Positions 1-61,438 of a stretch of DNA of 61,438 bases are shown piece after piece. How positions within the stretch are numbered: position 1 is the first letter of the stretch; each line of letters starts with the position of its first letter. The position numbers were made by a program, and so were the translations under genes. Below the pieces are notes generated by a model that was not told the origin of the DNA, searched no databases, and saw only the letters and a program-made list of their open reading frames with translations. The stretch covers positions 1 to 61,438 of the forward strand of contig JAFZAP010000068.1 of NCBI GenBank assembly GCA_017557185.1, given 5' to 3'. This stretch comes from Prevotella sp. (GTDB taxonomy: Bacteria; Bacteroidota; Bacteroidia; Bacteroidales; Bacteroidaceae).

Positions 1-170
1 AAAATGAAATAGAAAATAAAAATGAAAAAGAAAAGAAAAAAGAAAGCAGCAAGGCTGCTGTATATATAAATATAAAAAAGCGGCGGCGGCCGATGATAAT
101 ATGGAATTATTATAATTCTTGCCCTTTCTTTTCCTTTGCAGGTTTCTTGAGTATTGAGAAGCGGTGTTAG

Positions 171-368
171 AGCATTGTCGATAAACACTGATGGCAATGC
201 TTTCGCATCGCTACTTCTATGTTTTTAGATGTGGGGAGCAATGCTCCAGCAATCCTATAGCAATGCTCTAGCAGTCCTATAACAATGCTCTAGCAGTCCG
301 AAAGCAATGCTCCAGCCGCCCGAAAGCAATGCTCCGGCTCTCTGAAACGATTGCTCTGGCGCTTTGTG
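171..368 (-). repeat. 22-bp tandem repeat array A
   Basis: Units begin at 171, 193, (215, degenerate), 237, 259, 281, 303, 325 and 347, an exact 22-bp period. The shared core is AGCAATGCTC(C/T), a near-perfect dyad; the other half of each unit is array-specific (AGCAGTCCTAT or similar). The array lies just beyond the likely terminator of the leftward cutC operon. Nothing coding is convincing in 1-396; the first 130 bases are A-rich with a small GCAGC/GCTGC hairpin and a GGCGGCGGCC run. Confidence 0.85.
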
Positions 369-376
369 AGCTATGC

Positions 377-404
377 AAAAAACCTTTATACTGTGATTAT
401 AAGG
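377..404 (-). terminator. Possible intrinsic terminator of the cutC operon
   Basis: On the minus strand a CCTTATA/TATAAAGG hairpin with one bulged base is followed by six T. It overlaps the cutC stop codon. The stem is A/T-rich, so it may be weak. Confidence 0.45.
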
Positions 405-1164
405 ATTTGAGTTGTTCAATGGTGGCGCTGACGCGGCGTGCGGTGGTGCGTAGAATGGAGTCCTCGTCGGCACCCTTCGCACCCATGTAAACATCCGGGT
501 TAGAGAACTGCATTTGGCTGCGCAGCGGTTCGCGGGCGGAGAAATGAAACTCGCAGACGCCCGTTTCCTCTTGTATTCGCCGGATGTTCTGCTCGTTCAC
601 ACCACAGCCTGCCAAGATTGCGATTCGCCCAGCGGCTTGTTCGCGGAGCTGGCGGAGTAGAGGAATGCCTTTTTCGGCCGTTGGCTGTTGGCCGGATGTG
701 AGCACGCGGTCGAACCCCTGACGGATGAGTTCCTCGAGGGCTTCGGCAGGATTGGCACAGCGGTCGAAAGCGCGGTGGAAGGTAACGGATAGAGTGGGAG
801 AGGCCACCTCCATCAGACGTGCGTTGGCATCGGTGTCGAGAGTGCCATCGGGGCGCAGACATCCAAAGACCACTCCGTCGGCGCCGAGTTCTTGGCAGAT
901 GCGTATGTCGTCGATCATGCGCTGCAATTCCAGTTCCGTATATAGGAAGTCACCGCCACGCGGACGGATGATGACATGCAGGCGCGTGGCCTTCAAGCCT
1001 TGACGGGCACCATCGTCGAGCACACGCCGTGCCTGTCGTATCTCTCCATAGGAAGGCGTAGTGCCGCCCTCGGGTATTCCGGCACAGAGTTCCACACGGT
1101 CGGCACCACCCATTTGAGCTGCAATGCAACTCTCTACGCTATTTGCACAGATTTCAAATTTCAT
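397..1164 (-). CDS. cutC: CutC family protein
   Basis: A 255-residue protein of about the usual CutC length (a TIM barrel). It starts MKFEICANSVESC and continues with a GGADRVELCAG motif typical of the family, and has the GCGVNEQNI segment near residue 190. CutC was first linked to copper tolerance in enteric bacteria, but that role is disputed and the true reaction is not settled. It is cytosolic, with no signal peptide. It is the last gene of a leftward run: only 3 bases separate it from the upstream C-S lyase gene, so the two are almost certainly cotranscribed. Family assignment is firm; function is not. Confidence 0.9.
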   Translation of the reverse strand: MKFEICANSVESCIAAQMGGADRVELCAGIPEGGTTPSYGEIRQARRVLDDGARQGLKATRLHVIIRPRGGDFLYTELELQRMIDDIRICQELGADGVVFGCLRPDGTLDTDANARLMEVASPTLSVTFHRAFDRCANPAEALEELIRQGFDRVLTSGQQPTAEKGIPLLRQLREQAAGRIAILAGCGVNEQNIRRIQEETGVCEFHFSAREPLRSQMQFSNPDVYMGAKGADEDSILRTTARRVSATIEQLKSL

Positions 1165-1167
1165 ATT

Positions 1168-2463
1168 TCAACCTTTTAAAACTTTTGCCATGCGCTGCAG
1201 ACCTTCCATGAGCCGGCTACGCTGTGTAGCGATGTTAATGCGTATATAGCCTTCGGCGCCGTACATTGTGCTACTGTTCACCCAGACATTGACTTCACGT
1301 AGGAGTTTTTCCTCGATTTCATCGGCTGTGAGACCCGTTGCGGTGATGTCGACCCACACGAGGTAGGTGCCTTCGAGTTTGAATACTTTCAGTTGCGGCA
1401 GTTGTTCGGTGAAGAATGCCAATAGCGCCTGATAATTGCCCCATAAGTATTGGTTGAGCTCGTCGATCCAGTCTTCACATTCGTTGTAGGCTACTTCCAC
1501 TGCGATGGGTCCGAAGGGATTCACGTCGCAGATCTCGTTGATGTTGATGGCTCGGTCGATGCGCCGGCGTGTCTCCGGGTCGGCACAGATGATGTTGGCC
1601 ATATGTAGACCGGCGGTGTTGAACGACTTTGACGGCGAGCAGCAGATGACAGGGAACCCACCCCCAACCCCTCCCGAGGGGAGGGGAGTTTGATTTGTCT
1701 TACTGCTGATAATGCTATCTCCTCGGGAAGGGCTGGGGGTGGGTGTGATGGTCCCAAACGGTGTGAACTGATGGCCAGGCATGACGAGCTCGCAATGGAT
1801 TTCGTCGCTGACAACTCGCACGTTGTGTCGTTGGCAGATGTCGTTCATGCGCTGCAGTTCCTCGCGTGTCCACACGCGGCCAGCTGGGTTGTGCGGGTTG
1901 CAGAGCAGGAACACCGTGCACTTCTCGTCGGCACACTTGCGTTCGAAATCCTCCCAGTCGACGGTGTATGTAAGATCAGCCTCTGTGTTGCTTCCCTCTT
2001 TTGGGAGGGGTATGCTTACGAGTTTGCTTTCTAACACCTCGCAGCCGTTGTTGCGGATGGAGGAGAAGAAGCAGTTGTAGACGGGTGTCATGATCAGCAC
2101 CCGCTCGCCAGGCATGGTAAGCGCTTTGATGACTACCGAGACGGCAGGCACCACGCCAGTGGTGTATTGTATCCACTCGCGCTGGATATGCCACTGGTGA
2201 CGGCGCTCATACCAGTTGATAACGGCATCGTAATAGCTGTCGTGAACGATGGCATAGCCGAACACGCCGTGCTCGACACGCTTCTTCAGTGCCTCGTGGA
2301 TGGCTGGCGCAGCCTCGAAGTCCATGTCGGCAACCCAAAGGGGGATGAGTTCTTTGTATTTGCCCTCTGACAGAGGCTGGCCTCCAGATTGGAATGGGGC
2401 TTCTTCGTCCCACTTTACGCAGTGTGTGTCGCGCCGGTCAATGATTTTGTCAAAATCGTACAT
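1168..2463 (-). CDS. patB: PatB/MalY-like pyridoxal-phosphate C-S lyase (aminotransferase fold class I), with in-frame palindromic insert
   Basis: A 431-residue fold-type I PLP enzyme of the MalY/PatB branch, which cleaves cystathionine or related thioethers (beta-lyase) and resembles aminotransferases. Visible family features are PLWVADMDF near residue 41, CNPHNPAGR at 188-196, the SDEIHCELV segment at 219-227 and the PLP lysine K279 in SPSKSFNTAG. The protein is longer than the usual 390 or so. The surplus lies at about residues 239-271, a low-complexity Pro/Ser/Gly stretch encoded by a GC-rich inverted repeat (1656-1744) just before the PLP lysine, and at about residues 148-163 (PLPKEG), from a smaller copy (1991-2010). 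The reading frame is intact through both, so the gene is probably functional with extra surface loops. It lies 38 bases after the DUF3737 gene. Confidence 0.85.
   Translation of the reverse strand: MYDFDKIIDRRDTHCVKWDEEAPFQSGGQPLSEGKYKELIPLWVADMDFEAAPAIHEALKKRVEHGVFGYAIVHDSYYDAVINWYERRHQWHIQREWIQYTTGVVPAVSVVIKALTMPGERVLIMTPVYNCFFSSIRNNGCEVLESKLVSIPLPKEGSNTEADLTYTVDWEDFERKCADEKCTVFLLCNPHNPAGRVWTREELQRMNDICQRHNVRVVSDEIHCELVMPGHQFTPFGTITPTPSPSRGDSIISSKTNQTPLPSGGVGGGFPVICCSPSKSFNTAGLHMANIICADPETRRRIDRAININEICDVNPFGPIAVEVAYNECEDWIDELNQYLWGNYQALLAFFTEQLPQLKVFKLEGTYLVWVDITATGLTADEIEEKLLREVNVWVNSSTMYGAEGYIRINIATQRSRLMEGLQRMAKVLKG
1656..1744. repeat. GC-rich palindromic element inside patB-like gene
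   Basis: A 24-base left arm (1656-1679, starting ACCCACCCCCAACCCC) and a 24-base right arm (1721-1744) are inverted copies matching at 22 of 24 positions, around a 41-base centre. The element is read in frame by the host gene. A similar element is in the M56 gene at 32938-33044. Confidence 0.85.
1991..2010. repeat. Half-size remnant of the same GC-rich element
   Basis: CTTCCCTCTTTTGGGAGGGG is a small palindrome with the same CCCTCC/GGGAGGGG character as the full elements. It encodes PLPKEG in the host protein, close to PLPQREG encoded by the M56 copy. Confidence 0.55.
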
Positions 2464-2501
2464 AGTTGATAAGGAGTGAAAGGTTTTTAGGGTGATAGTG
2501 G

Positions 2502-3347
2502 CTATTCCCTGGTTTTGATAATGCAGTTGGCGGGTTGGCGGATGTTTTCATCAATGGTGATACTGCCGATGCTGTCGGCAACAATGTGTCCGCTGGTGGG
2601 GTTCTTGATGTTCTCGATGTGGCCGCGGATGTCGGCTTCGACGGTGGTATATTCAAACACGCGGTCGCAGGCAGCGTCGAAGGTGCAGTCCTCGAGTATC
2701 AGCCCATCAACATAGCAGAGCAGTTGCTCGCCAGCGAGGTGGCAGCGCACCAGTCGTACGTTCTTCGAGTGCCATGCCAGATATTCGCCGTCGAGCACGG
2801 AGTCGTAGACAGTGACATTCTCGCATTCCCAGAACGAGTCCTTGGTCGTGATGTGGGCGTTGTGGATCTCTACGTTCTTGCAATACTGGAAGACATATCT
2901 CGAATCGCTCTCGAGGCCGTCGACGTAGATGTTTTCGGAGAACATGAACGGATAAGTGCCGTCGCGGAGTGTGACATTCAAGATACGAAGGTTCTGTACC
3001 TTCCAGAACGTCTCGTCGGCATCGTTGATGACGACGTCTTCCAGTTCGACGTTCCGCATCTCGCGGAAGAATTTCGGCCCGTCGATAATGCAATGTTTCA
3101 TCTTCAAATCGTTGGTATACCAGACGGCCGACCGCGACCCAGGTGCGAAATAGCAGTTGGTGATGAGGGCGCCGTCGACGTGCCACCACGGGTACTTGCC
3201 GTAGAATTTGCAGTTGTCGGCTTCCATGTGCTGACACTGCTTGATGCCCGACTCACCATCAGTGATGGTGATGCGCTCTAGTCGTAGGTCGTGGGTGGCG
3301 AAAAGAGGTCGCTCACCACCGTATTCTCTATCTCTGATCAGTTCCAT
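2502..3347 (-). CDS. DUF3737 family protein (predicted beta-helix)
   Basis: A 281-residue cytosolic protein with no signal peptide. It matches what is known of DUF3737: it starts MELIRDREYGGERPLF, has the KYPWWHVDGA motif at about residues 51-60, and carries many short strand-turn repeats that read like a right-handed parallel beta-helix (for example DSVLDGEYLAWHSKNVRL). The biochemical role of this family is unknown to me. It is the first gene of the leftward DUF3737-patB-cutC run; a TATCTTTG box lies on the minus strand at 3401-3408. The family call is good, and no function is claimed. Confidence 0.8.
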   Translation of the reverse strand: MELIRDREYGGERPLFATHDLRLERITITDGESGIKQCQHMEADNCKFYGKYPWWHVDGALITNCYFAPGSRSAVWYTNDLKMKHCIIDGPKFFREMRNVELEDVVINDADETFWKVQNLRILNVTLRDGTYPFMFSENIYVDGLESDSRYVFQYCKNVEIHNAHITTKDSFWECENVTVYDSVLDGEYLAWHSKNVRLVRCHLAGEQLLCYVDGLILEDCTFDAACDRVFEYTTVEADIRGHIENIKNPTSGHIVADSIGSITIDENIRQPANCIIKTRE

Positions 3348-3400
3348 TGTTCTTGTTCGCTAAATGTGTTGTTTGTGTTGGCTATTGTTGTCTTCGAGGG

Positions 3401-3408
3401 CAAAGATA
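3401..3408 (-). promoter_or_regulatory. -7 box for the leftward DUF3737-patB-cutC operon
   Basis: TATCTTTG on the minus strand fits the Bacteroidetes TAnnTTTG -7 element, 54 bases before the DUF3737 start. No clear TTTG -33 element is seen. Confidence 0.5.
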
Positions 3409-3494
3409 CGAAAAATAATCAGCAGTTCGCATTAAATCGTGTTAAAGAAACCGAAATTCACCAATATGAGTAGGCGTATGTGGAATTTTATTGC

Positions 3495-5012
<1,518 letters not shown>

Positions 5013-5055
5013 CCTTGAGATTTCAAAGCAATTAATAATAATCCAAAATAGAACA

Positions 5056-6477
5056 ATGAGAAAGATTCTTTTTGCTGCATGCCTGCTGATGGCTGCAACA
5101 GCAGGAGCCCAGACACAGGACGATCCCGTCATCATGACCATCAACGGTCAGCCTGTGTTGCGCTCGGAGTTTGAGTATTCTTACAACAAGAATAATTCGG
5201 AAGGCGTCATCGACAAGAAAAACGTTGAAGAGTATGTTGACCTGTTCGTGAACTACAAGCTAAAGGTGGAGGCCGCCAAGGCTGCACATCTCGACACGCT
5301 GTCGTCGTTCAAGGAGGAATTCAAAACTTATCGCGATCAGCAGATCCGCCCGGCATTCATCGAAGATGCCGATGTGGAGGCTGAGGCACAGCGTATCTAT
5401 GCCGAGACAAAGCATCGCATCGACTCAATGGGAGGCATGGTGAAGCCTGCACACATCCTGCTGATGGTGGGTCAGCGTGCCTCACAGGAAGAGGCTGATG
5501 CCGCTAAGGTGCGCATCGACTCGGTGTATCAAGCCTTGAAGGCCGGTGCCGATTTCGCGGAGCTGGCCAAGAAGGTTTCCGACGACAAGAACTCGGCTCG
5601 CGATGGTGGTGAGTTGCCTTGGATTACTAAAGGTCAGACGCTGCCCGACTTCGAGAAGGCTGCCTATGCTCTGGAAGTAGGACAGATGAGCGAGCCTGTG
5701 CAGTCGCAGGTGGGTTGGCACATCATCAAGATGATTGACAAGGGTAGCTTCTATCCCTACGATAGCGTTCATGCCGACATCCTGCGCTTCATCGACCAGC
5801 GTGGGCTTCGCGAAAGCATTGTAGATCGTAAGTTGGCTGAACTCGCCAAGGCTGAGGACACTACGCCTGAAGCTCTTGTGGAGAACAAGATGAACGAGAT
5901 GGTGGCTCAGGACAACGACCTGAAGTATCTCATCCAGGAATACCACGATGGTCTGTTGGCTTTCGAGATCGGAAACCAGAGGGTGTGGGACAAGGCTGCC
6001 AAGGATGAGGCTGGACTGGCCAGATTCTTCAAGCAGAACCAGAAGAAATATAAGTGGGACGAGCCGCGCTACAAAGGCATGGCCTACCATGTGAAGGATA
6101 AGGCTGACGTGAAAGCCGTTCAGAAGGCCGTGAAGGGTTTGCCCTTCGACCAGTGGGCTGACAAGCTGCGCACCACCTTCAACAACGACTCCTTGCTTCG
6201 CATCCGTGTGGAGAAGGGAATCTTCAAGAAGGGCGACAATGCACTCATCGACCGTGAAGTCTTCAAGAAGGACACCACGGTAAAGGCTTTGGATAAATTC
6301 CCCATCGATGCTGTTTATGGAAAGAAGCTGAAGGCTCCCGAGAGCTATCAGGACGTACGCGGACAAGTGGTCGTCGACTATCAGGAATATTTGGAGAAGG
6401 CGTGGGTAGAAGAACTGCGTCGCCAGTATGCCGTGAAAGTCGATGAGACTGTGCTGAAGACGGTGAACAAGCATTAA
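5056..6477 (+). CDS. Periplasmic PpiC/parvulin-type peptidyl-prolyl isomerase
   Basis: A 473-residue exported protein. The ATG at 5056 is chosen because it begins a clean signal peptide (MRKILFAACLLMAATAGAQ); upstream in-frame codons overlap guaB. A parvulin domain lies at about residues 129-229, with AHILL at its start, RDGGELPWI in the middle and GWHIIKMIDK at its end. Such proteins isomerise prolyl bonds and chaperone outer-membrane proteins in the periplasm. The C-terminal 240 residues are not clearly a second parvulin domain. It is followed after 21 bases by a SurA-like gene, which supports a joint role in outer-membrane protein folding. Confidence 0.9.
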   Translation: MRKILFAACLLMAATAGAQTQDDPVIMTINGQPVLRSEFEYSYNKNNSEGVIDKKNVEEYVDLFVNYKLKVEAAKAAHLDTLSSFKEEFKTYRDQQIRPAFIEDADVEAEAQRIYAETKHRIDSMGGMVKPAHILLMVGQRASQEEADAAKVRIDSVYQALKAGADFAELAKKVSDDKNSARDGGELPWITKGQTLPDFEKAAYALEVGQMSEPVQSQVGWHIIKMIDKGSFYPYDSVHADILRFIDQRGLRESIVDRKLAELAKAEDTTPEALVENKMNEMVAQDNDLKYLIQEYHDGLLAFEIGNQRVWDKAAKDEAGLARFFKQNQKKYKWDEPRYKGMAYHVKDKADVKAVQKAVKGLPFDQWADKLRTTFNNDSLLRIRVEKGIFKKGDNALIDREVFKKDTTVKALDKFPIDAVYGKKLKAPESYQDVRGQVVVDYQEYLEKAWVEELRRQYAVKVDETVLKTVNKH

Positions 6478-6498
6478 ACTAGTGACTAGAACTGGACA

Positions 6499-7938
6499 AT
6501 GATTAGAAAACATGTGATTTTTGGCGCTACCCTGGCACTGGGCCTTACCGTTGCTGGCGTTCGTGCCGGTGACATATCGGTAATCGATGTGCTGCCGGAG
6601 GATTCAGCAAAGGTGGAGAGCTCTGTGCCCGTGATTCCTGAGACGAGTATCGTCGATGAGGTGATCTGGGTGGTAGGCGACGAACCCATCTTGAAGTCCG
6701 ATGTGGAGTCGATGCGCCTACAGGCAGAGGCAGAGGGCGTCCCTCTGAAGGGAAATCCAGATTGTACGCTGCCTGAACAGATTGCCGTGCAGAAATTGTT
6801 CTTGCATCAGGCTGCCATTGACTCGATAGAAGTAACAGAATCCGAAATACAGCAAGGCCTTGACGAGCAGATTGACCGATGGATTCAGCTGGTGGGTTCG
6901 CAGGAGAAGCTCGAGGAGTATCAGCGTAAGAGCATGACGCAGATTCGACGTGATATGCATGACGAATTCAAGAACAGCCTGCTGGTGAGTGAGATGAGGA
7001 AGAAACTCGTGACCGATGTCACGGTGACTCCTTCTGAGGTGCGCAAGTACTTCAGCAACCTTTCGGCCGACAGTATTCCTTTCGTGCCGACGGAGGTTGA
7101 GGTGGAGATTATCACTCAGCAGCCGCGCATCTCCATCGATGAGGTGAACCGCGTGAAAGACCGTCTGCGTGAGTTCACGGACCGCGTGAACAAAGGCGAG
7201 ACCACGTTTGCCACGTTGGCACGCCTCTATTCGGAGGATCCTCAGTCGGCCCGCCGTGGCGGTGAGCTGGGATTTACGGGCCGTGCAGTCTTGGACCCCG
7301 CTTTTGCCAATGTCGCCTTCAACCTGACCGACCCTAAGAAGATCTCGAAGATTGTGGAGTCGGAGTTCGGATTCCATATCATCCAACTGATTGATAAGCG
7401 TGGCGACCGTATCAATGTGCGTCATATCCTGCTGAAGCCGCAGGTATCTTCTGATGATGTTGAGAAATCAATCGCCCGACTGGACTCGGTTGCCGGTGAA
7501 ATCAGAGCGGGGAAGTTTACGTTTGAGGAAGGTGCCACATTCATCTCTGATGATAAGGACACGAGGAATAACCGCGGTCTGATGTCGCACATCGACGAAG
7601 AGACGCGTTCGCTGAAGTCGCGTTTTAACATGAAGGACCTTCCTACGGAGGTGGCTCGCGTGGTTGATACGCTGAAAGTCGGACAGGTGTCGCAGGCTTT
7701 CTCTATGATCAATTCGCGTGGAAAGCTCACCACGGCTATCGTGAAACTGAGGAATAGGGTAGAGGCCCATCGCGCTACTATCACCGAGGATTATCAGGTG
7801 ATGAAGAATGTAGTACTGGGAAAGCGTCGCGAAGCAGCCATCACCGACTGGGTAACGGATAAGATCAAACATACCTATGTGAGGATGAATGATCGTTACA
7901 AGGACTGCGAATTTGAGTATCAAGGATGGATCAAGTAA
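6499..7938 (+). CDS. surA: SurA-like periplasmic chaperone with two parvulin domains
   Basis: A 479-residue exported protein with an N-terminal signal segment ending near VRAGD. The VDEVIWVVGDEPILKSDVE stretch at about residues 52-70 is the SurA N-terminal chaperone signature. Parvulin domains lie at about 195-300 (RRGGELGFTGR, FGFHIIQLIDK) and 308-410 (VRHILLKPQ at its start). SurA binds unfolded outer-membrane proteins and delivers them to the BAM complex. It sits between the PpiC-like gene (21 bases before) and the OstA-like gene (1 base after), so this is an envelope-assembly operon. The exact E. coli equivalence is inferred. Confidence 0.88.
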   Translation: MIRKHVIFGATLALGLTVAGVRAGDISVIDVLPEDSAKVESSVPVIPETSIVDEVIWVVGDEPILKSDVESMRLQAEAEGVPLKGNPDCTLPEQIAVQKLFLHQAAIDSIEVTESEIQQGLDEQIDRWIQLVGSQEKLEEYQRKSMTQIRRDMHDEFKNSLLVSEMRKKLVTDVTVTPSEVRKYFSNLSADSIPFVPTEVEVEIITQQPRISIDEVNRVKDRLREFTDRVNKGETTFATLARLYSEDPQSARRGGELGFTGRAVLDPAFANVAFNLTDPKKISKIVESEFGFHIIQLIDKRGDRINVRHILLKPQVSSDDVEKSIARLDSVAGEIRAGKFTFEEGATFISDDKDTRNNRGLMSHIDEETRSLKSRFNMKDLPTEVARVVDTLKVGQVSQAFSMINSRGKLTTAIVKLRNRVEAHRATITEDYQVMKNVVLGKRREAAITDWVTDKIKHTYVRMNDRYKDCEFEYQGWIK

Positions 7939-7939
7939 A

Positions 7940-9736
7940 ATGAGGCCATACACCAAGCATAGACCTTTCGCGAATGGGCATAGAACTTGCATGTTGTTGG
8001 TTCTGTGCCTTTTCGGACTTTGTCTGATGACCGCTATGACACCCGTGAAAAGGAAACGGGCCAAGGTGAAAGACGACAAGGTCTATCTTGAACATGCCGA
8101 TGAATTACGGTATGACCTCTTTGGCCCCACTCGCGATGCCCAGATTGCAAAGGGACGCGTGCACTTCATCCATCAGGGTGCCCATCTGTGGTGCGACAGT
8201 GCTTATTACTATGAGGCTTCGAATTCCGTGAAAGCCTTTGGGCACGTGCGCTTCAAGCAGGGTGACACGCTATCGCTGAATTGCGACGTGGGAACCTACG
8301 ATGGTGCCGAGGAACTGATGGTGGCAAGCAAGAATGTGGTGCTGAAGCATCGTAAGCAGACGCTCTACACGGATAGCCTCACTTACGACCGCCTCTACAA
8401 GACAGCCTATTTCGTGGAAGGTGGCAAACTGGTCGACGGAAAGGATAATCTGGTTTCGGACTGGGGTGAATACAACACTGGAACACGTCAGGCTGTGTTC
8501 TACTATGATGTGAAACTCTATAACGGCAACCGTCTCGTCACGACTGACACACTCTACTACGACACGTCGAAGTCGATTGCCCATGTGGTTGGACCGTCGA
8601 AGGTAACCTCGAAAGGCAGTACCATTGATACTGACGATGGCTATTTTAATACCAAGACCGACCAGGCACAGATGTATGGAAGGTCGACGGTGGTCGATGA
8701 GCAGAAGACCATCACTGGCGACAGTCTTTTCTATGATGATAAGTCGGGTGAGAGCGAAGGCTTTGGCAACGTGGTGTTTGTTGATAAAGAGAACAAAAAC
8801 CAACTGAATTGCGAATACCTTCTTTATAATGAGCAGTCGGGGACGGGCCTTGCAACAAAGCGGGCGGTTGTAAAAGACTTCTCACAGCCCGACACGCTCT
8901 ATATGCATGGGGATACGATTCGCATCTTCACCTTCAACATCAATACTGATTCCGTTTTCCGCAAGATACATTGTTATCGCCACGTCAGGGCTTTCCGTAC
9001 AGATGTGCAGGCGGTTTGTGATTCGTTGGTATTCAATTCAAAGGACTCCTGTATGACGATGTATCAGGATCCTATCGTGTGGAACTTGGGTAGGCAGTTG
9101 CTTGGTGAGGAAATCCGAGTCTATATGAACGACTCCTCGATTCGTATGGCGCGCGTCATCGACCAGGCACTATCGGTTGAGAAAATCGATGAGAACGACC
9201 ATTTCAACCAGATTTCCTCGAAGGAGATGCAGGCTTTCTTCACGGATGGCAAGATCAGTAGCGCTATTGCGATGGGAAATGTGACAACGGTCTATTATCC
9301 CATCGACGACAAAGACAGTTCGATAGTCGTTATGGATTATACGGAGACCGATACGATGAAGATGTATTTCACGCCAGAACGCAAGCTATACAAGATATGG
9401 ATGCCGAAGGCTAGTGGCACATGGTATCCGCTGACCCAGATACCTTCCGACAAGAAGCGCCTGCCGCAGTTTGCCTGGTTTGAGGAAATCCGGCCAGTCG
9501 ACAAGGATGATATCTTCAATTGGCGGGGGAAGTCGGAGGAGGCGAAGTTGAAGGTAATAGAGCGCCACCGGGCTCCCTTGCAGACTCTGGATGCCGAATC
9601 GCAGTCGGCAGCGCTGCCTGCTGAGCGCACAGACGGAGACTTACCTGCCGACGATTCATCAGAAACCGATGCCACTCCTCCTGAAGAGATAGTTCAGCCA
9701 GAGAATACTGAAAACCCTGTAGTTTCTGAATCATGA
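7940..9736 (+). CDS. OstA/LptA-like LPS-transport family protein
   Basis: A 598-residue protein. The ATG at 7940 is one base after the surA-like stop, and reads MRPYTKHRPF followed by a hydrophobic signal or anchor segment (LLVLCLFGLCLMT). Residues about 45-400 contain many beta-jellyroll-like repeats of the OstA type (for example ADELRYD, AKGRVHF, SDWGEYNTGT, ITGDSLFYDD), related to LptA and the N-domain of LptD, which pass lipopolysaccharide across the periplasm. The C-terminal 60 residues are Pro/Glu/Asp/Ser-rich and look disordered. It overlaps mutL by ATGA. A role in LPS transport is inferred from the fold family and the SurA/PpiC neighbours. Confidence 0.85.
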   Translation: MRPYTKHRPFANGHRTCMLLVLCLFGLCLMTAMTPVKRKRAKVKDDKVYLEHADELRYDLFGPTRDAQIAKGRVHFIHQGAHLWCDSAYYYEASNSVKAFGHVRFKQGDTLSLNCDVGTYDGAEELMVASKNVVLKHRKQTLYTDSLTYDRLYKTAYFVEGGKLVDGKDNLVSDWGEYNTGTRQAVFYYDVKLYNGNRLVTTDTLYYDTSKSIAHVVGPSKVTSKGSTIDTDDGYFNTKTDQAQMYGRSTVVDEQKTITGDSLFYDDKSGESEGFGNVVFVDKENKNQLNCEYLLYNEQSGTGLATKRAVVKDFSQPDTLYMHGDTIRIFTFNINTDSVFRKIHCYRHVRAFRTDVQAVCDSLVFNSKDSCMTMYQDPIVWNLGRQLLGEEIRVYMNDSSIRMARVIDQALSVEKIDENDHFNQISSKEMQAFFTDGKISSAIAMGNVTTVYYPIDDKDSSIVVMDYTETDTMKMYFTPERKLYKIWMPKASGTWYPLTQIPSDKKRLPQFAWFEEIRPVDKDDIFNWRGKSEEAKLKVIERHRAPLQTLDAESQSAALPAERTDGDLPADDSSETDATPPEEIVQPENTENPVVSES

Positions 9737-11586
9737 CAGACGTTATACAATTATTACCCGACTCCGTAGCCAACCAGATTGCAGCAGGTGAGGTGATTCA
9801 GCGCCCGGCAAGTGTTATTAAAGAACTTGTCGAGAATGCAATTGATGCTGGTGCTGAAACGGTGAATGTGATTATTGTCGATGCTGGACGGACAGCCATC
9901 CAGGTAGTCGACGACGGTTGTGGAATGTCTGAAACCGATGCGCGTCTGGCTTTCGAGCGGCATGCAACCTCGAAGATTCGCAAGGCCGATGATCTTTTCG
10001 ACTTGCATACGATGGGTTTCCGAGGAGAGGCGCTGCCGTCTATCGCTGCTGTTTCGCAAGTGGAACTGCGCACAAGGCGGGCAGGTGACGATATCGGAAC
10101 GTTGCTCACGCTTTCTGGTTCACGTTTTGTCAGTCAGGAACCGTGCTCCTGTCCTGTGGGCAGTAATTTCAAGATTGAGAATCTGTTTTTCAATGTGCCC
10201 GCTCGTCGGAAGTTCTTGAAATCGAATGCCACAGAACTGAATAACATCCTTGTAGCCTTTGAGCGAATTGCACTGGTTTATCCGTCGGTAACTTTCACCT
10301 TGCATAGTAATAATACCGAACTGCTGAATCTCAAGCAGGGCAGTTTCCGCCAGCGCATCATCGATATTTTCGGGAAACGCCTTAACCAAGACTTGCTGCC
10401 TGTTGATGTCAACACCACGCTTGGTCATATTTATGGTTTCGTAGGAAAGCCAGAGTCAGCAAAGAAGAAAGGTGCTCATCAGTATTTCTTCGTCAACGGG
10501 CGCTATATGAAACATCCCTATTTCCACAAGGCAGTGCAGGGTGCTTTCGACCGACTTGTTCCCGTTGGCGAGCAGGTGCCGTATTTCATTTGTTTCGATG
10601 TGCCTGCCGCTGACATCGATGTGAACATCCATCCCACAAAGACGGAAATCAAGTTTGAAAACGAACAGGCTATCTGGCAAATCCTGACTGCTGCCGTGAA
10701 AGATGCTATCGGTGCATTCAACGATGTCCCACAAATCGATTTCGATACGATGGGTAAGCCTGAAATCCCTGTCTTTCAGCCGGGCTCTATGCCATCGATG
10801 CCTAAAGTGGAATACAATCCGCAATACAATCCGTTCTCATCGACGTCCGTGGATCGCAAGCGCAAGGCGGTGAATGACTGGCAGCAACTCTATGAGAACC
10901 TGCGGCCTGCAGGAGGAGAGCAGCAGACACTCACGTTCCCGCAGAATCAGAACTTGCCCTCAGCAGGTAATATCGGAACCGATCTGGTTGCAGGGATGAA
11001 ATCTGACTCCATTATTGCAGATAAATCTCCTTCGCATTATCAGTACAAGGGCCAGTACATTATGACTGCTGTGAAGTCGGGATTGATGATCATCGACCAG
11101 CATCGCGCGCACGTACGTATTTTATATGAGCACTATCAGACATTACAGAAAAACCGGCAATGGGTATCACAGAAGTTGCTCTTCCCGGAAATCCTGCAAC
11201 TGACGGTCACCGAACAAAATCTGTTCGAAAAGGTGTCTGCACAGATGGCAGAAATGGGTTTTGAACTGTCTTCGCTTGGCAATGGAAGTTATGCCGTCAA
11301 TGCAATACCGGCTGGTCTTGATGGCATCAACCCCATAGCCCTAGTTCATGATATGATTGATAATGCAGACGTTTCTGGCGACCAGATTCAAGAAGAAATA
11401 GGCAATTCGCTCGCATTGAGTCTGGCGAGAAATGCGGCTATTCCTGTGGGGCAGATACTTGGAAATGATGAGATGGAAGGTATCATCAATGACCTTTTTG
11501 CCTGTCAGAATGTTAATTATGCACCTGATGGCAAATCCATCCTCACAATCCTAAAACAGCAAGAAATTGAGCGACTTTTGGGTTGA
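9733..11586 (+). CDS. mutL: DNA mismatch repair protein MutL
   Basis: A 617-residue GHKL ATPase. N-terminal motifs are intact: ELVENAIDAGA at 31-41, DDGCGM at 60-65, GFRGEAL at 95-101 and DVNIHPTKTEIKF near 297. MutL links MutS mismatch recognition to strand incision. The C-terminal endonuclease motif of MutH-less bacteria, DQHA(x2)E(x4)E, is degenerate here: at D455 it reads DQHRAHVRILYE, with V where the middle acidic residue belongs. The usual later ACHGAIK-like and CPHGRP-like motifs read ARNAAIPVG and CQNVNYAPDG. The start overlaps the OstA-like stop as ATGA, so translation is probably coupled. The MutL identity is certain; loss of nicking activity is an inference. Confidence 0.95.
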   Translation: MTDVIQLLPDSVANQIAAGEVIQRPASVIKELVENAIDAGAETVNVIIVDAGRTAIQVVDDGCGMSETDARLAFERHATSKIRKADDLFDLHTMGFRGEALPSIAAVSQVELRTRRAGDDIGTLLTLSGSRFVSQEPCSCPVGSNFKIENLFFNVPARRKFLKSNATELNNILVAFERIALVYPSVTFTLHSNNTELLNLKQGSFRQRIIDIFGKRLNQDLLPVDVNTTLGHIYGFVGKPESAKKKGAHQYFFVNGRYMKHPYFHKAVQGAFDRLVPVGEQVPYFICFDVPAADIDVNIHPTKTEIKFENEQAIWQILTAAVKDAIGAFNDVPQIDFDTMGKPEIPVFQPGSMPSMPKVEYNPQYNPFSSTSVDRKRKAVNDWQQLYENLRPAGGEQQTLTFPQNQNLPSAGNIGTDLVAGMKSDSIIADKSPSHYQYKGQYIMTAVKSGLMIIDQHRAHVRILYEHYQTLQKNRQWVSQKLLFPEILQLTVTEQNLFEKVSAQMAEMGFELSSLGNGSYAVNAIPAGLDGINPIALVHDMIDNADVSGDQIQEEIGNSLALSLARNAAIPVGQILGNDEMEGIINDLFACQNVNYAPDGKSILTILKQQEIERLLG

Positions 11587-11685
11587 AAACAGCAAAAAAC
11601 ACCGAAAAATAAGGAAAAAATGCCCTTTTTAGGCCAAAAATGAAAAAAAAATGTGCAAAAAATGATACTAATTAAAAATAATTAT

Positions 11686-11693
11686 TAACTTTG
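11686..11693 (+). promoter_or_regulatory. -7 box for the OmpA gene at 11756
   Basis: TAACTTTG fits the Bacteroidetes -7 element, 62 bases before the ATG; a good -33 element is not visible. The A/T-rich leader has the look of a highly expressed gene. Confidence 0.5.
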
Positions 11694-11755
11694 TAGCCGA
11701 AAATGCTCTTTATGTAACAACTATTTTTAAGTTTATTTATATTAATTATTAAGTT

Positions 11756-12934
11756 ATGAAAAAGTTTTTGATGATTCTGGCTTTCGCCAGTGTTTCGATG
11801 GCCTCAATGGCACAGGAAGATCCTACGCTGAAGTATAGCGTAGCAACAAACTCGTTCTGGCAGAACTGGTTCGTCCAGGTGAATGCTTCTTGGAATGCTT
11901 TCTATTCTAACGAAGAGAAGGGTGCTGACTTCGCTAAGGGCCCCTTCAAGGATTTCCGCAGCGCCCCCGGCTTCTCTGTAGCTGTAGGTAAGTGGTTCAC
12001 CCCGGGTCTTGGTCTCCGCACGAAGTTTGCTGCTATGAATGGCCGCAGCGTGATTAGTGAGAACAAGGACATTAACGACATCAAGTTCTGGAATGCACAG
12101 GAGCAGGTGCTCTTCAACCTGAGCAACATGTTGTGTGGCTATAGCGACACTCGCGTTTGGAATTTCATTCCCTACTTCGGTGTTGGTATTACTCGCAACT
12201 GCTCGTACAACACTTACGAGCTCGCAGGAAGTGCTGGTTTGCTGAACACATGGAAGCTTTCAAAGCGTGTTCTCCTGAACCTTGACCTCGGCTTCACAAT
12301 GTGCGGTGACGACTTCGAAGGTCGCCTCGGCAACAAGAAGTATGTTGACCTCGGTGGTAAGGGTGGCGATCCCTCTCCCTCGAACCACGACCGTTGGTTC
12401 ACTGGCGAGATTGGTCTGACCTTCAACCTCGGCCGCGTTGGTTGGGACAAGACTCCCGATGTGGACGCTATCAAGGCCCTCTCTCAGAGCCAGATCGACG
12501 CCCTCAACGCACAGCTTAACGATGCTAACGCTGAGAACGCTCGCCTGAATGGCCGTCTGCGTGAGGCTCTGGCTAACCAGAAGCCCGCTGAGACTCCGAA
12601 GGCTGTTCGTGAGTTCGTGACCACTCCTGTTTCGGTGTTCTTCAACCTCGACAAGACCAACATCGCTTCGCAGAAGGACCTCGTGAACATCGAGGGTGTT
12701 GCTAAGTATGCTAAGGAGAATAACACCAATCTGCTCGTAACGGGTTATGCTGACAGCGCTACTGGTACACCTGATCACAACCAGTGGTTGTCTGACGAGC
12801 GTGCTAAGACCGTTGCTGAGGAGCTCGTTAAGATGGGCGTAAGCCGCGATAAGATTGAGACCGTTGGTAAGGGTGGTGTTGACGAGCTGTCTCCCATCTC
12901 CTTCAACCGTCGCGCTACTGTTCAGGTTAAGTAA
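11756..12934 (+). CDS. OmpA family outer-membrane protein
   Basis: A 392-residue protein: signal peptide (MKKFLMILAFASVSMASMAQ), a beta-barrel region at about 25-235 rich in alternating aromatic strands, a short helical linker (QSQIDALNAQLNDANAENARLNGRLREA, about 242-269), then an OmpA C-terminal peptidoglycan-binding domain at about 282-392 (PVSVFFNLDKTNI, VTGYADSATG, LSDERAKTV, NRRATV). It anchors the outer membrane to peptidoglycan. Codons are strongly biased toward GCT, GTT, CTC and AAG, like other abundant envelope proteins here. It has its own -7 box and a very strong terminator, so it is probably monocistronic. Confidence 0.92.
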   Translation: MKKFLMILAFASVSMASMAQEDPTLKYSVATNSFWQNWFVQVNASWNAFYSNEEKGADFAKGPFKDFRSAPGFSVAVGKWFTPGLGLRTKFAAMNGRSVISENKDINDIKFWNAQEQVLFNLSNMLCGYSDTRVWNFIPYFGVGITRNCSYNTYELAGSAGLLNTWKLSKRVLLNLDLGFTMCGDDFEGRLGNKKYVDLGGKGGDPSPSNHDRWFTGEIGLTFNLGRVGWDKTPDVDAIKALSQSQIDALNAQLNDANAENARLNGRLREALANQKPAETPKAVREFVTTPVSVFFNLDKTNIASQKDLVNIEGVAKYAKENNTNLLVTGYADSATGTPDHNQWLSDERAKTVAEELVKMGVSRDKIETVGKGGVDELSPISFNRRATVQVK

Positions 12935-13005
12935 TTTTTCCTGACTGCATGCATGTTGCCGCTTGTCGGCACTGCTTATCGCAGCTAAGCAATTAGCAGA
13001 AAATA

Positions 13006-13056
13006 AACTTTGTAGAGTCGGATTTTTATCTGACTCTGCAAAGTTGTTTTATTTTG
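13006..13056 (+). terminator. Strong intrinsic terminator after the OmpA gene
   Basis: An 18-bp stem (13006-13023 with 13028-13045) with only G-T wobbles and a TTTT loop, followed by GTTTTATTTTG. This lies in the 416-base gap 12935-13350, which also holds the 22-bp array B and the tRNA-Val promoter. Confidence 0.9.
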
Positions 13057-13116
13057 TATTCACATTCTTTCTCCTAATAGGGTAACACAGTTCTTTGGTC
13101 CTGACAAGTTGGTTAG

Positions 13117-13204
13117 AGCATGTCTCTGTATGTTGTGGAGCATGCCTCTGTATGCTATAGAACATGTCTCTATATGTTGTATGCATGGTTTTGTGGTCTT
13201 GAAG
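13117..13204 (+). repeat. 22-bp tandem repeat array B
   Basis: Units begin at 13117, 13139 and 13161, with a decayed fourth at 13183, each AGCATGTCTCTGTATGTTGT or close to it. The period is exactly 22 bp, as in arrays A and C, and the unit resembles AGCAATGCTCTGTAACC of array C. It begins about 60 bases after the OmpA terminator. Confidence 0.75.
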
Positions 13205-13299
13205 GCGGTATTAAATACTCGTTTGCATCCTTATTCATTCGTTAACGAGTGAGGTTTCGCACTTATAAAGAAGAAAAAGGTAAAAAAGTCTGTGAAAAA

Positions 13300-13331
13300 T
13301 TTGGTAGATTCTAAAAAAGTGTGTACCTTTG
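13300..13331 (+). promoter_or_regulatory. Promoter of first tRNA-Val
   Basis: TTTG (13300-13303), a 20-base spacer and TACCTTTG (13324-13331) form a textbook Bacteroidetes sigma-70-type promoter, 19 bases before the tRNA. Confidence 0.85.
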
Positions 13332-13350
13332 CACCCGCTTAGAAAAACAA

Positions 13351-13425
13351 GGGCGTTTAGCTCAGCTGGTTTAGAGCATCTGCCTTACAAGCAGAGGGTC
13401 GGCGGTTCGAATCCGTCAACGCCCA
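13351..13425 (+). tRNA. tRNA-Val (TAC)
   Basis: A complete cloverleaf without encoded CCA. The acceptor GGGCGTT pairs with AACGCCC, the anticodon stem is TCTGC/GCAGA around the loop CTTACAA, and the T arm is GGCGG-TTCGAAT-CCGTC. The anticodon TAC reads valine codons. It is identical to the copy at 13604. It has its own promoter and terminator. Confidence 0.96.
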
Positions 13426-13436
13426 CTTGGGGTGTT

Positions 13437-13471
13437 TCCCGGTGATCCTTCGGGGTTGCCGGGATTTTTTT
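13437..13471 (+). terminator. Intrinsic terminator after first tRNA-Val
   Basis: A 12-bp stem (TCCCGGTGATCC with GGGTTGCCGGGA, some wobbles) with a TTCG tetraloop, followed by seven T. Confidence 0.9.
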
Positions 13472-13520
13472 ATGCCTAGAGTTTTTTATGGTTAATTTTT
13501 TGAAAAAGTATATCGATTTA

Positions 13521-13552
13521 TTTGGCTATTCATGACAAATGACGTAACTTTG
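13521..13552 (+). promoter_or_regulatory. Promoter of second tRNA-Val, probably also purB
   Basis: TTTG (13521-13524), a 20-base spacer and TAACTTTG (13545-13552). No terminator or second -7 box is seen between the tRNA and purB. Confidence 0.85.
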
Positions 13553-13603
13553 CACCTCGTAACGCACGTAGATATGTTCAGCATCTTCATGAAGTCGTGA
13601 CAA

Positions 13604-13678
13604 GGGCGTTTAGCTCAGCTGGTTTAGAGCATCTGCCTTACAAGCAGAGGGTCGGCGGTTCGAATCCGTCAACGCCCA
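13604..13678 (+). tRNA. tRNA-Val (TAC), second copy
   Basis: Identical over all 75 bases to the tRNA at 13351. It lies 118 bases upstream of purB with no hairpin-plus-T terminator between them, so the tRNA may be processed from a purB transcript. Confidence 0.96.
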
Positions 13679-13796
13679 CGAAGAAGTCTGCCATTCGATG
13701 ATGAAACGCAGGCGTATGCATAAGACAAGGATAATCTTTAGTAAGAATCATACAAGGATAAGAGTTTAGGATAAAGTATTATAATACGAAGCATTC

Positions 13797-15155
13797 ATGA
13801 CACTCAATTTATTAACTGCAATTTCTCCCGTTGACGGGCGCTATCGCGGAAAAACCGAACTGTTAGCTGACTATTTTTCAGAATATGCACTCATTCGCTA
13901 CCGCATCCGGGTAGAGATTGAATATTTCATTGCACTTTGTGAGCTGCCTCTCCCGCAGTTGGCTACGTTCCCGAAGGAGTTATTTCCGCAGCTTCGTGCT
14001 ATCTATCAGCAGTTCGATGTTGCAGGCGCACAGCGCGTCAAGGAGATTGAGAGTGTCACAAACCACGATGTGAAGGCCGTAGAGTATTATATCAAGGAGC
14101 AGTTTGATAAGTTTTCTACGGCTGACCAGCCACTTTCCGCTTTTAAGGAGTTCATCCATTTCGGTCTTACTTCACAGGATATCAACAATACGAGTGTTCC
14201 TCTTTCGATCAAAGAGGCTTTGGCTGATGTGTATGTACCCCAGCTTGAAGAGCTTGTTGGCCAGTTGCGCCAGTATGCCGAAGAGTGGCAGGCGGTGCCG
14301 ATGTTGGCAAAGACTCACGGTCAGCCTGCATCTCCCACGCGTTTGGGAAAGGAAGTGATGGTTTATGTCTACCGTTTATCCGAACAGTTGGAATCTTTGC
14401 GTCATTGCCCGCTTTCGGCTAAGTTTGGCGGTGCTACCGGTAACCTTAACGCCCATCATGTGGCTTATCCCGACTACGACTGGCGCACGTTTGCCAACCG
14501 CTTCGTCAGTGAGAAACTGGGCTTGCAGCGTGAGCAGTTCACGACTCAGATTAGCAATTACGATTCGCTGGCAGCCGTCTTCGATGCTATTCGCCGTATC
14601 AATACCATCATTATCGACCTCGACCGCGACTTCTGGATGTATATCTCGATGGAGTACTTCAAACAGAAGATCAATGCTGGAGAGGTAGGGTCGAGTGCTA
14701 TGCCCCATAAAGTGAATCCTATTGACTTCGAGAATAGCGAGGGAAACCTCGGGATTGCCAACGCCTTGCTGCAGTTCCTCGCGCAGAAACTCCCTGTGAG
14801 CCGTCTGCAGCGCGACCTTACCGATAGCACAGTATTGCGCAATGTCGGTGTCCCTGTGGGACATAGCGTCATCGCTATCCAGAGCACTCTCAAGGGTTTG
14901 CGCAAGCTCATCCTCAATGAGCAGAAGCTTCAGGAAGACCTCGAGAACAACTGGGCAGTTGTCGCAGAGGCTATACAAACTATCTTGCGCCGTGAGGCAT
15001 ATCCCCAGCCCTACGAGGCTTTGAAGGCTCTCACGCGCACCAATCAGAAGATTACGGCCGAAACCATCCGCGATTTCATCGGCACGCTGCAAGTGAGTGA
15101 TGCAGTAAAGGAAGAGTTATTGGCTATCACTCCCGCCACATACACAGGAATTTGA
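13797..15155 (+). CDS. purB: Adenylosuccinate lyase
   Basis: A 452-residue enzyme of the fumarase/aspartase superfamily. It removes fumarate from SAICAR and from adenylosuccinate in purine synthesis, in the cytosol. It starts MTLNLLTAISPVDGRYRGKT, typical of the longer PurB type. The superfamily signature SSAMPHKVNPIDFEN begins at about residue 299, and the TSQDINNTS and KTHGQPASPT active-site segments are present earlier. The promoter appears to be the one upstream of the second tRNA-Val gene. The gap to the next gene is 92 bases with no clear terminator. Confidence 0.96.
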   Translation: MTLNLLTAISPVDGRYRGKTELLADYFSEYALIRYRIRVEIEYFIALCELPLPQLATFPKELFPQLRAIYQQFDVAGAQRVKEIESVTNHDVKAVEYYIKEQFDKFSTADQPLSAFKEFIHFGLTSQDINNTSVPLSIKEALADVYVPQLEELVGQLRQYAEEWQAVPMLAKTHGQPASPTRLGKEVMVYVYRLSEQLESLRHCPLSAKFGGATGNLNAHHVAYPDYDWRTFANRFVSEKLGLQREQFTTQISNYDSLAAVFDAIRRINTIIIDLDRDFWMYISMEYFKQKINAGEVGSSAMPHKVNPIDFENSEGNLGIANALLQFLAQKLPVSRLQRDLTDSTVLRNVGVPVGHSVIAIQSTLKGLRKLILNEQKLQEDLENNWAVVAEAIQTILRREAYPQPYEALKALTRTNQKITAETIRDFIGTLQVSDAVKEELLAITPATYTGI

Positions 15156-15247
15156 ACCAACACCCCCAGTGAATGGGGAATGTATCATATCAAAAACCAA
15201 TTATTTAGAGAAAAGTACTAGTATTATTTCATTTAAAGAACAGAACC

Positions 15248-16702
15248 ATGAATCAGGAGAATGACAACAAGCAGGTGGATAACACTGCTGAGATGAGCGA
15301 GAATGGCCGTGAAGGCTATGTACCCGCAAGTAATTATCAGAGTAAGGCAACGGACAAACCACAGCGTCCGCGTATACATACGCAGCGTGCCTATAGTAGT
15401 GAACATGGACGCGCTGAAAGCGAAGGATTCCGCCCCGAAGGATTCGGAAGCGGACTTCAGCAGGGAACTCAACGTCCCTATCGCCCCCGTTTCAACAGCC
15501 AGGGACAGGGCTATCAGCCCCGCCAGCAGGGCGGTTATCGTCCCCGTTACAATGCCGAAGGCGAACAGCAGGGCTACCAGCCCCGCCAGCAGGGTGGTTA
15601 TCAGCCCCGCTATAATGCTGAAGGCGAGCAGCAGGGCTATCAGCCCCGCCAGCAGGGTGGCTACCGTCCCCGCTACAATGCCGAGGGTGAGCAGCAGGGC
15701 TACCAGCCCCGTCAGCAGGGTGGTTATCAGCCTCGCCAGCAGCAGGGCTTCCGTCCGCGCTATGGCAATGGTCAGCAGCAGGGTGGCTATCGTCCCCGCT
15801 ATAATGGTCAGCAGGGTGGCTATCAGCCTCGTCAGCAGGGTGGTGGCTATCAGTCGCGTCAGCAGGGCGGCTACAATCCTTACGGAGGAGGCTATCGCCA
15901 GCAGCGCACGCCCGGCTATAATCCCAATGCCAAGTACAGCATGAAGAAGCGCATCGAGTATAAGGAGGAGCACATCGATCCCAACGAGCCCATCCGTCTG
16001 AACAAGTTCCTGGCCAATGCTGGTGTCTGCTCGCGTCGCGAAGCCGACGACTTCATCCAGGCTGGCGTTGTTCTCGTCAATGGCGAAGTGGTCAAGGAGC
16101 TCGGAACGAAGGTGAAGCGCACCGACAATGTTGTCTTCCACGACCAGCCCGTCACACTCGAGAAGAAAGTCTACGTGCTGCTCAACAAGCCTAAGGACAC
16201 CGTCACAACTAGCGACGATCCCCAGCAGCGCAAGACTGTTATGGATCTCGTCAAGGATGCCTGCCCTGAGCGCATCTATCCTGTTGGCCGCCTCGACCGC
16301 AACACTACGGGTGTACTGCTCTTGACCAACGATGGCGACTTGGCATCTAAGCTCACTCATCCGAAGTTCCTTAAGAAGAAGGTCTATCACGTTTATCTCG
16401 ACAAGAATGTAACCGCTCACGATATCCAGCAGATTGCCGATGGAATCACCCTCGACGATGGTGAGGTGCATGCTGATGCTATCGCCTATGCCAGCGATAC
16501 CGACAAGAGCCAGGTGGGCATTGAGATTCACTCGGGTAAGAACCGCATCGTGCGCCGTATCTTCGAAAGCCTCGGCTACCGTGTTGTGAAACTCGACCGC
16601 GTGCAGTTTGCAGGACTCACCAAGAAGAGCCTGCGTCGCGGCGACTGGCGCTTCCTCACCGAGAAGGAAGTCGAGATGCTCCGCATGGGTGCCTTCGAGT
16701 AA
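15248..16702 (+). CDS. RluB/RsuA-type rRNA pseudouridine synthase with long repetitive N-terminal tail
   Basis: A 484-residue protein. The C-terminal half is a normal RsuA/RluB-family enzyme: an S4 RNA-binding domain at about 249-295 (RLNKFLANAGVCSRREAD) and the catalytic domain with aspartate D350 in VGRLDRNTTG. Such enzymes convert one uridine in rRNA to pseudouridine. The first 245 residues are predicted disordered and very rich in Q, G, Y, R and P. They include a 21-residue repeat (QGYQPRQQGGYRPRYNAEGEQ) starting at residues 87, 108, 129 and 150, then looser GGYQPRQQ copies. The tail resembles RGG/YG-rich RNA-binding or condensate-forming segments. The specific uridine cannot be assigned from sequence alone. 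Confidence 0.9.
   Translation: MNQENDNKQVDNTAEMSENGREGYVPASNYQSKATDKPQRPRIHTQRAYSSEHGRAESEGFRPEGFGSGLQQGTQRPYRPRFNSQGQGYQPRQQGGYRPRYNAEGEQQGYQPRQQGGYQPRYNAEGEQQGYQPRQQGGYRPRYNAEGEQQGYQPRQQGGYQPRQQQGFRPRYGNGQQQGGYRPRYNGQQGGYQPRQQGGGYQSRQQGGYNPYGGGYRQQRTPGYNPNAKYSMKKRIEYKEEHIDPNEPIRLNKFLANAGVCSRREADDFIQAGVVLVNGEVVKELGTKVKRTDNVVFHDQPVTLEKKVYVLLNKPKDTVTTSDDPQQRKTVMDLVKDACPERIYPVGRLDRNTTGVLLLTNDGDLASKLTHPKFLKKKVYHVYLDKNVTAHDIQQIADGITLDDGEVHADAIAYASDTDKSQVGIEIHSGKNRIVRRIFESLGYRVVKLDRVQFAGLTKKSLRRGDWRFLTEKEVEMLRMGAFE
15506..15739 (+). repeat. 63-bp coding tandem repeat
   Basis: Three full 63-bp units and a partial fourth inside the pseudouridine synthase gene, encoding a 21-residue unit. Units differ mostly at third positions and by R/Q swaps. 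Confidence 0.9.
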
Positions 16703-16729
16703 ATGAAAATTGATAATTGAGAATTGACA

Positions 16730-18169
16730 ATGAAACGTACAAAAGTCATCGATGCTCTTCAGAGCACCGATTATGGAAAGGAAATCTGTGTGAAAGGATG
16801 GGTACGCACCCATCGTTCCAGTAAGGCAGTCGACTTCATCGCCCTTAATGATGGATCCACGATTAAGAATGTACAGGTGGTTGTTGACCCGGCAAAGTTC
16901 CAGGACGAAATGCTTAGGCAAATCACTACTGGTTCTTGCATCGCCGTCAAGGGAACACTTGTCGAGAGTCCCGCAGCAGGGCAGGCTTCTGAGGTGAATG
17001 CCTCTGAGATTGAGATCCTTGGCCTCTGTGGCTCCGATTATCCCATGCAGAAGAAGGGACAGTCTTTCGAGGTGATGCGCAAGAATGCCCACATGCGCCT
17101 GCGCACCAATACCTTCGGTGCTGTCATGCGCATTCGCCACAATATGGCGATGGCCATCCACACCTATTTCCATGAGCATGGTTTCTTCTATTTCCATACA
17201 CCCCTCATCACCGCCAGCGACTGTGAGGGAGCCGGCAATATGTTCCAGGTGACCACCAAGAACCTATACGACCTGCAAAAGGACGAGAATGGTAAGATCA
17301 TCTACGACGACGACTTCTTCGGCGAGCAGACCTCGCTCACAGTCTCTGGTCAGCTCGAAGGTGAGCTCGGGGCTACAGCCTTGGGTGCTATCTACACTTT
17401 CGGCCCCACCTTCCGCGCTGAGAACAGCAACACGCCGCGTCATCTGGCCGAGTTCTGGATGATTGAGCCCGAGGTGGCCTTCATCGACCAGGAGGAACTG
17501 ATGGATCTTGAGGAAGACTTCATCAAGTATTGCGTGCGCTGGGCACTCGACAACTGTCGCGACGACCTGGAGTTCCTTAACAAGATGATTGACAAGACGC
17601 TCATCCAGCGACTTGAAGGCGTTCTCACCGACAGCTTCGTACGACTCCCCTATACCGAGGGCATCCGCATCTTACAGGAAGCCATCAAGGGCGGCCACAA
17701 GTTCGAGTTCCCCTGCAACTGGGGTGACGACCTTGCTAGCGAGCACGAGCGCTATCTCGTTGAGGAGCACTTCCGCAAGCCAGTCATCATGACCGACTAT
17801 CCGCGTGAGTTCAAGTCGTTCTATATGAAGCAGAACGAAGAGAATGCCGACGGAGGCTCTGTTGGTTACAAAGGCGCGGTGGCTCCCGGACCTACCATGC
17901 AAGGCACCGATGTCCTCTTCCCGCAGATCGGTGAGATCATCGGAGGCTCAGTGCGTGAGGAGAACTACGACAAGCTAATAGGCGAGATCAACCGTCGACA
18001 GATGGACATGACCCATCTCTGGTGGTATCTTGATACGCGGCGATGGGGTTCCTGCCCCCATGCAGGATTCGGACTGGGCTTCGAACGACTCATCCTCTTC
18101 GTCACGGGCATGCAGAACATCCGCGATGTCATTCCGTTCCCGCGAACGCCTAAGAATGCCGAATTCTGA
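16730..18169 (+). CDS. asnS: Asparaginyl-tRNA synthetase
   Basis: A 479-residue class IIb aminoacyl-tRNA synthetase. It charges tRNA-Asn in the cytosol. The N-terminal OB-fold anticodon-binding domain covers about residues 1-110; motif 2 (FRAEN, with the Asn-specific [14 protein letters not shown] context) is near 228 and motif 3 (GFGLGFERL) near 446-454. The ATG at 16730 is preferred over the in-frame TTG six bases earlier. The leader just upstream (16703-16729) consists of AAAATTGATAATTGAGAATTG, resembling simple AATTGA repeats seen also before the BlaI gene. A hairpin follows the gene. Confidence 0.97.
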
Positions 18170-18192
18170 TACACCTTATTTATATATATAAG

Positions 18193-18241
18193 GCGGGCTG
18201 GTGGCTCATGGCTCATCAGTCTGTGTTGACCGCCAGCCCGC
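18193..18241 (+). terminator. Likely terminator after asnS
   Basis: A GCGGGCTGG/CCAGCCCGC 9-bp stem with a roughly 30-base loop. The T run after it is poor (ATTTATAAA), so efficiency is uncertain. The remaining part of the 368-base gap 18170-18537 holds A-rich DNA and the promoter at 18380-18411. Confidence 0.6.
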
Positions 18242-18379
18242 ATTTATAAAAAGGAAAACAGAAAATCACAAAAAATGCACAGAAATCCTCTAAATCTCAC
18301 CTAAAACGCCCATTTTATGGGAAAAAATGGCCCAAAACAATATTTTTTTCAAGATATTTCAAAAAAAAACCTAAAAATG

Positions 18380-18411
18380 TTTGTTTGTTTTAAGAATTAT
18401 CTCTATATTTG
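18380..18411 (+). promoter_or_regulatory. Promoter of the giant coiled-coil lipoprotein gene
   Basis: TTTG (18380-18383), a 20-base spacer and TATATTTG (18404-18411). It leaves a leader of about 120 bases with a small TCTCA/TGAGA hairpin. Confidence 0.85.
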
Positions 18412-18537
18412 CACCGAAATTGTATCTCATGGGCTGAGATTAGTGGGTTTTCATGCCCCGATGTGAGCTGTAATTGAGAGAAAAATGATATAATATTTAA
18501 TGTTTTATTTTTAATGTTTAATTTTAAAATTAATCGT

Positions 18538-21500
18538 ATGAACAAAAAGTTTTTAAGTACGTTGCTTATGGGTGCGCTGTTCATCGCATCTGTGAGCGTG
18601 TTCACGTCTTGTAAGGACTACGACGATGACATCCAGAACCTGCAGGGTCAGGTGGATGGTTTGAAGTCCGATCTGAACAGCCAGATTGCTTCGCTGAAGG
18701 CCGCACAGGAACAGTGCAAGGCTGACTGCGCTGCTGCCCAGGCTGCCCTTGATCAGGCCATTAAGAACCTTGAGAGCACAAAGGCTAACAAGGATGATGT
18801 CAACAAGGCTATCGAGGCTGCCATTAAGGGTGCTCAGGATGCCAACGACGCTTTGGAAGGCTCTCTGAAGAAGTATGCCGCTGACTATGCTGACGCTGCT
18901 GCTGAGAAGGCTGCCGCTGCTGCTAAGAAAGATGCTCTCGATGCAGTTGAAGCTCTTGCCACGGAACTTCGTGCTAAATTGGACACGAAGGTTGACCTCG
19001 TTGAGTTCGCTGCTGCAGTGAAGGATCTGAACGACAAGATCGCCGGTATTGACGGACGCTTGACAAAGGTTGAAGAGGCTTTGGGTGCTGTTGGAGCTAA
19101 CACTGCTGCTATTGAGCAGATGAAGCTTCAGATTGATGCTCTTGAGAAGTTCGACCAGCAGGTGACGAAGGACTTCGAGGGTGTTAACACCGAAATTACA
19201 AACGTGAAGAAGGCTATCGAGGATCAGAAGACCGCTCTTGAGAACCAGAAGAAGGATCTCCAGAAGGCTATCGACGATGCTAAGAAGGCTCTCCAGGATC
19301 AGATCGATCAGCTCAGAAAGGATCTTGACAATGGTGCTACTGTCGCTTCTCTCACCAAGCGTGTTGAGGCTCTCGAGACAGCAGCTCTCGGTATCAACGA
19401 GAATGCTAAGGCTATCGAAGCAATTCAGGGTCGTATGCAGGCTGCTGAAGATGCTATCGGCGAGCTCGGTGCAGCTGTTGGTAAAATCGACGTGCTTGAT
19501 CTCTACCTTTCTAAGGTGCTCACCAGCATCTATCTGAAGCCCGAGTTCTTCTACAGCGGTATCGAGGCTATCGAGCTTCCCGCTCTGTATGACACTCCTT
19601 GGACTCAGAAGGGTAAGGAGCTGACCCTCGAAGAGGTTTGGGCTCAGGATGCTTCGAAGCCCGCTATCGACGTTTGCAAGGGTGGTGTTGCTTACTATCA
19701 CCTGAACCCCTGGAACGCTGACATCGAAGGTGCTACTGTTGCCTTCCTTTCCAACGAGGCTAAGACTCGCGCCGGTGCTAACTACGGTGTGAACGATCTC
19801 ATCAAGCCTGTGAATGAGACTCTTACCGCTGATTCTTGGGATAAGGTTTATACTGGCGTACTCCCCGTTGAGTTCACTGGTAGCTTCGAGACCATCAACG
19901 ATCTCCTGAAGGCTGGTATCCTCCCGCAGGTTGCTCTGAACTACAAGCAGACTGTTGGCGAGAAGGAAGTTAACGTTTCTTCTGACTGGGCTCTCATCGC
20001 TCCTACACAGTACAGCACTCTTATTATTGCTGATAAGACTTGGACGAACCACGAGGATATCCTCGGTGAATGGGATGGTACTCACGAAGAGACTATCGAT
20101 CCCGCTCCTGAGTGTGGTCACCTGACACGCGACCTCGTCGCTCTTGCTGACAACTTCGTTCCTGCTACTCACAACGTGCTGTGGGATGGTTCTCTGAACC
20201 TGTCTGAGCTCGTTCGCACTCACTACAGCTATAGCTATCGCAATGCTGCTGGTGTAGAGGTGAAGAGCGAGGATAAGCTCATGGACGACAAGATGTTCGA
20301 GCAGTTCGGTCTCCACTATGAGTTCGCACTGATTGACTACACGCTTGGTAACAACAACACCAGCGAGTCTGTACACGTTGTCCTCGAGCAGAATGAGAAG
20401 GGTGAGACCATCGCTCGTCCCGTGAAGGTTACTGAGGATGGTAAGTCCACCAACGAGCAGGCTGACAAGGCTTCTGTAGGCCGTATGCCTATCGTTCGCG
20501 TGCTGCTGAAGACCGCTGACAACCAGGTTGCTGCTTATGCTTACATGAAGCTGCTCATCAGCGAGACTGAGGATCCTATCACTCACGAGGAGGCTACTGA
20601 GGACTTCAAGGTTGACAAGGACTTCTATGTTGATTGCGAGCCCACCGATCCTTATACATACACAATGACTTGGTCGCAGGTTGAGAACCGCATTCTCAGC
20701 AATGCTCTGGATGGCAAGTATTCGAAGACCACCTTCGAGGCTAACTGGGATCTTATCACTGAAGTTGATCAGGAAGGCAAGCTCTCTGGCGTGAAGGTTG
20801 TTGACGCTGCTGATGGCGAAGTTGCTCTCCAGTTCTCTGAGGCTAAGGACGACAAGGTTCGCGAACTTCCTATTGGTGAGGTTGCCCTCGTTCAGGACAA
20901 TGAGAGCGGTGCTCACATGCAGGTTTTGAAGTGGACTATCAATGCTGATGAACTCCTTGCTCTGTACATGAATGAGGATGGTACATTCCACGATGTTGAT
21001 CCCGAGACTGCCCTGAACACCAACCAGCTTGACGTTTATGTGAAGTTCCAGGGTGCTAAGGACGTTTGGGTACACTTCTTCATTCCCAAAGGCAAGATCC
21101 ACTTTGCTAAGGCTTCTATCAACAACAATAAGACTCTGTCTTACTGGTTCCAGCTGAACAGCTCTGCTTCTGGCTTGAAGGAAACTCACGCTAACGTGAC
21201 CGTTCCCAACACCCAGAACGACGACTGCGCATTCGTTTGGGATATCCTCGCTGCTTTCGATGGTTATACCATTGCTTCGAGCATCGATCAGAAGAACTTC
21301 CCGAACTTTGCTGAGGAGGCACAGCCTGAGTTCTTCTTCACCGTTCCGACAACTGCTGCTCCTGCCAAGAACGCTGAGTTCAGTGCAGATGCTAAGGGTC
21401 AGTGGAAGGTTAAGGGTAACAGTGGTGCTGAGTACACCCTCCAGGTTGCTGCTGACAAGAAGAGCGTTGAGGCCGTTGCTAAGAATGGCAAGGCTATTGA

Positions 21501-22290
21501 GACTACCACTATCGTGAAGCTGGTTACTCCGACCATCGTTCCTGAGGGTAAGGAAGCTGTTGAGTCCGCACTCGAGTATCAGCAGAATGAAGTTGCCTTC
21601 GACCTCCTGAATGTTGCTGGTCACAAGGAACTCGCTTCTCTCCAGACCTTCACAGCTTATCTGCAGATTAAGCTCGTTGGTGCTTGCTACGATCCGTTCA
21701 TCACCGATGGTTCTGACTACTTCAATGTGAAGTTCCTCCGTCCTATCGATGTTGAGAAGACAAATACCGCTGAGGTTCAGGACGCTGTTGATGGTGGTTC
21801 TAAGGTGAACATCATGAATCTCGTATCGCTCGTTGACTGGCGCGACCAGAGCTTCACCTCTACTAACGGTATCACCGATAAGGATGGTGAAGAGGCTAGC
21901 GTGAACTACGTGACCTACGATACTCCTCACTACATCAACTACTATGAGGTTGAGTTGTTCGCTGACGTTGATAATGCTCGCACCGATATCAACAAGCCTG
22001 AGGCTGATCGTGAGACTATCCTCACTGATGTTGCTGCTATCGAGAAGCTCGTCAACCTGAAGGAGAATTCGCCTGCTTGTATCTTCACCTTCACTGAGGC
22101 TCCTATCACATGGGATGGCAAGAAGTTCGTTGGTGGCGATATCTTCTACTCGAACAACAGTGGTAACGTGAAACTGTTCCACATCTATGTTCCTATTTCT
22201 CTCAACTACAAGTGGGGTCAGAACATCAAGTGTGGTTATGGTGTGATCACTGTTAAGAAGACTCTTAACAACGCAGCCAAGAAGTTCTAA
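18538..22290 (+). CDS. Giant surface lipoprotein with N-terminal coiled coil
   Basis: A 1250-residue exported protein. The ATG at 18538 starts MNKKFLSTLLMGALFIASVSV and a lipobox-like FTSC, followed by KDYDDD, the acidic-rich start typical of surface lipoproteins in this phylum. Residues about 25-320 are Ala/Lys/Asp/Glu/Gln-rich heptads (long coiled coil); the rest is Asp/Val/Thr-rich and probably several beta domains. Codon use is extreme: from residue 7 to the end there is no TTA, CTA or TCA codon, which leaves the opposite strand open. This and its own strong promoter indicate high expression. I do not recognise a named family; an abundant surface or S-layer-like role is a guess. An 11-bp-stem terminator follows. 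Confidence 0.85.
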   Translation: MNKKFLSTLLMGALFIASVSVFTSCKDYDDDIQNLQGQVDGLKSDLNSQIASLKAAQEQCKADCAAAQAALDQAIKNLESTKANKDDVNKAIEAAIKGAQDANDALEGSLKKYAADYADAAAEKAAAAAKKDALDAVEALATELRAKLDTKVDLVEFAAAVKDLNDKIAGIDGRLTKVEEALGAVGANTAAIEQMKLQIDALEKFDQQVTKDFEGVNTEITNVKKAIEDQKTALENQKKDLQKAIDDAKKALQDQIDQLRKDLDNGATVASLTKRVEALETAALGINENAKAIEAIQGRMQAAEDAIGELGAAVGKIDVLDLYLSKVLTSIYLKPEFFYSGIEAIELPALYDTPWTQKGKELTLEEVWAQDASKPAIDVCKGGVAYYHLNPWNADIEGATVAFLSNEAKTRAGANYGVNDLIKPVNETLTADSWDKVYTGVLPVEFTGSFETINDLLKAGILPQVALNYKQTVGEKEVNVSSDWALIAPTQYSTLIIADKTWTNHEDILGEWDGTHEETIDPAPECGHLTRDLVALADNFVPATHNVLWDGSLNLSELVRTHYSYSYRNAAGVEVKSEDKLMDDKMFEQFGLHYEFALIDYTLGNNNTSESVHVVLEQNEKGETIARPVKVTEDGKSTNEQADKASVGRMPIVRVLLKTADNQVAAYAYMKLLISETEDPITHEEATEDFKVDKDFYVDCEPTDPYTYTMTWSQVENRILSNALDGKYSKTTFEANWDLITEVDQEGKLSGVKVVDAADGEVALQFSEAKDDKVRELPIGEVALVQDNESGAHMQVLKWTINADELLALYMNEDGTFHDVDPETALNTNQLDVYVKFQGAKDVWVHFFIPKGKIHFAKASINNNKTLSYWFQLNSSASGLKETHANVTVPNTQNDDCAFVWDILAAFDGYTIASSIDQKNFPNFAEEAQPEFFFTVPTTAAPAKNAEFSADAKGQWKVKGNSGAEYTLQVAADKKSVEAVAKNGKAIETTTIVKLVTPTIVPEGKEAVESALEYQQNEVAFDLLNVAGHKELASLQTFTAYLQIKLVGACYDPFITDGSDYFNVKFLRPIDVEKTNTAEVQDAVDGGSKVNIMNLVSLVDWRDQSFTSTNGITDKDGEEASVNYVTYDTPHYINYYEVELFADVDNARTDINKPEADRETILTDVAAIEKLVNLKENSPACIFTFTEAPITWDGKKFVGGDIFYSNNSGNVKLFHIYVPISLNYKWGQNIKCGYGVITVKKTLNNAAKKF

Positions 22291-22316
22291 TTGAACGTTC
22301 ATTAACCAACAATAAG

Positions 22317-22346
22317 AGGGGTGTCAACTCGTTGGCACCCCTTTTT
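22317..22346 (+). terminator. Intrinsic terminator after the giant lipoprotein gene
   Basis: A perfect 11-bp stem (AGGGGTGTCAA with TTGGCACCCCT, one wobble), CTCG loop, then five T. Confidence 0.92.
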
Positions 22347-22369
22347 AAACTAAAGAATATTTTTTGATA

Positions 22370-22888
22370 ATGAGAAAAGCTTCTTTTTTCCTCGCTTTGT
22401 GTGCAATGCTTGTAATCCTGACGGGCTGTTCTAAAAAGAAGGGCCGCACGATGGAAGATGTAGACCGCGAATTGCTGGAGGCTGTCACGATGGACTTGAG
22501 CCATAACGACACCACGGCAGTCTACGATCTCACCAATCAGTTCCTCGACTATCTGAAGAACCAGGATCTCGATGCCGCTATGGGCATGTTGCATTACCTC
22601 AAAGATGGAAATGAGATTGTTTCTCTTCCTGCTGAGCTTGAGAAGCAGCATCGCATGGTGCTGGGCAACTTCCTGGGACTCACCTATAACATCGAGTCGG
22701 TGCGTTTCCTCCGGGAGACCGACTGTCAGGTGAAGTACAACGTCACGCTGTTCGAGAAACAGCCAGACGATCCCGTGTCCAACCAGATCTCCTTCTACAT
22801 CAAGCCTGTTCGTCGCGATGGTCAGTGGTATCTCACCTTGGCTGATTCGCAGACGGACTCTACACATGGATCTGAAATCAAAAATTAA
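22370..22888 (+). CDS. Small lipoprotein of unknown function
   Basis: A 172-residue protein. The ATG at 22370 gives MRKASFFLALCAMLVILTGCSKKKGR, a clear lipobox (LTGC) with +2 serine. The rest has a helical first half (RTMEDVDRELLEAV) and a strand-rich second half ending ISFYIKPVRRDGQWYLTLAD, reminiscent of small NTF2-like or DUF4878-type folds, though I cannot assign a family. It is 11 bases upstream of an OmpA gene and starts just after the terminator at 22346, so it is probably cotranscribed with that OmpA. Confidence 0.8.
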   Translation: MRKASFFLALCAMLVILTGCSKKKGRTMEDVDRELLEAVTMDLSHNDTTAVYDLTNQFLDYLKNQDLDAAMGMLHYLKDGNEIVSLPAELEKQHRMVLGNFLGLTYNIESVRFLRETDCQVKYNVTLFEKQPDDPVSNQISFYIKPVRRDGQWYLTLADSQTDSTHGSEIKN

Positions 22889-22899
22889 AACTACAGTTT

Positions 22900-23997
22900 A
22901 TGAAATTTGTTAAGTACCTTTTCGTATCCCTGTTCCTCGCTGTTGGCATGACAGCTAACGCACAGGCTACCTATACGGCTGCTGACGGAACAGAATATCA
23001 GTTCAAGAAGCACGCTTTCCTCAACCTCGAGGGTGGTGTGCAGGAAACACTTGGTGAAGCAAAGTTCTCTGATCTTCTTTCTCCGAACGTACAGCTCGGC
23101 CTTGGCTATCAGTTCAGCCCCGTCTTCGGTGCTCGCCTCCAGGCTAACGGCTGGCAGAGCAAGGGTGGTTTCAACGAGAACGCCAATGTAGTCTACAAGT
23201 ACAAGTATGTTGCTCCCGGTCTGGACTTCATGTTCAACCTGTCGAACCTGTTCTGTGGCTGGAATCCCAAGCGCGTGTTCAACCTCACCGCTTTCCTCGG
23301 TGCTGGTGCAAACATCGGCTTTGACAACGACGAGGCTGTTGGTCTTAAGACCCAGTTCCCCTTCCGTTATCTCTGGGAAGACACACAGATTCTTCCCTTC
23401 GGACGTGGTGGTCTGGAGGCTTCGTTCCGTCTGAGCGATGCTGTTCGCTTCGTCCTCGAGGCTAACGCCAACATCACTACCGATAAGTACAACTCCAAGA
23501 AGGCCGACAACCCCGACTGGTATTTCAACGCACTCGCTGGTTTCCGCATCAACCTCGGCAAGAGCTACACCAAGGTGGAGCCTCCTGTGATTATTCCCGA
23601 GCCGGAGCCCGAGCCCGTGAAGGTTGTTGAGGAGAAGCCCGTTGTGAAGCCCGAGCCCAAGCCTGTAAAGATTGAGCCCATGCGCCGCGATGTATTCTTC
23701 ACCATCAACAGCACAAAGGTTGTTGAGACCGAAGAGGCTAAGGTTCGCGACATCGTCGACTACCTGAACAAGTATCCGAAGGCAAAGGTCAACGTAACTG
23801 GTTATGCCGATGCTGGTACAGGTAACGACCGCATCAACGACCGTCTGGCCGCTGGTCGTGCCGATGTTGTTTACACTCTCCTCACCGAGAAGTACAACAT
23901 CCCCGCTGACCGTATCACGAAGGACAGCAAGGGTTCGCGCGTACAGCCGTTCGCCGAGAACGACCTGAACCGTGTTACCATCTGTATTGCTGAGTAA
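22900..23997 (+). CDS. OmpA family protein with proline-rich linker
   Basis: A 365-residue outer-membrane protein: signal peptide (MKFVKYLFVSLFLAVGMTANAQ), an 8-strand-type beta-barrel at about 30-225, a Pro/Glu/Val/Lys linker at about 226-262 (PEPEPEPVKVVEEKPVVKPE), and an OmpA peptidoglycan-binding domain at about 263-365 (DVFFTINSTKV, VTGYADAGTGN, LAAGRADVV, LNRVTICI). The linker likely spans the periplasm. Codon bias is strong. A strong terminator and the 22-bp array C follow it. Confidence 0.92.
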   Translation: MKFVKYLFVSLFLAVGMTANAQATYTAADGTEYQFKKHAFLNLEGGVQETLGEAKFSDLLSPNVQLGLGYQFSPVFGARLQANGWQSKGGFNENANVVYKYKYVAPGLDFMFNLSNLFCGWNPKRVFNLTAFLGAGANIGFDNDEAVGLKTQFPFRYLWEDTQILPFGRGGLEASFRLSDAVRFVLEANANITTDKYNSKKADNPDWYFNALAGFRINLGKSYTKVEPPVIIPEPEPEPVKVVEEKPVVKPEPKPVKIEPMRRDVFFTINSTKVVETEEAKVRDIVDYLNKYPKAKVNVTGYADAGTGNDRINDRLAAGRADVVYTLLTEKYNIPADRITKDSKGSRVQPFAENDLNRVTICIAE

Positions 23998-24018
23998 TCG
24001 CAAAGCAAATAATTATAA

Positions 24019-24053
24019 AAGGTGCCTGCATTTTTATGTAGGCACCTTTTTTT
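24019..24053 (+). terminator. Intrinsic terminator after second OmpA gene
   Basis: A 12-bp stem (AAGGTGCCTGCA with TGTAGGCACCTT) and TTTTTA loop, followed by a T run. Confidence 0.93.
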
Positions 24054-24069
24054 GTCGTTGTCTCGATAG

Positions 24070-24289
24070 AGCATTGCTCCGTACCTTGCAGAGCAATGCT
24101 CCGTACTGTATAGAGCAATGCTCTGTAACCTACAGAGCAATGTTCTGTAACCTCTGGAGCAGTGCTTTAGCATGTCAAGTCCAGTGCTTTGGGAGTCTTG
24201 GGGCAATGCTTTAGGAACCTGTTTGCAGTGCTTTTAGGGTCTGAGTGCTCTGTTTTCAGTGTCTGGGAGCATTGTTTTTCAAGTCTGGG
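24070..24289 (+). repeat. 22-bp tandem repeat array C
   Basis: Units begin at 24070, 24092, 24114, 24136, 24158, 24180, 24202, 24224, (24246, degenerate) and 24268: ten positions in an exact 22-bp register. Early units read AGCAATGCTCTGTAACCTACAG or similar; later ones decay to CAGTGCTTTGGG types. It fills most of the 534-base gap before the next gene and starts 16 bases after the terminator T run. Confidence 0.9.
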
Positions 24290-24380
24290 TGTGATGTCAG
24301 GAATTTCTCTGCTATGTCTTTACTATTTTATGGAAAAACAAGAAAAATGCGATAGAATTTGATAAAAATTGAGAAAAAAG

Positions 24381-24411
24381 TTTGCAGAAATGAAAATATT
24401 GATTAAATTTG
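24381..24411 (+). promoter_or_regulatory. Promoter of the 1409-residue secreted protein gene
   Basis: TTTG (24381-24384), a 19-base spacer and TAAATTTG (24404-24411). The leader is about 110 bases. Confidence 0.85.
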
Positions 24412-24531
24412 CAAATTGAAAGATAATTTCTACGCCATAATTGGACTGTTTCAGTCCTGTTTTGGCGTGTGTTAACGTAGGAACTTATATACATCTATTA
24501 TTATTTATTTATTCATTAAACTGTTAAATTT

Positions 24532-27500
24532 ATGAGGTATTTAAAAACACTTTTGGTAGTCATGCTGGCTTTGGTCGGCACTGCTGCCTATGCACAGAAA
24601 GATGCCGATACTGAAACAACAGTGAAGGGTAGTCAGGTCGCTGACGGCACCTTCTACATGTACAATGTTTCAGCAAAGAAGTATCTGTGTGCTAGTGGCT
24701 CGTGGGACACTCATGCTGAGTTAGAGAATGTCCCTGCGCAGCAAATTTTTGTTTCCTTGGAGAATGGAAAGTACAATCTTGGTACCCACCTCAAAGGAAA
24801 TTGGAACAACTACTTCGGCAATGCAGGTGGTGCTCCTTATATGGATCGTCCGAAAGGTGAAGGTCCTTGGGAGCTTATCGAGGCAGAAGCTGAAGGCTAC
24901 GTGGCCTATTACGTGAAAAACAATGCAAACAAGTACCTGTCACTGAATGATAGTCGTGAGCCTGTCTTCACGGAGACTTCAGATGCAACAAGTCTTTGGG
25001 TGTTCTTCTCACTTGATGAGATGAATGCAGCTATGGAGGCTTCTGTTCCCGAGGAGGGCGTTGAAGCTACACAGCTAATTCAAAATGCAGGTTTCCAGAT
25101 TTATTCACAATATGGCCTAGAGAAGTGGACTATCACCAGTTCTGGTGGTAACGTCGCTCGTGGATGGTCGTGGGGTGTTGCCCATACTCAGGAATTCTGG
25201 AACAACACGTTTGAGATCAGTCAGACAATTGGTAACGTGCCCAATGGCCGCTATGCTCTCCGTGTTCAGGGATTCAATCGTATCAATAATAATCCTGAAC
25301 AGAATACTCCGAACGATGCCTTCTATTATGCTAATGATGTACAGGCAAACTTGATGCCTATCGGTGTTCATGCTAAGCAGTATTCCGGTGACTACGCTGT
25401 TGGTGACAAGTGGGCTACGAATAGTCAGGGTGGTGCAGGTGACTATATGCTTGATGGTGGATACCAAAATGGTTTCATCACTTTCGATGTAAGTGACAAC
25501 ACCATTAAGTTTGGAGCTAAGCGTACCAGCCAGGAAGGTGTATGCTGGACAGTCCTTGATAACTTTGAACTTAAGTTCATGGGTAACGAGCCTCTTCTGA
25601 AGGAGCTCATTGACAAGGCAAACGAACTGCTTCCTAACCTTGAAGATCGTTACAAACCCGCTCTTGAGGAGGCTATTGCAGCAGCCCAGGATGTTCTTGA
25701 CAACAAGGGAGATCAGGAGGAAGTGAAGGATGCCCTTCAGGCTCTTCAGGATGCTTATAATGAGGCAGACGCTCTGAATGTTGCCAAGAAGCTTGCTCAG
25801 CAGGTTCTGAATGAATATGATCATGGCAAGTATCCTTATGCATTTAAAGAGGCGTTTGTTGATCCTCTGCGTAAACTTCTTGCCAAGTGCGATAGTGGTG
25901 AGGAATTCGATAGCGAAGAGATGGTTGAAGAACTCACTTATCTGGCACGTGGTGTTGTCACTTCCCATTCATGGGCTGCCCAGCTCTATCTGCAGGGCGA
26001 CGACCATGTGCAACCAGATGCTGGCTACTACTGGATGTACACCTTCGACGAGTGGCTCGATGCTTGGACGATTGAAGGTTGGGGCGAAGAGGCTCTGTCC
26101 GATGAGCCTATGACCGACTACGACGGTAATCAGCCCCTCTACATAGAGCAGGAGTCTGAGGAAGGCTTCAAGGCTGACGTCTATCAGGATATTTATCTCC
26201 CTGCAGGTCGTTACATCCTCACTGCTACGGGTCGTGGTACTAAGGGTGCCTTTGATGATATCGGCGCTCAGGATCCTTCGAGATACTTCCAGGTTTATGT
26301 CTCACAGGTTCCCGCACCTGAATATGGAGATATATTGCAAGCTAAGGGTAATGCTCCTGCAGAGCCTGGTCAGTTCGAGACTCGCTTGATGACGATTCCT
26401 ACTGTTGGTTTCGGCAAGTCTGACGGTGTATTTGGTTATGGTTGGAACGATGCATCCATCATGTTCAACATGAAGTCAGAAGGTTATGTCCGTCTGGGTG
26501 CTCGTGCAGCTACCGATATGAAGGGTAAGGCTTCTGTTTCGAACTTCCGTCTGGCTCGTATGGGCGATGCTACTCTCTACTTCAACGAGTATGAGTCGTT
26601 TGGCGACAAACTCGGCTACATGGAAGTTTACAATGACTATGTGGATTGGGCTTGGATTTATGACCTCTTCTATGGCGAGGGTGCCGGTGAGTACTACCTG
26701 GGTTACGAAAACTGCCCCGCAGACGTACTGCTCCATAAGACGATGGAGGCTGGCAAGTGGTATTCGATTTCTGTACCTGCTAGCATTTCCGAGGCTCAGT
26801 TGGAAGCTCAGTTCGGTGAGGGTACACGTCTGGCATGGCCTGTTTATGGATATGATGTCGAGGGTCTTGCCCGCGTGGTAAACTATTGGAGCTGGGATAT
26901 TTCTGATCCTGACGATGAGAACCGTGTGACCGATGGTATTTGGGCTAACCTGCCTTATCTGATTAAGCCTGCTAAGACCAAGGCCAGCAATCGTTATTCA
27001 TTCAACGATGTTGCGGTTTGCAATGATCCTAACTATACCTATGAGTATTGGCCTCTTGGTTATAGTGAGCAGAATGAGCTGTTCTTGAATTCTCTGGTAT
27101 GGCTTACTGATGACGAGAATCATGTGACCTTCCACGTGAACTACGACTACAAGCCTAGCTTCCCCGACTATTATACAGTTGAGTTCTGTGATACCCTGAA
27201 GTCTTTCACTGCCTATATGACTACTGATGGTGAGGAGGAAATCCTTATTACTATCGATGCTGATGAAACCAATCAGGGCCTTGATGTCCTTTATCAGCAG
27301 ATTAATGATGCTATTGCTCTTGGTCAGCAGAAAGCCACTTGGTATCCCGGCATTCCTGCCGCTATGACGAAGAAACTGACCACTATTCCTTCAATCGAGA
27401 CTGTAGCTGATGCTATTGGAGCAGTATCTAGTATCAGATCTGCTATCCAGGAGGCACAGAAGGCTTACGAGCCCTCTAAGGAGTTCAATGCTTTGATGGC

Positions 27501-28761
27501 TAAGGCTGAGGAGCTGCTTAACTCTGACCACAACGAACTGGTTGCCGGTGCTGATGCTGCCTTCAAGAAGAAGATCGAACAGCTTCAGAAGCGCTTCGAC
27601 ATGCAGCTGAAGGCTGAGCCCATCTATGATCTTATAGAGTCTCTCAAGGCTGCTATTGCTGAGTATAAGGATCAGATCTTCATTGCTGGTACGATTGAGA
27701 CTGGTAAGTACATCCTGCAGAATGTTGCCACTGGTAAGTTCTTCAATGGTGGTAACAGCTGGGGAACTCGTTCTTCGCTCGTTGATCATCCTGAGTACAT
27801 GCTGTTGACCAAGCTTGATGATGGTACTCATAGACTTGAGAGCCGTCAGAACAATGGTGGCGAGCAGTTCTACTTAGGTCCGAACTACTTCGTTGACAAT
27901 GGAACACCGATGCCTCTGACCTTCACTCCGGTTGCTGAGGGTGTCTACACCATCACTTGCACGGGTGAGAGTGGCACTGGCCTCCTTGGCTACGATGGTT
28001 CTACTACTGTTCTCTCTGGAACGCTGACCGATGCTACCAGTGCTGATGCACAGTGGTTCGTAATCTCTGAGGAGAAGATGGCGGCCATGATGGCAGAGGC
28101 TTCTGTCGAGAATCCTGTTGATGTAACGTTCTTCATCAAGGATGCAAACTTCAGCCGCAACAGTCGTGATGCTGATGCTTGGGTCTGGGAGACTGAGAAC
28201 CACAACATCGCAGGTGATAACACGAACTTCTGCGCTGAGTCTTGGACTCACACCTTCGTGCTGTCGCAGGAGCTTGAGCTCCCGAATGGTGTTTACATGC
28301 TGAATGCTCAGGCTGCTCTCACCGACTACACGAATGCTTATGATCAGCGTGATGATTATCCTGTTGTCTATGCAGGTGATGAGACCGTGAAGTTCTGTGA
28401 GATGGAAGAGGCCGATCGTGCAACAAGTATGTCGCAGCTCTCTAACAGCTTCTCTGCTGGCAAGTATTTCGTTGATCCAGTGATTGTCGAGGTTACTGAC
28501 GGCAAGCTGACCATTGGTGCGAAGTGTAATGCTACCGACTACTGGTGCATCTTCGACAACTTCTCGCTGACCTACTTCGCCGATGCTGATATTGACGCTG
28601 TTCGTGCTGCATATCCGAAGAACACGGGTGCTACCACTGGCATCAACGAGGTGAACACTGGTGTGAACACCGGCGCTATCTACAACCTCAATGGTGTACG
28701 TGTGAAGAACATGAACCAGAAGGGCGTTTACATTGTGAACGGTCAGAAGGTTACGAAGTAA
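24532..28761 (+). CDS. Giant secreted multidomain protein with C-terminal sorting-like tail
   Basis: A 1409-residue protein with signal peptide MRYLKTLLVVMLALVGTAAYAQ. Two ricin-like or beta-trefoil-like segments appear at about 37-170 (FYMYNVSAKKYLCAS) and 1055-1180 (GKYILQNVATGKFF). Helical FIVAR-like bundles are at about 350-420 (LIDKANELLPNLEDRYKPAL) and 980-1050. A middle region (about 560-800) has a GRYILTATGRG motif and a beta-sandwich with FGYGWNDAS, shared with the next gene. The last 25 residues (IYNLNGVRVKNMNQKGVYIV and on) resemble a short type IX secretion C-terminal signal. A glycan-binding surface role is plausible from the lectin-like and FIVAR-like parts, but no catalytic motif is seen. 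Confidence 0.82.
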   Translation: MRYLKTLLVVMLALVGTAAYAQKDADTETTVKGSQVADGTFYMYNVSAKKYLCASGSWDTHAELENVPAQQIFVSLENGKYNLGTHLKGNWNNYFGNAGGAPYMDRPKGEGPWELIEAEAEGYVAYYVKNNANKYLSLNDSREPVFTETSDATSLWVFFSLDEMNAAMEASVPEEGVEATQLIQNAGFQIYSQYGLEKWTITSSGGNVARGWSWGVAHTQEFWNNTFEISQTIGNVPNGRYALRVQGFNRINNNPEQNTPNDAFYYANDVQANLMPIGVHAKQYSGDYAVGDKWATNSQGGAGDYMLDGGYQNGFITFDVSDNTIKFGAKRTSQEGVCWTVLDNFELKFMGNEPLLKELIDKANELLPNLEDRYKPALEEAIAAAQDVLDNKGDQEEVKDALQALQDAYNEADALNVAKKLAQQVLNEYDHGKYPYAFKEAFVDPLRKLLAKCDSGEEFDSEEMVEELTYLARGVVTSHSWAAQLYLQGDDHVQPDAGYYWMYTFDEWLDAWTIEGWGEEALSDEPMTDYDGNQPLYIEQESEEGFKADVYQDIYLPAGRYILTATGRGTKGAFDDIGAQDPSRYFQVYVSQVPAPEYGDILQAKGNAPAEPGQFETRLMTIPTVGFGKSDGVFGYGWNDASIMFNMKSEGYVRLGARAATDMKGKASVSNFRLARMGDATLYFNEYESFGDKLGYMEVYNDYVDWAWIYDLFYGEGAGEYYLGYENCPADVLLHKTMEAGKWYSISVPASISEAQLEAQFGEGTRLAWPVYGYDVEGLARVVNYWSWDISDPDDENRVTDGIWANLPYLIKPAKTKASNRYSFNDVAVCNDPNYTYEYWPLGYSEQNELFLNSLVWLTDDENHVTFHVNYDYKPSFPDYYTVEFCDTLKSFTAYMTTDGEEEILITIDADETNQGLDVLYQQINDAIALGQQKATWYPGIPAAMTKKLTTIPSIETVADAIGAVSSIRSAIQEAQKAYEPSKEFNALMAKAEELLNSDHNELVAGADAAFKKKIEQLQKRFDMQLKAEPIYDLIESLKAAIAEYKDQIFIAGTIETGKYILQNVATGKFFNGGNSWGTRSSLVDHPEYMLLTKLDDGTHRLESRQNNGGEQFYLGPNYFVDNGTPMPLTFTPVAEGVYTITCTGESGTGLLGYDGSTTVLSGTLTDATSADAQWFVISEEKMAAMMAEASVENPVDVTFFIKDANFSRNSRDADAWVWETENHNIAGDNTNFCAESWTHTFVLSQELELPNGVYMLNAQAALTDYTNAYDQRDDYPVVYAGDETVKFCEMEEADRATSMSQLSNSFSAGKYFVDPVIVEVTDGKLTIGAKCNATDYWCIFDNFSLTYFADADIDAVRAAYPKNTGATTGINEVNTGVNTGAIYNLNGVRVKNMNQKGVYIVNGQKVTK

Positions 28762-28785
28762 TCACTTCTCTCACAACAAGCAAAG

Positions 28786-28818
28786 GGCAGACTCCAACTA
28801 TGGGGTCTGCCTTTTTTT
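28786..28818 (+). terminator. Intrinsic terminator after the 1409-residue protein gene
   Basis: A 10-bp stem (GGCAGACTCC with GGGGTCTGCC), AACTAT loop, seven T. Confidence 0.9.
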
Positions 28819-28903
28819 GTTGCAAAGCATTGTTGTTTTCCCTTCCTTTGCAGCAAAAACAGGAATGATACGACGAATTATTAAAATTTAGTAGTTGTTT
28901 TTG

Positions 28904-28934
28904 TTTGTAGTCTCGATTTTTATTCTTAATTTTG
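28904..28934 (+). promoter_or_regulatory. Promoter of the 999-residue secreted protein gene
   Basis: TTTG (28904-28907), a 19-base spacer and TAATTTTG (28927-28934); a leader of about 55 bases. Confidence 0.85.
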
Positions 28935-28996
28935 CAACGCAATGTGTATTGTTGCTAAATATATAATCAATAACATAAAAATCAAAATCTAAGAAA

Positions 28997-31996
28997 ATGA
29001 ACAAAGTTTTACGTTTCTCATTGCTCAGCGTGCTGATGATGCTTTGCGGCACGATGTGGGCAGACGAACAGGTCACTTTCGACTTCACGGGCGATGATGC
29101 TTATGCATTGTTCGGGTTCAGTGGTTTCTCGGCGGGCGATTCGCAGGCTGGTGATTTCACCGAGACCAAGAAGCTAACGGTAGACGGAGTCACCTTGGCA
29201 GTTTCTCCTTCTACCACTAATACTGCTAACCGTATGTGGAGTGGTTCGTTGCGTGTCTATGGTGGTACACTGACTTTCTCTTGTCCGGAGGGGAAGGTAA
29301 TCACAGCCATTGAGTTCAATCTTAATAGTGGCAAGTGGGGTTCTAATACTGCCAATACGGGAACTCTTGAGAAAGGTTCTTGGACAGGTTCTGCCAGCGA
29401 GGTGGTCATTTCCATCGGTGGCAACACTCAGATCAAGAGCATCGTGGTGACGCTCGGCGAGGGTGGCACTGATCCCGATCCCGGCTCCGGCTCAGATGTT
29501 GATGGTGTGAAGTCGGTCACAGTGGCTGAGTTCCTTGCTGCTGAGGTGAGTACTGATAAGTGGTATCAGCTCAAGGGTAAGGTGAAGAACCTCCAGGACG
29601 GCGACCAGTATGGTAACTTTGACCTTGAGGACTCTTCAGGCAGTGTCTATGTCTATGGTCTGCTCTCTGAAAAGGGCGGTAAGAAAGGACAGTTCCAAGC
29701 ACTTGCTGCCGAGAAGGGCATTGTCAATGGTTGCACGCTGACCATCATCGGTAACCGCGGCTACTACGAGAAAGAAAACAAGGACGAAGTGTTGAATGCT
29801 TACTTCGTGGCTATTGAGGGTGGTGCCACACCTGATCCGGGTACTGATCCCGATCCGCAGCCCACAGGCAAGCGCCAGTACAAGAAGGCTACCTCTGTTG
29901 AGAGCGGTAAGCCGTACCTGATTGTTGCCGAGAGCAAGGCTGCAAAGCCTGTGCCTGCTAAGGACAAATACGGTTGGCTTTATGTAGTTGATGTCGAAGA
30001 TGTCAACGGCATCATAGAGATGGATGATGCAACTTACGACTTCGTGTTTACGTCTGCTGACGGTGGCTATACCATCATGCAGAGCGACGGCCGCTATCTG
30101 TATCAGAAGGGTACTTACAATAACTTCAACGTCGATGCTGCGCCCACAGAAGGACAGTATTGGACGGTGACAGCTAATGCCGACGGCACGTTTAAGATTC
30201 TGAACACCAATGTGAACAAGTGGATGCAGTATTCTATTCAACACAGCTCTTACGGTAGTTATGCCGACGAGCAGGGTGTGATGCCTACGCTCTACGTTCT
30301 CGACGAGGGTGGTAGCACTCCTGTTGTTGAAGAGAAGACAGCCACTTTCGATGCCACGAAGGATCTTGGTAATGCTGAGGCTGGTGAAGGCTCTGTCACG
30401 AAGGAAGGTGTTACGATGAGTTGTACTAATGGTATTCTTGGCAATGGTCAGCAGTATCGCTTCTATAAGAACTCCACGCTCACCTTCTCGGCTCCCGGTG
30501 GCACCATCACGAAGATTGAGTTCACCGATGTGAAGGGCAATCCTGTTTCAGGCTTTGGTGATCCTTCAACGGGTTCGATGGAAGGTACTGTCTGGACAGG
30601 TTCTGCTTCTGCAGTGTCGTTCGTTGCTGAGAACAAGCAGGTTCGTGCAACACTCATCACCGTCACCTATATGGATGGCGAACCTCAGGGTGGTTCCTTC
30701 GGTGGCTCGCAGCTCAGCAAGTATCCGTATGCAAAGCCCGAACTCATTGCTCAGGCTAAGCAACTCCTCGAAGATGGTGATGAAGAGCAGCTGGCCGAAG
30801 TGATGAAGGAAGTTGCCCGTTCGCATGCCCTTGCTGAAGGCGTTGCTGAGGCAGAGGTGATTACCGATCAGCTCTCTGGCGAGTGGACACTCGAGGAGTT
30901 CACCGATGGTGAAGGCATCGAGGGCGAAGGCTACTACAAGGCTGAAGGCAAGGATATTGTAGCCCGCGTCTATCAGACTGTTCCCCTGAAGGCAGGTCGC
31001 TACATGCTTACGGCTACCGGTCGTGGCAAGAAGTACAACACCATTGCCGAGACTATCGAGGAGCGTCTGCAGGTGATGGCCATCAACAATGACAATCTGG
31101 GCCGCTATCAGTCCATCGCCCGCAACGACCGCGAGGGTGGTGTTTATGGTGAAGGCTGGGACGATGCCAGCGACTACTTCACGATGACTGCCGACGGTGA
31201 AGCCGTGCTCGGTGCTTACTTCAAGCCTATTGCAGGTGTCGACTCCTGGGCAGAGGTTGGCAATTTCCGTCTGGTTCGTCTGGGCGATGTCACTCGTTAC
31301 ATCTCTCAATATGAGGAATTCTATAACGACCGTGCCGAACAACTCGACGTCCTCGTACATCGTACGCTGAAGCAGGGCGAATGGAATTCGATTGTCCTTC
31401 CGATGGATCTCGATAAGTCAACCATCGAGGCGCAGTTCGGTAAGGATACGAAGGTCGCTGCTCTTGACAAGGCCGAGGATGGCATCGTTGAGTTCAAGTC
31501 GTTGAAGGAGGCTGCCATTGAGGCAAATGTTCCTGTGCTGCTGAAGCCCACAGCCGTGAAGGAGAGCAACCGTTACATCTTCCGCAATGTTCCCATCTCC
31601 ACGACTGTTTCTACTGTTGTGAAGGTCGATGGCTTCGACTTCGTAGGCTACTACAACCCCAGCGAGAATCCTGTCGTGGGCGGTCTGGGCTTCGATGCTA
31701 TTGTGAAGGACGGCTACTATGCAGCCTTGACCACCACTGCTGCCCTTGTTCCCACGGGCGAAGCAATGGTTGAGGAAGTACGCATCGATGGCGAGACCTT
31801 CTGGGTAGCTGCCGAACCCGATCCCGAAGCCAAGATGGCAATCATCGGTTCTGCCGTTCCCTCTACGCCCACCGCTATTGATGCCATCGAGTCTGCTCAG
31901 CAGGCTGGTGCTATCTACAACGTAGCTGGCCAGCGTGTGCAGCAGATGACGAAGGGTCTCTATATCATCGGCGGCAAAAAGGTCGTGATTAAGTAA
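28997..31996 (+). CDS. Secreted multidomain protein, partial paralogue of the preceding gene
   Basis: A 999-residue protein with signal peptide MNKVLRFSLLSVLMMLCGTMWA. Two copies of a beta-sandwich unit lie at about 24-160 and 447-570 (both contain WTGSAS and a TITKIEF or VITAIEF strand). Between them is an OB-fold-like segment at about 173-275 (YQLKGKVKNLQDGDQYGNFD) and a lectin-like segment at about 305-430 (YTIMQSDGRYLYQ). The GRYMLTATGRG, YGEGWDDAS and KQGEWNSIVLPMDL segments are shared with the upstream giant. Two Asp/Pro linkers (TDPDPGSGS, PDPGTDPDPQP) join domains. The C-terminal tail, IYNVAGQRVQQMTKGLYIIG and on, is sorting-signal-like. It has its own promoter. The function is not recognisable. 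Confidence 0.82.
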   Translation: MNKVLRFSLLSVLMMLCGTMWADEQVTFDFTGDDAYALFGFSGFSAGDSQAGDFTETKKLTVDGVTLAVSPSTTNTANRMWSGSLRVYGGTLTFSCPEGKVITAIEFNLNSGKWGSNTANTGTLEKGSWTGSASEVVISIGGNTQIKSIVVTLGEGGTDPDPGSGSDVDGVKSVTVAEFLAAEVSTDKWYQLKGKVKNLQDGDQYGNFDLEDSSGSVYVYGLLSEKGGKKGQFQALAAEKGIVNGCTLTIIGNRGYYEKENKDEVLNAYFVAIEGGATPDPGTDPDPQPTGKRQYKKATSVESGKPYLIVAESKAAKPVPAKDKYGWLYVVDVEDVNGIIEMDDATYDFVFTSADGGYTIMQSDGRYLYQKGTYNNFNVDAAPTEGQYWTVTANADGTFKILNTNVNKWMQYSIQHSSYGSYADEQGVMPTLYVLDEGGSTPVVEEKTATFDATKDLGNAEAGEGSVTKEGVTMSCTNGILGNGQQYRFYKNSTLTFSAPGGTITKIEFTDVKGNPVSGFGDPSTGSMEGTVWTGSASAVSFVAENKQVRATLITVTYMDGEPQGGSFGGSQLSKYPYAKPELIAQAKQLLEDGDEEQLAEVMKEVARSHALAEGVAEAEVITDQLSGEWTLEEFTDGEGIEGEGYYKAEGKDIVARVYQTVPLKAGRYMLTATGRGKKYNTIAETIEERLQVMAINNDNLGRYQSIARNDREGGVYGEGWDDASDYFTMTADGEAVLGAYFKPIAGVDSWAEVGNFRLVRLGDVTRYISQYEEFYNDRAEQLDVLVHRTLKQGEWNSIVLPMDLDKSTIEAQFGKDTKVAALDKAEDGIVEFKSLKEAAIEANVPVLLKPTAVKESNRYIFRNVPISTTVSTVVKVDGFDFVGYYNPSENPVVGGLGFDAIVKDGYYAALTTTAALVPTGEAMVEEVRIDGETFWVAAEPDPEAKMAIIGSAVPSTPTAIDAIESAQQAGAIYNVAGQRVQQMTKGLYIIGGKKVVIK

Positions 31997-32085
31997 GAGA
32001 AGAACTGAACTTGTTCGAGTTCTTCCGAACGTGAACGAGCTCGAGCATCAGCTCAAGGTTGTGATTAAGTGAGCGCAGAACAGAA
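31983..32085 (+). repeat. Imperfect duplication of the 3' end of the 999-residue protein gene
   Basis: GTGATTAAGTAAGAGAAGAA (31985 onward) recurs about 73 bases later as GTGATTAAGTGAGCGCAGAA. Between the two are short inverted GAACTTGTTCGAG/CTCGAGCAT-type words. This is in the 337-base gap 31997-32333, which also holds a terminator and the BlaI-type operators. Confidence 0.6.
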
Positions 32086-32108
32086 CTTTGAGCGCGTAAA
32101 GCAATTCA

Positions 32109-32144
32109 AAAGTCCGCTTCGTTTAGGCGAAGTGGACTTTTTTT
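32109..32144 (+). terminator. Intrinsic terminator after the 999-residue protein gene
   Basis: A 13-bp stem (AAAGTCCGCTTCG with CGAAGTGGACTTT, one wobble) followed by a T run. Confidence 0.92.
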
Positions 32145-32226
32145 ATCGTCTTATTTGTTGCTTTGGTAACGCTATCATGTGTGAATAACTAAGAAATTGC
32201 CGTCTTTCTACTTAATAATCCTTAAA

Positions 32227-32272
32227 AACTAAAGCCTTTAGTTGGATGCAACTAAAACTTTTAGTTAATTTG
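32227..32272 (+). promoter_or_regulatory. Two operator-like dyads over the blaI-type promoter
   Basis: AACTAAAGCCTTTAGTT (32227-32243) and AACTAAAACTTTTAGTT (32250-32266) are two 17-bp inverted repeats with identical half-sites, centres 23 bp apart. The second abuts a TTAATTTG (-7-like) sequence ending at 32272, 61 bases before the repressor ATG. BlaI/MecI repressors bind such dyads and control their own operon. Confidence 0.75.
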
Positions 32273-32333
32273 CATTCGGATACAGATGCAGACGCAAGGA
32301 GAATTGAAAATGGAGAATTGAAGATTGACAATT

Positions 32334-32729
32334 ATGAAACGACTGACTACAAAAGAGAAGGAGATCATGGAGCTGTACTGGAAGCACGGCCCGTTGTTCG
32401 TGAAGGAACTCCTGGAGTTCTACGATGAGCCGCGTCCACACTTCAATACGCTGTCGACTACGGTACGCATATTGGAGAAGAAAGGCTTTCTGGATCATAA
32501 GCAGTTCGGGACTTCCTATCAGTACTTCCCCACGATTAGCGAACGCGACTACGGTCGCTCGAGTCTGACGGGTATCATCAAGAACTACTTTGATGACTCG
32601 TATCTGAGTGCCGTCTCTAGCTTTGTCAAGGAGGAAAAGATTTCAGTGGAAGAGCTGAAAGAACTCATTGAGAAGATTGAAGGCTGTGATGAAATCAGTA
32701 AATCGGACTCGGCTCTGCCGCTTTTGTAA
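32334..32729 (+). CDS. BlaI/MecI-type transcriptional repressor
   Basis: A 131-residue winged-helix protein. The ATG at 32334 is preferred over an in-frame TTG nine bases upstream, giving MKRLTTKEKEIMELYWKHGP, the usual start of the family. The DNA-binding domain fills residues 1-75 (PHFNTLSTTVRILEKKGFL is the recognition region) and a dimerisation helix ends the protein (EELKELIEKIEG). BlaI-type repressors are cleaved or released when the partner M56 peptidase senses an envelope signal. It lies 36 bases before that partner and downstream of two matching dyads. No beta-lactamase gene is near, so the regulon is unknown. Confidence 0.92.
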   Translation: MKRLTTKEKEIMELYWKHGPLFVKELLEFYDEPRPHFNTLSTTVRILEKKGFLDHKQFGTSYQYFPTISERDYGRSSLTGIIKNYFDDSYLSAVSSFVKEEKISVEELKELIEKIEGCDEISKSDSALPLL

Positions 32730-32765
32730 TAAAATGGAGAAAGAAATCCGTAAACCGTAAATAAC

Positions 32766-34706
32766 ATGATGGAGTTCCTGACCTACGACCTGAAGGTTGC
32801 CGTACTGATAGCGGTATTCTATATGTTCTACCGCCTGCTGCTGAGCCGCGAGAAGTTTCATCGCGTGAATCGTATCGTGCTACTCGGGACAGCAGTTGCC
32901 TCGTTTGTCCTGCCGCTATGTATTATTACAATACACAGGACCCTCCCCCTTCCCCTCCCTGTGATGGAGGGGAGTGATTACTTTATCACAACAACGGAAG
33001 ACGTAACCGTTCCCCTCCCTCAGAGGGAGGGGTTAGGAGTGGGTCTGCTGGCCGTTGTTGTATTCTTCGCGGGAATGGCCCTTACGCTTGGTCGCACGCT
33101 CGTGGGTATTCTGAAAGTCTGGCGGCTTATCAAGCATGGCGAATGCTATGAGCAACCTGATGGAATAAAGATTTGCGTTACCAACAGCAATGTGTCGCCC
33201 TTCAGTTGGATGAACTTTATCGTGCTCTCACAAAGCGATTACGAGGCACAAGATGCCTCCGTGCTTGCTCATGAACGAGGTCACATCCGTCAACATCACT
33301 CGTTCGACGTACTCCTCGTAGATACACTCACCGCCCTGCAATGGTTTAATCCTGCTATGTGGATGTTGCGTCAGGACTTGCGCGCCATCCACGAGTACGA
33401 GGCCGATGCGGCGGTACTCTCTCAAGGCATCAATATGCGTCAGTATCAGTATCTGCTTATCCAAAAAGCCGTTGCCGCGTGCGGATACTCCGTGGCCAAC
33501 GGTATCACTCACAGTACCCTCAAAAACCGCATTAACATGATGCTTACACATAAAAATACCAATCGTGCGAGTTGGCTGAAGCTGCTCGCCCTGTTGCCCA
33601 TCGTGGGTTTAACACTGGCTTTGAACGCCGAGACCGTGAATGACTATGTCTACGAAGACACTCAGCAACAGCAGCAAAAGAAAGTAGTGAAGAAAGGCCG
33701 AAAGGAAGCCCAGGTGAAGATGGACGAGACTACCATCGAGGTGAAGTCCGAAGCAGAACCGGCAGATGATCATCCGTTTGCCCTGCATGCCGTCGTTGAC
33801 CAGTATGGTCGCATCACGGGTGTCTCAAGCGAAGGCAAGCCTGATCCCAGACAACCACTGGAGTTCACCATCGGACGCATCTTCTTTGGCGACCGCGTGG
33901 CTACCCTTGAGGAAGTCAAGAACTACGAGTCGCTCGGTTACGAGATGTTTGAGATGATTTATAAACCTAATACCGCTGGAGATCCTAAGTGGAACTACAA
34001 AGACAAGGAAGGCATTCTCGTTTTCCGTCAGAAGGATCAACTCAGCTTAAAGCCTTTCAAGATCAGTTCAGATACAGGTAAAGAACCGCTGATTGTCATC
34101 AATGGAAAAGTCGCTACGATAGAACAGATGGAAGCCCTCGACTCGAAGGAGATAGATCACGTGAATGTCGTGAAAAACGAAGAGACTCTTAAAATTTACG
34201 CTAAGCATTTCAATGCCGACACCTCAAATGGTATTGTCTTCATCAACACAAAGGAGTATGTCAAGAATGGCGGTAGCAAGGAGTTGGTTTCTTACACCGT
34301 TAAGGCTAAAAACCCACAAGAGGAGGAGAAGGTCTACGATGTCGTGGAGAAGATGCCTGAGTATCCTGGCGGTATGGGAGAGATGATGAAGTACTTGTCG
34401 ATGAATGTTCGTTATCCAGAGACCGCCCAGAAGGCAGGCCTGCAAGGTCGTGTCGTAGTTCAGTTTGTCGTTGAGGCTGATGGTAGTATTAGAAATGCCA
34501 ATGTGCAGAGGGGAGTGAGTGAAGAATTGGATGCTGAGGCTATCCGCGTCATCGAAAAGATGCCGAAGTGGAAGCCGGGTATGCATAGAGGAGATGCTGT
34601 ACGCGTGAAGTACACCATTCCTATCTCGTTCCGTCTGAACTCACAGCCGAAGGAAGAACCAAAGGGGGAAACGGAAGGCTCCGCTATTACGGTTGTAGGC
34701 TATTGA
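32766..34706 (+). CDS. M56 (BlaR1-type) membrane metallopeptidase with TonB C-terminal domain
   Basis: A 646-residue inner-membrane protein. TM segments are at about 8-26, 34-56, 94-118 and 271-290. The zinc motif HERGH is at H169-H173, with EYEADAAV about 40 residues later. A TonB C-terminal-like domain closes the protein at about 548-625 ([27 protein letters not shown]). With the adjacent BlaI-type repressor it forms a signal-transduction pair: the peptidase senses a signal and inactivates the repressor. Residues about 58-93, between TM2 and TM3, are a Pro/Leu/Glu-rich insert encoded by a palindromic element (32938-33044). The 3' end overlaps the convergent ABC gene by 20 bp. Confidence 0.9.
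32938..33044. repeat. GC-rich palindromic element inside the M56 gene
   Basis: Two CCCCTCCC...GGAGGGG palindromic arms (about 32938-32975 and 33010-33044) flank a short centre, the same design as the element in the patB-like gene. It is in frame and keeps the ORF open, encoding [10 protein letters not shown] and [12 protein letters not shown]. Confidence 0.8.
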
Positions 34707-35367
34707 TGGTATCTTGATCTACGATGAGGCCATCACGAAGATGAATGGTACGGTCGGTGATTTTTGCCAGTTCCTCATCGTGGGTGACAATAACGAACGT
34801 TTGTCCGAACTTTTCGCGCAGATCGAAAAACAACTGGTGCAGTTCCTGCTTATGCTGGCTGTCGAGTGAACCGCTAGGTTCGTCAGCCAGGATAACTGCA
34901 GGACTGTTCACCAGTGCGCGTGCTACGGCTACTCGTTGTTTCTCTCCACCTGACAGTTCAGCCGGTTTGTGAGTGGCACGGTCGCTGAGGTTCATGAATG
35001 CCAGCAGTTCCTCAGCACGTCGTTTCGCCTCGCTATGACTCTTGCCTGCAATGAATGCCGGAATCATAATGTTCTCGATGGCCGTGAACTCAGGCAGCAA
35101 CTGGTGGAACTGGAACACAAAGCCTATGTGCTGGTTGCGGAAGTCGGAGAGTTGCTTCTGCGAAAGGGTGGTAGTATCTACACCATCAACACATACGGAA
35201 CCGCCATCTGGGTGGTCGAGGGTGCCTATGATTTGCAGGAGTGTGGTTTTTCCAGCACCCGAAGGTCCTACGATGCTGACGATTTCGCCTTTCTGTATAT
35301 CCAGGTTGATGCCCTTTAGCACTTGCAGCGAGCCAAAGCTCTTGGTGATATCTTTAACTTGAATCAT
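34687..35367 (-). CDS. ABC transporter ATP-binding protein, LolD/MacB type
   Basis: A 226-residue ATPase of the LolD/MacB/FtsE group. Walker [10 protein letters not shown] is near residue 34, the signature [16 protein letters not shown] near 138, Walker [10 protein letters not shown] near 158, and the switch histidine in VTHDEE near 196. It would power extrusion of lipoproteins or other envelope substrates with a separate permease, which is not encoded next to it. It lies 58 bases after the antiporter gene on the same strand, so the two may be cotranscribed. Its last 20 bases overlap the end of the M56 gene tail-to-tail. Confidence 0.9.
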
Positions 35368-35425
35368 TGTCTTAAGAGTATTAGGAATATTCTGCGTATT
35401 CGGAGTATTCAGTTTTTTTGAGTTG

Positions 35426-37558
35426 TCAGATTTTCAACACTTTTCTTATCCATTTCCTGAGGGTGCCGTAGATGCTGTCCTTCTCGGTGTGTTGCGGCTG
35501 TGCGAACGTCATCTCGTCCATCGCATCACCGAACTGATCGGGGAAGATAATCATCATATTTGTGCCAGAGAAGAAACGAATCAGCTCATCGGGCAGGCGG
35601 TCCATCGCTGTCTTGTACGACACAGTACCCTTACGTGCCGTCACCACCACGAAGAGATGATCATCGGCAATCGTTGATGCGAGTCGTGGCAGTTCGTTCC
35701 AATGCGGCATAGCATGATATTCCGCCCTGACGCTGGGATGGCGGTTGCGCATGTATTCATTGACGAAGGCCAGTGTGTCGCTACGTCCGTGGAACAGGAT
35801 TCGACAGTCCAGATTACCTGCCAGTCGTGCCAGTCGCTCCAGCCAGCGGTAGAAACCTGGTTCAAACTGCGCCTTCGACGGCACCGCCACCTGTATTCGG
35901 CGGATGGTGTTGAGCGGCTGTCGCAGTCGTGCCATGATAATCTGACGGTTCAATCCGTTGAAGAGGCTCTGGTGGAACTGTCCCCAGAAGCGTGCCGGCG
36001 AGCCTCCGCCTGCAGCTCCGTGCAGTCCTATCAGGATTTCGCTGGCACGGAATTCCTTGAAAGCATGCTTGATGCCGTTGGCGATGTTGGCCGCTATGCG
36101 CACCTGTGTCTGCATACGCACATCCGTCGCTGCTGCCTGTTGCGTGATTTGTTCCAGCAGTTGTATGCCGAGTTCCTGATTCTGCCGCATGTTGGTATCA
36201 TCATAGACCACGTTGATGGCTACCAGTCCGCGGTTCAGTTTCTGGTTGCGCATGAGGATGGCGAGGTTGATGAGTTCAGGCGCATACTGCGGATACTTCA
36301 CGGGAATCAACATTCGCTCGTCGTCGGTCTGTGCGTCGTCTTCGCTCGCCATGTCCTTGTCGCGAATGATAATCTGTTGTGCCGCTGCCTCGGTGACAAG
36401 TGTCGAGATAATACAGGTGAAAAGAATCATGATAATCACGCCATTCAGCACATCGTCACCGATGAGGTATTGTCCTAGTGCGGTCTCTGTCTGCATGCCT
36501 ACCATCACGATGGCGATGGCACCGGCAGCGTGAGCCGATGTCAGACCGAACATCATGTGTCCCGACGAAAGCGGCATGCGGAACAGGAAACTAGCGGCAT
36601 AGGCAGCTAAGGCCTTGCCCACCGTTCCGAAGAACACCATCGCCAACACCACCCAGATGATGCCCCCTCCTTGGAAGAGCAGCCGCAGGTTGATGAGCAT
36701 GCCTACACCGATGAGGAAGTAAGGGATGAAGATGGCGTTGCCCGTGAACTCCAACCGGTTCATCAGGGGCGACACATGGGGGATGTAGCGATTCATGATG
36801 AGTCCTGCAAGGAAAGCGCCTACGATGCCTTCCAGTCCCACCGCCTCGCTGAAGGCAGCACTCATGAAGAGCATGCACATGACGAAGATGAACTGCATCA
36901 CGGCGTCGCTGTAGCTACGCAGGAACCAGCGTGTCAGGCGTGGAATTGCCAACAGCAACACTACTGTGAAAATGGTGAACTTCGTAAAGAACCATACCCA
37001 GAACGCTATGCCGCCTCCCGACTTATGTGCTGCCACCAGTGCTGCCAGACAGGTGAGTGCGAGCAGCAGTGCCAGCATCGACCCTCCCACGCTCAGCGTG
37101 ACGCTGGGCTTGCGCTGCAGGCCGTATCGGCCAACGATGGGGTAGGCAATGAGCGTATTCGACGCCATCAGTGCGCCGAGCAGGAACGATGCCTCGTGGC
37201 TGTAATGCAGCAGCCATATCGATGTGAAATAGGTGAGGATGAACGGTATCAGGAACGACAGCAGACCGAACACCGTCATGCGCGGAATGTTCTTACGCAA
37301 GCCTTCCATATCCATCTCCAGCGCTGCCAGGAACATGATATAGTAGAGTCCGACCTTTCCAAACAACTCGAACGATGCGTCGCGCTCCAGGATGTTCAGT
37401 CCGTACTTACCTATCAGTACACCTGCCAGCACCATTCCGATGATGTGCGGAATGCGCAACTTACCCATGATGATCGGTGCCGATAGAATAATCAGCAGTA
37501 CGACCAAAAACGTCAGCGTCGGGTCAGTGATGGGGAAATATTGCGATAAGTTCATCAT
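35426..37558 (-). CDS. CPA2-type cation:proton antiporter with tandem USP-like cytosolic domains
   Basis: A 710-residue membrane protein. The start is taken at 37558 ([20 protein letters not shown]); the longer in-frame ORF crosses the promoter. About 12 TM segments fill residues 10-400, with family features [16 protein letters not shown] and [14 protein letters not shown]. The C-terminal 280 residues hold two universal-stress-like segments ([24 protein letters not shown]). CPA2 carriers exchange Na+ or K+ for protons. A TAATTTTG box on the minus strand at 37567-37574 would give an almost leaderless transcript. It is divergent from asd. Confidence 0.9.
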
Positions 37559-37566
37559 TTCAACTG

Positions 37567-37574
37567 CAAAATTA
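37567..37574 (-). promoter_or_regulatory. -7 box for the antiporter gene
   Basis: TAATTTTG on the minus strand, 8 bases before the ATG at 37558. A leader this short suggests either a leaderless transcript or that the second ATG (37555) is used. Confidence 0.5.
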
Positions 37575-37627
37575 CGCAAAAAAAAGGAGAAAACCGAAAT
37601 ATAACGCGCTATTTCGTTTTTTTTTGC

Positions 37628-37635
37628 TAACTTTG
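37628..37635 (+). promoter_or_regulatory. -7 box for asd
   Basis: TAACTTTG, 36 bases before the asd ATG, in the divergent intergenic region. No TTTG -33 element is seen. Confidence 0.6.
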
Positions 37636-37671
37636 CCGCCGTAAGTGACAACACAAAAGGAACGAAAAAGC

Positions 37672-38682
37672 ATGAAAGTAGCAATTGTAGGCGCAAGCGG
37701 TGCCGTAGGACAGGAATTCCTTCGCATTCTGGCTGAGCGCAATTTCCCTATCGACGAATTGGTTCTTTTCGGTTCAGAGCGCAGTGCTGGCCGTAAATAT
37801 GAGTTCTGTGGCAAGGAGTACGAAGTGAAGCTCCTGCAGCATAATGATGATTTCAAGGATATCGACGTGGCCTTCGTATCGGCTGGCGGCGGCACCTCTA
37901 AGGAGTTTGCCGAGACCATTACGAAGCATGGCTGCGTGATGATTGATAACTCCAGTGCCTTCCGCATGGATCCCGACGTTCCCTTGGTGGTGCCTGAGTG
38001 CAATGCTGAAGATGCTCTGGCTCGCCCACGTGGTATCATTGCCAACCCCAACTGCACAACGATTATGATGGTGGTGGTGTTGCAGCCGCTGGAGAAGCTG
38101 AGTCACATCAAGCGCATCCACGTCAGTTCGTATCAGAGTGCCAGTGGAGCCGGTGCCGCTGCGATGGCCGAGCTGCAGCAGCAGTACAGGCAGCTTGTCG
38201 ATGGTGTGCCTGTGACGGTGAAGAAGTTCCCTCATCAGCTCGCTTACAATGTCATCCCCCAGATCGACGTATTCACCGACAATGGCTATACGAAGGAGGA
38301 GATGAAGATGTATAACGAGACGCGCAAGATCATGCATACCGATGCCCGCTGTTCGGCAACCTGTGTGCGTGTGAGTTCGTTGCGCAGCCATAGCGAGAGT
38401 GTATGGATTGAGACCGAGCGCCCCATCAGCGTCGAAGAAGCCCGTGCGGCTATTGCTGCAGCTCCCGGCTGCACGCTGAAGGACGACCCGCAGAACCTCG
38501 TCTATCCCATGCCGCTTGAGACTGCTGGTCTCGACAACGTCTTCGTGGGCCGCATTCGCAAGGATCTGGCCGACGACTGTGGGTTGACACTCTGGCTCTC
38601 GGGCGATCAGATTCGCAAGGGCGCCGCGCTGAATGCCGTGCAGATTGCCGAGTATCTCATCAGCGTGGGAAATATAGGATAA
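37672..38682 (+). CDS. asd: Aspartate-semialdehyde dehydrogenase
   Basis: A 336-residue enzyme that reduces aspartyl phosphate to aspartate semialdehyde with NADPH, supplying lysine, methionine, threonine and diaminopimelate for peptidoglycan. The ATG at 37672 gives the Rossmann start [18 protein letters not shown]; an upstream in-frame GTG is rejected. GGGTSKEFA at 72-80 and the catalytic cysteine C128 in ANPNCTT are present, as is [13 protein letters not shown] near 218. It is one base upstream of the VTC-domain gene, so it may lead that run, though the functions are not obviously linked. Confidence 0.96.
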
Positions 38683-38683
38683 T

Positions 38684-39439
38684 ATGGAAGTCCTCACCGA
38701 CATACTGGCCACATTCGACCCGATCACGCTCGAGGAGATGAGCAGCATCAAGTTGATGAACCGCATCGACACAAAATTTGTGACGACGCAGCGACAACTT
38801 ATGCAACTCCTCGATATGGCGCGTGCCGACTATTGGGCTCAGGACATCCGCGGTGAGCGACTGTCGAAATACGACACCACCTATTTTGATACCACCGACT
38901 TCGCGATGTATCGTATTCACCAGACAGGGCATACGGGACGTCAGAAGATACGCTTCCGCACCTATGTGAGCAGCGACTTGCAGTTCATGGAGGTGAAGAC
39001 GAAGAACAACCACGGCCGTACGAAGAAGAAACGCATCAAGGTTTCCGACATGGACCTTGGCGACGAGGCCAAGCGAGCCTTTCTGGCCGAGCACCTGCAT
39101 TACGACGTTGCAGATCTGCAGCCTGCCATTCGCAACAACTTCGAGCGCATCACACTCGTGAACCGTGCGAAGACCGAACGTCTCACCATCGACACGAATC
39201 TGCAATTCTTCAACCTCATCAGCGGACAGACCCGCGATATGGGGCCGCTCGTCATCATCGAGCTGAAACGTGACGGCCTGTGCTACTCACCCGTGCTTGA
39301 AATGCTGCGCCAGTTGCGCATTCATCCCCACGGCTTCTCGAAATACTGCATGGGCTCCGCGATGACCAATCCGCAACTGCCCGTCAACCGCTTCAAGCCG
39401 AAACTGCGCGATGTGGAGAAAATCTTAAAGACGACATAA
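38684..39439 (+). CDS. VTC-domain (polyphosphate polymerase-like) protein
   Basis: A 251-residue cytosolic protein resembling the VTC4 catalytic tunnel domain (triphosphate tunnel fold). Visible features are an N-terminal NRIDTKFVTTQRQL segment, YDTTYFDTTDFAMY, KIRFRTYV, FMEVKTKNNHGRTKKKRI and, near the end, VIIELKRDG, giving the alternating K/R/E strands of the tunnel. In yeast VTC4 makes polyphosphate from ATP; in bacteria the activity is mostly untested. It is followed after 24 bases by a DUF4956 membrane protein, a pairing seen in many bacteria, often with CotH-like kinases, which are absent here. Confidence 0.85.
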   Translation: MEVLTDILATFDPITLEEMSSIKLMNRIDTKFVTTQRQLMQLLDMARADYWAQDIRGERLSKYDTTYFDTTDFAMYRIHQTGHTGRQKIRFRTYVSSDLQFMEVKTKNNHGRTKKKRIKVSDMDLGDEAKRAFLAEHLHYDVADLQPAIRNNFERITLVNRAKTERLTIDTNLQFFNLISGQTRDMGPLVIIELKRDGLCYSPVLEMLRQLRIHPHGFSKYCMGSAMTNPQLPVNRFKPKLRDVEKILKTT

Positions 39440-39463
39440 CGAAAAAACAATAATAAAGACAAT

Positions 39464-40138
39464 ATGAACAATCTGCTAAACTTTACAATCACTCCTGACT
39501 TCGCAGAAATGATGATTCGCTTCGTCATCTGCGTGGCTTTCAACTGGTTCATCATCGATAAGCTCTACTATCGCAAGAGCCATCGCCGTGATTTCTACTT
39601 CACGTTCCTGCTCACGAGTATCGCCATCTTCTTCCTGGTGTTCTTCATGATCTTCGGACTCGACAAGTTGGGCGGCAAGACCTCTATGGGTATCGGTATC
39701 GGTCTCTTTGGCATTTTCTCCATCATGCGATATCGCACAGATGCTATGCCCGTTCGCGAGATGACCTATCTCTTTGTCATCATCTCCATGTCGGTCGTCA
39801 ATGCTATTGCCAGTTCGGCCACACTGCTCGAGATCATCCTCACCGACCTCATCCTTCTCGGCGCCATCTGGCTCTGCGAGAAGATGCTGAAGATCGAGTA
39901 TTCGAAACTCATACAGTACGACCGCATCGAGCTCGTCAAACCTGAGCGTCGCGAAGAACTCATCGAAGACCTGCGCCAGCGTCTGGGGCTCGACATCTTC
40001 AAAGTCGATGTTGGAGCTATCGACTTGCTTCGCGATATGGCCATCGTCCGTGTTTATTTTCATCCTCAGAAAGGCCATACCCTCGATGCCATCGACATGA
40101 AGCTGAAGCTCAATCGTTCCGATATGACTACGGTATGA
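39464..40138 (+). CDS. DUF4956 membrane protein
   Basis: A 224-residue protein with about four TM segments: FVICVAFNWFII near 16, the FTFLLTSIAIFFLVFFMIF stretch near 44, GIGIGLFGIFSIMRYRTDAMPVREMTYLF near 78-105 and an Ile/Leu-rich segment around 115-140. The FSIMRYRT-PVREMTYLF core is the family hallmark. A soluble C-terminal domain (about 150-224) has a strand-helix pattern. The partner is the VTC protein 24 bases upstream. Function is unknown; it may form a membrane anchor or channel for the VTC product. Confidence 0.85.
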   Translation: MNNLLNFTITPDFAEMMIRFVICVAFNWFIIDKLYYRKSHRRDFYFTFLLTSIAIFFLVFFMIFGLDKLGGKTSMGIGIGLFGIFSIMRYRTDAMPVREMTYLFVIISMSVVNAIASSATLLEIILTDLILLGAIWLCEKMLKIEYSKLIQYDRIELVKPERREELIEDLRQRLGLDIFKVDVGAIDLLRDMAIVRVYFHPQKGHTLDAIDMKLKLNRSDMTTV

Positions 40139-40193
40139 AGCCCTCTTTGCCCTCTGGGGAAATAGTAACGAGAAAATAAACTAGGTAATAAAG

Positions 40194-40973
40194 ATGAAAC
40201 GGATAGCTCTTTTTTTCATCCTGTGTACCGCTGCCTTAGCAGTCAGCGCTCAGAGCGACGACTTCGGTGTGTGGAGCTCTGTGGAAGTGCAGAAGAAGAT
40301 TGACAAGAAATGGAGTGTAGGCCTCGAGGCCGAACTACGCACCCGCGATAATGTCTCTGAAGTAGACCGTTGGAGTGGTGGCCTCGATGTGAGTTATAAG
40401 ATTCTGAAGGGACTGAAGATCTCTGCCGACTATACGTTCCTGTGGGATAACAACGAGCGCATCTCCTACTATGAGGAGGGCGATAAGAAAGTCGTCAACG
40501 GTGCCGTCAATGCCGGCGACCCTAAGAAGCGCGGACACTATTGGGGACCGCGTCACCGCTTCTCCCTGTCGCTGACGGGTGAAAAGAGTTTCGGCCCGTG
40601 GGGCTTCTCCCTGCGCGAGCGTTGGCAGTACACCTATCGTCCTGAGCACACCGTAGCCGAGCGTTGGTCGTACTACGACGAAGATTGGGACGGTGAGGAG
40701 CACACCTATCGCGGCAAGGGTAAGAACGTGCTGCGTTCGCGCCTGCAGGTAGAGTATAAGAAGAAAGGTCAGAAAGTGGTGCCCTACGCCAGTGCTGAGT
40801 TATATAATGCCTGGTCAGTGCAGAAGGTTCGTTACTCGCTGGGTGCCGAGTGGCGCATCACCAAGCAGCACTCGCTCGATCTCTGCTATCGCTATCAGGA
40901 CGTGCGCAACGACGACTTCGACTATGAGCCCAACATTCACATCCTTGGCATAGGCTATCAGTTCAAGTTCTAA
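40194..40973 (+). CDS. DUF2490 outer-membrane beta-barrel protein
   Basis: A 259-residue exported protein: signal peptide (MKRIALFFILCTAALAVSAQ), then about ten amphipathic strands (FGVWSSVEVQKKIDKKWSVG, RFSLSLTGEKS, FSLRERWQYTYR) ending in GIGYQFKF, a C-terminal aromatic that fits BAM recognition. This matches the DUF2490 family. It lies 55 bases after the DUF4956 gene. A hairpin at 40998-41030 follows. Its transported substrate, if any, is unknown. Confidence 0.82.
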   Translation: MKRIALFFILCTAALAVSAQSDDFGVWSSVEVQKKIDKKWSVGLEAELRTRDNVSEVDRWSGGLDVSYKILKGLKISADYTFLWDNNERISYYEEGDKKVVNGAVNAGDPKKRGHYWGPRHRFSLSLTGEKSFGPWGFSLRERWQYTYRPEHTVAERWSYYDEDWDGEEHTYRGKGKNVLRSRLQVEYKKKGQKVVPYASAELYNAWSVQKVRYSLGAEWRITKQHSLDLCYRYQDVRNDDFDYEPNIHILGIGYQFKF

Positions 40974-40997
40974 GCGCCCGTTTCGCTGAGCAGAATG

Positions 40998-41030
40998 GCG
41001 CATTTGCTGAATTTATTGCGGCAAATGCGC
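40998..41030 (+). terminator. Possible terminator or hairpin after the DUF2490 gene
   Basis: A perfect 10-bp stem GCGCATTTGC/GCAAATGCGC with a 13-base loop; the T run after it is weak (TGTTCTTAG). Confidence 0.5.
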
Positions 41031-41047
41031 TGTTCTTAGTAATTTTG
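41016..41047 (+). promoter_or_regulatory. Promoter of the Cthe_2159-type gene
   Basis: TTG (41016-41018), a 21-base spacer and TAATTTTG (41040-41047), overlapping the preceding hairpin. Confidence 0.5.
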
Positions 41048-41103
41048 CACCAGAATAAACTCCGGCAGCCCATACATTGGGCAGTCATACGTCATTAATT
41101 CTT

Positions 41104-43041
41104 ATGAGAAAAATAGTATTTGCAATCATCATAGCTTGTCTCACCATTGGAGAGGTGAACGCACAGACCGTCAATGTTCGGGTAGGGCAGGTCACCTATG
41201 CTCACCGGGGGGTGAACGTTGGCGAGATGCCGTTTGTCGGTGGTAGTACGCTGACCATCGAAGGTAAGGAGTATTCTGTTGACAAATCTTCATCGGCAAC
41301 CGATTTCATCGAAGAAATCACCATAGGCGATACTGATGTTGAGGATAATACCGTCAGTGTCAGTTACAACGGCTCTGAGGCCAGCGTTGTCGTTGCAGGC
41401 AATGTGGCGCGCTTTCTCACCGTGACAGTCAGCGGAGCTCACGTCAGCATTGTGCAGGCCGATGACTTAACGGATGAGATTACCTATACGCTCTCCGGTA
41501 ACAGTACGGACGGCGGTTTCTACATGGATGGCTCGCTGAAAGCCTCCGTCGACCTCAACGGCTTGACGCTCACCAATCCTTCGGGACCGGCCATCAATAT
41601 CCAGAATGGTAAGCGCATCAATGTCAGCGTGAAGAGCGGCACAGAGAACACGCTGCGCGACGGCTCCGGCGGCGACTGGAAAGGTTGCTTCCGCTGCAAG
41701 GGTCACACCGAGTTCAAAGGCAAGGGCACGCTCAACGTCTATGGTAACACCGCTCATGCCATCTGGAGCAAGGAGTATGTGGAGATGAAGAACTGCACCA
41801 TCAACATCCTGAAGGCAGTGGGCGATGGCATCAATGTCAATCAGTATTTCCTCATGGAGAGTGGTTCGCTCAACATTTCGGGCGTTGGCGACGATGGCAT
41901 TCAGGTGAGCTACGAAACCGATGATAATGGCAATAAGGAGACTGGCGAGGAGAACACGGGTGCCCTTACCATAACGGGAGGAACCCTCAGCATTGCAACA
42001 ACGGCATTGGCCTCGAAGGGACTGAAGGCAGAAGGGGCAATAGTTGTGAATGAAAACAACTCGGGGGCTACCATCACCGTGACGAACTCGGGTGGGGTAG
42101 ACGCTACTGACAGCACCGATCCGGCAAGCAGCGCTTGTATGAAGAGCGACACCTCCATCACCATCGAGGCAGGAACGCTCACACTCACGAATACTGGTCA
42201 GGGCGGTCGTGCTATCAATTGCGAAGGCACGCTCACCATCTCTGGCGGCACCATCAACGCGCAGGCAAAGGGCAGTAACTATGGCTCTTCCTCTGGCGGC
42301 GGGGGAGGCGGCTGGCCCGGTGGTGGCGGCTGGCCCGGTGGCGGACCTGGCGGTGGACCTGGTGGCGGTGGTTCATCGTCGAATGCCAAGAATGCCAAAG
42401 GCGTGAAGGCCAAGGGTGCCATCACCATTACGGATGGATCGCTTATCGTGGGATCAACCAACCATGAAGGATTGGAGTCGAAGTCCACAATCACAATCTC
42501 TGGCGGCATCATCTATGTTCAGGCCAAGGACGATGCCATCAACAGCAGCGGGAATCTTACCATCTCCGGTGGCTACGTCTATGGCTATTCTACCGGTAAC
42601 GACGGCCTCGATTCCAACGGCAACTTCCTGATGAAAGGCGGTGTCGCCATAGGCTTTGGGGCAGGAGGTGCAGAGACAGGCATCGACATCGACGAGCAGC
42701 ACAATCTCTCTCTGTCAGGCGGACAGCTGTTCGGTATCGGCGGACGTGTCGACAGCCGCTTCGGCACGATGAGCCAGAAGTATGGCTACACGTCGAGCAG
42801 CGCATCCTTCACAGGCAGTTACATTGTCTTTGCCGACAGCAGTAAGAATCCCATCTTCGCCGTGAAGATGCCGAAGACCTCCTATAGCGGCATCTGCCTG
42901 GTCAGTTCGCCATCCATGAGTGCCAGCACCACTTATCTGCTCGGTACGGCCTCGTCGGTAAGCGGAACGGAAACCAATGGCTTCTATGCTGATCCCTCCG
43001 TCAGCGGTTTCACCCAGAAGACCTCGTTCAAGTCGAAGTAA
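41104..43041 (+). CDS. Cthe_2159-type carbohydrate-binding beta-helix protein
   Basis: A 645-residue secreted protein. The ATG at 41104 gives signal peptide MRKIVFAIIIACLTIGEVNAQ. The rest is a repetitive beta-helix: many copies of LTISGG, KGVKAKGAITITDGS, NISGVGDDGIQ and DDAINSSGNLTISGGYVYG, as in the Cthe_2159 family, whose founder binds plant polysaccharides. A Gly/Trp/Pro-rich loop (about 398-425) interrupts the helix. Genes of this type commonly occur near VTC/DUF4956/CotH genes, so it is read as part of the 38684-43041 module. No lyase residues could be identified. Confidence 0.82.
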   Translation: MRKIVFAIIIACLTIGEVNAQTVNVRVGQVTYAHRGVNVGEMPFVGGSTLTIEGKEYSVDKSSSATDFIEEITIGDTDVEDNTVSVSYNGSEASVVVAGNVARFLTVTVSGAHVSIVQADDLTDEITYTLSGNSTDGGFYMDGSLKASVDLNGLTLTNPSGPAINIQNGKRINVSVKSGTENTLRDGSGGDWKGCFRCKGHTEFKGKGTLNVYGNTAHAIWSKEYVEMKNCTINILKAVGDGINVNQYFLMESGSLNISGVGDDGIQVSYETDDNGNKETGEENTGALTITGGTLSIATTALASKGLKAEGAIVVNENNSGATITVTNSGGVDATDSTDPASSACMKSDTSITIEAGTLTLTNTGQGGRAINCEGTLTISGGTINAQAKGSNYGSSSGGGGGGWPGGGGWPGGGPGGGPGGGGSSSNAKNAKGVKAKGAITITDGSLIVGSTNHEGLESKSTITISGGIIYVQAKDDAINSSGNLTISGGYVYGYSTGNDGLDSNGNFLMKGGVAIGFGAGGAETGIDIDEQHNLSLSGGQLFGIGGRVDSRFGTMSQKYGYTSSSASFTGSYIVFADSSKNPIFAVKMPKTSYSGICLVSSPSMSASTTYLLGTASSVSGTETNGFYADPSVSGFTQKTSFKSK

Positions 43042-43086
43042 CTGGTTCCCTTCCCTGACTTTAACCAACGTTAACTCACAGAAAAT

Positions 43087-43173
43087 GGGCAATTCTGAAC
43101 ATAATTCGGAATTGTCCATTATATTTGGACACTGTGCAACCCAGAAGACCTGCACCCGCAGCACCCGCTCCCT
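43087..43173 (+). repeat. Dispersed repeat, copy 1, with 13-bp hairpin
   Basis: A 13-bp hairpin (43087-43117) precedes a segment (43116-43173; CCATTATATTTGGACACTGT and on) found again in reverse orientation at 57979-58044. The 450-base gap 43042-43491 holds this repeat and the promoter at 43344; no convincing gene. Confidence 0.8.
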
Positions 43174-43343
43174 TTCCCTTCTGTTAATCATTACGATTGT
43201 GATAGAGATTATTGATTACGTGTACTTCAATTGGATTCATAATTGTTGTATGTAATCAATAACGTTATACAATGGTTCTACAACCTTTTTATGGTAAATA
43301 ATACGAGAAGAAAGCAGGAGAAACAACTTATTTGTCTAAATAT

Positions 43344-43374
43344 TTTGCAATTTGCCCAATTTGTTATATATTTG
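43344..43374 (+). promoter_or_regulatory. Promoter of the TPR/AraC regulator gene
   Basis: TTTG (43344-43347), a 19-base spacer and TATATTTG (43367-43374); a leader of about 110 bases. Confidence 0.8.
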
Positions 43375-43491
43375 TGCCAGAAAAAACGATGTGCAGACAC
43401 ACCTGTTCTCACTTTAGAAAAGCAATGTTGAGGCTATCTTCTATTGAAATGAAATACAGATAATTGAAGAAAATAATGACATATAAACGAT

Positions 43492-45243
43492 ATGAAACAG
43501 ACCATTCACCTTATATTATATATAGTCGTAGTGGCTATTTCAATGGTAAGTTGCCAGCAGACACAAGTCAGTCAGGTTTCAAATCCTGAAGAACTAAGGG
43601 AGCTTTATCAACAGGTGTTGACGGTGGCCGATGAGTCGCCCGACAGTGCGATGCTGATGATTGACTCACTCAGGAGGGGTGGCACGCTACCCGACTACCG
43701 CTGCGACTTCCTCTGTGCCAAGATCTTTGCGCAGTCGTCAGATAGCCTGAGGCTCGATTCCGCCATCATTATTGGTGAACGGTTGATGGCTTTGGACGTG
43801 GTGGAGGAAGATTCTGCTATCCGTCAGGATGTACTTGAGGTACTGATTAATGCCTGTCGTATGCATCGCGACGATGAGCAGACCATCCACTGGTCAATGC
43901 AGCTGATAGACCTTTGCCGGCAGCAGGGCGAAGAAACCGAGGCTCTGCGCACTGAGGCTGAGGTAGGCTTGGTTCTTTCCTTTTTAGGAAAGACCGATGA
44001 AGGGTTGGCGAAGATAGACAATGTCATCCACCAGCTCAGCGGTAAACGAAAATTTAACGAAATGGATGCCAGCATCATTGCCCTGAGACGTAAAGAGAAT
44101 ATGCTTGACAATGAGGGGCGCTACGATGAAATACCACTCGTAGCGCAAGAAATACTCAGTCTCCTTGCCGACTACGAGCAGCACCCTGAAGAGTTCCACG
44201 ACTGCTCCTACCGCGAGGTCACAGAGGAACAACGTCCAGGCTACATCGAATTCTATCGTTCAAAAGCCTATCTGTACATGGCACATGCCTACGCTTCACT
44301 CAATGAGAAGGGGAAAGCCCGCGAGTATCTGCGACTTTTTGAGCAGTGTGCTTTTGCCAACACCTTAAAGGGGCGTGCGGAGATTGCCCCGATATGGTGC
44401 CAGTTGGGCGAATACGATAAGATGTCGGCTGCATACGATGAGTTTGAGGTTCGTCTGCGAGAGCAGGGCGACACAGTGAATGTTGCTTTTGCTAACATTC
44501 TCCGCGACCGTGCTAAGGCTGCTCAGGCACAGGGGCGCTATGCCGAGAGCCTCCGTCTCCATGAACAATACGAAATACTTAACAATATCCTCAACGACCG
44601 TCTGCTACAGGGGAAAGCCCATCTCTATGCTGCCCGTTTCCACGCTCAGGAGCAGCAACAGGAGATAGAACGCCAGGCTGCCAAAGTGCGACAGTCGCAC
44701 CTGCTCAACACCCTCTTAGCCGTCATTCTTTTTGGTGTCATTACGTTGTCCCTCCTTTTCTACGTCCAAAAACGGAAGATGAAACAGAAGAACCAAATCC
44801 TGGCTTCGCAGATTCAAGAGGCGATGACCTATCGCGAGCTATACCTGGAGCAACGGCGCCTGACTGCACCAACCGCAGATAGTGATGTCAAGCCAGAGAC
44901 TCTCGATGACAACCAGCTCTTTGCCTATCTGAGCGACCTTATCGAGCGTGAGCAGCTCTACCTTGACTCCGACTTCGGGCGACAGACACTTATTGATCGC
45001 ACGGGGCTTACAAAGGAGCGCATCGGAGCAGCCTTTGCACGTGGCAGCGACCACGATCGCATGACATCATACGTGCGCAATCTCCGGCTGGAGTTTGCAG
45101 TACAGCTTCTGACCGATCGTCCCGACCTAAGCATCACGCAGGTCAGTGCCGCCAGTGGCTTCACCATTCCCGAAACATTCACCCGCTATTTTAGGGCCCG
45201 ATACGGAATGTCGCCTACCGTTTTCCGTCGGTCCAAGGGTTAG
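43492..45243 (+). CDS. Membrane-anchored TPR transcription regulator with AraC-type HTH
   Basis: A 583-residue protein. It starts with a signal/lipobox segment (MKQTIHLILYIVVVAISMVSC), then a helical TPR-like domain to about residue 400, one TM helix at about 405-425 (LLNTLLAVILFGVITLSLLF), a short coiled coil, and a C-terminal AraC-family HTH (about 500-583; RNLRLEFAVQLLTDRPDLS, ASGFTIPETFTRYFRARYGM). The layout puts the TPRs outside the cytoplasm and the HTH inside. Such proteins in this phylum probably sense envelope or peptide signals and act on DNA while membrane-bound. It is first in a rightward run of surface genes; control of those genes is an inference. Confidence 0.85.
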   Translation: MKQTIHLILYIVVVAISMVSCQQTQVSQVSNPEELRELYQQVLTVADESPDSAMLMIDSLRRGGTLPDYRCDFLCAKIFAQSSDSLRLDSAIIIGERLMALDVVEEDSAIRQDVLEVLINACRMHRDDEQTIHWSMQLIDLCRQQGEETEALRTEAEVGLVLSFLGKTDEGLAKIDNVIHQLSGKRKFNEMDASIIALRRKENMLDNEGRYDEIPLVAQEILSLLADYEQHPEEFHDCSYREVTEEQRPGYIEFYRSKAYLYMAHAYASLNEKGKAREYLRLFEQCAFANTLKGRAEIAPIWCQLGEYDKMSAAYDEFEVRLREQGDTVNVAFANILRDRAKAAQAQGRYAESLRLHEQYEILNNILNDRLLQGKAHLYAARFHAQEQQQEIERQAAKVRQSHLLNTLLAVILFGVITLSLLFYVQKRKMKQKNQILASQIQEAMTYRELYLEQRRLTAPTADSDVKPETLDDNQLFAYLSDLIEREQLYLDSDFGRQTLIDRTGLTKERIGAAFARGSDHDRMTSYVRNLRLEFAVQLLTDRPDLSITQVSAASGFTIPETFTRYFRARYGMSPTVFRRSKG

Positions 45244-45290
45244 AATAGTCGCCCCGACTTGACTATTTGTCTGAAATCACCTGTCCATTT

Positions 45291-45321
45291 GTCTGTGCTA
45301 TTGTCGGCACAGACTTTTTTA
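45291..45321 (+). terminator. Intrinsic terminator after the regulator gene
   Basis: A perfect 8-bp stem GTCTGTGC/GCACAGAC followed by six T, ending just before a TACTTTTG -7 box. Confidence 0.85.
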
Positions 45322-45324
45322 TGT

Positions 45325-45332
45325 ACTTTTGC
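45325..45332 (+). promoter_or_regulatory. -7 box for the surface locus 45366 onward
   Basis: TACTTTTG, 34 bases before the small membrane protein ATG. The -33 region falls in the terminator hairpin, with a TTG at 45302-45304; termination and initiation are therefore overlapped. Confidence 0.6.
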
Positions 45333-45365
45333 AAATAAAGTTGTAAACACAAAATATAAAAGTAT

Positions 45366-45569
45366 ATGGAAACAACCACACTTATCTACCTGCTAGTTGC
45401 CATTGTGGCAGTGCTAGTACTGCTCGTTACCTTCCTTGTCTGGCGGATGAGCCGCAAAAACGATGAACTCCGGAAGAAGGACGACATCATCGTCCGAGAG
45501 GTACGTCGCAACCAAGCCATCATCGAGCGCGCTGTGCAGCAGGGTATCCATCGTTCGACACTACTCTGA
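45366..45569 (+). CDS. Small single-pass membrane protein
   Basis: A 67-residue protein with one TM helix at about 6-27 (IYLLVAIVAVLVLLVTFLVW) and a charged, helical C-terminal tail (SRKNDELRKKDDIIVREVRR). No signal cleavage site. It has its own -7 box and is 65 bases before the next gene. Small proteins of this type can be partners of membrane regulators, but no homologue is recognised. Confidence 0.65.
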   Translation: METTTLIYLLVAIVAVLVLLVTFLVWRMSRKNDELRKKDDIIVREVRRNQAIIERAVQQGIHRSTLL

Positions 45570-45634
45570 CGGGTAGCAGACATCTGCCTATGGCCAACCA
45601 TAAAAATTACTAATTATAAAAAAACAAAACAACA

Positions 45635-46201
45635 ATGAAGTATAGTTTTATTTTGATGCTCGTTGCCATCCTAACTCCAATAAGTGTGAATGCGCAGAAG
45701 CAACCAGCCGGTATGCGAGTGGAAGTGTGCGATGCCGAGACCGACCACGGCGAGTACTCTATTTTTACGTATAAGGACTCCGACGAGGATGACAGCTTCG
45801 GCTACTATCTCAGCCTGGGACGTGTTGCCGACTTTCTCGGAGCTGACGAAATCTTGGGTATGGAGGTGAAGAACATCCACGAGGTGACAATCCGTCTCGG
45901 TGCCACCACCGACGAGGCTCTGGCTACCATCAGCAATATCCTCGACATCTATGACAAGGACTTGGACACTACAGTTGAGTTCCAGGGCCGTGCCGCCACT
46001 AATGGTTTTCAGCTCGGCGAGCCCGTCACGACCACCTGCACGGTGGTAAAGAAGGTGTTAGGCGGCAAGCGCCTGCAGTTCCTCTTCCCCGAAGGCAAGC
46101 GTCAGACCCGCGCCTACCTCTCGAAATCTACGCTCAAGGAACTCCGTGCGAACTTTAAGATAGATATAAAACTACATCCGAAACAACATCGCAAGCAATG
46201 A
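45635..46201 (+). CDS. Secreted protein of unknown function
   Basis: A 188-residue protein with signal peptide MKYSFILMLVAILTPISVNAQ. The mature part has a strand-helix pattern (VEVCDAETDHGEY, ATISNILDIYDKDLD) and a basic, Lys/His-rich C terminus (KLHPKQHRKQ). It overlaps the next gene as ATGA, so the two are translationally coupled. I do not recognise the family. Confidence 0.75.
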   Translation: MKYSFILMLVAILTPISVNAQKQPAGMRVEVCDAETDHGEYSIFTYKDSDEDDSFGYYLSLGRVADFLGADEILGMEVKNIHEVTIRLGATTDEALATISNILDIYDKDLDTTVEFQGRAATNGFQLGEPVTTTCTVVKKVLGGKRLQFLFPEGKRQTRAYLSKSTLKELRANFKIDIKLHPKQHRKQ

Positions 46202-46794
46202 AAAAATATTTCGTAATGGTCGCAGTCGCCATGATGACTGCCATGAATGTGAACGCGCAGAATGGTTACGACGAGACCAAGCACGAGGTGGCTATTAGTT
46301 ACGGAATAGACTCCAACTCGCAGATTATCGACGCGTTCGAAGAGATTGGTGGTGCCATATTCGGCGCAAAACTTGAGAACGAGAAGTTTTTCGGTCCGAT
46401 CAGTGCCGAGTATTTCTATCATGTGAAGAACTGGCTTGGCGTGGGCGGCATCCTCGCCTACGGCGTGAACACGCAGGATGTGATGTCGGGGAGCGACAAG
46501 ATCGGCGAGAGCAAGAACAGCTACCTGACGCTGATGCCTGCCGTGAAGTTCGACTGGCTGCGCAAGAAAAACTTCGGTATGTACTCAAAGTTGGCCGTCG
46601 GTGCCACCCTGCGCAACGAGAAGTACGACAGCAGCAACAATAGCAACAACGACTATTCTGAGTCAGAGGTTCACATGAACTGGCAGGTATCGCTCCTCGG
46701 TATCGAGGCTGGTGGCCCCACCATCCGTGGCTTCTTGGAGTTGGGTACCGGCGAACAGGGAATAGCTCTTATTGGCCTACGCTATAAGTTCTAA
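46198..46794 (+). CDS. Small outer-membrane beta-barrel protein
   Basis: A 198-residue exported protein (signal MKKYFVMVAVAMMTAMNVNAQ) with about eight amphipathic strands (KHEVAISYGI, PISAEYFYHV, YLTLMPAVKFDWL, IALIGLRYKF) and a C-terminal phenylalanine. It overlaps the upstream gene by ATGA. Such small barrels in Bacteroidales are common and mostly uncharacterised; here it may be a partner of the exported giants downstream. Confidence 0.75.
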   Translation: MKKYFVMVAVAMMTAMNVNAQNGYDETKHEVAISYGIDSNSQIIDAFEEIGGAIFGAKLENEKFFGPISAEYFYHVKNWLGVGGILAYGVNTQDVMSGSDKIGESKNSYLTLMPAVKFDWLRKKNFGMYSKLAVGATLRNEKYDSSNNSNNDYSESEVHMNWQVSLLGIEAGGPTIRGFLELGTGEQGIALIGLRYKF

Positions 46795-46862
46795 ACCGAC
46801 TCACCGATGAGCACAATCCTAGGAGTTGGATTAAAACCATAAAACAGTCAAATGATAATATA

Positions 46863-47024
46863 ATGAAAAGAAAGTATGTGATACCCGACATCCGCTTGAA
46901 GGAGATTTTGGCGGAGTCGTTCCTTGGGGAAAGTACGGAAACGCTTCCTTTTGACCCAAACGATGGAACCGACGAAGCTCTCTCTAAAGAAGACAAATCG
47001 TGGGGCAGCGTATGGGATGAATAG
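46863..47024 (+). CDS. 53-residue peptide of the Prevotella-type small surface-peptide class
   Basis: Too short for ordinary ORF thresholds. It reads MKRKYVIPDIRLKEILAESF, then an acidic Pro/Asp/Gly-rich middle (PFDPNDGTDEAL), and ends SWGSVWDE. I know the pattern 'M(K/R)KKYxxP..., Leu-rich middle, acidic Trp-rich end' as frequent in Prevotella genomes. The frame has no stop until TAG at 47022. It is between a beta-barrel gene and a giant exported protein gene and about 155 bases before the latter. Expression is not proven. Confidence 0.6.
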   Translation: MKRKYVIPDIRLKEILAESFLGESTETLPFDPNDGTDEALSKEDKSWGSVWDE

Positions 47025-47178
47025 CGCTAACTTGGTCTGCCCTTCTGCTTTCGCTCGGTTTTCTTGCTACCCTGTGGTGGCAAGCAACCAAGGTCGAGTG
47101 GCCGCTTATGTGAGTGAAGCGAGTCTTAAGAACGATAATATGAAAATAAGAACAAAAAAAATAATATACATCAAATCT

Positions 47179-50100
47179 ATGAAAATGAAATTCATTGTTT
47201 TCAGCATGCTCACCCTGATGGTAAGTCTCAGCGCAAAGGCCTATACCAGCGTCCCAGGCTTTTACGGCGAGACGTGGTTGGACCACGTCGACGAAGACGG
47301 CTTTGGTGGCGGTAACTTCGGTAATGGCTCGGAGAGCAACCCCTACCAGATTCGTAGCGCAGGGGCTTTGGCCTATCTGGCGCGCGAGGTAAACAACGGC
47401 ACGAGCTTCAATGGCGTTTACTTCGTCATCGCCGCCGACATCGACCTGGGCTATGCGCCCAGTGGCACAGCGCTGACGTGGGTGCCCATCGGATGTACTA
47501 CCAATCCAACGTCAGACAATGCCCTTGTCTTCAAAGGCACGATTACCAACGGAACGGATGCCAACGGCAAACCCTACGAGATCAAGGGTATGACCATCAA
47601 GGCTGTTGGCACAGGCACGACCAACTGCTTCGGTCTCTTCGGTGCCTTGCGCGGCACGGTAGACGGGCTGGTGCTCAGGAACTCCAAAATTTTTATCGAC
47701 CAGACCTCCGATGAATATTACTCCGGAGCAGTATGCGGATATGTGGGAGTAACTTCTCCCGCTACCGTCAGTACCCGCTATGGCACCGTCAAGAACTGCA
47801 TTGCAGAGCAGACCACCATTGAGGCTGAGAGCAGCAATAGCGGAACCTGCATAGGCGGACTAGCGGGCTTTGCTACACTCGACATCTCTGAGGTAAAAGC
47901 CAATTTGGCCAAGTCGACCATGTACCTCACTGGACCGATGAACGCTGGCGGGGTGGTTGGCATGACATATTGGGAACTGATGGACTGCCACGCCGTGGTG
48001 GATATGACAGTCACGAATACCTCTGCTGATAATTGCTATGTAGGCGGTGTGATAGGTCAAACACGCTCTTCCAACAGAAACTCTTCTTATTATAACAGGC
48101 TTGCCTGCTGCACGGCCTCGGGCGAAATCCGTGGCAATGGCGAGCAGATTATCATGGGCGGCATGATAGGTCGTGCACAAGACTACCTGATGATGGACTA
48201 TTGCACCACCTGCGTCAGTCTTTCAGGCGGACACACAGAGGGCGGACTGATTGGGCGATGCTATTCAATGTCCGGCTCCAACGGAATGATTATCGACGGC
48301 TGCTATAGCAGTTCCTACGTCGACGGCAGCCAGTCAACCTATGCCGGCGGGCTGCTGGGCTATGTGGAATTTGATTGGAGGGCAGCCAATAATAATAACA
48401 CTTCTATCACTCCATGCGACAATTTGCGTTTCAGCAACTTTGCCGGAACGATGAAAAAGCCCACAAGTTCGAATTACTACGGCACTATCGTAGGTTACGT
48501 CGAGGGCTATAAAAAAAGCGGAAATTTGAAATTCGGATACTTTCGTCGCGACTATCGCCAATGCAGCCTGCAGACGAATAGCAACGGATGGGTGGACGAT
48601 GGCGACGACCTGGCCTTGGCAACATACTTCACTCCGCACCCTGTCGACGGCGACTTCGAATACGACGACAGAGCTTGGTCGCCCGAGTCGTATATGGTGT
48701 CACAACTCAACAGCCATCTGTTCTATAAGGACAACATGAGGCTGGCGGGCACACCATTCAACGTCACTAACGACCTCAAGTGCTTCTACGATGTGTGGGA
48801 CACCACCATCGATTTTCAGATAGGGCCATTCCGCAACAAGAGCACCAACGAGCTGGTAGCCACGTTCACCCTCCCCACGCCCCCGGCGTGCGTAGAAGTG
48901 AATGAGAATACCGTGAAAGTGCTCGACCCGGGAGAAGCAGACGTCATGGTGAACTACAACGGCCTGCAGCGCAAGGTGCACCTCAACATCACCTACGGAC
49001 AACCTTGGGACGGCACGACCATAGGATGGCGCAACTACAACGATTACTTTGCAGGCGGCGACGGAACGGAGAAGAATCCCTATGTGATTCACAACATCCA
49101 GGAGTTCATCCTCGTGATGAGCAGCTACAACTATTCGCAAGAGGCCTTCCGCTACAACTTGGCCGGCAAACACTTCATCCTGGCCAACGACCTCTTCTTC
49201 AACACCCATCTGCTGGGCGAGGACGAGCAGCCGAAGGAAGGCGCCATTACCTTCTATCCCTTACCTCTCTACGCCACGCTCCACGGCAACGGCAAGACCA
49301 TCTACGGTCTCAAATGCATCAAGGAGCTGTCTGAAACAGACGGAAGCGGATTAAGCGGATTGTTCACCCGTGTGAGCGGTAAGGTCGAAGACCTGGCAGT
49401 AGTAGATGCCTACGTGCAGTCGTCGGGCTCAGGTCCTGGCATCAGCGCCGGTATCATCTGTGCAGAACTATTGGAAAACGGTTGCATAGAGCGGTGTCTA
49501 GCTCATGGCATCGTGCAGAGCAATGGCTTTGCCGGTGGCATCTGTGGCTATGCCGTAGAAAGCAATACACGTATTGCTGACTGCTTCGCAGCAGTTCACC
49601 TCGGTTGGGCCAGTGAAGGCGAGAATTATATGGGGGCAGGCATCGTGGGGGGCCAGCAAGCAAAGGTAGTACGTTGCGTCAGCATCGGCAAGATGGAACA
49701 TTACAATGATGAGTACGGCATCACCCAATATGGCTCGAGTGTTACCGATTGTTACTTCGACCGCCAGATGCTCTCGCAGGACAACAACTCGGCGGGTAGC
49801 ACTTACACGAAGAACATGATATCGGGCAAGATCCTTACTAATGCCTCCGCATGGCAGAACGAGGAAGGTCGCTATCCCATGCTCAAGCAGTTTGCATCGA
49901 CCAACTACGGCGACTTGCTGTCGATGCCCGTGTTCTTTGCCGACGGCGACCGCACAGGCAATATTACCCAAATCTTTGATTTCCCGACGGTGAACGTACG
50001 CTGGTGGGCAAAGAGTGGCAACAGGTATTTGGACATCATCAACGAATGTGGTGCCGGAGCACCCAACGGACAGACGGGCGACTTTACCGAACATTTACTC

Positions 50101-51570
50101 TCAGAAAACATTATATCGAAGAGCGCCTGCACGAAAGCCCTGCGCGCCATAGCCGTGAACGTGCGTGCCGACAAGGCTGGTATCGAGTTTGAGGATGATG
50201 CTGTCAGGATGGCCGCTACCACCGCCTTCGACAAGACGGGCGACGGTCTCGTTACCCTGCGCGAAGCCTTCGAGGCTACCACCGCCCAGTTCAAGACCTT
50301 CAACCAGAACGCGACAGGTGCCGAGACCTTCAACGAGCTACGCTACTTCGCTGGCATCACCTCACTACAGAAGGACATGATTTCAGGTCTCGGCAGCCTG
50401 TGCGAGATTCAGTTGCCCCCGTCGCTCACCACCATCGACACGGAGGCCTTCAACGGCTGTACCAGCCTTGTCGACGTGGAGTTGCCCGCTAAGTTCCAGA
50501 CATTGGCCGAGGGTGGCTTCTACGGGTCGGGCATCAAGAACATCCTTGTGGCAGAGCGCAATCCCAACTGCCAGAGCATTGCTGGAGTCCTATACAAGAA
50601 CGACCCACTCGACGACCTGAAAGTGATGCTCATGGCCTATCCGCCGGGACGCGACGATGAGGATGCCACGCTGAGAGTACCTCTCTCTAAGATACTGTCC
50701 TACGCCATCTATAAAGTGCCTGGGCTGAAGAACCTATACATTGACAACTGCCTGCCAGAGGGTGAGATGGCGGTGCTGGAGGAAGACGGCATCCTGCATG
50801 AGGATCCTGCCGACCTCATCCACGTCTATGTCAACGATGGTTCGTTCAACTCACAACTGTTCCAGGACTACTACAACGACCCTGACTGGGGCGAGCTCTA
50901 TTACGACGAAGACCATTTGGATATCTACTATCCGCTCACCGTCACCTCTGCCCTTTGGGCAACGCTCTACATCGACTTCCCGACGCAACTGCCTGAAGGA
51001 CTGAAAGCCTACATCGCCGACGTGCCCGATGAAGATGAGAAAACAGTGGAGCTGCATAGCATCGGCCGTATCATACCGGCCTTAACGCCCGTTGCCATCA
51101 AGGCCGAAGAGCCTGGCCTTTATCCGCTGTATAAGTATAATGGCACGCTGCCCGTAGTGGACAAATGGGAAAACCGCTTCATAGGCAGTTTCATCGGTCA
51201 GGAAGACCGCTGGGGCGTGCCCACCAATCAGGAAACGTCAGAAGAGGGCAACAGCCTGACCCTTGGCCGCAACAAGAATGGCGAGGTTGGCTTCTTCAAG
51301 TACAACGGCACCTTGATACCTCCCTACCGTGCCTATCTCACGCGCAATAACATCATTGAGGGATCAACCAGCCTCATCATCGCCATCGGAGACGACATCG
51401 ATACGACCGACGCAGTAAAGAGTTGTGAGTTAGGAGTAATGAGTCCTTCCGCCATCTACGACATCAGTGGCCGCAAGCTCCTTACTACCACACTTCCAGG
51501 CTCCTACACTCCTACACTCCTAAAGAAAGGCATTTACATCGTAAATGGCAAGAAGGTCGTGGTTAGGTGA
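47179..51570 (+). CDS. Giant exported protein: beta-helix repeats, EF-hand-like loop, BspA-like LRR, sorting tail
   Basis: A 1463-residue protein. The ATG at 47179 gives MKMKFIVFSMLTLMVSLSAKA, a signal peptide; alternatives are the ATG at 47140 or 47185. Two long GLUG/beta-helix-like regions occupy about 40-500 (GSESNPYQI, FGLFGALRGTVDGL) and 620-880 (GTEKNPYVIHNIQEF, GLSGLFTRVSG). An EF-hand-like loop, DKTGDGLVTLREAFE, is at about 1018. A BspA-like leucine-rich segment follows at about 1055-1140 (SLTTIDTEAFNGCTSLVDVE). The tail ends KKGIYIVNGKKVVVR, like the other sorting tails. The architecture suggests an adhesin or glycan-contacting surface protein; no catalytic site is seen. Confidence 0.8.
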   Translation: MKMKFIVFSMLTLMVSLSAKAYTSVPGFYGETWLDHVDEDGFGGGNFGNGSESNPYQIRSAGALAYLAREVNNGTSFNGVYFVIAADIDLGYAPSGTALTWVPIGCTTNPTSDNALVFKGTITNGTDANGKPYEIKGMTIKAVGTGTTNCFGLFGALRGTVDGLVLRNSKIFIDQTSDEYYSGAVCGYVGVTSPATVSTRYGTVKNCIAEQTTIEAESSNSGTCIGGLAGFATLDISEVKANLAKSTMYLTGPMNAGGVVGMTYWELMDCHAVVDMTVTNTSADNCYVGGVIGQTRSSNRNSSYYNRLACCTASGEIRGNGEQIIMGGMIGRAQDYLMMDYCTTCVSLSGGHTEGGLIGRCYSMSGSNGMIIDGCYSSSYVDGSQSTYAGGLLGYVEFDWRAANNNNTSITPCDNLRFSNFAGTMKKPTSSNYYGTIVGYVEGYKKSGNLKFGYFRRDYRQCSLQTNSNGWVDDGDDLALATYFTPHPVDGDFEYDDRAWSPESYMVSQLNSHLFYKDNMRLAGTPFNVTNDLKCFYDVWDTTIDFQIGPFRNKSTNELVATFTLPTPPACVEVNENTVKVLDPGEADVMVNYNGLQRKVHLNITYGQPWDGTTIGWRNYNDYFAGGDGTEKNPYVIHNIQEFILVMSSYNYSQEAFRYNLAGKHFILANDLFFNTHLLGEDEQPKEGAITFYPLPLYATLHGNGKTIYGLKCIKELSETDGSGLSGLFTRVSGKVEDLAVVDAYVQSSGSGPGISAGIICAELLENGCIERCLAHGIVQSNGFAGGICGYAVESNTRIADCFAAVHLGWASEGENYMGAGIVGGQQAKVVRCVSIGKMEHYNDEYGITQYGSSVTDCYFDRQMLSQDNNSAGSTYTKNMISGKILTNASAWQNEEGRYPMLKQFASTNYGDLLSMPVFFADGDRTGNITQIFDFPTVNVRWWAKSGNRYLDIINECGAGAPNGQTGDFTEHLLSENIISKSACTKALRAIAVNVRADKAGIEFEDDAVRMAATTAFDKTGDGLVTLREAFEATTAQFKTFNQNATGAETFNELRYFAGITSLQKDMISGLGSLCEIQLPPSLTTIDTEAFNGCTSLVDVELPAKFQTLAEGGFYGSGIKNILVAERNPNCQSIAGVLYKNDPLDDLKVMLMAYPPGRDDEDATLRVPLSKILSYAIYKVPGLKNLYIDNCLPEGEMAVLEEDGILHEDPADLIHVYVNDGSFNSQLFQDYYNDPDWGELYYDEDHLDIYYPLTVTSALWATLYIDFPTQLPEGLKAYIADVPDEDEKTVELHSIGRIIPALTPVAIKAEEPGLYPLYKYNGTLPVVDKWENRFIGSFIGQEDRWGVPTNQETSEEGNSLTLGRNKNGEVGFFKYNGTLIPPYRAYLTRNNIIEGSTSLIIAIGDDIDTTDAVKSCELGVMSPSAIYDISGRKLLTTTLPGSYTPTLLKKGIYIVNGKKVVVR

Positions 51571-51623
51571 TGAGATGGGAATCGCGCATATTGTATATAA
51601 AGTTTAAGGTTTTAAAACAATAC

Positions 51624-54600
51624 ATGATGAGAAAAAAAATATGGGCCGTAATCCTGCTTGGCATGACAACACTTCAAGTAAGTGCGCAGGAATTTAAGTT
51701 GTATTTTGCCAATAACGTCACCGATGTGGTTGACTTCAACAACATCGAGGCCGCTGCTTCGGGGTTACAGTGGCGCGAAGTGAAAAACAAAGAGCTGGCG
51801 GGCAACGTAGTGGAGGTGGACTCTGTGAAGCAAATGTTCGCCTCGCCCGAGGTGAAGTACCGCGCCCAGCAACGGCAGTTCTGGCGCATGCGCGACCATT
51901 GCCTGCTCTGCTTCCGCATCGACGACAATACCGCCGGCGCCAATAGCTATCAGGTGGAGGTGGAAGACACCATCGGTCGTTCGAAGGCCATTACCGTCAA
52001 CCGCTTCTTCTTCCTGAACGTGATGCGACAGGAGAATCCCATCAGCGTGAAGGTGTGGAATACCGCTAACCCCGACGATGCCATCACCTTCAAATACTAT
52101 GTTGCCGACTGGGACGATAACAACCTCTACACCTTCCAGCTCGACTCGAAGCGCCGTCTGGACAACGAGGTTTACAAACTGGAGTACCGTTACAGCTATG
52201 CAGATGCCGAGGGCACCTATCAGGTGGAGAGCCGCCAGCTGTCGTTGCGCGACTCGGCCTTCCAGAGCTTCTACATCGCCGACAACCAGAACCTCATCGA
52301 CGTGTTCCTGATGAGCAACGACCACAAGTTGCGCCTGAACAAGAAGAGGCTGCATACGGGTGTGACACTAGACCCTGACTTCGAGCGCACGGTACTCTCA
52401 TCCCGCTTCACGCTCGACAAGCACGAGAACCGCGAATTGGTCAACTTCAACTGGATCGGTTCGGGCCTCTATGAGCAGTACGACACGCTCTACCTGAGTG
52501 TCATCAACGAGGCGGGAGGCAATATCACTCGGGCCACGGTTCACGTAGACCCCGTCGATGAGAACGGCGTCAGCACAGGTGTTCAGGATGTGAAGTACTT
52601 GGGCTACAACCGTCAGAAGAAAGCCCACTTGATTCTCACACACGGCAATCCCGCTTACATCGAGATCTTGGCCAACGGCTATTGCCCAACCGTCTACCGT
52701 TATGACGGCGCCGCCGACAAGGAAGGAATCGTCGATCTAGAGCGCTGTAGCGACAACGTGGTGTTGTTTGAGAATCCTACCGACGACAATACCATTGCCA
52801 TCAGCAGCCAGCACCTGTATGCGCTCAACGACACACATACCGTAGAGGAGCGTGGCGGCAAAGACTACAGCATCTGCTCCATCGCCGACTACGACCTGTC
52901 GACCGTTGTCATGTCCGATACCATCACCTACATGGAAGACGCGGGCAACGACTGGCCCAAGACCCTGAATGGAAACGTTGTGCAGCGCTTGGCACAACTG
53001 GAACTTGTCTACAGCAGCGAGGGCTCACAGGACATCACCGGCACACGTCTCATTGCTACCAACGACGATACCGGCGAGGAGTACGTATCGCGATGGCCCG
53101 ATGTGACTACGGTCTATGCGAAGAACCATCCAGGCTTCACCCGCGACTACTATTTCTCAACGTTCAACCTAGTGGGCACCATCCCCCAGAACACTATGTG
53201 CAGCCTTCATCTGGAGGCCAGCGGGAAGCACTACGACCGCTTCCCCTACCTGCGCAACCTGCATATCGAGCGCGAGAACGTGAAGAAAGCCGCCGAGGAC
53301 TACACCACGAATACGGTGATGAATCAGGGCGATGACGACAAGCCCGCCAACGCCTTTGCCGAGCAGGGTTGCTCGTTCAACTTCCCCTTCGACTTCAAGA
53401 TGAACCTCGGACCGTTGTTCACGATCAGGAACACGCTGAACTACGATATGAAGAAGCAGAAACTGACCAACACGACGAGGCTCATCTACAAACGTAAGGA
53501 CGGCAAGGACGAGGACGAGGGCATCAAGGAGATGCGAAAGGAAGCCAGGGAGTTTCTCCAAGGCTCCGAGTCCGGAAACACATGGTATGATGACGGCGAC
53601 GGCGATACCAAATACAATAATGTGGGCGACACACGGAAGTTCGACGACTGGTTTACAAGCGAGATGGATGACATCTGCTCCGTCGATTTCAACAAAATCG
53701 GTACGGGATTTTTCGGAAGCGGCAAGGTGAAGGTGGGCTTCAATCTAGGAACGCTGATGAAGACAGGCAATATAGGCGAGTCGCTCACGCTTGAAGAGGC
53801 CTCAGGACAGATAGGTTATGGCATGTGTCTGGCCAGCCCCAGTCTGCTCGACAAATACTGCTCGGAAGGCGCCGTGGCCAATCTGCTCAAGAAGATACCG
53901 TTCTTCGGCATCGGAGGCGTTTTCGAGGCATCGGTACAGGGCGACTTCGGCGTGAAGATGCTGAATGCGAAATTCCCCATGTCATGGGACAACTTTGGAT
54001 TCTTCTTCACCCTCTCGGCAAAGATACGTGCCGGATTGTGGGCGGAGTTCTGCGTGCCTTCCAACCCCATCTTCGCAGCTAACCTCGGACTGCGCGGAGG
54101 CGGTAAGATAGGCATCATGGGAGGCTTCGCCACGCCCTTCCAGGCCCATCGATTCAACCTGGGAATGTATGGAATGTCGGGAATGGGCATCGAAGCCTAC
54201 GCCAATATCCGCACTTTCGGATTCCAATGGTCAGGCCGTGCAGGAGTCTATCTCGCCAGTCATTTCTACTATCCCGACAACGGCCACAACCCCCTGCATC
54301 CCGATTATCCCTACTGGTTGACCGACACAAATGCAAAGACCGTGGGCGAGAGCTACCGCCGCGTTCCCTGGCTGGCACCCGACTACTTTGGAGAGACCAT
54401 CGTGACCGACATCGCCAGCGATGCTAACCCACACTTCGTCGACGAGAAGCACATCGTGTATAACGACCTGGGCACGCCCGATGACTACAACGACGACGGC
54501 GTAAAGCTGCTCGACACCGAAGCAGGCACCACCGTCAAGTTGTCGTCCGACGAACGCTCAGCCATCCACCACATGCGCTCCAAGCGCGGCGACAACGAGG

Positions 54601-56591
54601 TGGTGGTCTACGAGCAGATGACGCGCCACATCGACGCCAACGAGATGAATGCCGACCACGCCATCAGCAAGTCAAACGAATTGGCTGCCTGCGCACAAAT
54701 CATGGCCAGCGTCAAGTTAAGCGGCAAAAACACTTGGCAGCAGTACACCCTCTCGAAGAACGACGGTATGGTCGACACACATCCCGTGGTGACCATGCAG
54801 GATGACGGCAAGGCCGCCTGCATCTGGCAGCACGGCACCATCCAGACACTCGATGAGTCGTTGCCCGAGGACTCCATCTATAACAACGCCCTCACAGGAC
54901 AGCTCGTTCTCTCCATCTTCGACGGGCAGGAGTGGTCGGAACCCATCACCCTGCACAACCTCGATGCCGACCTCACGGCACAGGAGTACGACCTGATCAT
55001 GCGCAACGATACCGTCCTCGTAGGCACCAACCTCGAGAGCTATCCCCTCGATTCCGTCCGCCACTCGCGCCGATTCGTCTATTCCTCGGTCGATGTGGCC
55101 ACGAAGAAAGTCTTCCAGAAGGCCGAGACACTCAAGCCTTCTCACTTCTTCATGAACCGCGTGGGCCAGTACTCCGTTATCGCCATGCTCTATGAGAAGA
55201 CCGACTCGCTGCGTGACGTCTATGTGAAGACCCTTTCCATGAACGGCTATGCCGACGGAATCATGGGTAGCGACATCGGCGCCAACTACTGCACGCCCAA
55301 CCGCGTGAAGATCATCACCGACCGTGCTGCCGTCAACTGCAACGACTTTGCCATCCTCTGGACCGAGATGAGCAACAATGCCCACTACGAAGATGGCCAG
55401 GAAGGCTATACCGAGACACCACGCAATATGCTCAATGCCTCGCGCATCGCCCTGCAGCCATCGCCCTTTGTCACCGTGCCTCTCACCCTCGGTACCGAGC
55501 GCGACGGTCTCTCGATTATGGACTTCGACGGCATCCTCGACGATTCGCGCATAAAAGTGGTCTACTCGCTGGCCGACATTGAAACGGGTGGTGCCGTGCT
55601 GATGACCAACGAGAAGTACTTCACGAACAGCTTCGATTACGACATCGGTTATGCCAGCCTCTCACTCCTGGGCTGCAACTCGCTGCCCGTTGCCGTTACC
55701 GTCAGCAATACTGGAACCAGTAGCATACGCAATGTCACCGCCACCATCAACGGTGAAGACTTCCCCATCGAGAATTCATTCGTTGCACCTATGCAGAAAC
55801 GCACGTTCGTGGTGGAGTATCCGCTCCATGCAGGCTTCGACGGCTACCTGACGAACGCTGTCACCGTAGAGTACAACAACGTCTTCAAGACACAGAACCA
55901 CCCACGCCGCCGCAACATTAGCCTGCGCCGACAGACGAAGACCAACGAAACACCACATCATGTCGATCTGGAGGATATCGAGTTGCGACTGGTGCGTCAC
56001 AGCGTGGAGGCTGATACCAATATCTACGTTGTCGAACTGATTGACCATACCCTCTACGGACTCAAGGACCGCAATGCTATCAAGGTGGGACTCTATCCCC
56101 ATCCAAGCATCGTTGTTCCTGTGAGTGACGAAGCAGAGACCATTGTCACCTCCGCCGACTTCGAGGACTATGGTGGACAGCGGAAGGCATACGCTACGGT
56201 GAAGATTAGCGGAGTGATGGATCAGGCACATGCCTACCTCACCACGCATCTGTTCGACCAGTACGTCAACTCCGACATTTCCGTTACACACGTCAAGAAC
56301 TACAGCGGTAGCGACAACGCACACTATGTCTCGTTGCTGCCTCATCAAGACCCCACCGTAATCCGCCAACTTCAACGTGAGGGCAAACAAGCGAAAATAC
56401 AACTCACGAAAACCGACGGAGGCATCAACGTCAGAGGTCTGAATGAGAATGCCCATCTGCGCGTGTTCACGTCGGGCGGCATGCTGGTGTTCAGTAAAAA
56501 GGCTACCGGCACCCATTTATTCGTGCCACTGAAGCATCAGGACACCTACCTCATCAGCACAGGCAACGAGGTCTTGAAATTTGCCTATTAA
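51624..56591 (+). CDS. Giant exported protein with CARDB-like domain and barrel-like middle
   Basis: A 1655-residue protein. The ATG at 51624 gives signal peptide MMRKKIWAVILLGMTTLQVSAQ; an upstream in-frame ATG at 51570 overlaps the previous stop. The first half is beta-rich with many Asp/Asn. The middle (about 600-900) contains Gly-rich amphipathic stretches (GLRGGGKIGIMGGFATPFQA, MYGMSGMGIEAYANI) that read like transmembrane beta strands or a membrane-inserting segment. A CARDB-like domain is at about 1350-1430 (NSLPVAVTVSNTGTSSIRNV). The C terminus is sorting-tail-like (LRVFTSGGMLVFSKK). The preceding giant gene ends 53 bases before it, so they are likely cotranscribed. No family is recognised as a whole. 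Confidence 0.78.
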   Translation: MMRKKIWAVILLGMTTLQVSAQEFKLYFANNVTDVVDFNNIEAAASGLQWREVKNKELAGNVVEVDSVKQMFASPEVKYRAQQRQFWRMRDHCLLCFRIDDNTAGANSYQVEVEDTIGRSKAITVNRFFFLNVMRQENPISVKVWNTANPDDAITFKYYVADWDDNNLYTFQLDSKRRLDNEVYKLEYRYSYADAEGTYQVESRQLSLRDSAFQSFYIADNQNLIDVFLMSNDHKLRLNKKRLHTGVTLDPDFERTVLSSRFTLDKHENRELVNFNWIGSGLYEQYDTLYLSVINEAGGNITRATVHVDPVDENGVSTGVQDVKYLGYNRQKKAHLILTHGNPAYIEILANGYCPTVYRYDGAADKEGIVDLERCSDNVVLFENPTDDNTIAISSQHLYALNDTHTVEERGGKDYSICSIADYDLSTVVMSDTITYMEDAGNDWPKTLNGNVVQRLAQLELVYSSEGSQDITGTRLIATNDDTGEEYVSRWPDVTTVYAKNHPGFTRDYYFSTFNLVGTIPQNTMCSLHLEASGKHYDRFPYLRNLHIERENVKKAAEDYTTNTVMNQGDDDKPANAFAEQGCSFNFPFDFKMNLGPLFTIRNTLNYDMKKQKLTNTTRLIYKRKDGKDEDEGIKEMRKEAREFLQGSESGNTWYDDGDGDTKYNNVGDTRKFDDWFTSEMDDICSVDFNKIGTGFFGSGKVKVGFNLGTLMKTGNIGESLTLEEASGQIGYGMCLASPSLLDKYCSEGAVANLLKKIPFFGIGGVFEASVQGDFGVKMLNAKFPMSWDNFGFFFTLSAKIRAGLWAEFCVPSNPIFAANLGLRGGGKIGIMGGFATPFQAHRFNLGMYGMSGMGIEAYANIRTFGFQWSGRAGVYLASHFYYPDNGHNPLHPDYPYWLTDTNAKTVGESYRRVPWLAPDYFGETIVTDIASDANPHFVDEKHIVYNDLGTPDDYNDDGVKLLDTEAGTTVKLSSDERSAIHHMRSKRGDNEVVVYEQMTRHIDANEMNADHAISKSNELAACAQIMASVKLSGKNTWQQYTLSKNDGMVDTHPVVTMQDDGKAACIWQHGTIQTLDESLPEDSIYNNALTGQLVLSIFDGQEWSEPITLHNLDADLTAQEYDLIMRNDTVLVGTNLESYPLDSVRHSRRFVYSSVDVATKKVFQKAETLKPSHFFMNRVGQYSVIAMLYEKTDSLRDVYVKTLSMNGYADGIMGSDIGANYCTPNRVKIITDRAAVNCNDFAILWTEMSNNAHYEDGQEGYTETPRNMLNASRIALQPSPFVTVPLTLGTERDGLSIMDFDGILDDSRIKVVYSLADIETGGAVLMTNEKYFTNSFDYDIGYASLSLLGCNSLPVAVTVSNTGTSSIRNVTATINGEDFPIENSFVAPMQKRTFVVEYPLHAGFDGYLTNAVTVEYNNVFKTQNHPRRRNISLRRQTKTNETPHHVDLEDIELRLVRHSVEADTNIYVVELIDHTLYGLKDRNAIKVGLYPHPSIVVPVSDEAETIVTSADFEDYGGQRKAYATVKISGVMDQAHAYLTTHLFDQYVNSDISVTHVKNYSGSDNAHYVSLLPHQDPTVIRQLQREGKQAKIQLTKTDGGINVRGLNENAHLRVFTSGGMLVFSKKATGTHLFVPLKHQDTYLISTGNEVLKFAY

Positions 56592-56629
56592 TGGATAAAA
56601 AGACGAATTCTATTTGACATAAAAGGATT

Positions 56630-56854
56630 ATGAAAAAGATTCTAATGATGGTCGCAGTCGTCCTGATGACTGCAATAACTGCACAGGCACAGAAAATTCA
56701 GATTGTAGATGACGATGGCAATGCCATCCCCTTGGTTAGTGTGATGACCGAGAACGGCATTTACATCGGCACCACCGATTTCGATGGTGTGTTGGCTGAC
56801 GTAAAGGGAGCCTCGAAAGTGGCCCTGACTCACGTGGCCTACAAGTTAGTATAA
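56630..56854 (+). CDS. Small secreted carboxypeptidase-regulatory-like domain protein
   Basis: A 74-residue protein: signal peptide MKKILMMVAVVLMTAITAQAQ, then a short CarboxypepD_reg-like strand set (IQIVDDDGNAIPLVSVMTEN, GIYIGTTDFDGVL) usually found at the N terminus of TonB-dependent receptors. Here it stands alone and is shorter than the full domain, which may mean a fragment or a small partner protein. It lies 38 bases after the giant gene and 35 bases before a barrel gene. Confidence 0.65.
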   Translation: MKKILMMVAVVLMTAITAQAQKIQIVDDDGNAIPLVSVMTENGIYIGTTDFDGVLADVKGASKVALTHVAYKLV

Positions 56855-56889
56855 TCCTAATCAATTAATAATTTAAAAACGTTATTACG

Positions 56890-57615
56890 ATGAAAAAAAG
56901 CATTTTCTTTTTGTTTCTGCTCGTTTCGATGGTGTCGTATGCTCAAGACGACAACAACAAAGACGCCAGCATGTCGCTGACCAACGGCTGGCAGAACAAC
57001 CTTCCTAAAGTTACCATCAGTGACGACGAGGTCGATATGGAAGCCACAGCCCACCTGGGGATAGGATTTGTCTCGCCCACGAATGTGTCGACGGGCTTGG
57101 ATTTCCCGTTTGGCAAATCGTGGGAGATTTTCTTCACCCCGATTGTGTTTGAATTATATATGAATAAGGCGAAGGGTGACCTGATTTCGCTGGGAGTGGG
57201 TTTCGACTGGCGCAACTATCGAATGACCAACGACACGCGCTTCCTTCCCGCGGCCGACGGCTCGGTGGCCTTGGGCGCATATCCCGAGGGTGCGAAGCCC
57301 CAGTTCTCGCGTGTGAAGGTGTTCAGCCTGAACTTCCCGTTGCTCTATGAGCACAAGTTCAATCGCCAATGGGGTTTGGGCATAGGCCCTGTGTTCAATT
57401 TGAACACGTATGGCAGCATCAAGACTCGTTACAAAAAGGACGGAGAGAAACACAAGCTCATGGAGAAAAACATCGGGCAAAGGAAATTCACCGTTGATGC
57501 GATGTTCATACTTGAAAACCCCATTGTCGACCTCTATCTGAAATACAGCCCGATGGATGTCCTCAAAGATAATGACGTGAATTTCCAATCGCTGTCAATA
57601 GGCATCTACTTGTAA
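56890..57615 (+). CDS. Outer-membrane beta-barrel protein
   Basis: A 241-residue exported protein: signal MKKSIFFLFLLVSMVSYAQ, an acidic Asp/Asn-rich start, and about ten amphipathic strands (AHLGIGFVSPTNVSTGLDF, SLGVGFDWRNYRM, GLGIGPVFNLNTYGSI) ending SLSIGIYL. Last gene of the accessory surface run; a terminator follows about 155 bases later. It could anchor or translocate the exported giants; this is inference from position. Confidence 0.75.
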   Translation: MKKSIFFLFLLVSMVSYAQDDNNKDASMSLTNGWQNNLPKVTISDDEVDMEATAHLGIGFVSPTNVSTGLDFPFGKSWEIFFTPIVFELYMNKAKGDLISLGVGFDWRNYRMTNDTRFLPAADGSVALGAYPEGAKPQFSRVKVFSLNFPLLYEHKFNRQWGLGIGPVFNLNTYGSIKTRYKKDGEKHKLMEKNIGQRKFTVDAMFILENPIVDLYLKYSPMDVLKDNDVNFQSLSIGIYL

Positions 57616-57769
57616 TACGATCGCCCGACGGCTAGTTCGCCCTTTGATGCGGACTTACAGACTAACGAGTTGGAAAAGATTATTATTAATGAAAAGACAC
57701 TAAAATAGTTACTTGGCTCACTGCGATTAACGATAATAGGCATTTTGATTTTTTATTTCTTTGGAGATG

Positions 57770-57799
57770 CGCCCGCTTGATCAGGCGGGCGTTTTTTTT
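57770..57799 (+). terminator. Intrinsic terminator after the surface locus
   Basis: A perfect 11-bp stem CGCCCGCTTGA/TCAGGCGGGCG (one wobble, nearly no loop) followed by eight T. The 618-base gap 57616-58233 also holds the dispersed repeats at 57945-58044 and a promoter. Confidence 0.92.
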
Positions 57800-57944
57800 G
57801 TTTTCGTTGCCTAGTTTTTTTGTTTTCCCCTTCTCCTGCCCGATACACCTTGCACCCGCTATGACTTGTTTTTCACAACGCTATGGGTTGTCACTTGTAA
57901 AGCATTGAGTTTTGAGGCGTAACTCATAGAGTTCTGACCAAAAA

Positions 57945-57985
57945 CGGGGGCCTCTCCCCCCGCCCTCCCCCATAGGGAGGGAGCC
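57945..57985. repeat. GC-rich palindromic arm, intergenic
   Basis: A CCTCTCCCCC...CCTCCCCCATAGGGAGGGAG stretch is of the same palindromic type as the in-gene elements, here outside genes and next to the dispersed repeat. Confidence 0.6.
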
Positions 57986-58044
57986 GGTGTCGCCGGTGCT
58001 ACGGGTGCAGCTCTTCTGGGTTGCACAGTGTCCAAATATAATGG
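57979..58044 (-). repeat. Dispersed repeat, copy 2 (inverted)
   Basis: The reverse complement begins CCATTATATTTGGACACTGT and continues through a CAACCCAGAAGA segment, matching 43116-43173 with two substitutions and one 9-base difference. Confidence 0.8.
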
Positions 58045-58170
58045 CTTTTGGGCAAACGTGTGCAAAAACGGGCATTATCGGAGTGTTAAGGGTGGTTAAA
58101 GCAAATTTGGTAAATAGTGTGTACGTAAAGAAAAACAAACAGCGAACCAGAGTTTTTTCGGCAAAACTCC

Positions 58171-58199
58171 TTGTAGAAAGAAAAAAATGTGTACCTTTG
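58171..58199 (+). promoter_or_regulatory. Promoter of the C10 peptidase gene
   Basis: TTG (58171-58173), an 18-base spacer and TACCTTTG (58192-58199), 34 bases before the ATG. Confidence 0.65.
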
Positions 58200-58233
58200 C
58201 AACGAGTACTAACTGAATAAAAACCTAAAAGGA

Positions 58234-61110
58234 ATGAAAAAGACATATATTCTGATGGCGTTGTCGATGGTTCTGACAACGGGTCTAAAGGCTAATCCTA
58301 TCGACAAGGCTGAAGCCCGACTGTTGGCACAGGAATTCGTAGGCATCGATGATGCAACGAGTGATCATGTGCCCATCGCACCTTATTATATATTCTCGCG
58401 CGGGGCAGGCAAGGGTTTCGTCATTGTGAGCGGCGACGACACGACGGCTCCCATCCTTGGCTATACGGAGCAGGGTGACTTTATCCCCGACGAGCTGCCC
58501 GAGCAACTCAAGGCCATGCTTGAGAACTGGGCTGTGGGTATCGGCAAGATTCAGGCGGAACCGAAGCGTGTGGGGCCGAAGCGCAGCATTAGCGAGCGGC
58601 TGGCGACAGCCCGTAGCGGTGTGGAGAAGTTCAAGGAGAATTGGGTGGATGTGCCTGTGCTCTGTCAGACCCACTGGCACCAGAGTTCACCCTATAATGA
58701 TCTCTGTCCTGTTAACGAACAGGGCAAGCGTGCTGTGACGGGTTGCGTGGCAACGGCTGCCTCGCAGATTATCTATTATTTCCGTAAGGACAATCCTGCT
58801 GAGCTGCAATACGACACTCCCACCTATTCGTATGGTTTCCCTGTGACGGAGTCGCTGCCGAAAGGCACGCCCGTGGAATATGACTTGATGAAGCTGAGCG
58901 GCAACGGCACCAGCAAGCAGAATCATGCTGTGGCCGTATTGATGTATGCCATCGGCACCAGTAGCTACCTCACCTATGGTGAGTCGACAGCTGGTCAGCC
59001 CGATGACTGTGGCAAGGCCATCGCCAGTCAGTTCCTGCTCGACAACGACTATCGTACAAAGTGGAGCTACTCGCAGCAGCAGTGGGAGAACTTGATCTAC
59101 AAGAGCCTGAAAGCGGGCAGTCCCATGCTCTATGGTGCCACTGCGAAAGATAAGTCGGGTGGCCATGCAGTGGTGCTCGATGGCTATCAGGCGAAGACAG
59201 GCCTTTATCACTTCAACTTCGGTTGGGGTGGCCAGGGCGACGGCTGGTATACCGTTGATGACGAAAACGGCATGAACGGCTTCCCCTACGACCAGCGTGG
59301 CTGCTTGAACTTCCGTCCGCGTATCCCGAATCTGAAGGCAGAGTTGCCGATTGATGTGCTCTATCATCGTTCTACGGCGACCATGAACGTACATGTTGAG
59401 AACAACGGCACGCTCGACTACACAGGCATCTCGTTCTATGTGAGCAGTGTCGATCGTCTGCCCGGCGCAGCCAGCAAAACCGACAATGATGTTGTCATTC
59501 CCGCTGGCGGCTCTGCCGACGTGACGTTCACCTATCGTCCTAACACTTCTCCGTCGCGCTATCCGCATCTCTATCTCTTCCTGACCGATGCCAATAAGAA
59601 TATTCTCGATTCGTGCATGGTTGAGGTGAAGGAGAGTGTGGCCGACCTCACGTTGAATCAGATTTCCGTGGATGCAGGATCGGTAACCACCGAGATCGAC
59701 GGTATGACATTCAGCATGGTGAACAATAAGACGGCAACGGTCAGTGGTACCTTCACTAACGGTGATGCCGGTACGCCCTGCCAGCCCACCGTGAGGTGTG
59801 TGCTGAGTGCCTACAATCCCGAGACGAAAACATGGGAAGAGGTGAAACGCACCAATACTTCCGATGAAGTTTTCGACGTCGGTGAGACTCGAGAGTTGAA
59901 GTTCGCCTTCCGTTCGCTGGAAGAGGACCGCTATTATAAGGCTTATTTCGACAGGAAGGTAAGTGCTTCTGAAGAATGCGAGCTGAAATATATAAGTGCT
60001 GATACGGTGGTCTATTTCACCGTGCGCCCCTCCAACTTCTCCATGCAAGTGAACGGCCGTCGTGCTGTGGCTTCAGGTAACTGGAATCCCACGATCTTCG
60101 AGAGTGTGGATCTCGATTCTACTGTTTGCTCATTCGACTTCACCGAAGTGAAGGAACTGACGGAAATACCTGCTGTTGCCAATCCCAATGCCGTGTTCTT
60201 CACTTCTGTGCCGGTAGCAGGATCAGCCAATGTGGTTTGCGGCGGAAGTTGTGACAGCCTCGTGGTCGTCTCGGGCAAGGAGTTCTGCCCAGGACAGGAA
60301 TTTGTTGCCAACAAGGCACTCTTCGTGCTTCCTGTCGACAAGGCTGGCGAGTGGTGTGAGGCATTCGTTCCGTTCCCGGTGTCTGTACCTTATGGCATTC
60401 AGGCCCGTCGCATGGTGTCGGCAGGTTCCTCGAGCATCACTTCAGAGGTCGTGCGCGTACTTGACGGCCAGTCGCCAGGAGTTTTCATCAGTGCCCATGA
60501 TGGCTTCAATGCTTTGGAGGGTGCGAATGTGACGATTGGTGCCGATAGCACGATGACAGCCCTCGACAGTGTTGTTTGTGCTGCCACCGTTTACATCCCG
60601 ATGGAGGCTCGTGCTATGCTGTTTGGCTTCAAGAGTGGAGCACCCTACTTCCTTCCGACAACCGTGAGTACGGTTGCTCCTTTCCAGGTGATGCTGATGA
60701 AGTATTCGACGAACGGAGTGCGTGCCATTCCTATCTCTGATATTAAGTATCCCGACCTTGCCGACGTCATCAATCGTGCCACACTCTTAGTGGCAAATCA
60801 TCCGGAGATGAAGGGCACGAAAGCCCTCGATGATTTCCTGGCTGCTATTAAGAAGGGTGAAGATGCGTTCACCTTCGTAACACCGACGAAGTCGTCGGAG
60901 GTGAGAGAGGAGACAGAAACCCTGGAAGCAGCTATCGCCGTATTCCTTGAGGCAACGGTCACAGGTATTGACGAACCCGTACAGGTTGCTGACAGTACCG
61001 ACGGTCCTGCCGAGTATTACTCGCTCTCAGGCATCCGTCTGCAGACTCCTGGACAAGGCATTGTCATCATGAAGCGTGGTAATCAGGTTCGTAAGGTTGT
61101 AGTAAAGTAA
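58234..61110 (+). CDS. C10 (streptopain/interpain-type) cysteine peptidase with C-terminal extension
   Basis: A 958-residue exported protein. After signal MKKTYILMALSMVLTTGLKA comes a Spi-like prodomain (about 21-130; GKGFVIVSGDDTTAPILGY), then the peptidase domain with catalytic C171 in VTGCVATAASQI and H311 in SGGHAVVLDGY, and the FNFGWGGQGDGWY motif at about 328-340. The C-terminal 570 residues hold CARDB-like and beta-sandwich domains, with a KAGEWCEAFVPFPV module also like the giants upstream, and a sorting-like tail (YYSLSGIRL...VVVK). P. intermedia interpain A belongs to this family and attacks haem and host proteins; the same role here is only a possibility. Confidence 0.92.
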   Translation: MKKTYILMALSMVLTTGLKANPIDKAEARLLAQEFVGIDDATSDHVPIAPYYIFSRGAGKGFVIVSGDDTTAPILGYTEQGDFIPDELPEQLKAMLENWAVGIGKIQAEPKRVGPKRSISERLATARSGVEKFKENWVDVPVLCQTHWHQSSPYNDLCPVNEQGKRAVTGCVATAASQIIYYFRKDNPAELQYDTPTYSYGFPVTESLPKGTPVEYDLMKLSGNGTSKQNHAVAVLMYAIGTSSYLTYGESTAGQPDDCGKAIASQFLLDNDYRTKWSYSQQQWENLIYKSLKAGSPMLYGATAKDKSGGHAVVLDGYQAKTGLYHFNFGWGGQGDGWYTVDDENGMNGFPYDQRGCLNFRPRIPNLKAELPIDVLYHRSTATMNVHVENNGTLDYTGISFYVSSVDRLPGAASKTDNDVVIPAGGSADVTFTYRPNTSPSRYPHLYLFLTDANKNILDSCMVEVKESVADLTLNQISVDAGSVTTEIDGMTFSMVNNKTATVSGTFTNGDAGTPCQPTVRCVLSAYNPETKTWEEVKRTNTSDEVFDVGETRELKFAFRSLEEDRYYKAYFDRKVSASEECELKYISADTVVYFTVRPSNFSMQVNGRRAVASGNWNPTIFESVDLDSTVCSFDFTEVKELTEIPAVANPNAVFFTSVPVAGSANVVCGGSCDSLVVVSGKEFCPGQEFVANKALFVLPVDKAGEWCEAFVPFPVSVPYGIQARRMVSAGSSSITSEVVRVLDGQSPGVFISAHDGFNALEGANVTIGADSTMTALDSVVCAATVYIPMEARAMLFGFKSGAPYFLPTTVSTVAPFQVMLMKYSTNGVRAIPISDIKYPDLADVINRATLLVANHPEMKGTKALDDFLAAIKKGEDAFTFVTPTKSSEVREETETLEAAIAVFLEATVTGIDEPVQVADSTDGPAEYYSLSGIRLQTPGQGIVIMKRGNQVRKVVVK

Positions 61111-61143
61111 TGCGACAGCCTTACGGGCGCAGGCCCTGGCAAA

Positions 61144-61180
61144 TAAAGAAAACCCCTCGGTACATCTTCGTACCGAGGGG
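61144..61180 (-). terminator. Intrinsic terminator of the leftward tRNA pair
   Basis: An 11-bp perfect stem (61153-61163 with 61170-61180, CCCCTCGGTAC) followed on the minus strand by TTTTCTTTATTT. It may also act on the rightward peptidase transcript. Confidence 0.88.
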
Positions 61181-61190
61181 CTTCTCGTTG

Positions 61191-61264
61191 TGTCGACACT
61201 TGGACTCGAACCAAGGACCCCCACCATGTCAAGGTGATACTCTAACCAGCTGAGCTATGCCGAC
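61191..61264 (-). tRNA. tRNA-Val (GAC)
   Basis: A 74-base cloverleaf without CCA. Acceptor GTCGGCA/TGTCGAC (one G-T), anticodon stem TCACC/GGTGG with loop TTGACAT, so the anticodon is GAC (valine). The D arm and TTCGAGT T loop are normal. It lies 15 bases downstream of tRNA-Leu and shares its promoter. Confidence 0.93.
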
Positions 61265-61279
61265 TTTTCACTATGTTTG

Positions 61280-61361
61280 TGCGCCTGACAGGACTCGAAC
61301 CTGCACGTCGCAAGACACCAGATCCTAAGTCTGACGCGTCTACCAATTCCGCCACAGGCGC
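61280..61361 (-). tRNA. tRNA-Leu (TAG)
   Basis: An 82-base class II tRNA. Acceptor GCGCCTG/CAGGCGC, anticodon stem TCAGA/TCTGG with loop CTTAGGA giving anticodon TAG, and a short variable arm (TGTCTTGCGACG). First gene of a leftward two-tRNA operon. Confidence 0.93.
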
Positions 61362-61383
61362 TTGCGGAGATAGTTTGCGGGTG

Positions 61384-61415
61384 CAAAAGTACAATGTTTT
61401 TGTGAAATATGCAAA
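61384..61415 (-). promoter_or_regulatory. Promoter of the tRNA-Leu/tRNA-Val operon
   Basis: On the minus strand TTTG (61412-61415), a 20-base spacer and TACTTTTG (61384-61391), 22 bases before the tRNA. Confidence 0.85.
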
Positions 61416-61438
61416 TTATTCTGCATTTTTCTTTCTCT

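Follow-up and report, generated by a model that had tools for sequence, protein, structure and literature searches.

Downstream of an OmpA-family gene in Prevotella sp. (assembly GCA_017557185.1, contig JAFZAP010000068.1), ten palindromic units follow one another at an exact step of 22 bp. This raises the question of what such a row of dyads is for, and which of the three origins suggested in the original prediction fits it best: a multi-site platform for a dimeric protein, a structured RNA tail, or a product of replication slippage. The window, that is, the whole stretch of DNA analysed, spans 61,438 nucleotides. Within it, the OmpA-family gene (22900..23997, + strand) is followed by an intrinsic-terminator-like hairpin with a T-run (24020..24053, + strand, found by direct reading), then, after about 15 bp, by the array (24068..24278, no strand assigned), and then by an open reading frame of 1409 aa (24532..28761, + strand).

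The array, identified by direct reading, Tandem Repeats Finder and a shuffle test, has ten 22-bp positions with the core AGCAWTGCT flanked by RR and YY; we call this type-1. Cores start at 24070 + 22k (k = 0-9) and match AGCAWTGCT at 9, 9, 9, 8, 8, 6, 8, 7, 5 and 8 of its nine letters, while the two register positions before the array and the three after it score just 2-4 of 9. A score of at least 6/9 is reached at nine of the ten positions, compared to a mean of 2.0 and a maximum of 4 when the intergenic region was dinucleotide-shuffled 1000 times. Self-identity reaches 0.60 and 0.58 at lags 22 and 44, against 0.15-0.35 at the remaining lags between 15 and 49, and Tandem Repeats Finder reports periods of 22 and 44. 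The ten-position array is therefore real and its period holds on re-measurement. The units had also been described as decaying with distance from the terminator, which is true of this array, but several others are most uniform centrally and degraded at both edges.

The 22-bp period is not peculiar to this locus. In a 460-kb sample of the source genome (the window, the whole of contig C2 and parts of C42 and C7), lags 22, 44 and 66 gave 23, 20 and 18 repeat regions, while any other lag from 9 to 69 gave 0-6, and lag 23 none. Lag 22 also leads in the samples from genomes G219 and G063; in that from G340 it shares first place with lag 21 (7 regions each). A pattern of two cores, allowing up to two mismatches, had 375 forward matches in the source genome and 4 when reversed. 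In the spacing tests, reversed controls gave 0 hits in the first samples, 1 in the test of G340 contig C22 and an extended stretch of G219 contig C1, and 1 in the test of G061. Lag counts, shuffles and reversed patterns together rule out a chance origin of the arrays.

Repeat and core scans found two further arrays in the window. The second (191..357, type-1, unstranded) follows the same 22-bp scheme, with cores at 193 and from 237 to 347, and adjoins the 3' end of a minus-strand CutC-family gene. The third (13115..13195, unstranded) is short, with a variant core AGCATGYCT at 13117 and 13139 and AACATGTCT at 13161, and lies between an OmpA-family gene and a tRNA-Val. Tandem Repeats Finder likewise reports period 22 at 237-335 and 13114-13181. 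A register scan added a weak, degenerate and uncertain stretch (57849..57946, unstranded), which was missed by a detector combining cores with lag 22. Two neighbouring tRNA-Val (TAC) genes (13351-13426 and 13604-13679) stand beside the third array, and tandem repeats of 63 bp and 27 bp occupy 15506-15873, within a predicted gene (15248-16702).

The conserved part of the unit is a dyad of 13 bp, RR-AGCA-W-TGCT-YY, joined by weakly conserved linkers (122 units from the source genome, 41 from G340 and 63 from G219), in agreement with the palindromic core first proposed. Conservation covers unit positions 1-11 and 21-22, where 10, 11, 21 and 22 are kept as pyrimidine or purine. The linkers, as had been noticed, are similar inside one array and different from array to array. 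In the same units of the three genomes, compensatory pairing of opposite core columns did not exceed the expectation from column frequencies, in a test that is descriptive because units of one array are not independent. The outer positions keep purine/pyrimidine symmetry (0.80-0.98), yet show no reliable complementarity; one linker column pair, 13-19, is complementary slightly above expectation (0.41 vs 0.35, 0.46 vs 0.37 and 0.37 vs 0.31 in the three genomes). Since symmetry without covariation suggests recognition of double-stranded DNA rather than a maintained stem, the unit pattern points to a dyad read as duplex. The cores had been placed on one side of the helix; at 10.5 bp per turn, a 22-bp step drifts by about 34 degrees, so that this is only approximately so.

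Within the same 22-bp frame we found AGCAWTGCT, TTAASTTAA, ATATRATAT and other cores, sometimes inside one array. The most elaborate form is a composite in which AT-rich AAATTAASTTAATTT units (type-2) occupy the centre and type-1-like units lie on either side in register, an arrangement seen initially in seven arrays (six from the source genome, one from G340). Its architecture is approximately 4+6+4 units, that is, 14 units or 308 bp. There are at least 38 composite loci in the source genome (one of them a partial match), and at least 38 plus one partial match in G340; these are lower bounds, as scoring covered 40 of 43 initial candidates in each genome. Exactly six type-2 units were present at 42 of 48 composite loci (26 from the source genome, 22 from G340), the other six having 5 (at a locus truncated by the end of its contig), 7, 7, 8, 8 and 9. 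The 42 six-unit loci have about four type-1 units per side, beyond which information content falls, and in their consensus the linkers of the two sides are inverse complements of each other, making the element an overall inverted repeat. Copies run in both directions along contigs and thus give no sign of a replichore-oriented signal. Composites were also seen at, or within about 60 bases of, the ends of source contigs C18, C33, C51 and C69; assemblies probably break there, a further reason to treat copy numbers as minima.

In the source genome and in G340, five units with the third core, ATATRATAT, make up an array upstream of rplM. G340 carries additional cores, for example an ACCAC...GTGGT dyad, and 22-bp arrays with other cores occur in other members of the genus, such as G061 and G215. 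Several other repeats came to light. In G010 (L163, around 4371 and 19325), dyads of the TTTTAC...GTAAAA type recur at roughly 22-bp steps, with a core differing from that of the window array. Near rplM in G045 (L198, around 2438) and G062 (L191, around 942) there are 23-bp repeats of the CACTTGTAAACTTGTAAACTGTT type or its complement. A dispersed stretch of about 94 bp with CCCAGGGCGCTGCCCTGGGC (L089:4262-4355, source contig C7) matches several loci in G340, G219, G063 and G215 and has no core in common with the 22-bp arrays.

Palindromic units could also matter as RNA. If transcribed, the arrays would form long hairpins serving as terminators, stabilisers of 3' ends or RNase III substrates, and the window array does fold well as RNA (z -5.7). 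One upstream terminator-like stem includes a core, many arrays follow the 3' ends of genes, and linkers extend the stems in some arrays (to z -4.5, in arrays without type-2 units). Yet the lack of compensatory variation between core half-sites is hard to reconcile with a selected stem, and the linkers contribute modestly: when they alone were shuffled in 28 arrays, folding weakened by a mean z of -1.2 and -1.5 on the two strands (-3 to -4.5 in some arrays); the 28 include three composites, to which this shuffle does not do justice. Moreover, the window array sits beyond the terminator-like hairpin, and nine of 60 arrays lie between divergent genes. We therefore consider a role in RNA or single-strand structure, including the structured tail initially suggested, rather improbable. 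Membership of a known RNA family was rejected: all nine Rfam matches in 23900-24540 were weak and below the gathering score.

Sixty arrays could be placed in gaps between genes, 36 of them tandem, 15 convergent and 9 divergent (background gaps: 251, 69 and 90); six of the 66 arrays in the set lie at edges or within a called gene, according to gene calls from our own ORF scoring. The proposed clustering at 3' ends is thus partial. Dyads clustered two helical turns apart are typical of operators, and the arrays might be clustered transcription-factor sites for the adjoining genes. Some composites are indeed found 5' of gene starts, and the array at rplM has been conserved. Nevertheless, the flanking proteins, 15 of 20 with a Pfam family, are mixed and unrelated, a quarter of the placed arrays (15/60) are convergent, and a regulon would not produce even spacing along the chromosome (see below), which makes local operators a very unlikely explanation.

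Across the genus, exact pairs of type-1 cores at 22-bp spacing occur in 18 of 398 genomes (source 70, G340 106, G219 33, G063 20, remaining genomes 0-7 forward), several of which have a single match on one strand that may be due to chance; the reversed pattern was found in 2 of 398, in one of them five times. Two outcomes had been named beforehand as fatal to the original prediction, the absence of such arrays from relatives and the loss of the period; neither occurs. Type-2 pairs, with up to three mismatches, were detected in 7 of 398 genomes (source 180, G340 186, G006 29, G215 9, G261 7, G331 5, G063 2), the reversed control being zero throughout. Type-1 pairs are missing from 380 of the 398 genomes and type-2 pairs from 391, which would make the system recent, restricted to a lineage or quick to change. 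A scan for three cores in one genome per species (84,980 species) returned 42 stretches. Metagenome bins assigned to Prevotellaceae, Prevotella or Bacteroidales supplied 39 of them, with RUG178 contributing many; the other three came from Hoylesella nanceiensis, Spirulina and Xenorhabdus. The Spirulina and Xenorhabdus matches were rejected as relatives, as both have near-identical units at one locus and look like ordinary tandem repeats. The latter, on a 4.6-kb contig of Xenorhabdus mauleonii (L135:207-350), consists of near-identical 22-bp repeats with the core GGCAATGCT, possibly plasmid iterons.

The arrays are not scattered at random. The combined detector (core plus lag 22) identified 66 arrays in 13 stretches of the source genome, G340 and G219. 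Spacing was computed on the 11 stretches with at least two arrays (65 arrays, 1.38 Mb, 54 gaps): the mean gap is 20.6 kb and the coefficient of variation (CV) of spacing is 0.41, compared to 0.91 +- 0.11 for random placement (0/10,000) and 0.89 +- 0.11 when random placement is limited to intergenic gaps (0/5000). Evenness is present in each genome, with weaker support in G219 (source 0.39, 0 random sets as even; G340 0.41, 0; G219 0.41, 37/10,000). In the same DNA, tandem repeats with other periods, including those in coding regions, are distributed randomly (65 repeats, CV 1.06, expected 1.06). At least 11 further gaps on source contigs outside the 460 kb, among the matches listed, all measure 10.7-34 kb; three of these (C112, C52) also entered the analysis of composites. 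Composites alone are more even than random as well (G340 CV 0.41, P 0.001; source 0.44, P 0.027).

The result depends in part on how arrays are detected. With cores alone, the first samples gave CV 0.34 for the source genome (17 gaps, 0/4000), 0.31 for G340 (P 0.0005) and 0.51 for G219 (P 0.07), and the extended stretch of G219 contig C1 gave 0.51 (P 0.10). In the held-out 359-kb G340 contig C22, the core-only detector found 12 arrays with CV 0.69 (P 0.16), without the predicted regularity, and a minimum-gap P of 0.007. A lag-22 scan of this contig revealed more arrays inside the long gaps, and with the combined detector its CV alone is 0.38 (1/5000), a figure to be read knowing that this detector was chosen after the core-only C22 result, lag 22 being the original discovery criterion. 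One array of this contig, at 115.7 kb, resembles a TCTCAACAGC repeat of low complexity and is a doubtful member, although it was kept in the counts. Leaving out unclassified cores, the 51 arrays of types 1, 2 and 3 have CV 0.51 vs 0.90 (0/4000), and type-1 alone 0.49 vs 0.95 (1/4000). In the combined-detector set, lag 21 gave 22 matches, lag 22 gave 63 and lag 23 gave 1; those at lag 21 presumably reflect coding repeats and were left out of the counts. Outside the array-rich group, the complete chromosome of G061 had 7 arrays in 400 kb (2.4% masked) with no regularity (CV 0.86, P 0.63). Regularity across the genus is consequently unsupported, and even spacing is established for the array-rich group only.

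Arrays with different cores also keep apart. A type-1 array lies less than 10 kb from an array of any other type in 2 cases where 12.6 are expected (0/10,000 shifts), a type-2 array within 10 kb of other types 1 time vs 6.6 (P 0.002), and type-3 plus unclassified arrays 4 times vs 9.4 (P 0.005). Such avoidance between different cores argues against exclusion by sequence identity and would be expected if the arrays had a function in common or were placed by one and the same process. The spacing also bears on whether the arrays are simply minisatellites, functionless palindromic 22-bp units expanding and contracting by replication slippage in spacers. Their uniform centres and degenerate edges, the near-identity of some neighbouring units, and their variable presence among orthologous spacers would be expected of them, and slippage probably does explain why linkers are homogeneous within arrays. 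But neutral slippage would predict neither one period shared by several cores, nor six type-2 units at 42 of 48 loci, nor evenly spaced arrays next to randomly spaced repeats of other periods. As a full account it seems improbable to us, and the slippage origin first suggested would hold for the linkers while leaving the spacing and the six-unit composite unexplained.

Comparison of orthologous regions revealed both conservation and turnover. Flank similarity paired nine of the 26 source composites with a counterpart among the 22 of G340, four by both flanks and five by one. In these pairs the arrays are 0.85 identical, with core positions (0.76-0.98) better kept than linker positions (0.57-0.87); identity of the flanks is 0.38 on the left, past 88 bp, and 0.50 on the right, past 155 bp. 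The array identity across species could stem from gene conversion among copies instead of selection. The five-unit rplM array has few differences between the source genome and G340, and the approximately 150 bp on either side are far more diverged; in the same spacer, the 200 bp adjoining rplM match the array in conservation. Elsewhere arrays change: 3' of an M48 peptidase gene, the source genome has a composite and a RUG178 record an eight-unit type-1 array. The composite in the source spacer between trmB and an aminotransferase gene is absent from G340, G063 and G215, and G219 has a type-1-like array upstream of trmB. Orthologous spacers without the element have diverged too far for an empty site to be recognised by eye. 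Stretches with lag-22 identity of at least 0.60 were found around rplM in 5 of 29 genomes and around trmB in 5 of 29. Along the collinear contigs C42 (source) and C22 (G340), two of the three composites have a counterpart; among the five type-1 arrays on C42, three map to places without an array in G340 and the other two are ambiguous. Arrays fixed at orthologous spots are thus only partly the rule.

Such turnover, together with the dispersal of the composite at 38 or more loci per genome in two species, its inverted-repeat consensus and its absence from some orthologous spacers, would suit a family of mobile repeats, MITE-like or bound by a transposase, whose spacing arose because nearby insertion is disfavoured or close copies are lost by recombination. 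A precedent is BrickBuilt of Porphyromonas gingivalis ATCC 33277, described as a MITE of 19 copies with a tandemly repeated 23-nt unit and leader and tail segments; it has terminal inverted repeats similar to the ends of an IS, and just 4 of 19 copies keep both of them intact (PMC4596501). It resembles our arrays in being intergenic and dispersed in a Bacteroidales genome, with short tandem repeats, and differs in that our unit is of 22 bp, is a dyad and has several cores. Against mobility, family immunity or homology-driven deletion would not make arrays with different cores avoid each other, and the pairing of nine composites by their flanks indicates positions shared between species. Pfam searches found no transposase or integrase among the 20 flanking proteins. 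Y1_Tnp occurs in 9 of 12 genomes, with none in the array-bearing G063, and its presence does not track array richness; Mu_transpos_C, sought as a sign of Mu/Tn7-like transposases, had no match in the 12 genomes, although this search was silent in control genomes too and carries no weight. We regard a mobile origin as unlikely, if still deserving serious weight.

We also compared the arrays with other known repeats. REP/BIME elements of the GTAG and CGTC superfamilies are palindromes of 20-40 bp with a terminal tag tetranucleotide, intergenic, dispersed and sometimes tandem, as our arrays are (PMC3733652); ours differ in their 13-bp dyad, fixed 22-bp frame and absence of pair covariation. A RAYT/REP system was rejected on the lack of stem-keeping compensatory changes, the distribution of Y1_Tnp saying little either way. 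A CRISPR array was rejected as well, as linkers are alike within arrays and cores vary, and repeat plus linker (22 bp) is shorter than a CRISPR repeat alone (24-48 bp; PMC3733652). In the papers listed, judged by title and the start of the abstract, with subscription papers and preprints outside the scope, no arrays of this form are described. Plasmid iterons and ParR-type centromeres are phased short protein-binding repeats at single loci beside rep or par genes; the phasing is shared, whereas the arrays occupy dozens of chromosomal loci beside unrelated genes.

The closest parallel is with the sites of chromosome-organising proteins. In E. coli, matS is a 13-bp site present 23 times in the Ter region, and the SlmA site one of 12 bp present 50 times (PMC3116907). 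Like the 13-bp dyads of our arrays, both are short palindromes dispersed on a chromosome. Unlike them, the dyads here are organised in 22-bp-register arrays with several cores on every sampled contig of the source genome and G340, and a profile search found MatP in none of 12 genus genomes (with the control match in E. coli). On the reading we favour, the arrays would work like matS or SlmA sites and belong to neither system. To our knowledge, apart from ParB-parS, no site-specific chromosome-organising system is established for Bacteroidota; among the papers listed on this subject, titles and the beginnings of abstracts likewise describe none.

Among the three original suggestions, the platform for a dimeric protein fits best, given the 13-bp dyad, the absence of compensation, the conservation of cores over linkers and the even spacing; the protein itself is putative. 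The strongest competitors are those discussed above, mobile repeats under exclusion, hairpin function and neutral slippage, each of them less probable. We tentatively favour, at a little under even confidence, that the arrays are double-stranded multi-site platforms for a putative dimeric protein that helps to organise the chromosome. Dyad sites every 22 bp, about two helical turns, would seat such a protein cooperatively on roughly one helix face, and the register, not any one sequence, would be what is preserved. Slippage or unequal recombination would multiply and homogenise units within an array. Platforms about every 20 kb, as in the sampled stretches of the source genome and its two close relatives, would anchor or bound nucleoid domains. 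Arrays would come and go at single spacers, spacing being maintained. More speculatively, and with less confidence than in the platforms themselves, the arrays may act as a chromosome "ruler", with approximately one platform per 20 kb set by the 22-bp register, where positions and cores turn over and spacing is held.

The evenly spaced arrays offer a direct handle on these ideas, since array DNA can be used to fish for the protein and contact maps can be compared with the predicted boundaries. If true, the "ruler" would be an undescribed system that partitions the chromosome of a bacterium into loops or domains of approximately the same size, in which new cores would arise within old arrays, much as centromere satellites do. 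It would then offer a bacterial example of changing sequence under a conserved form and spacing.
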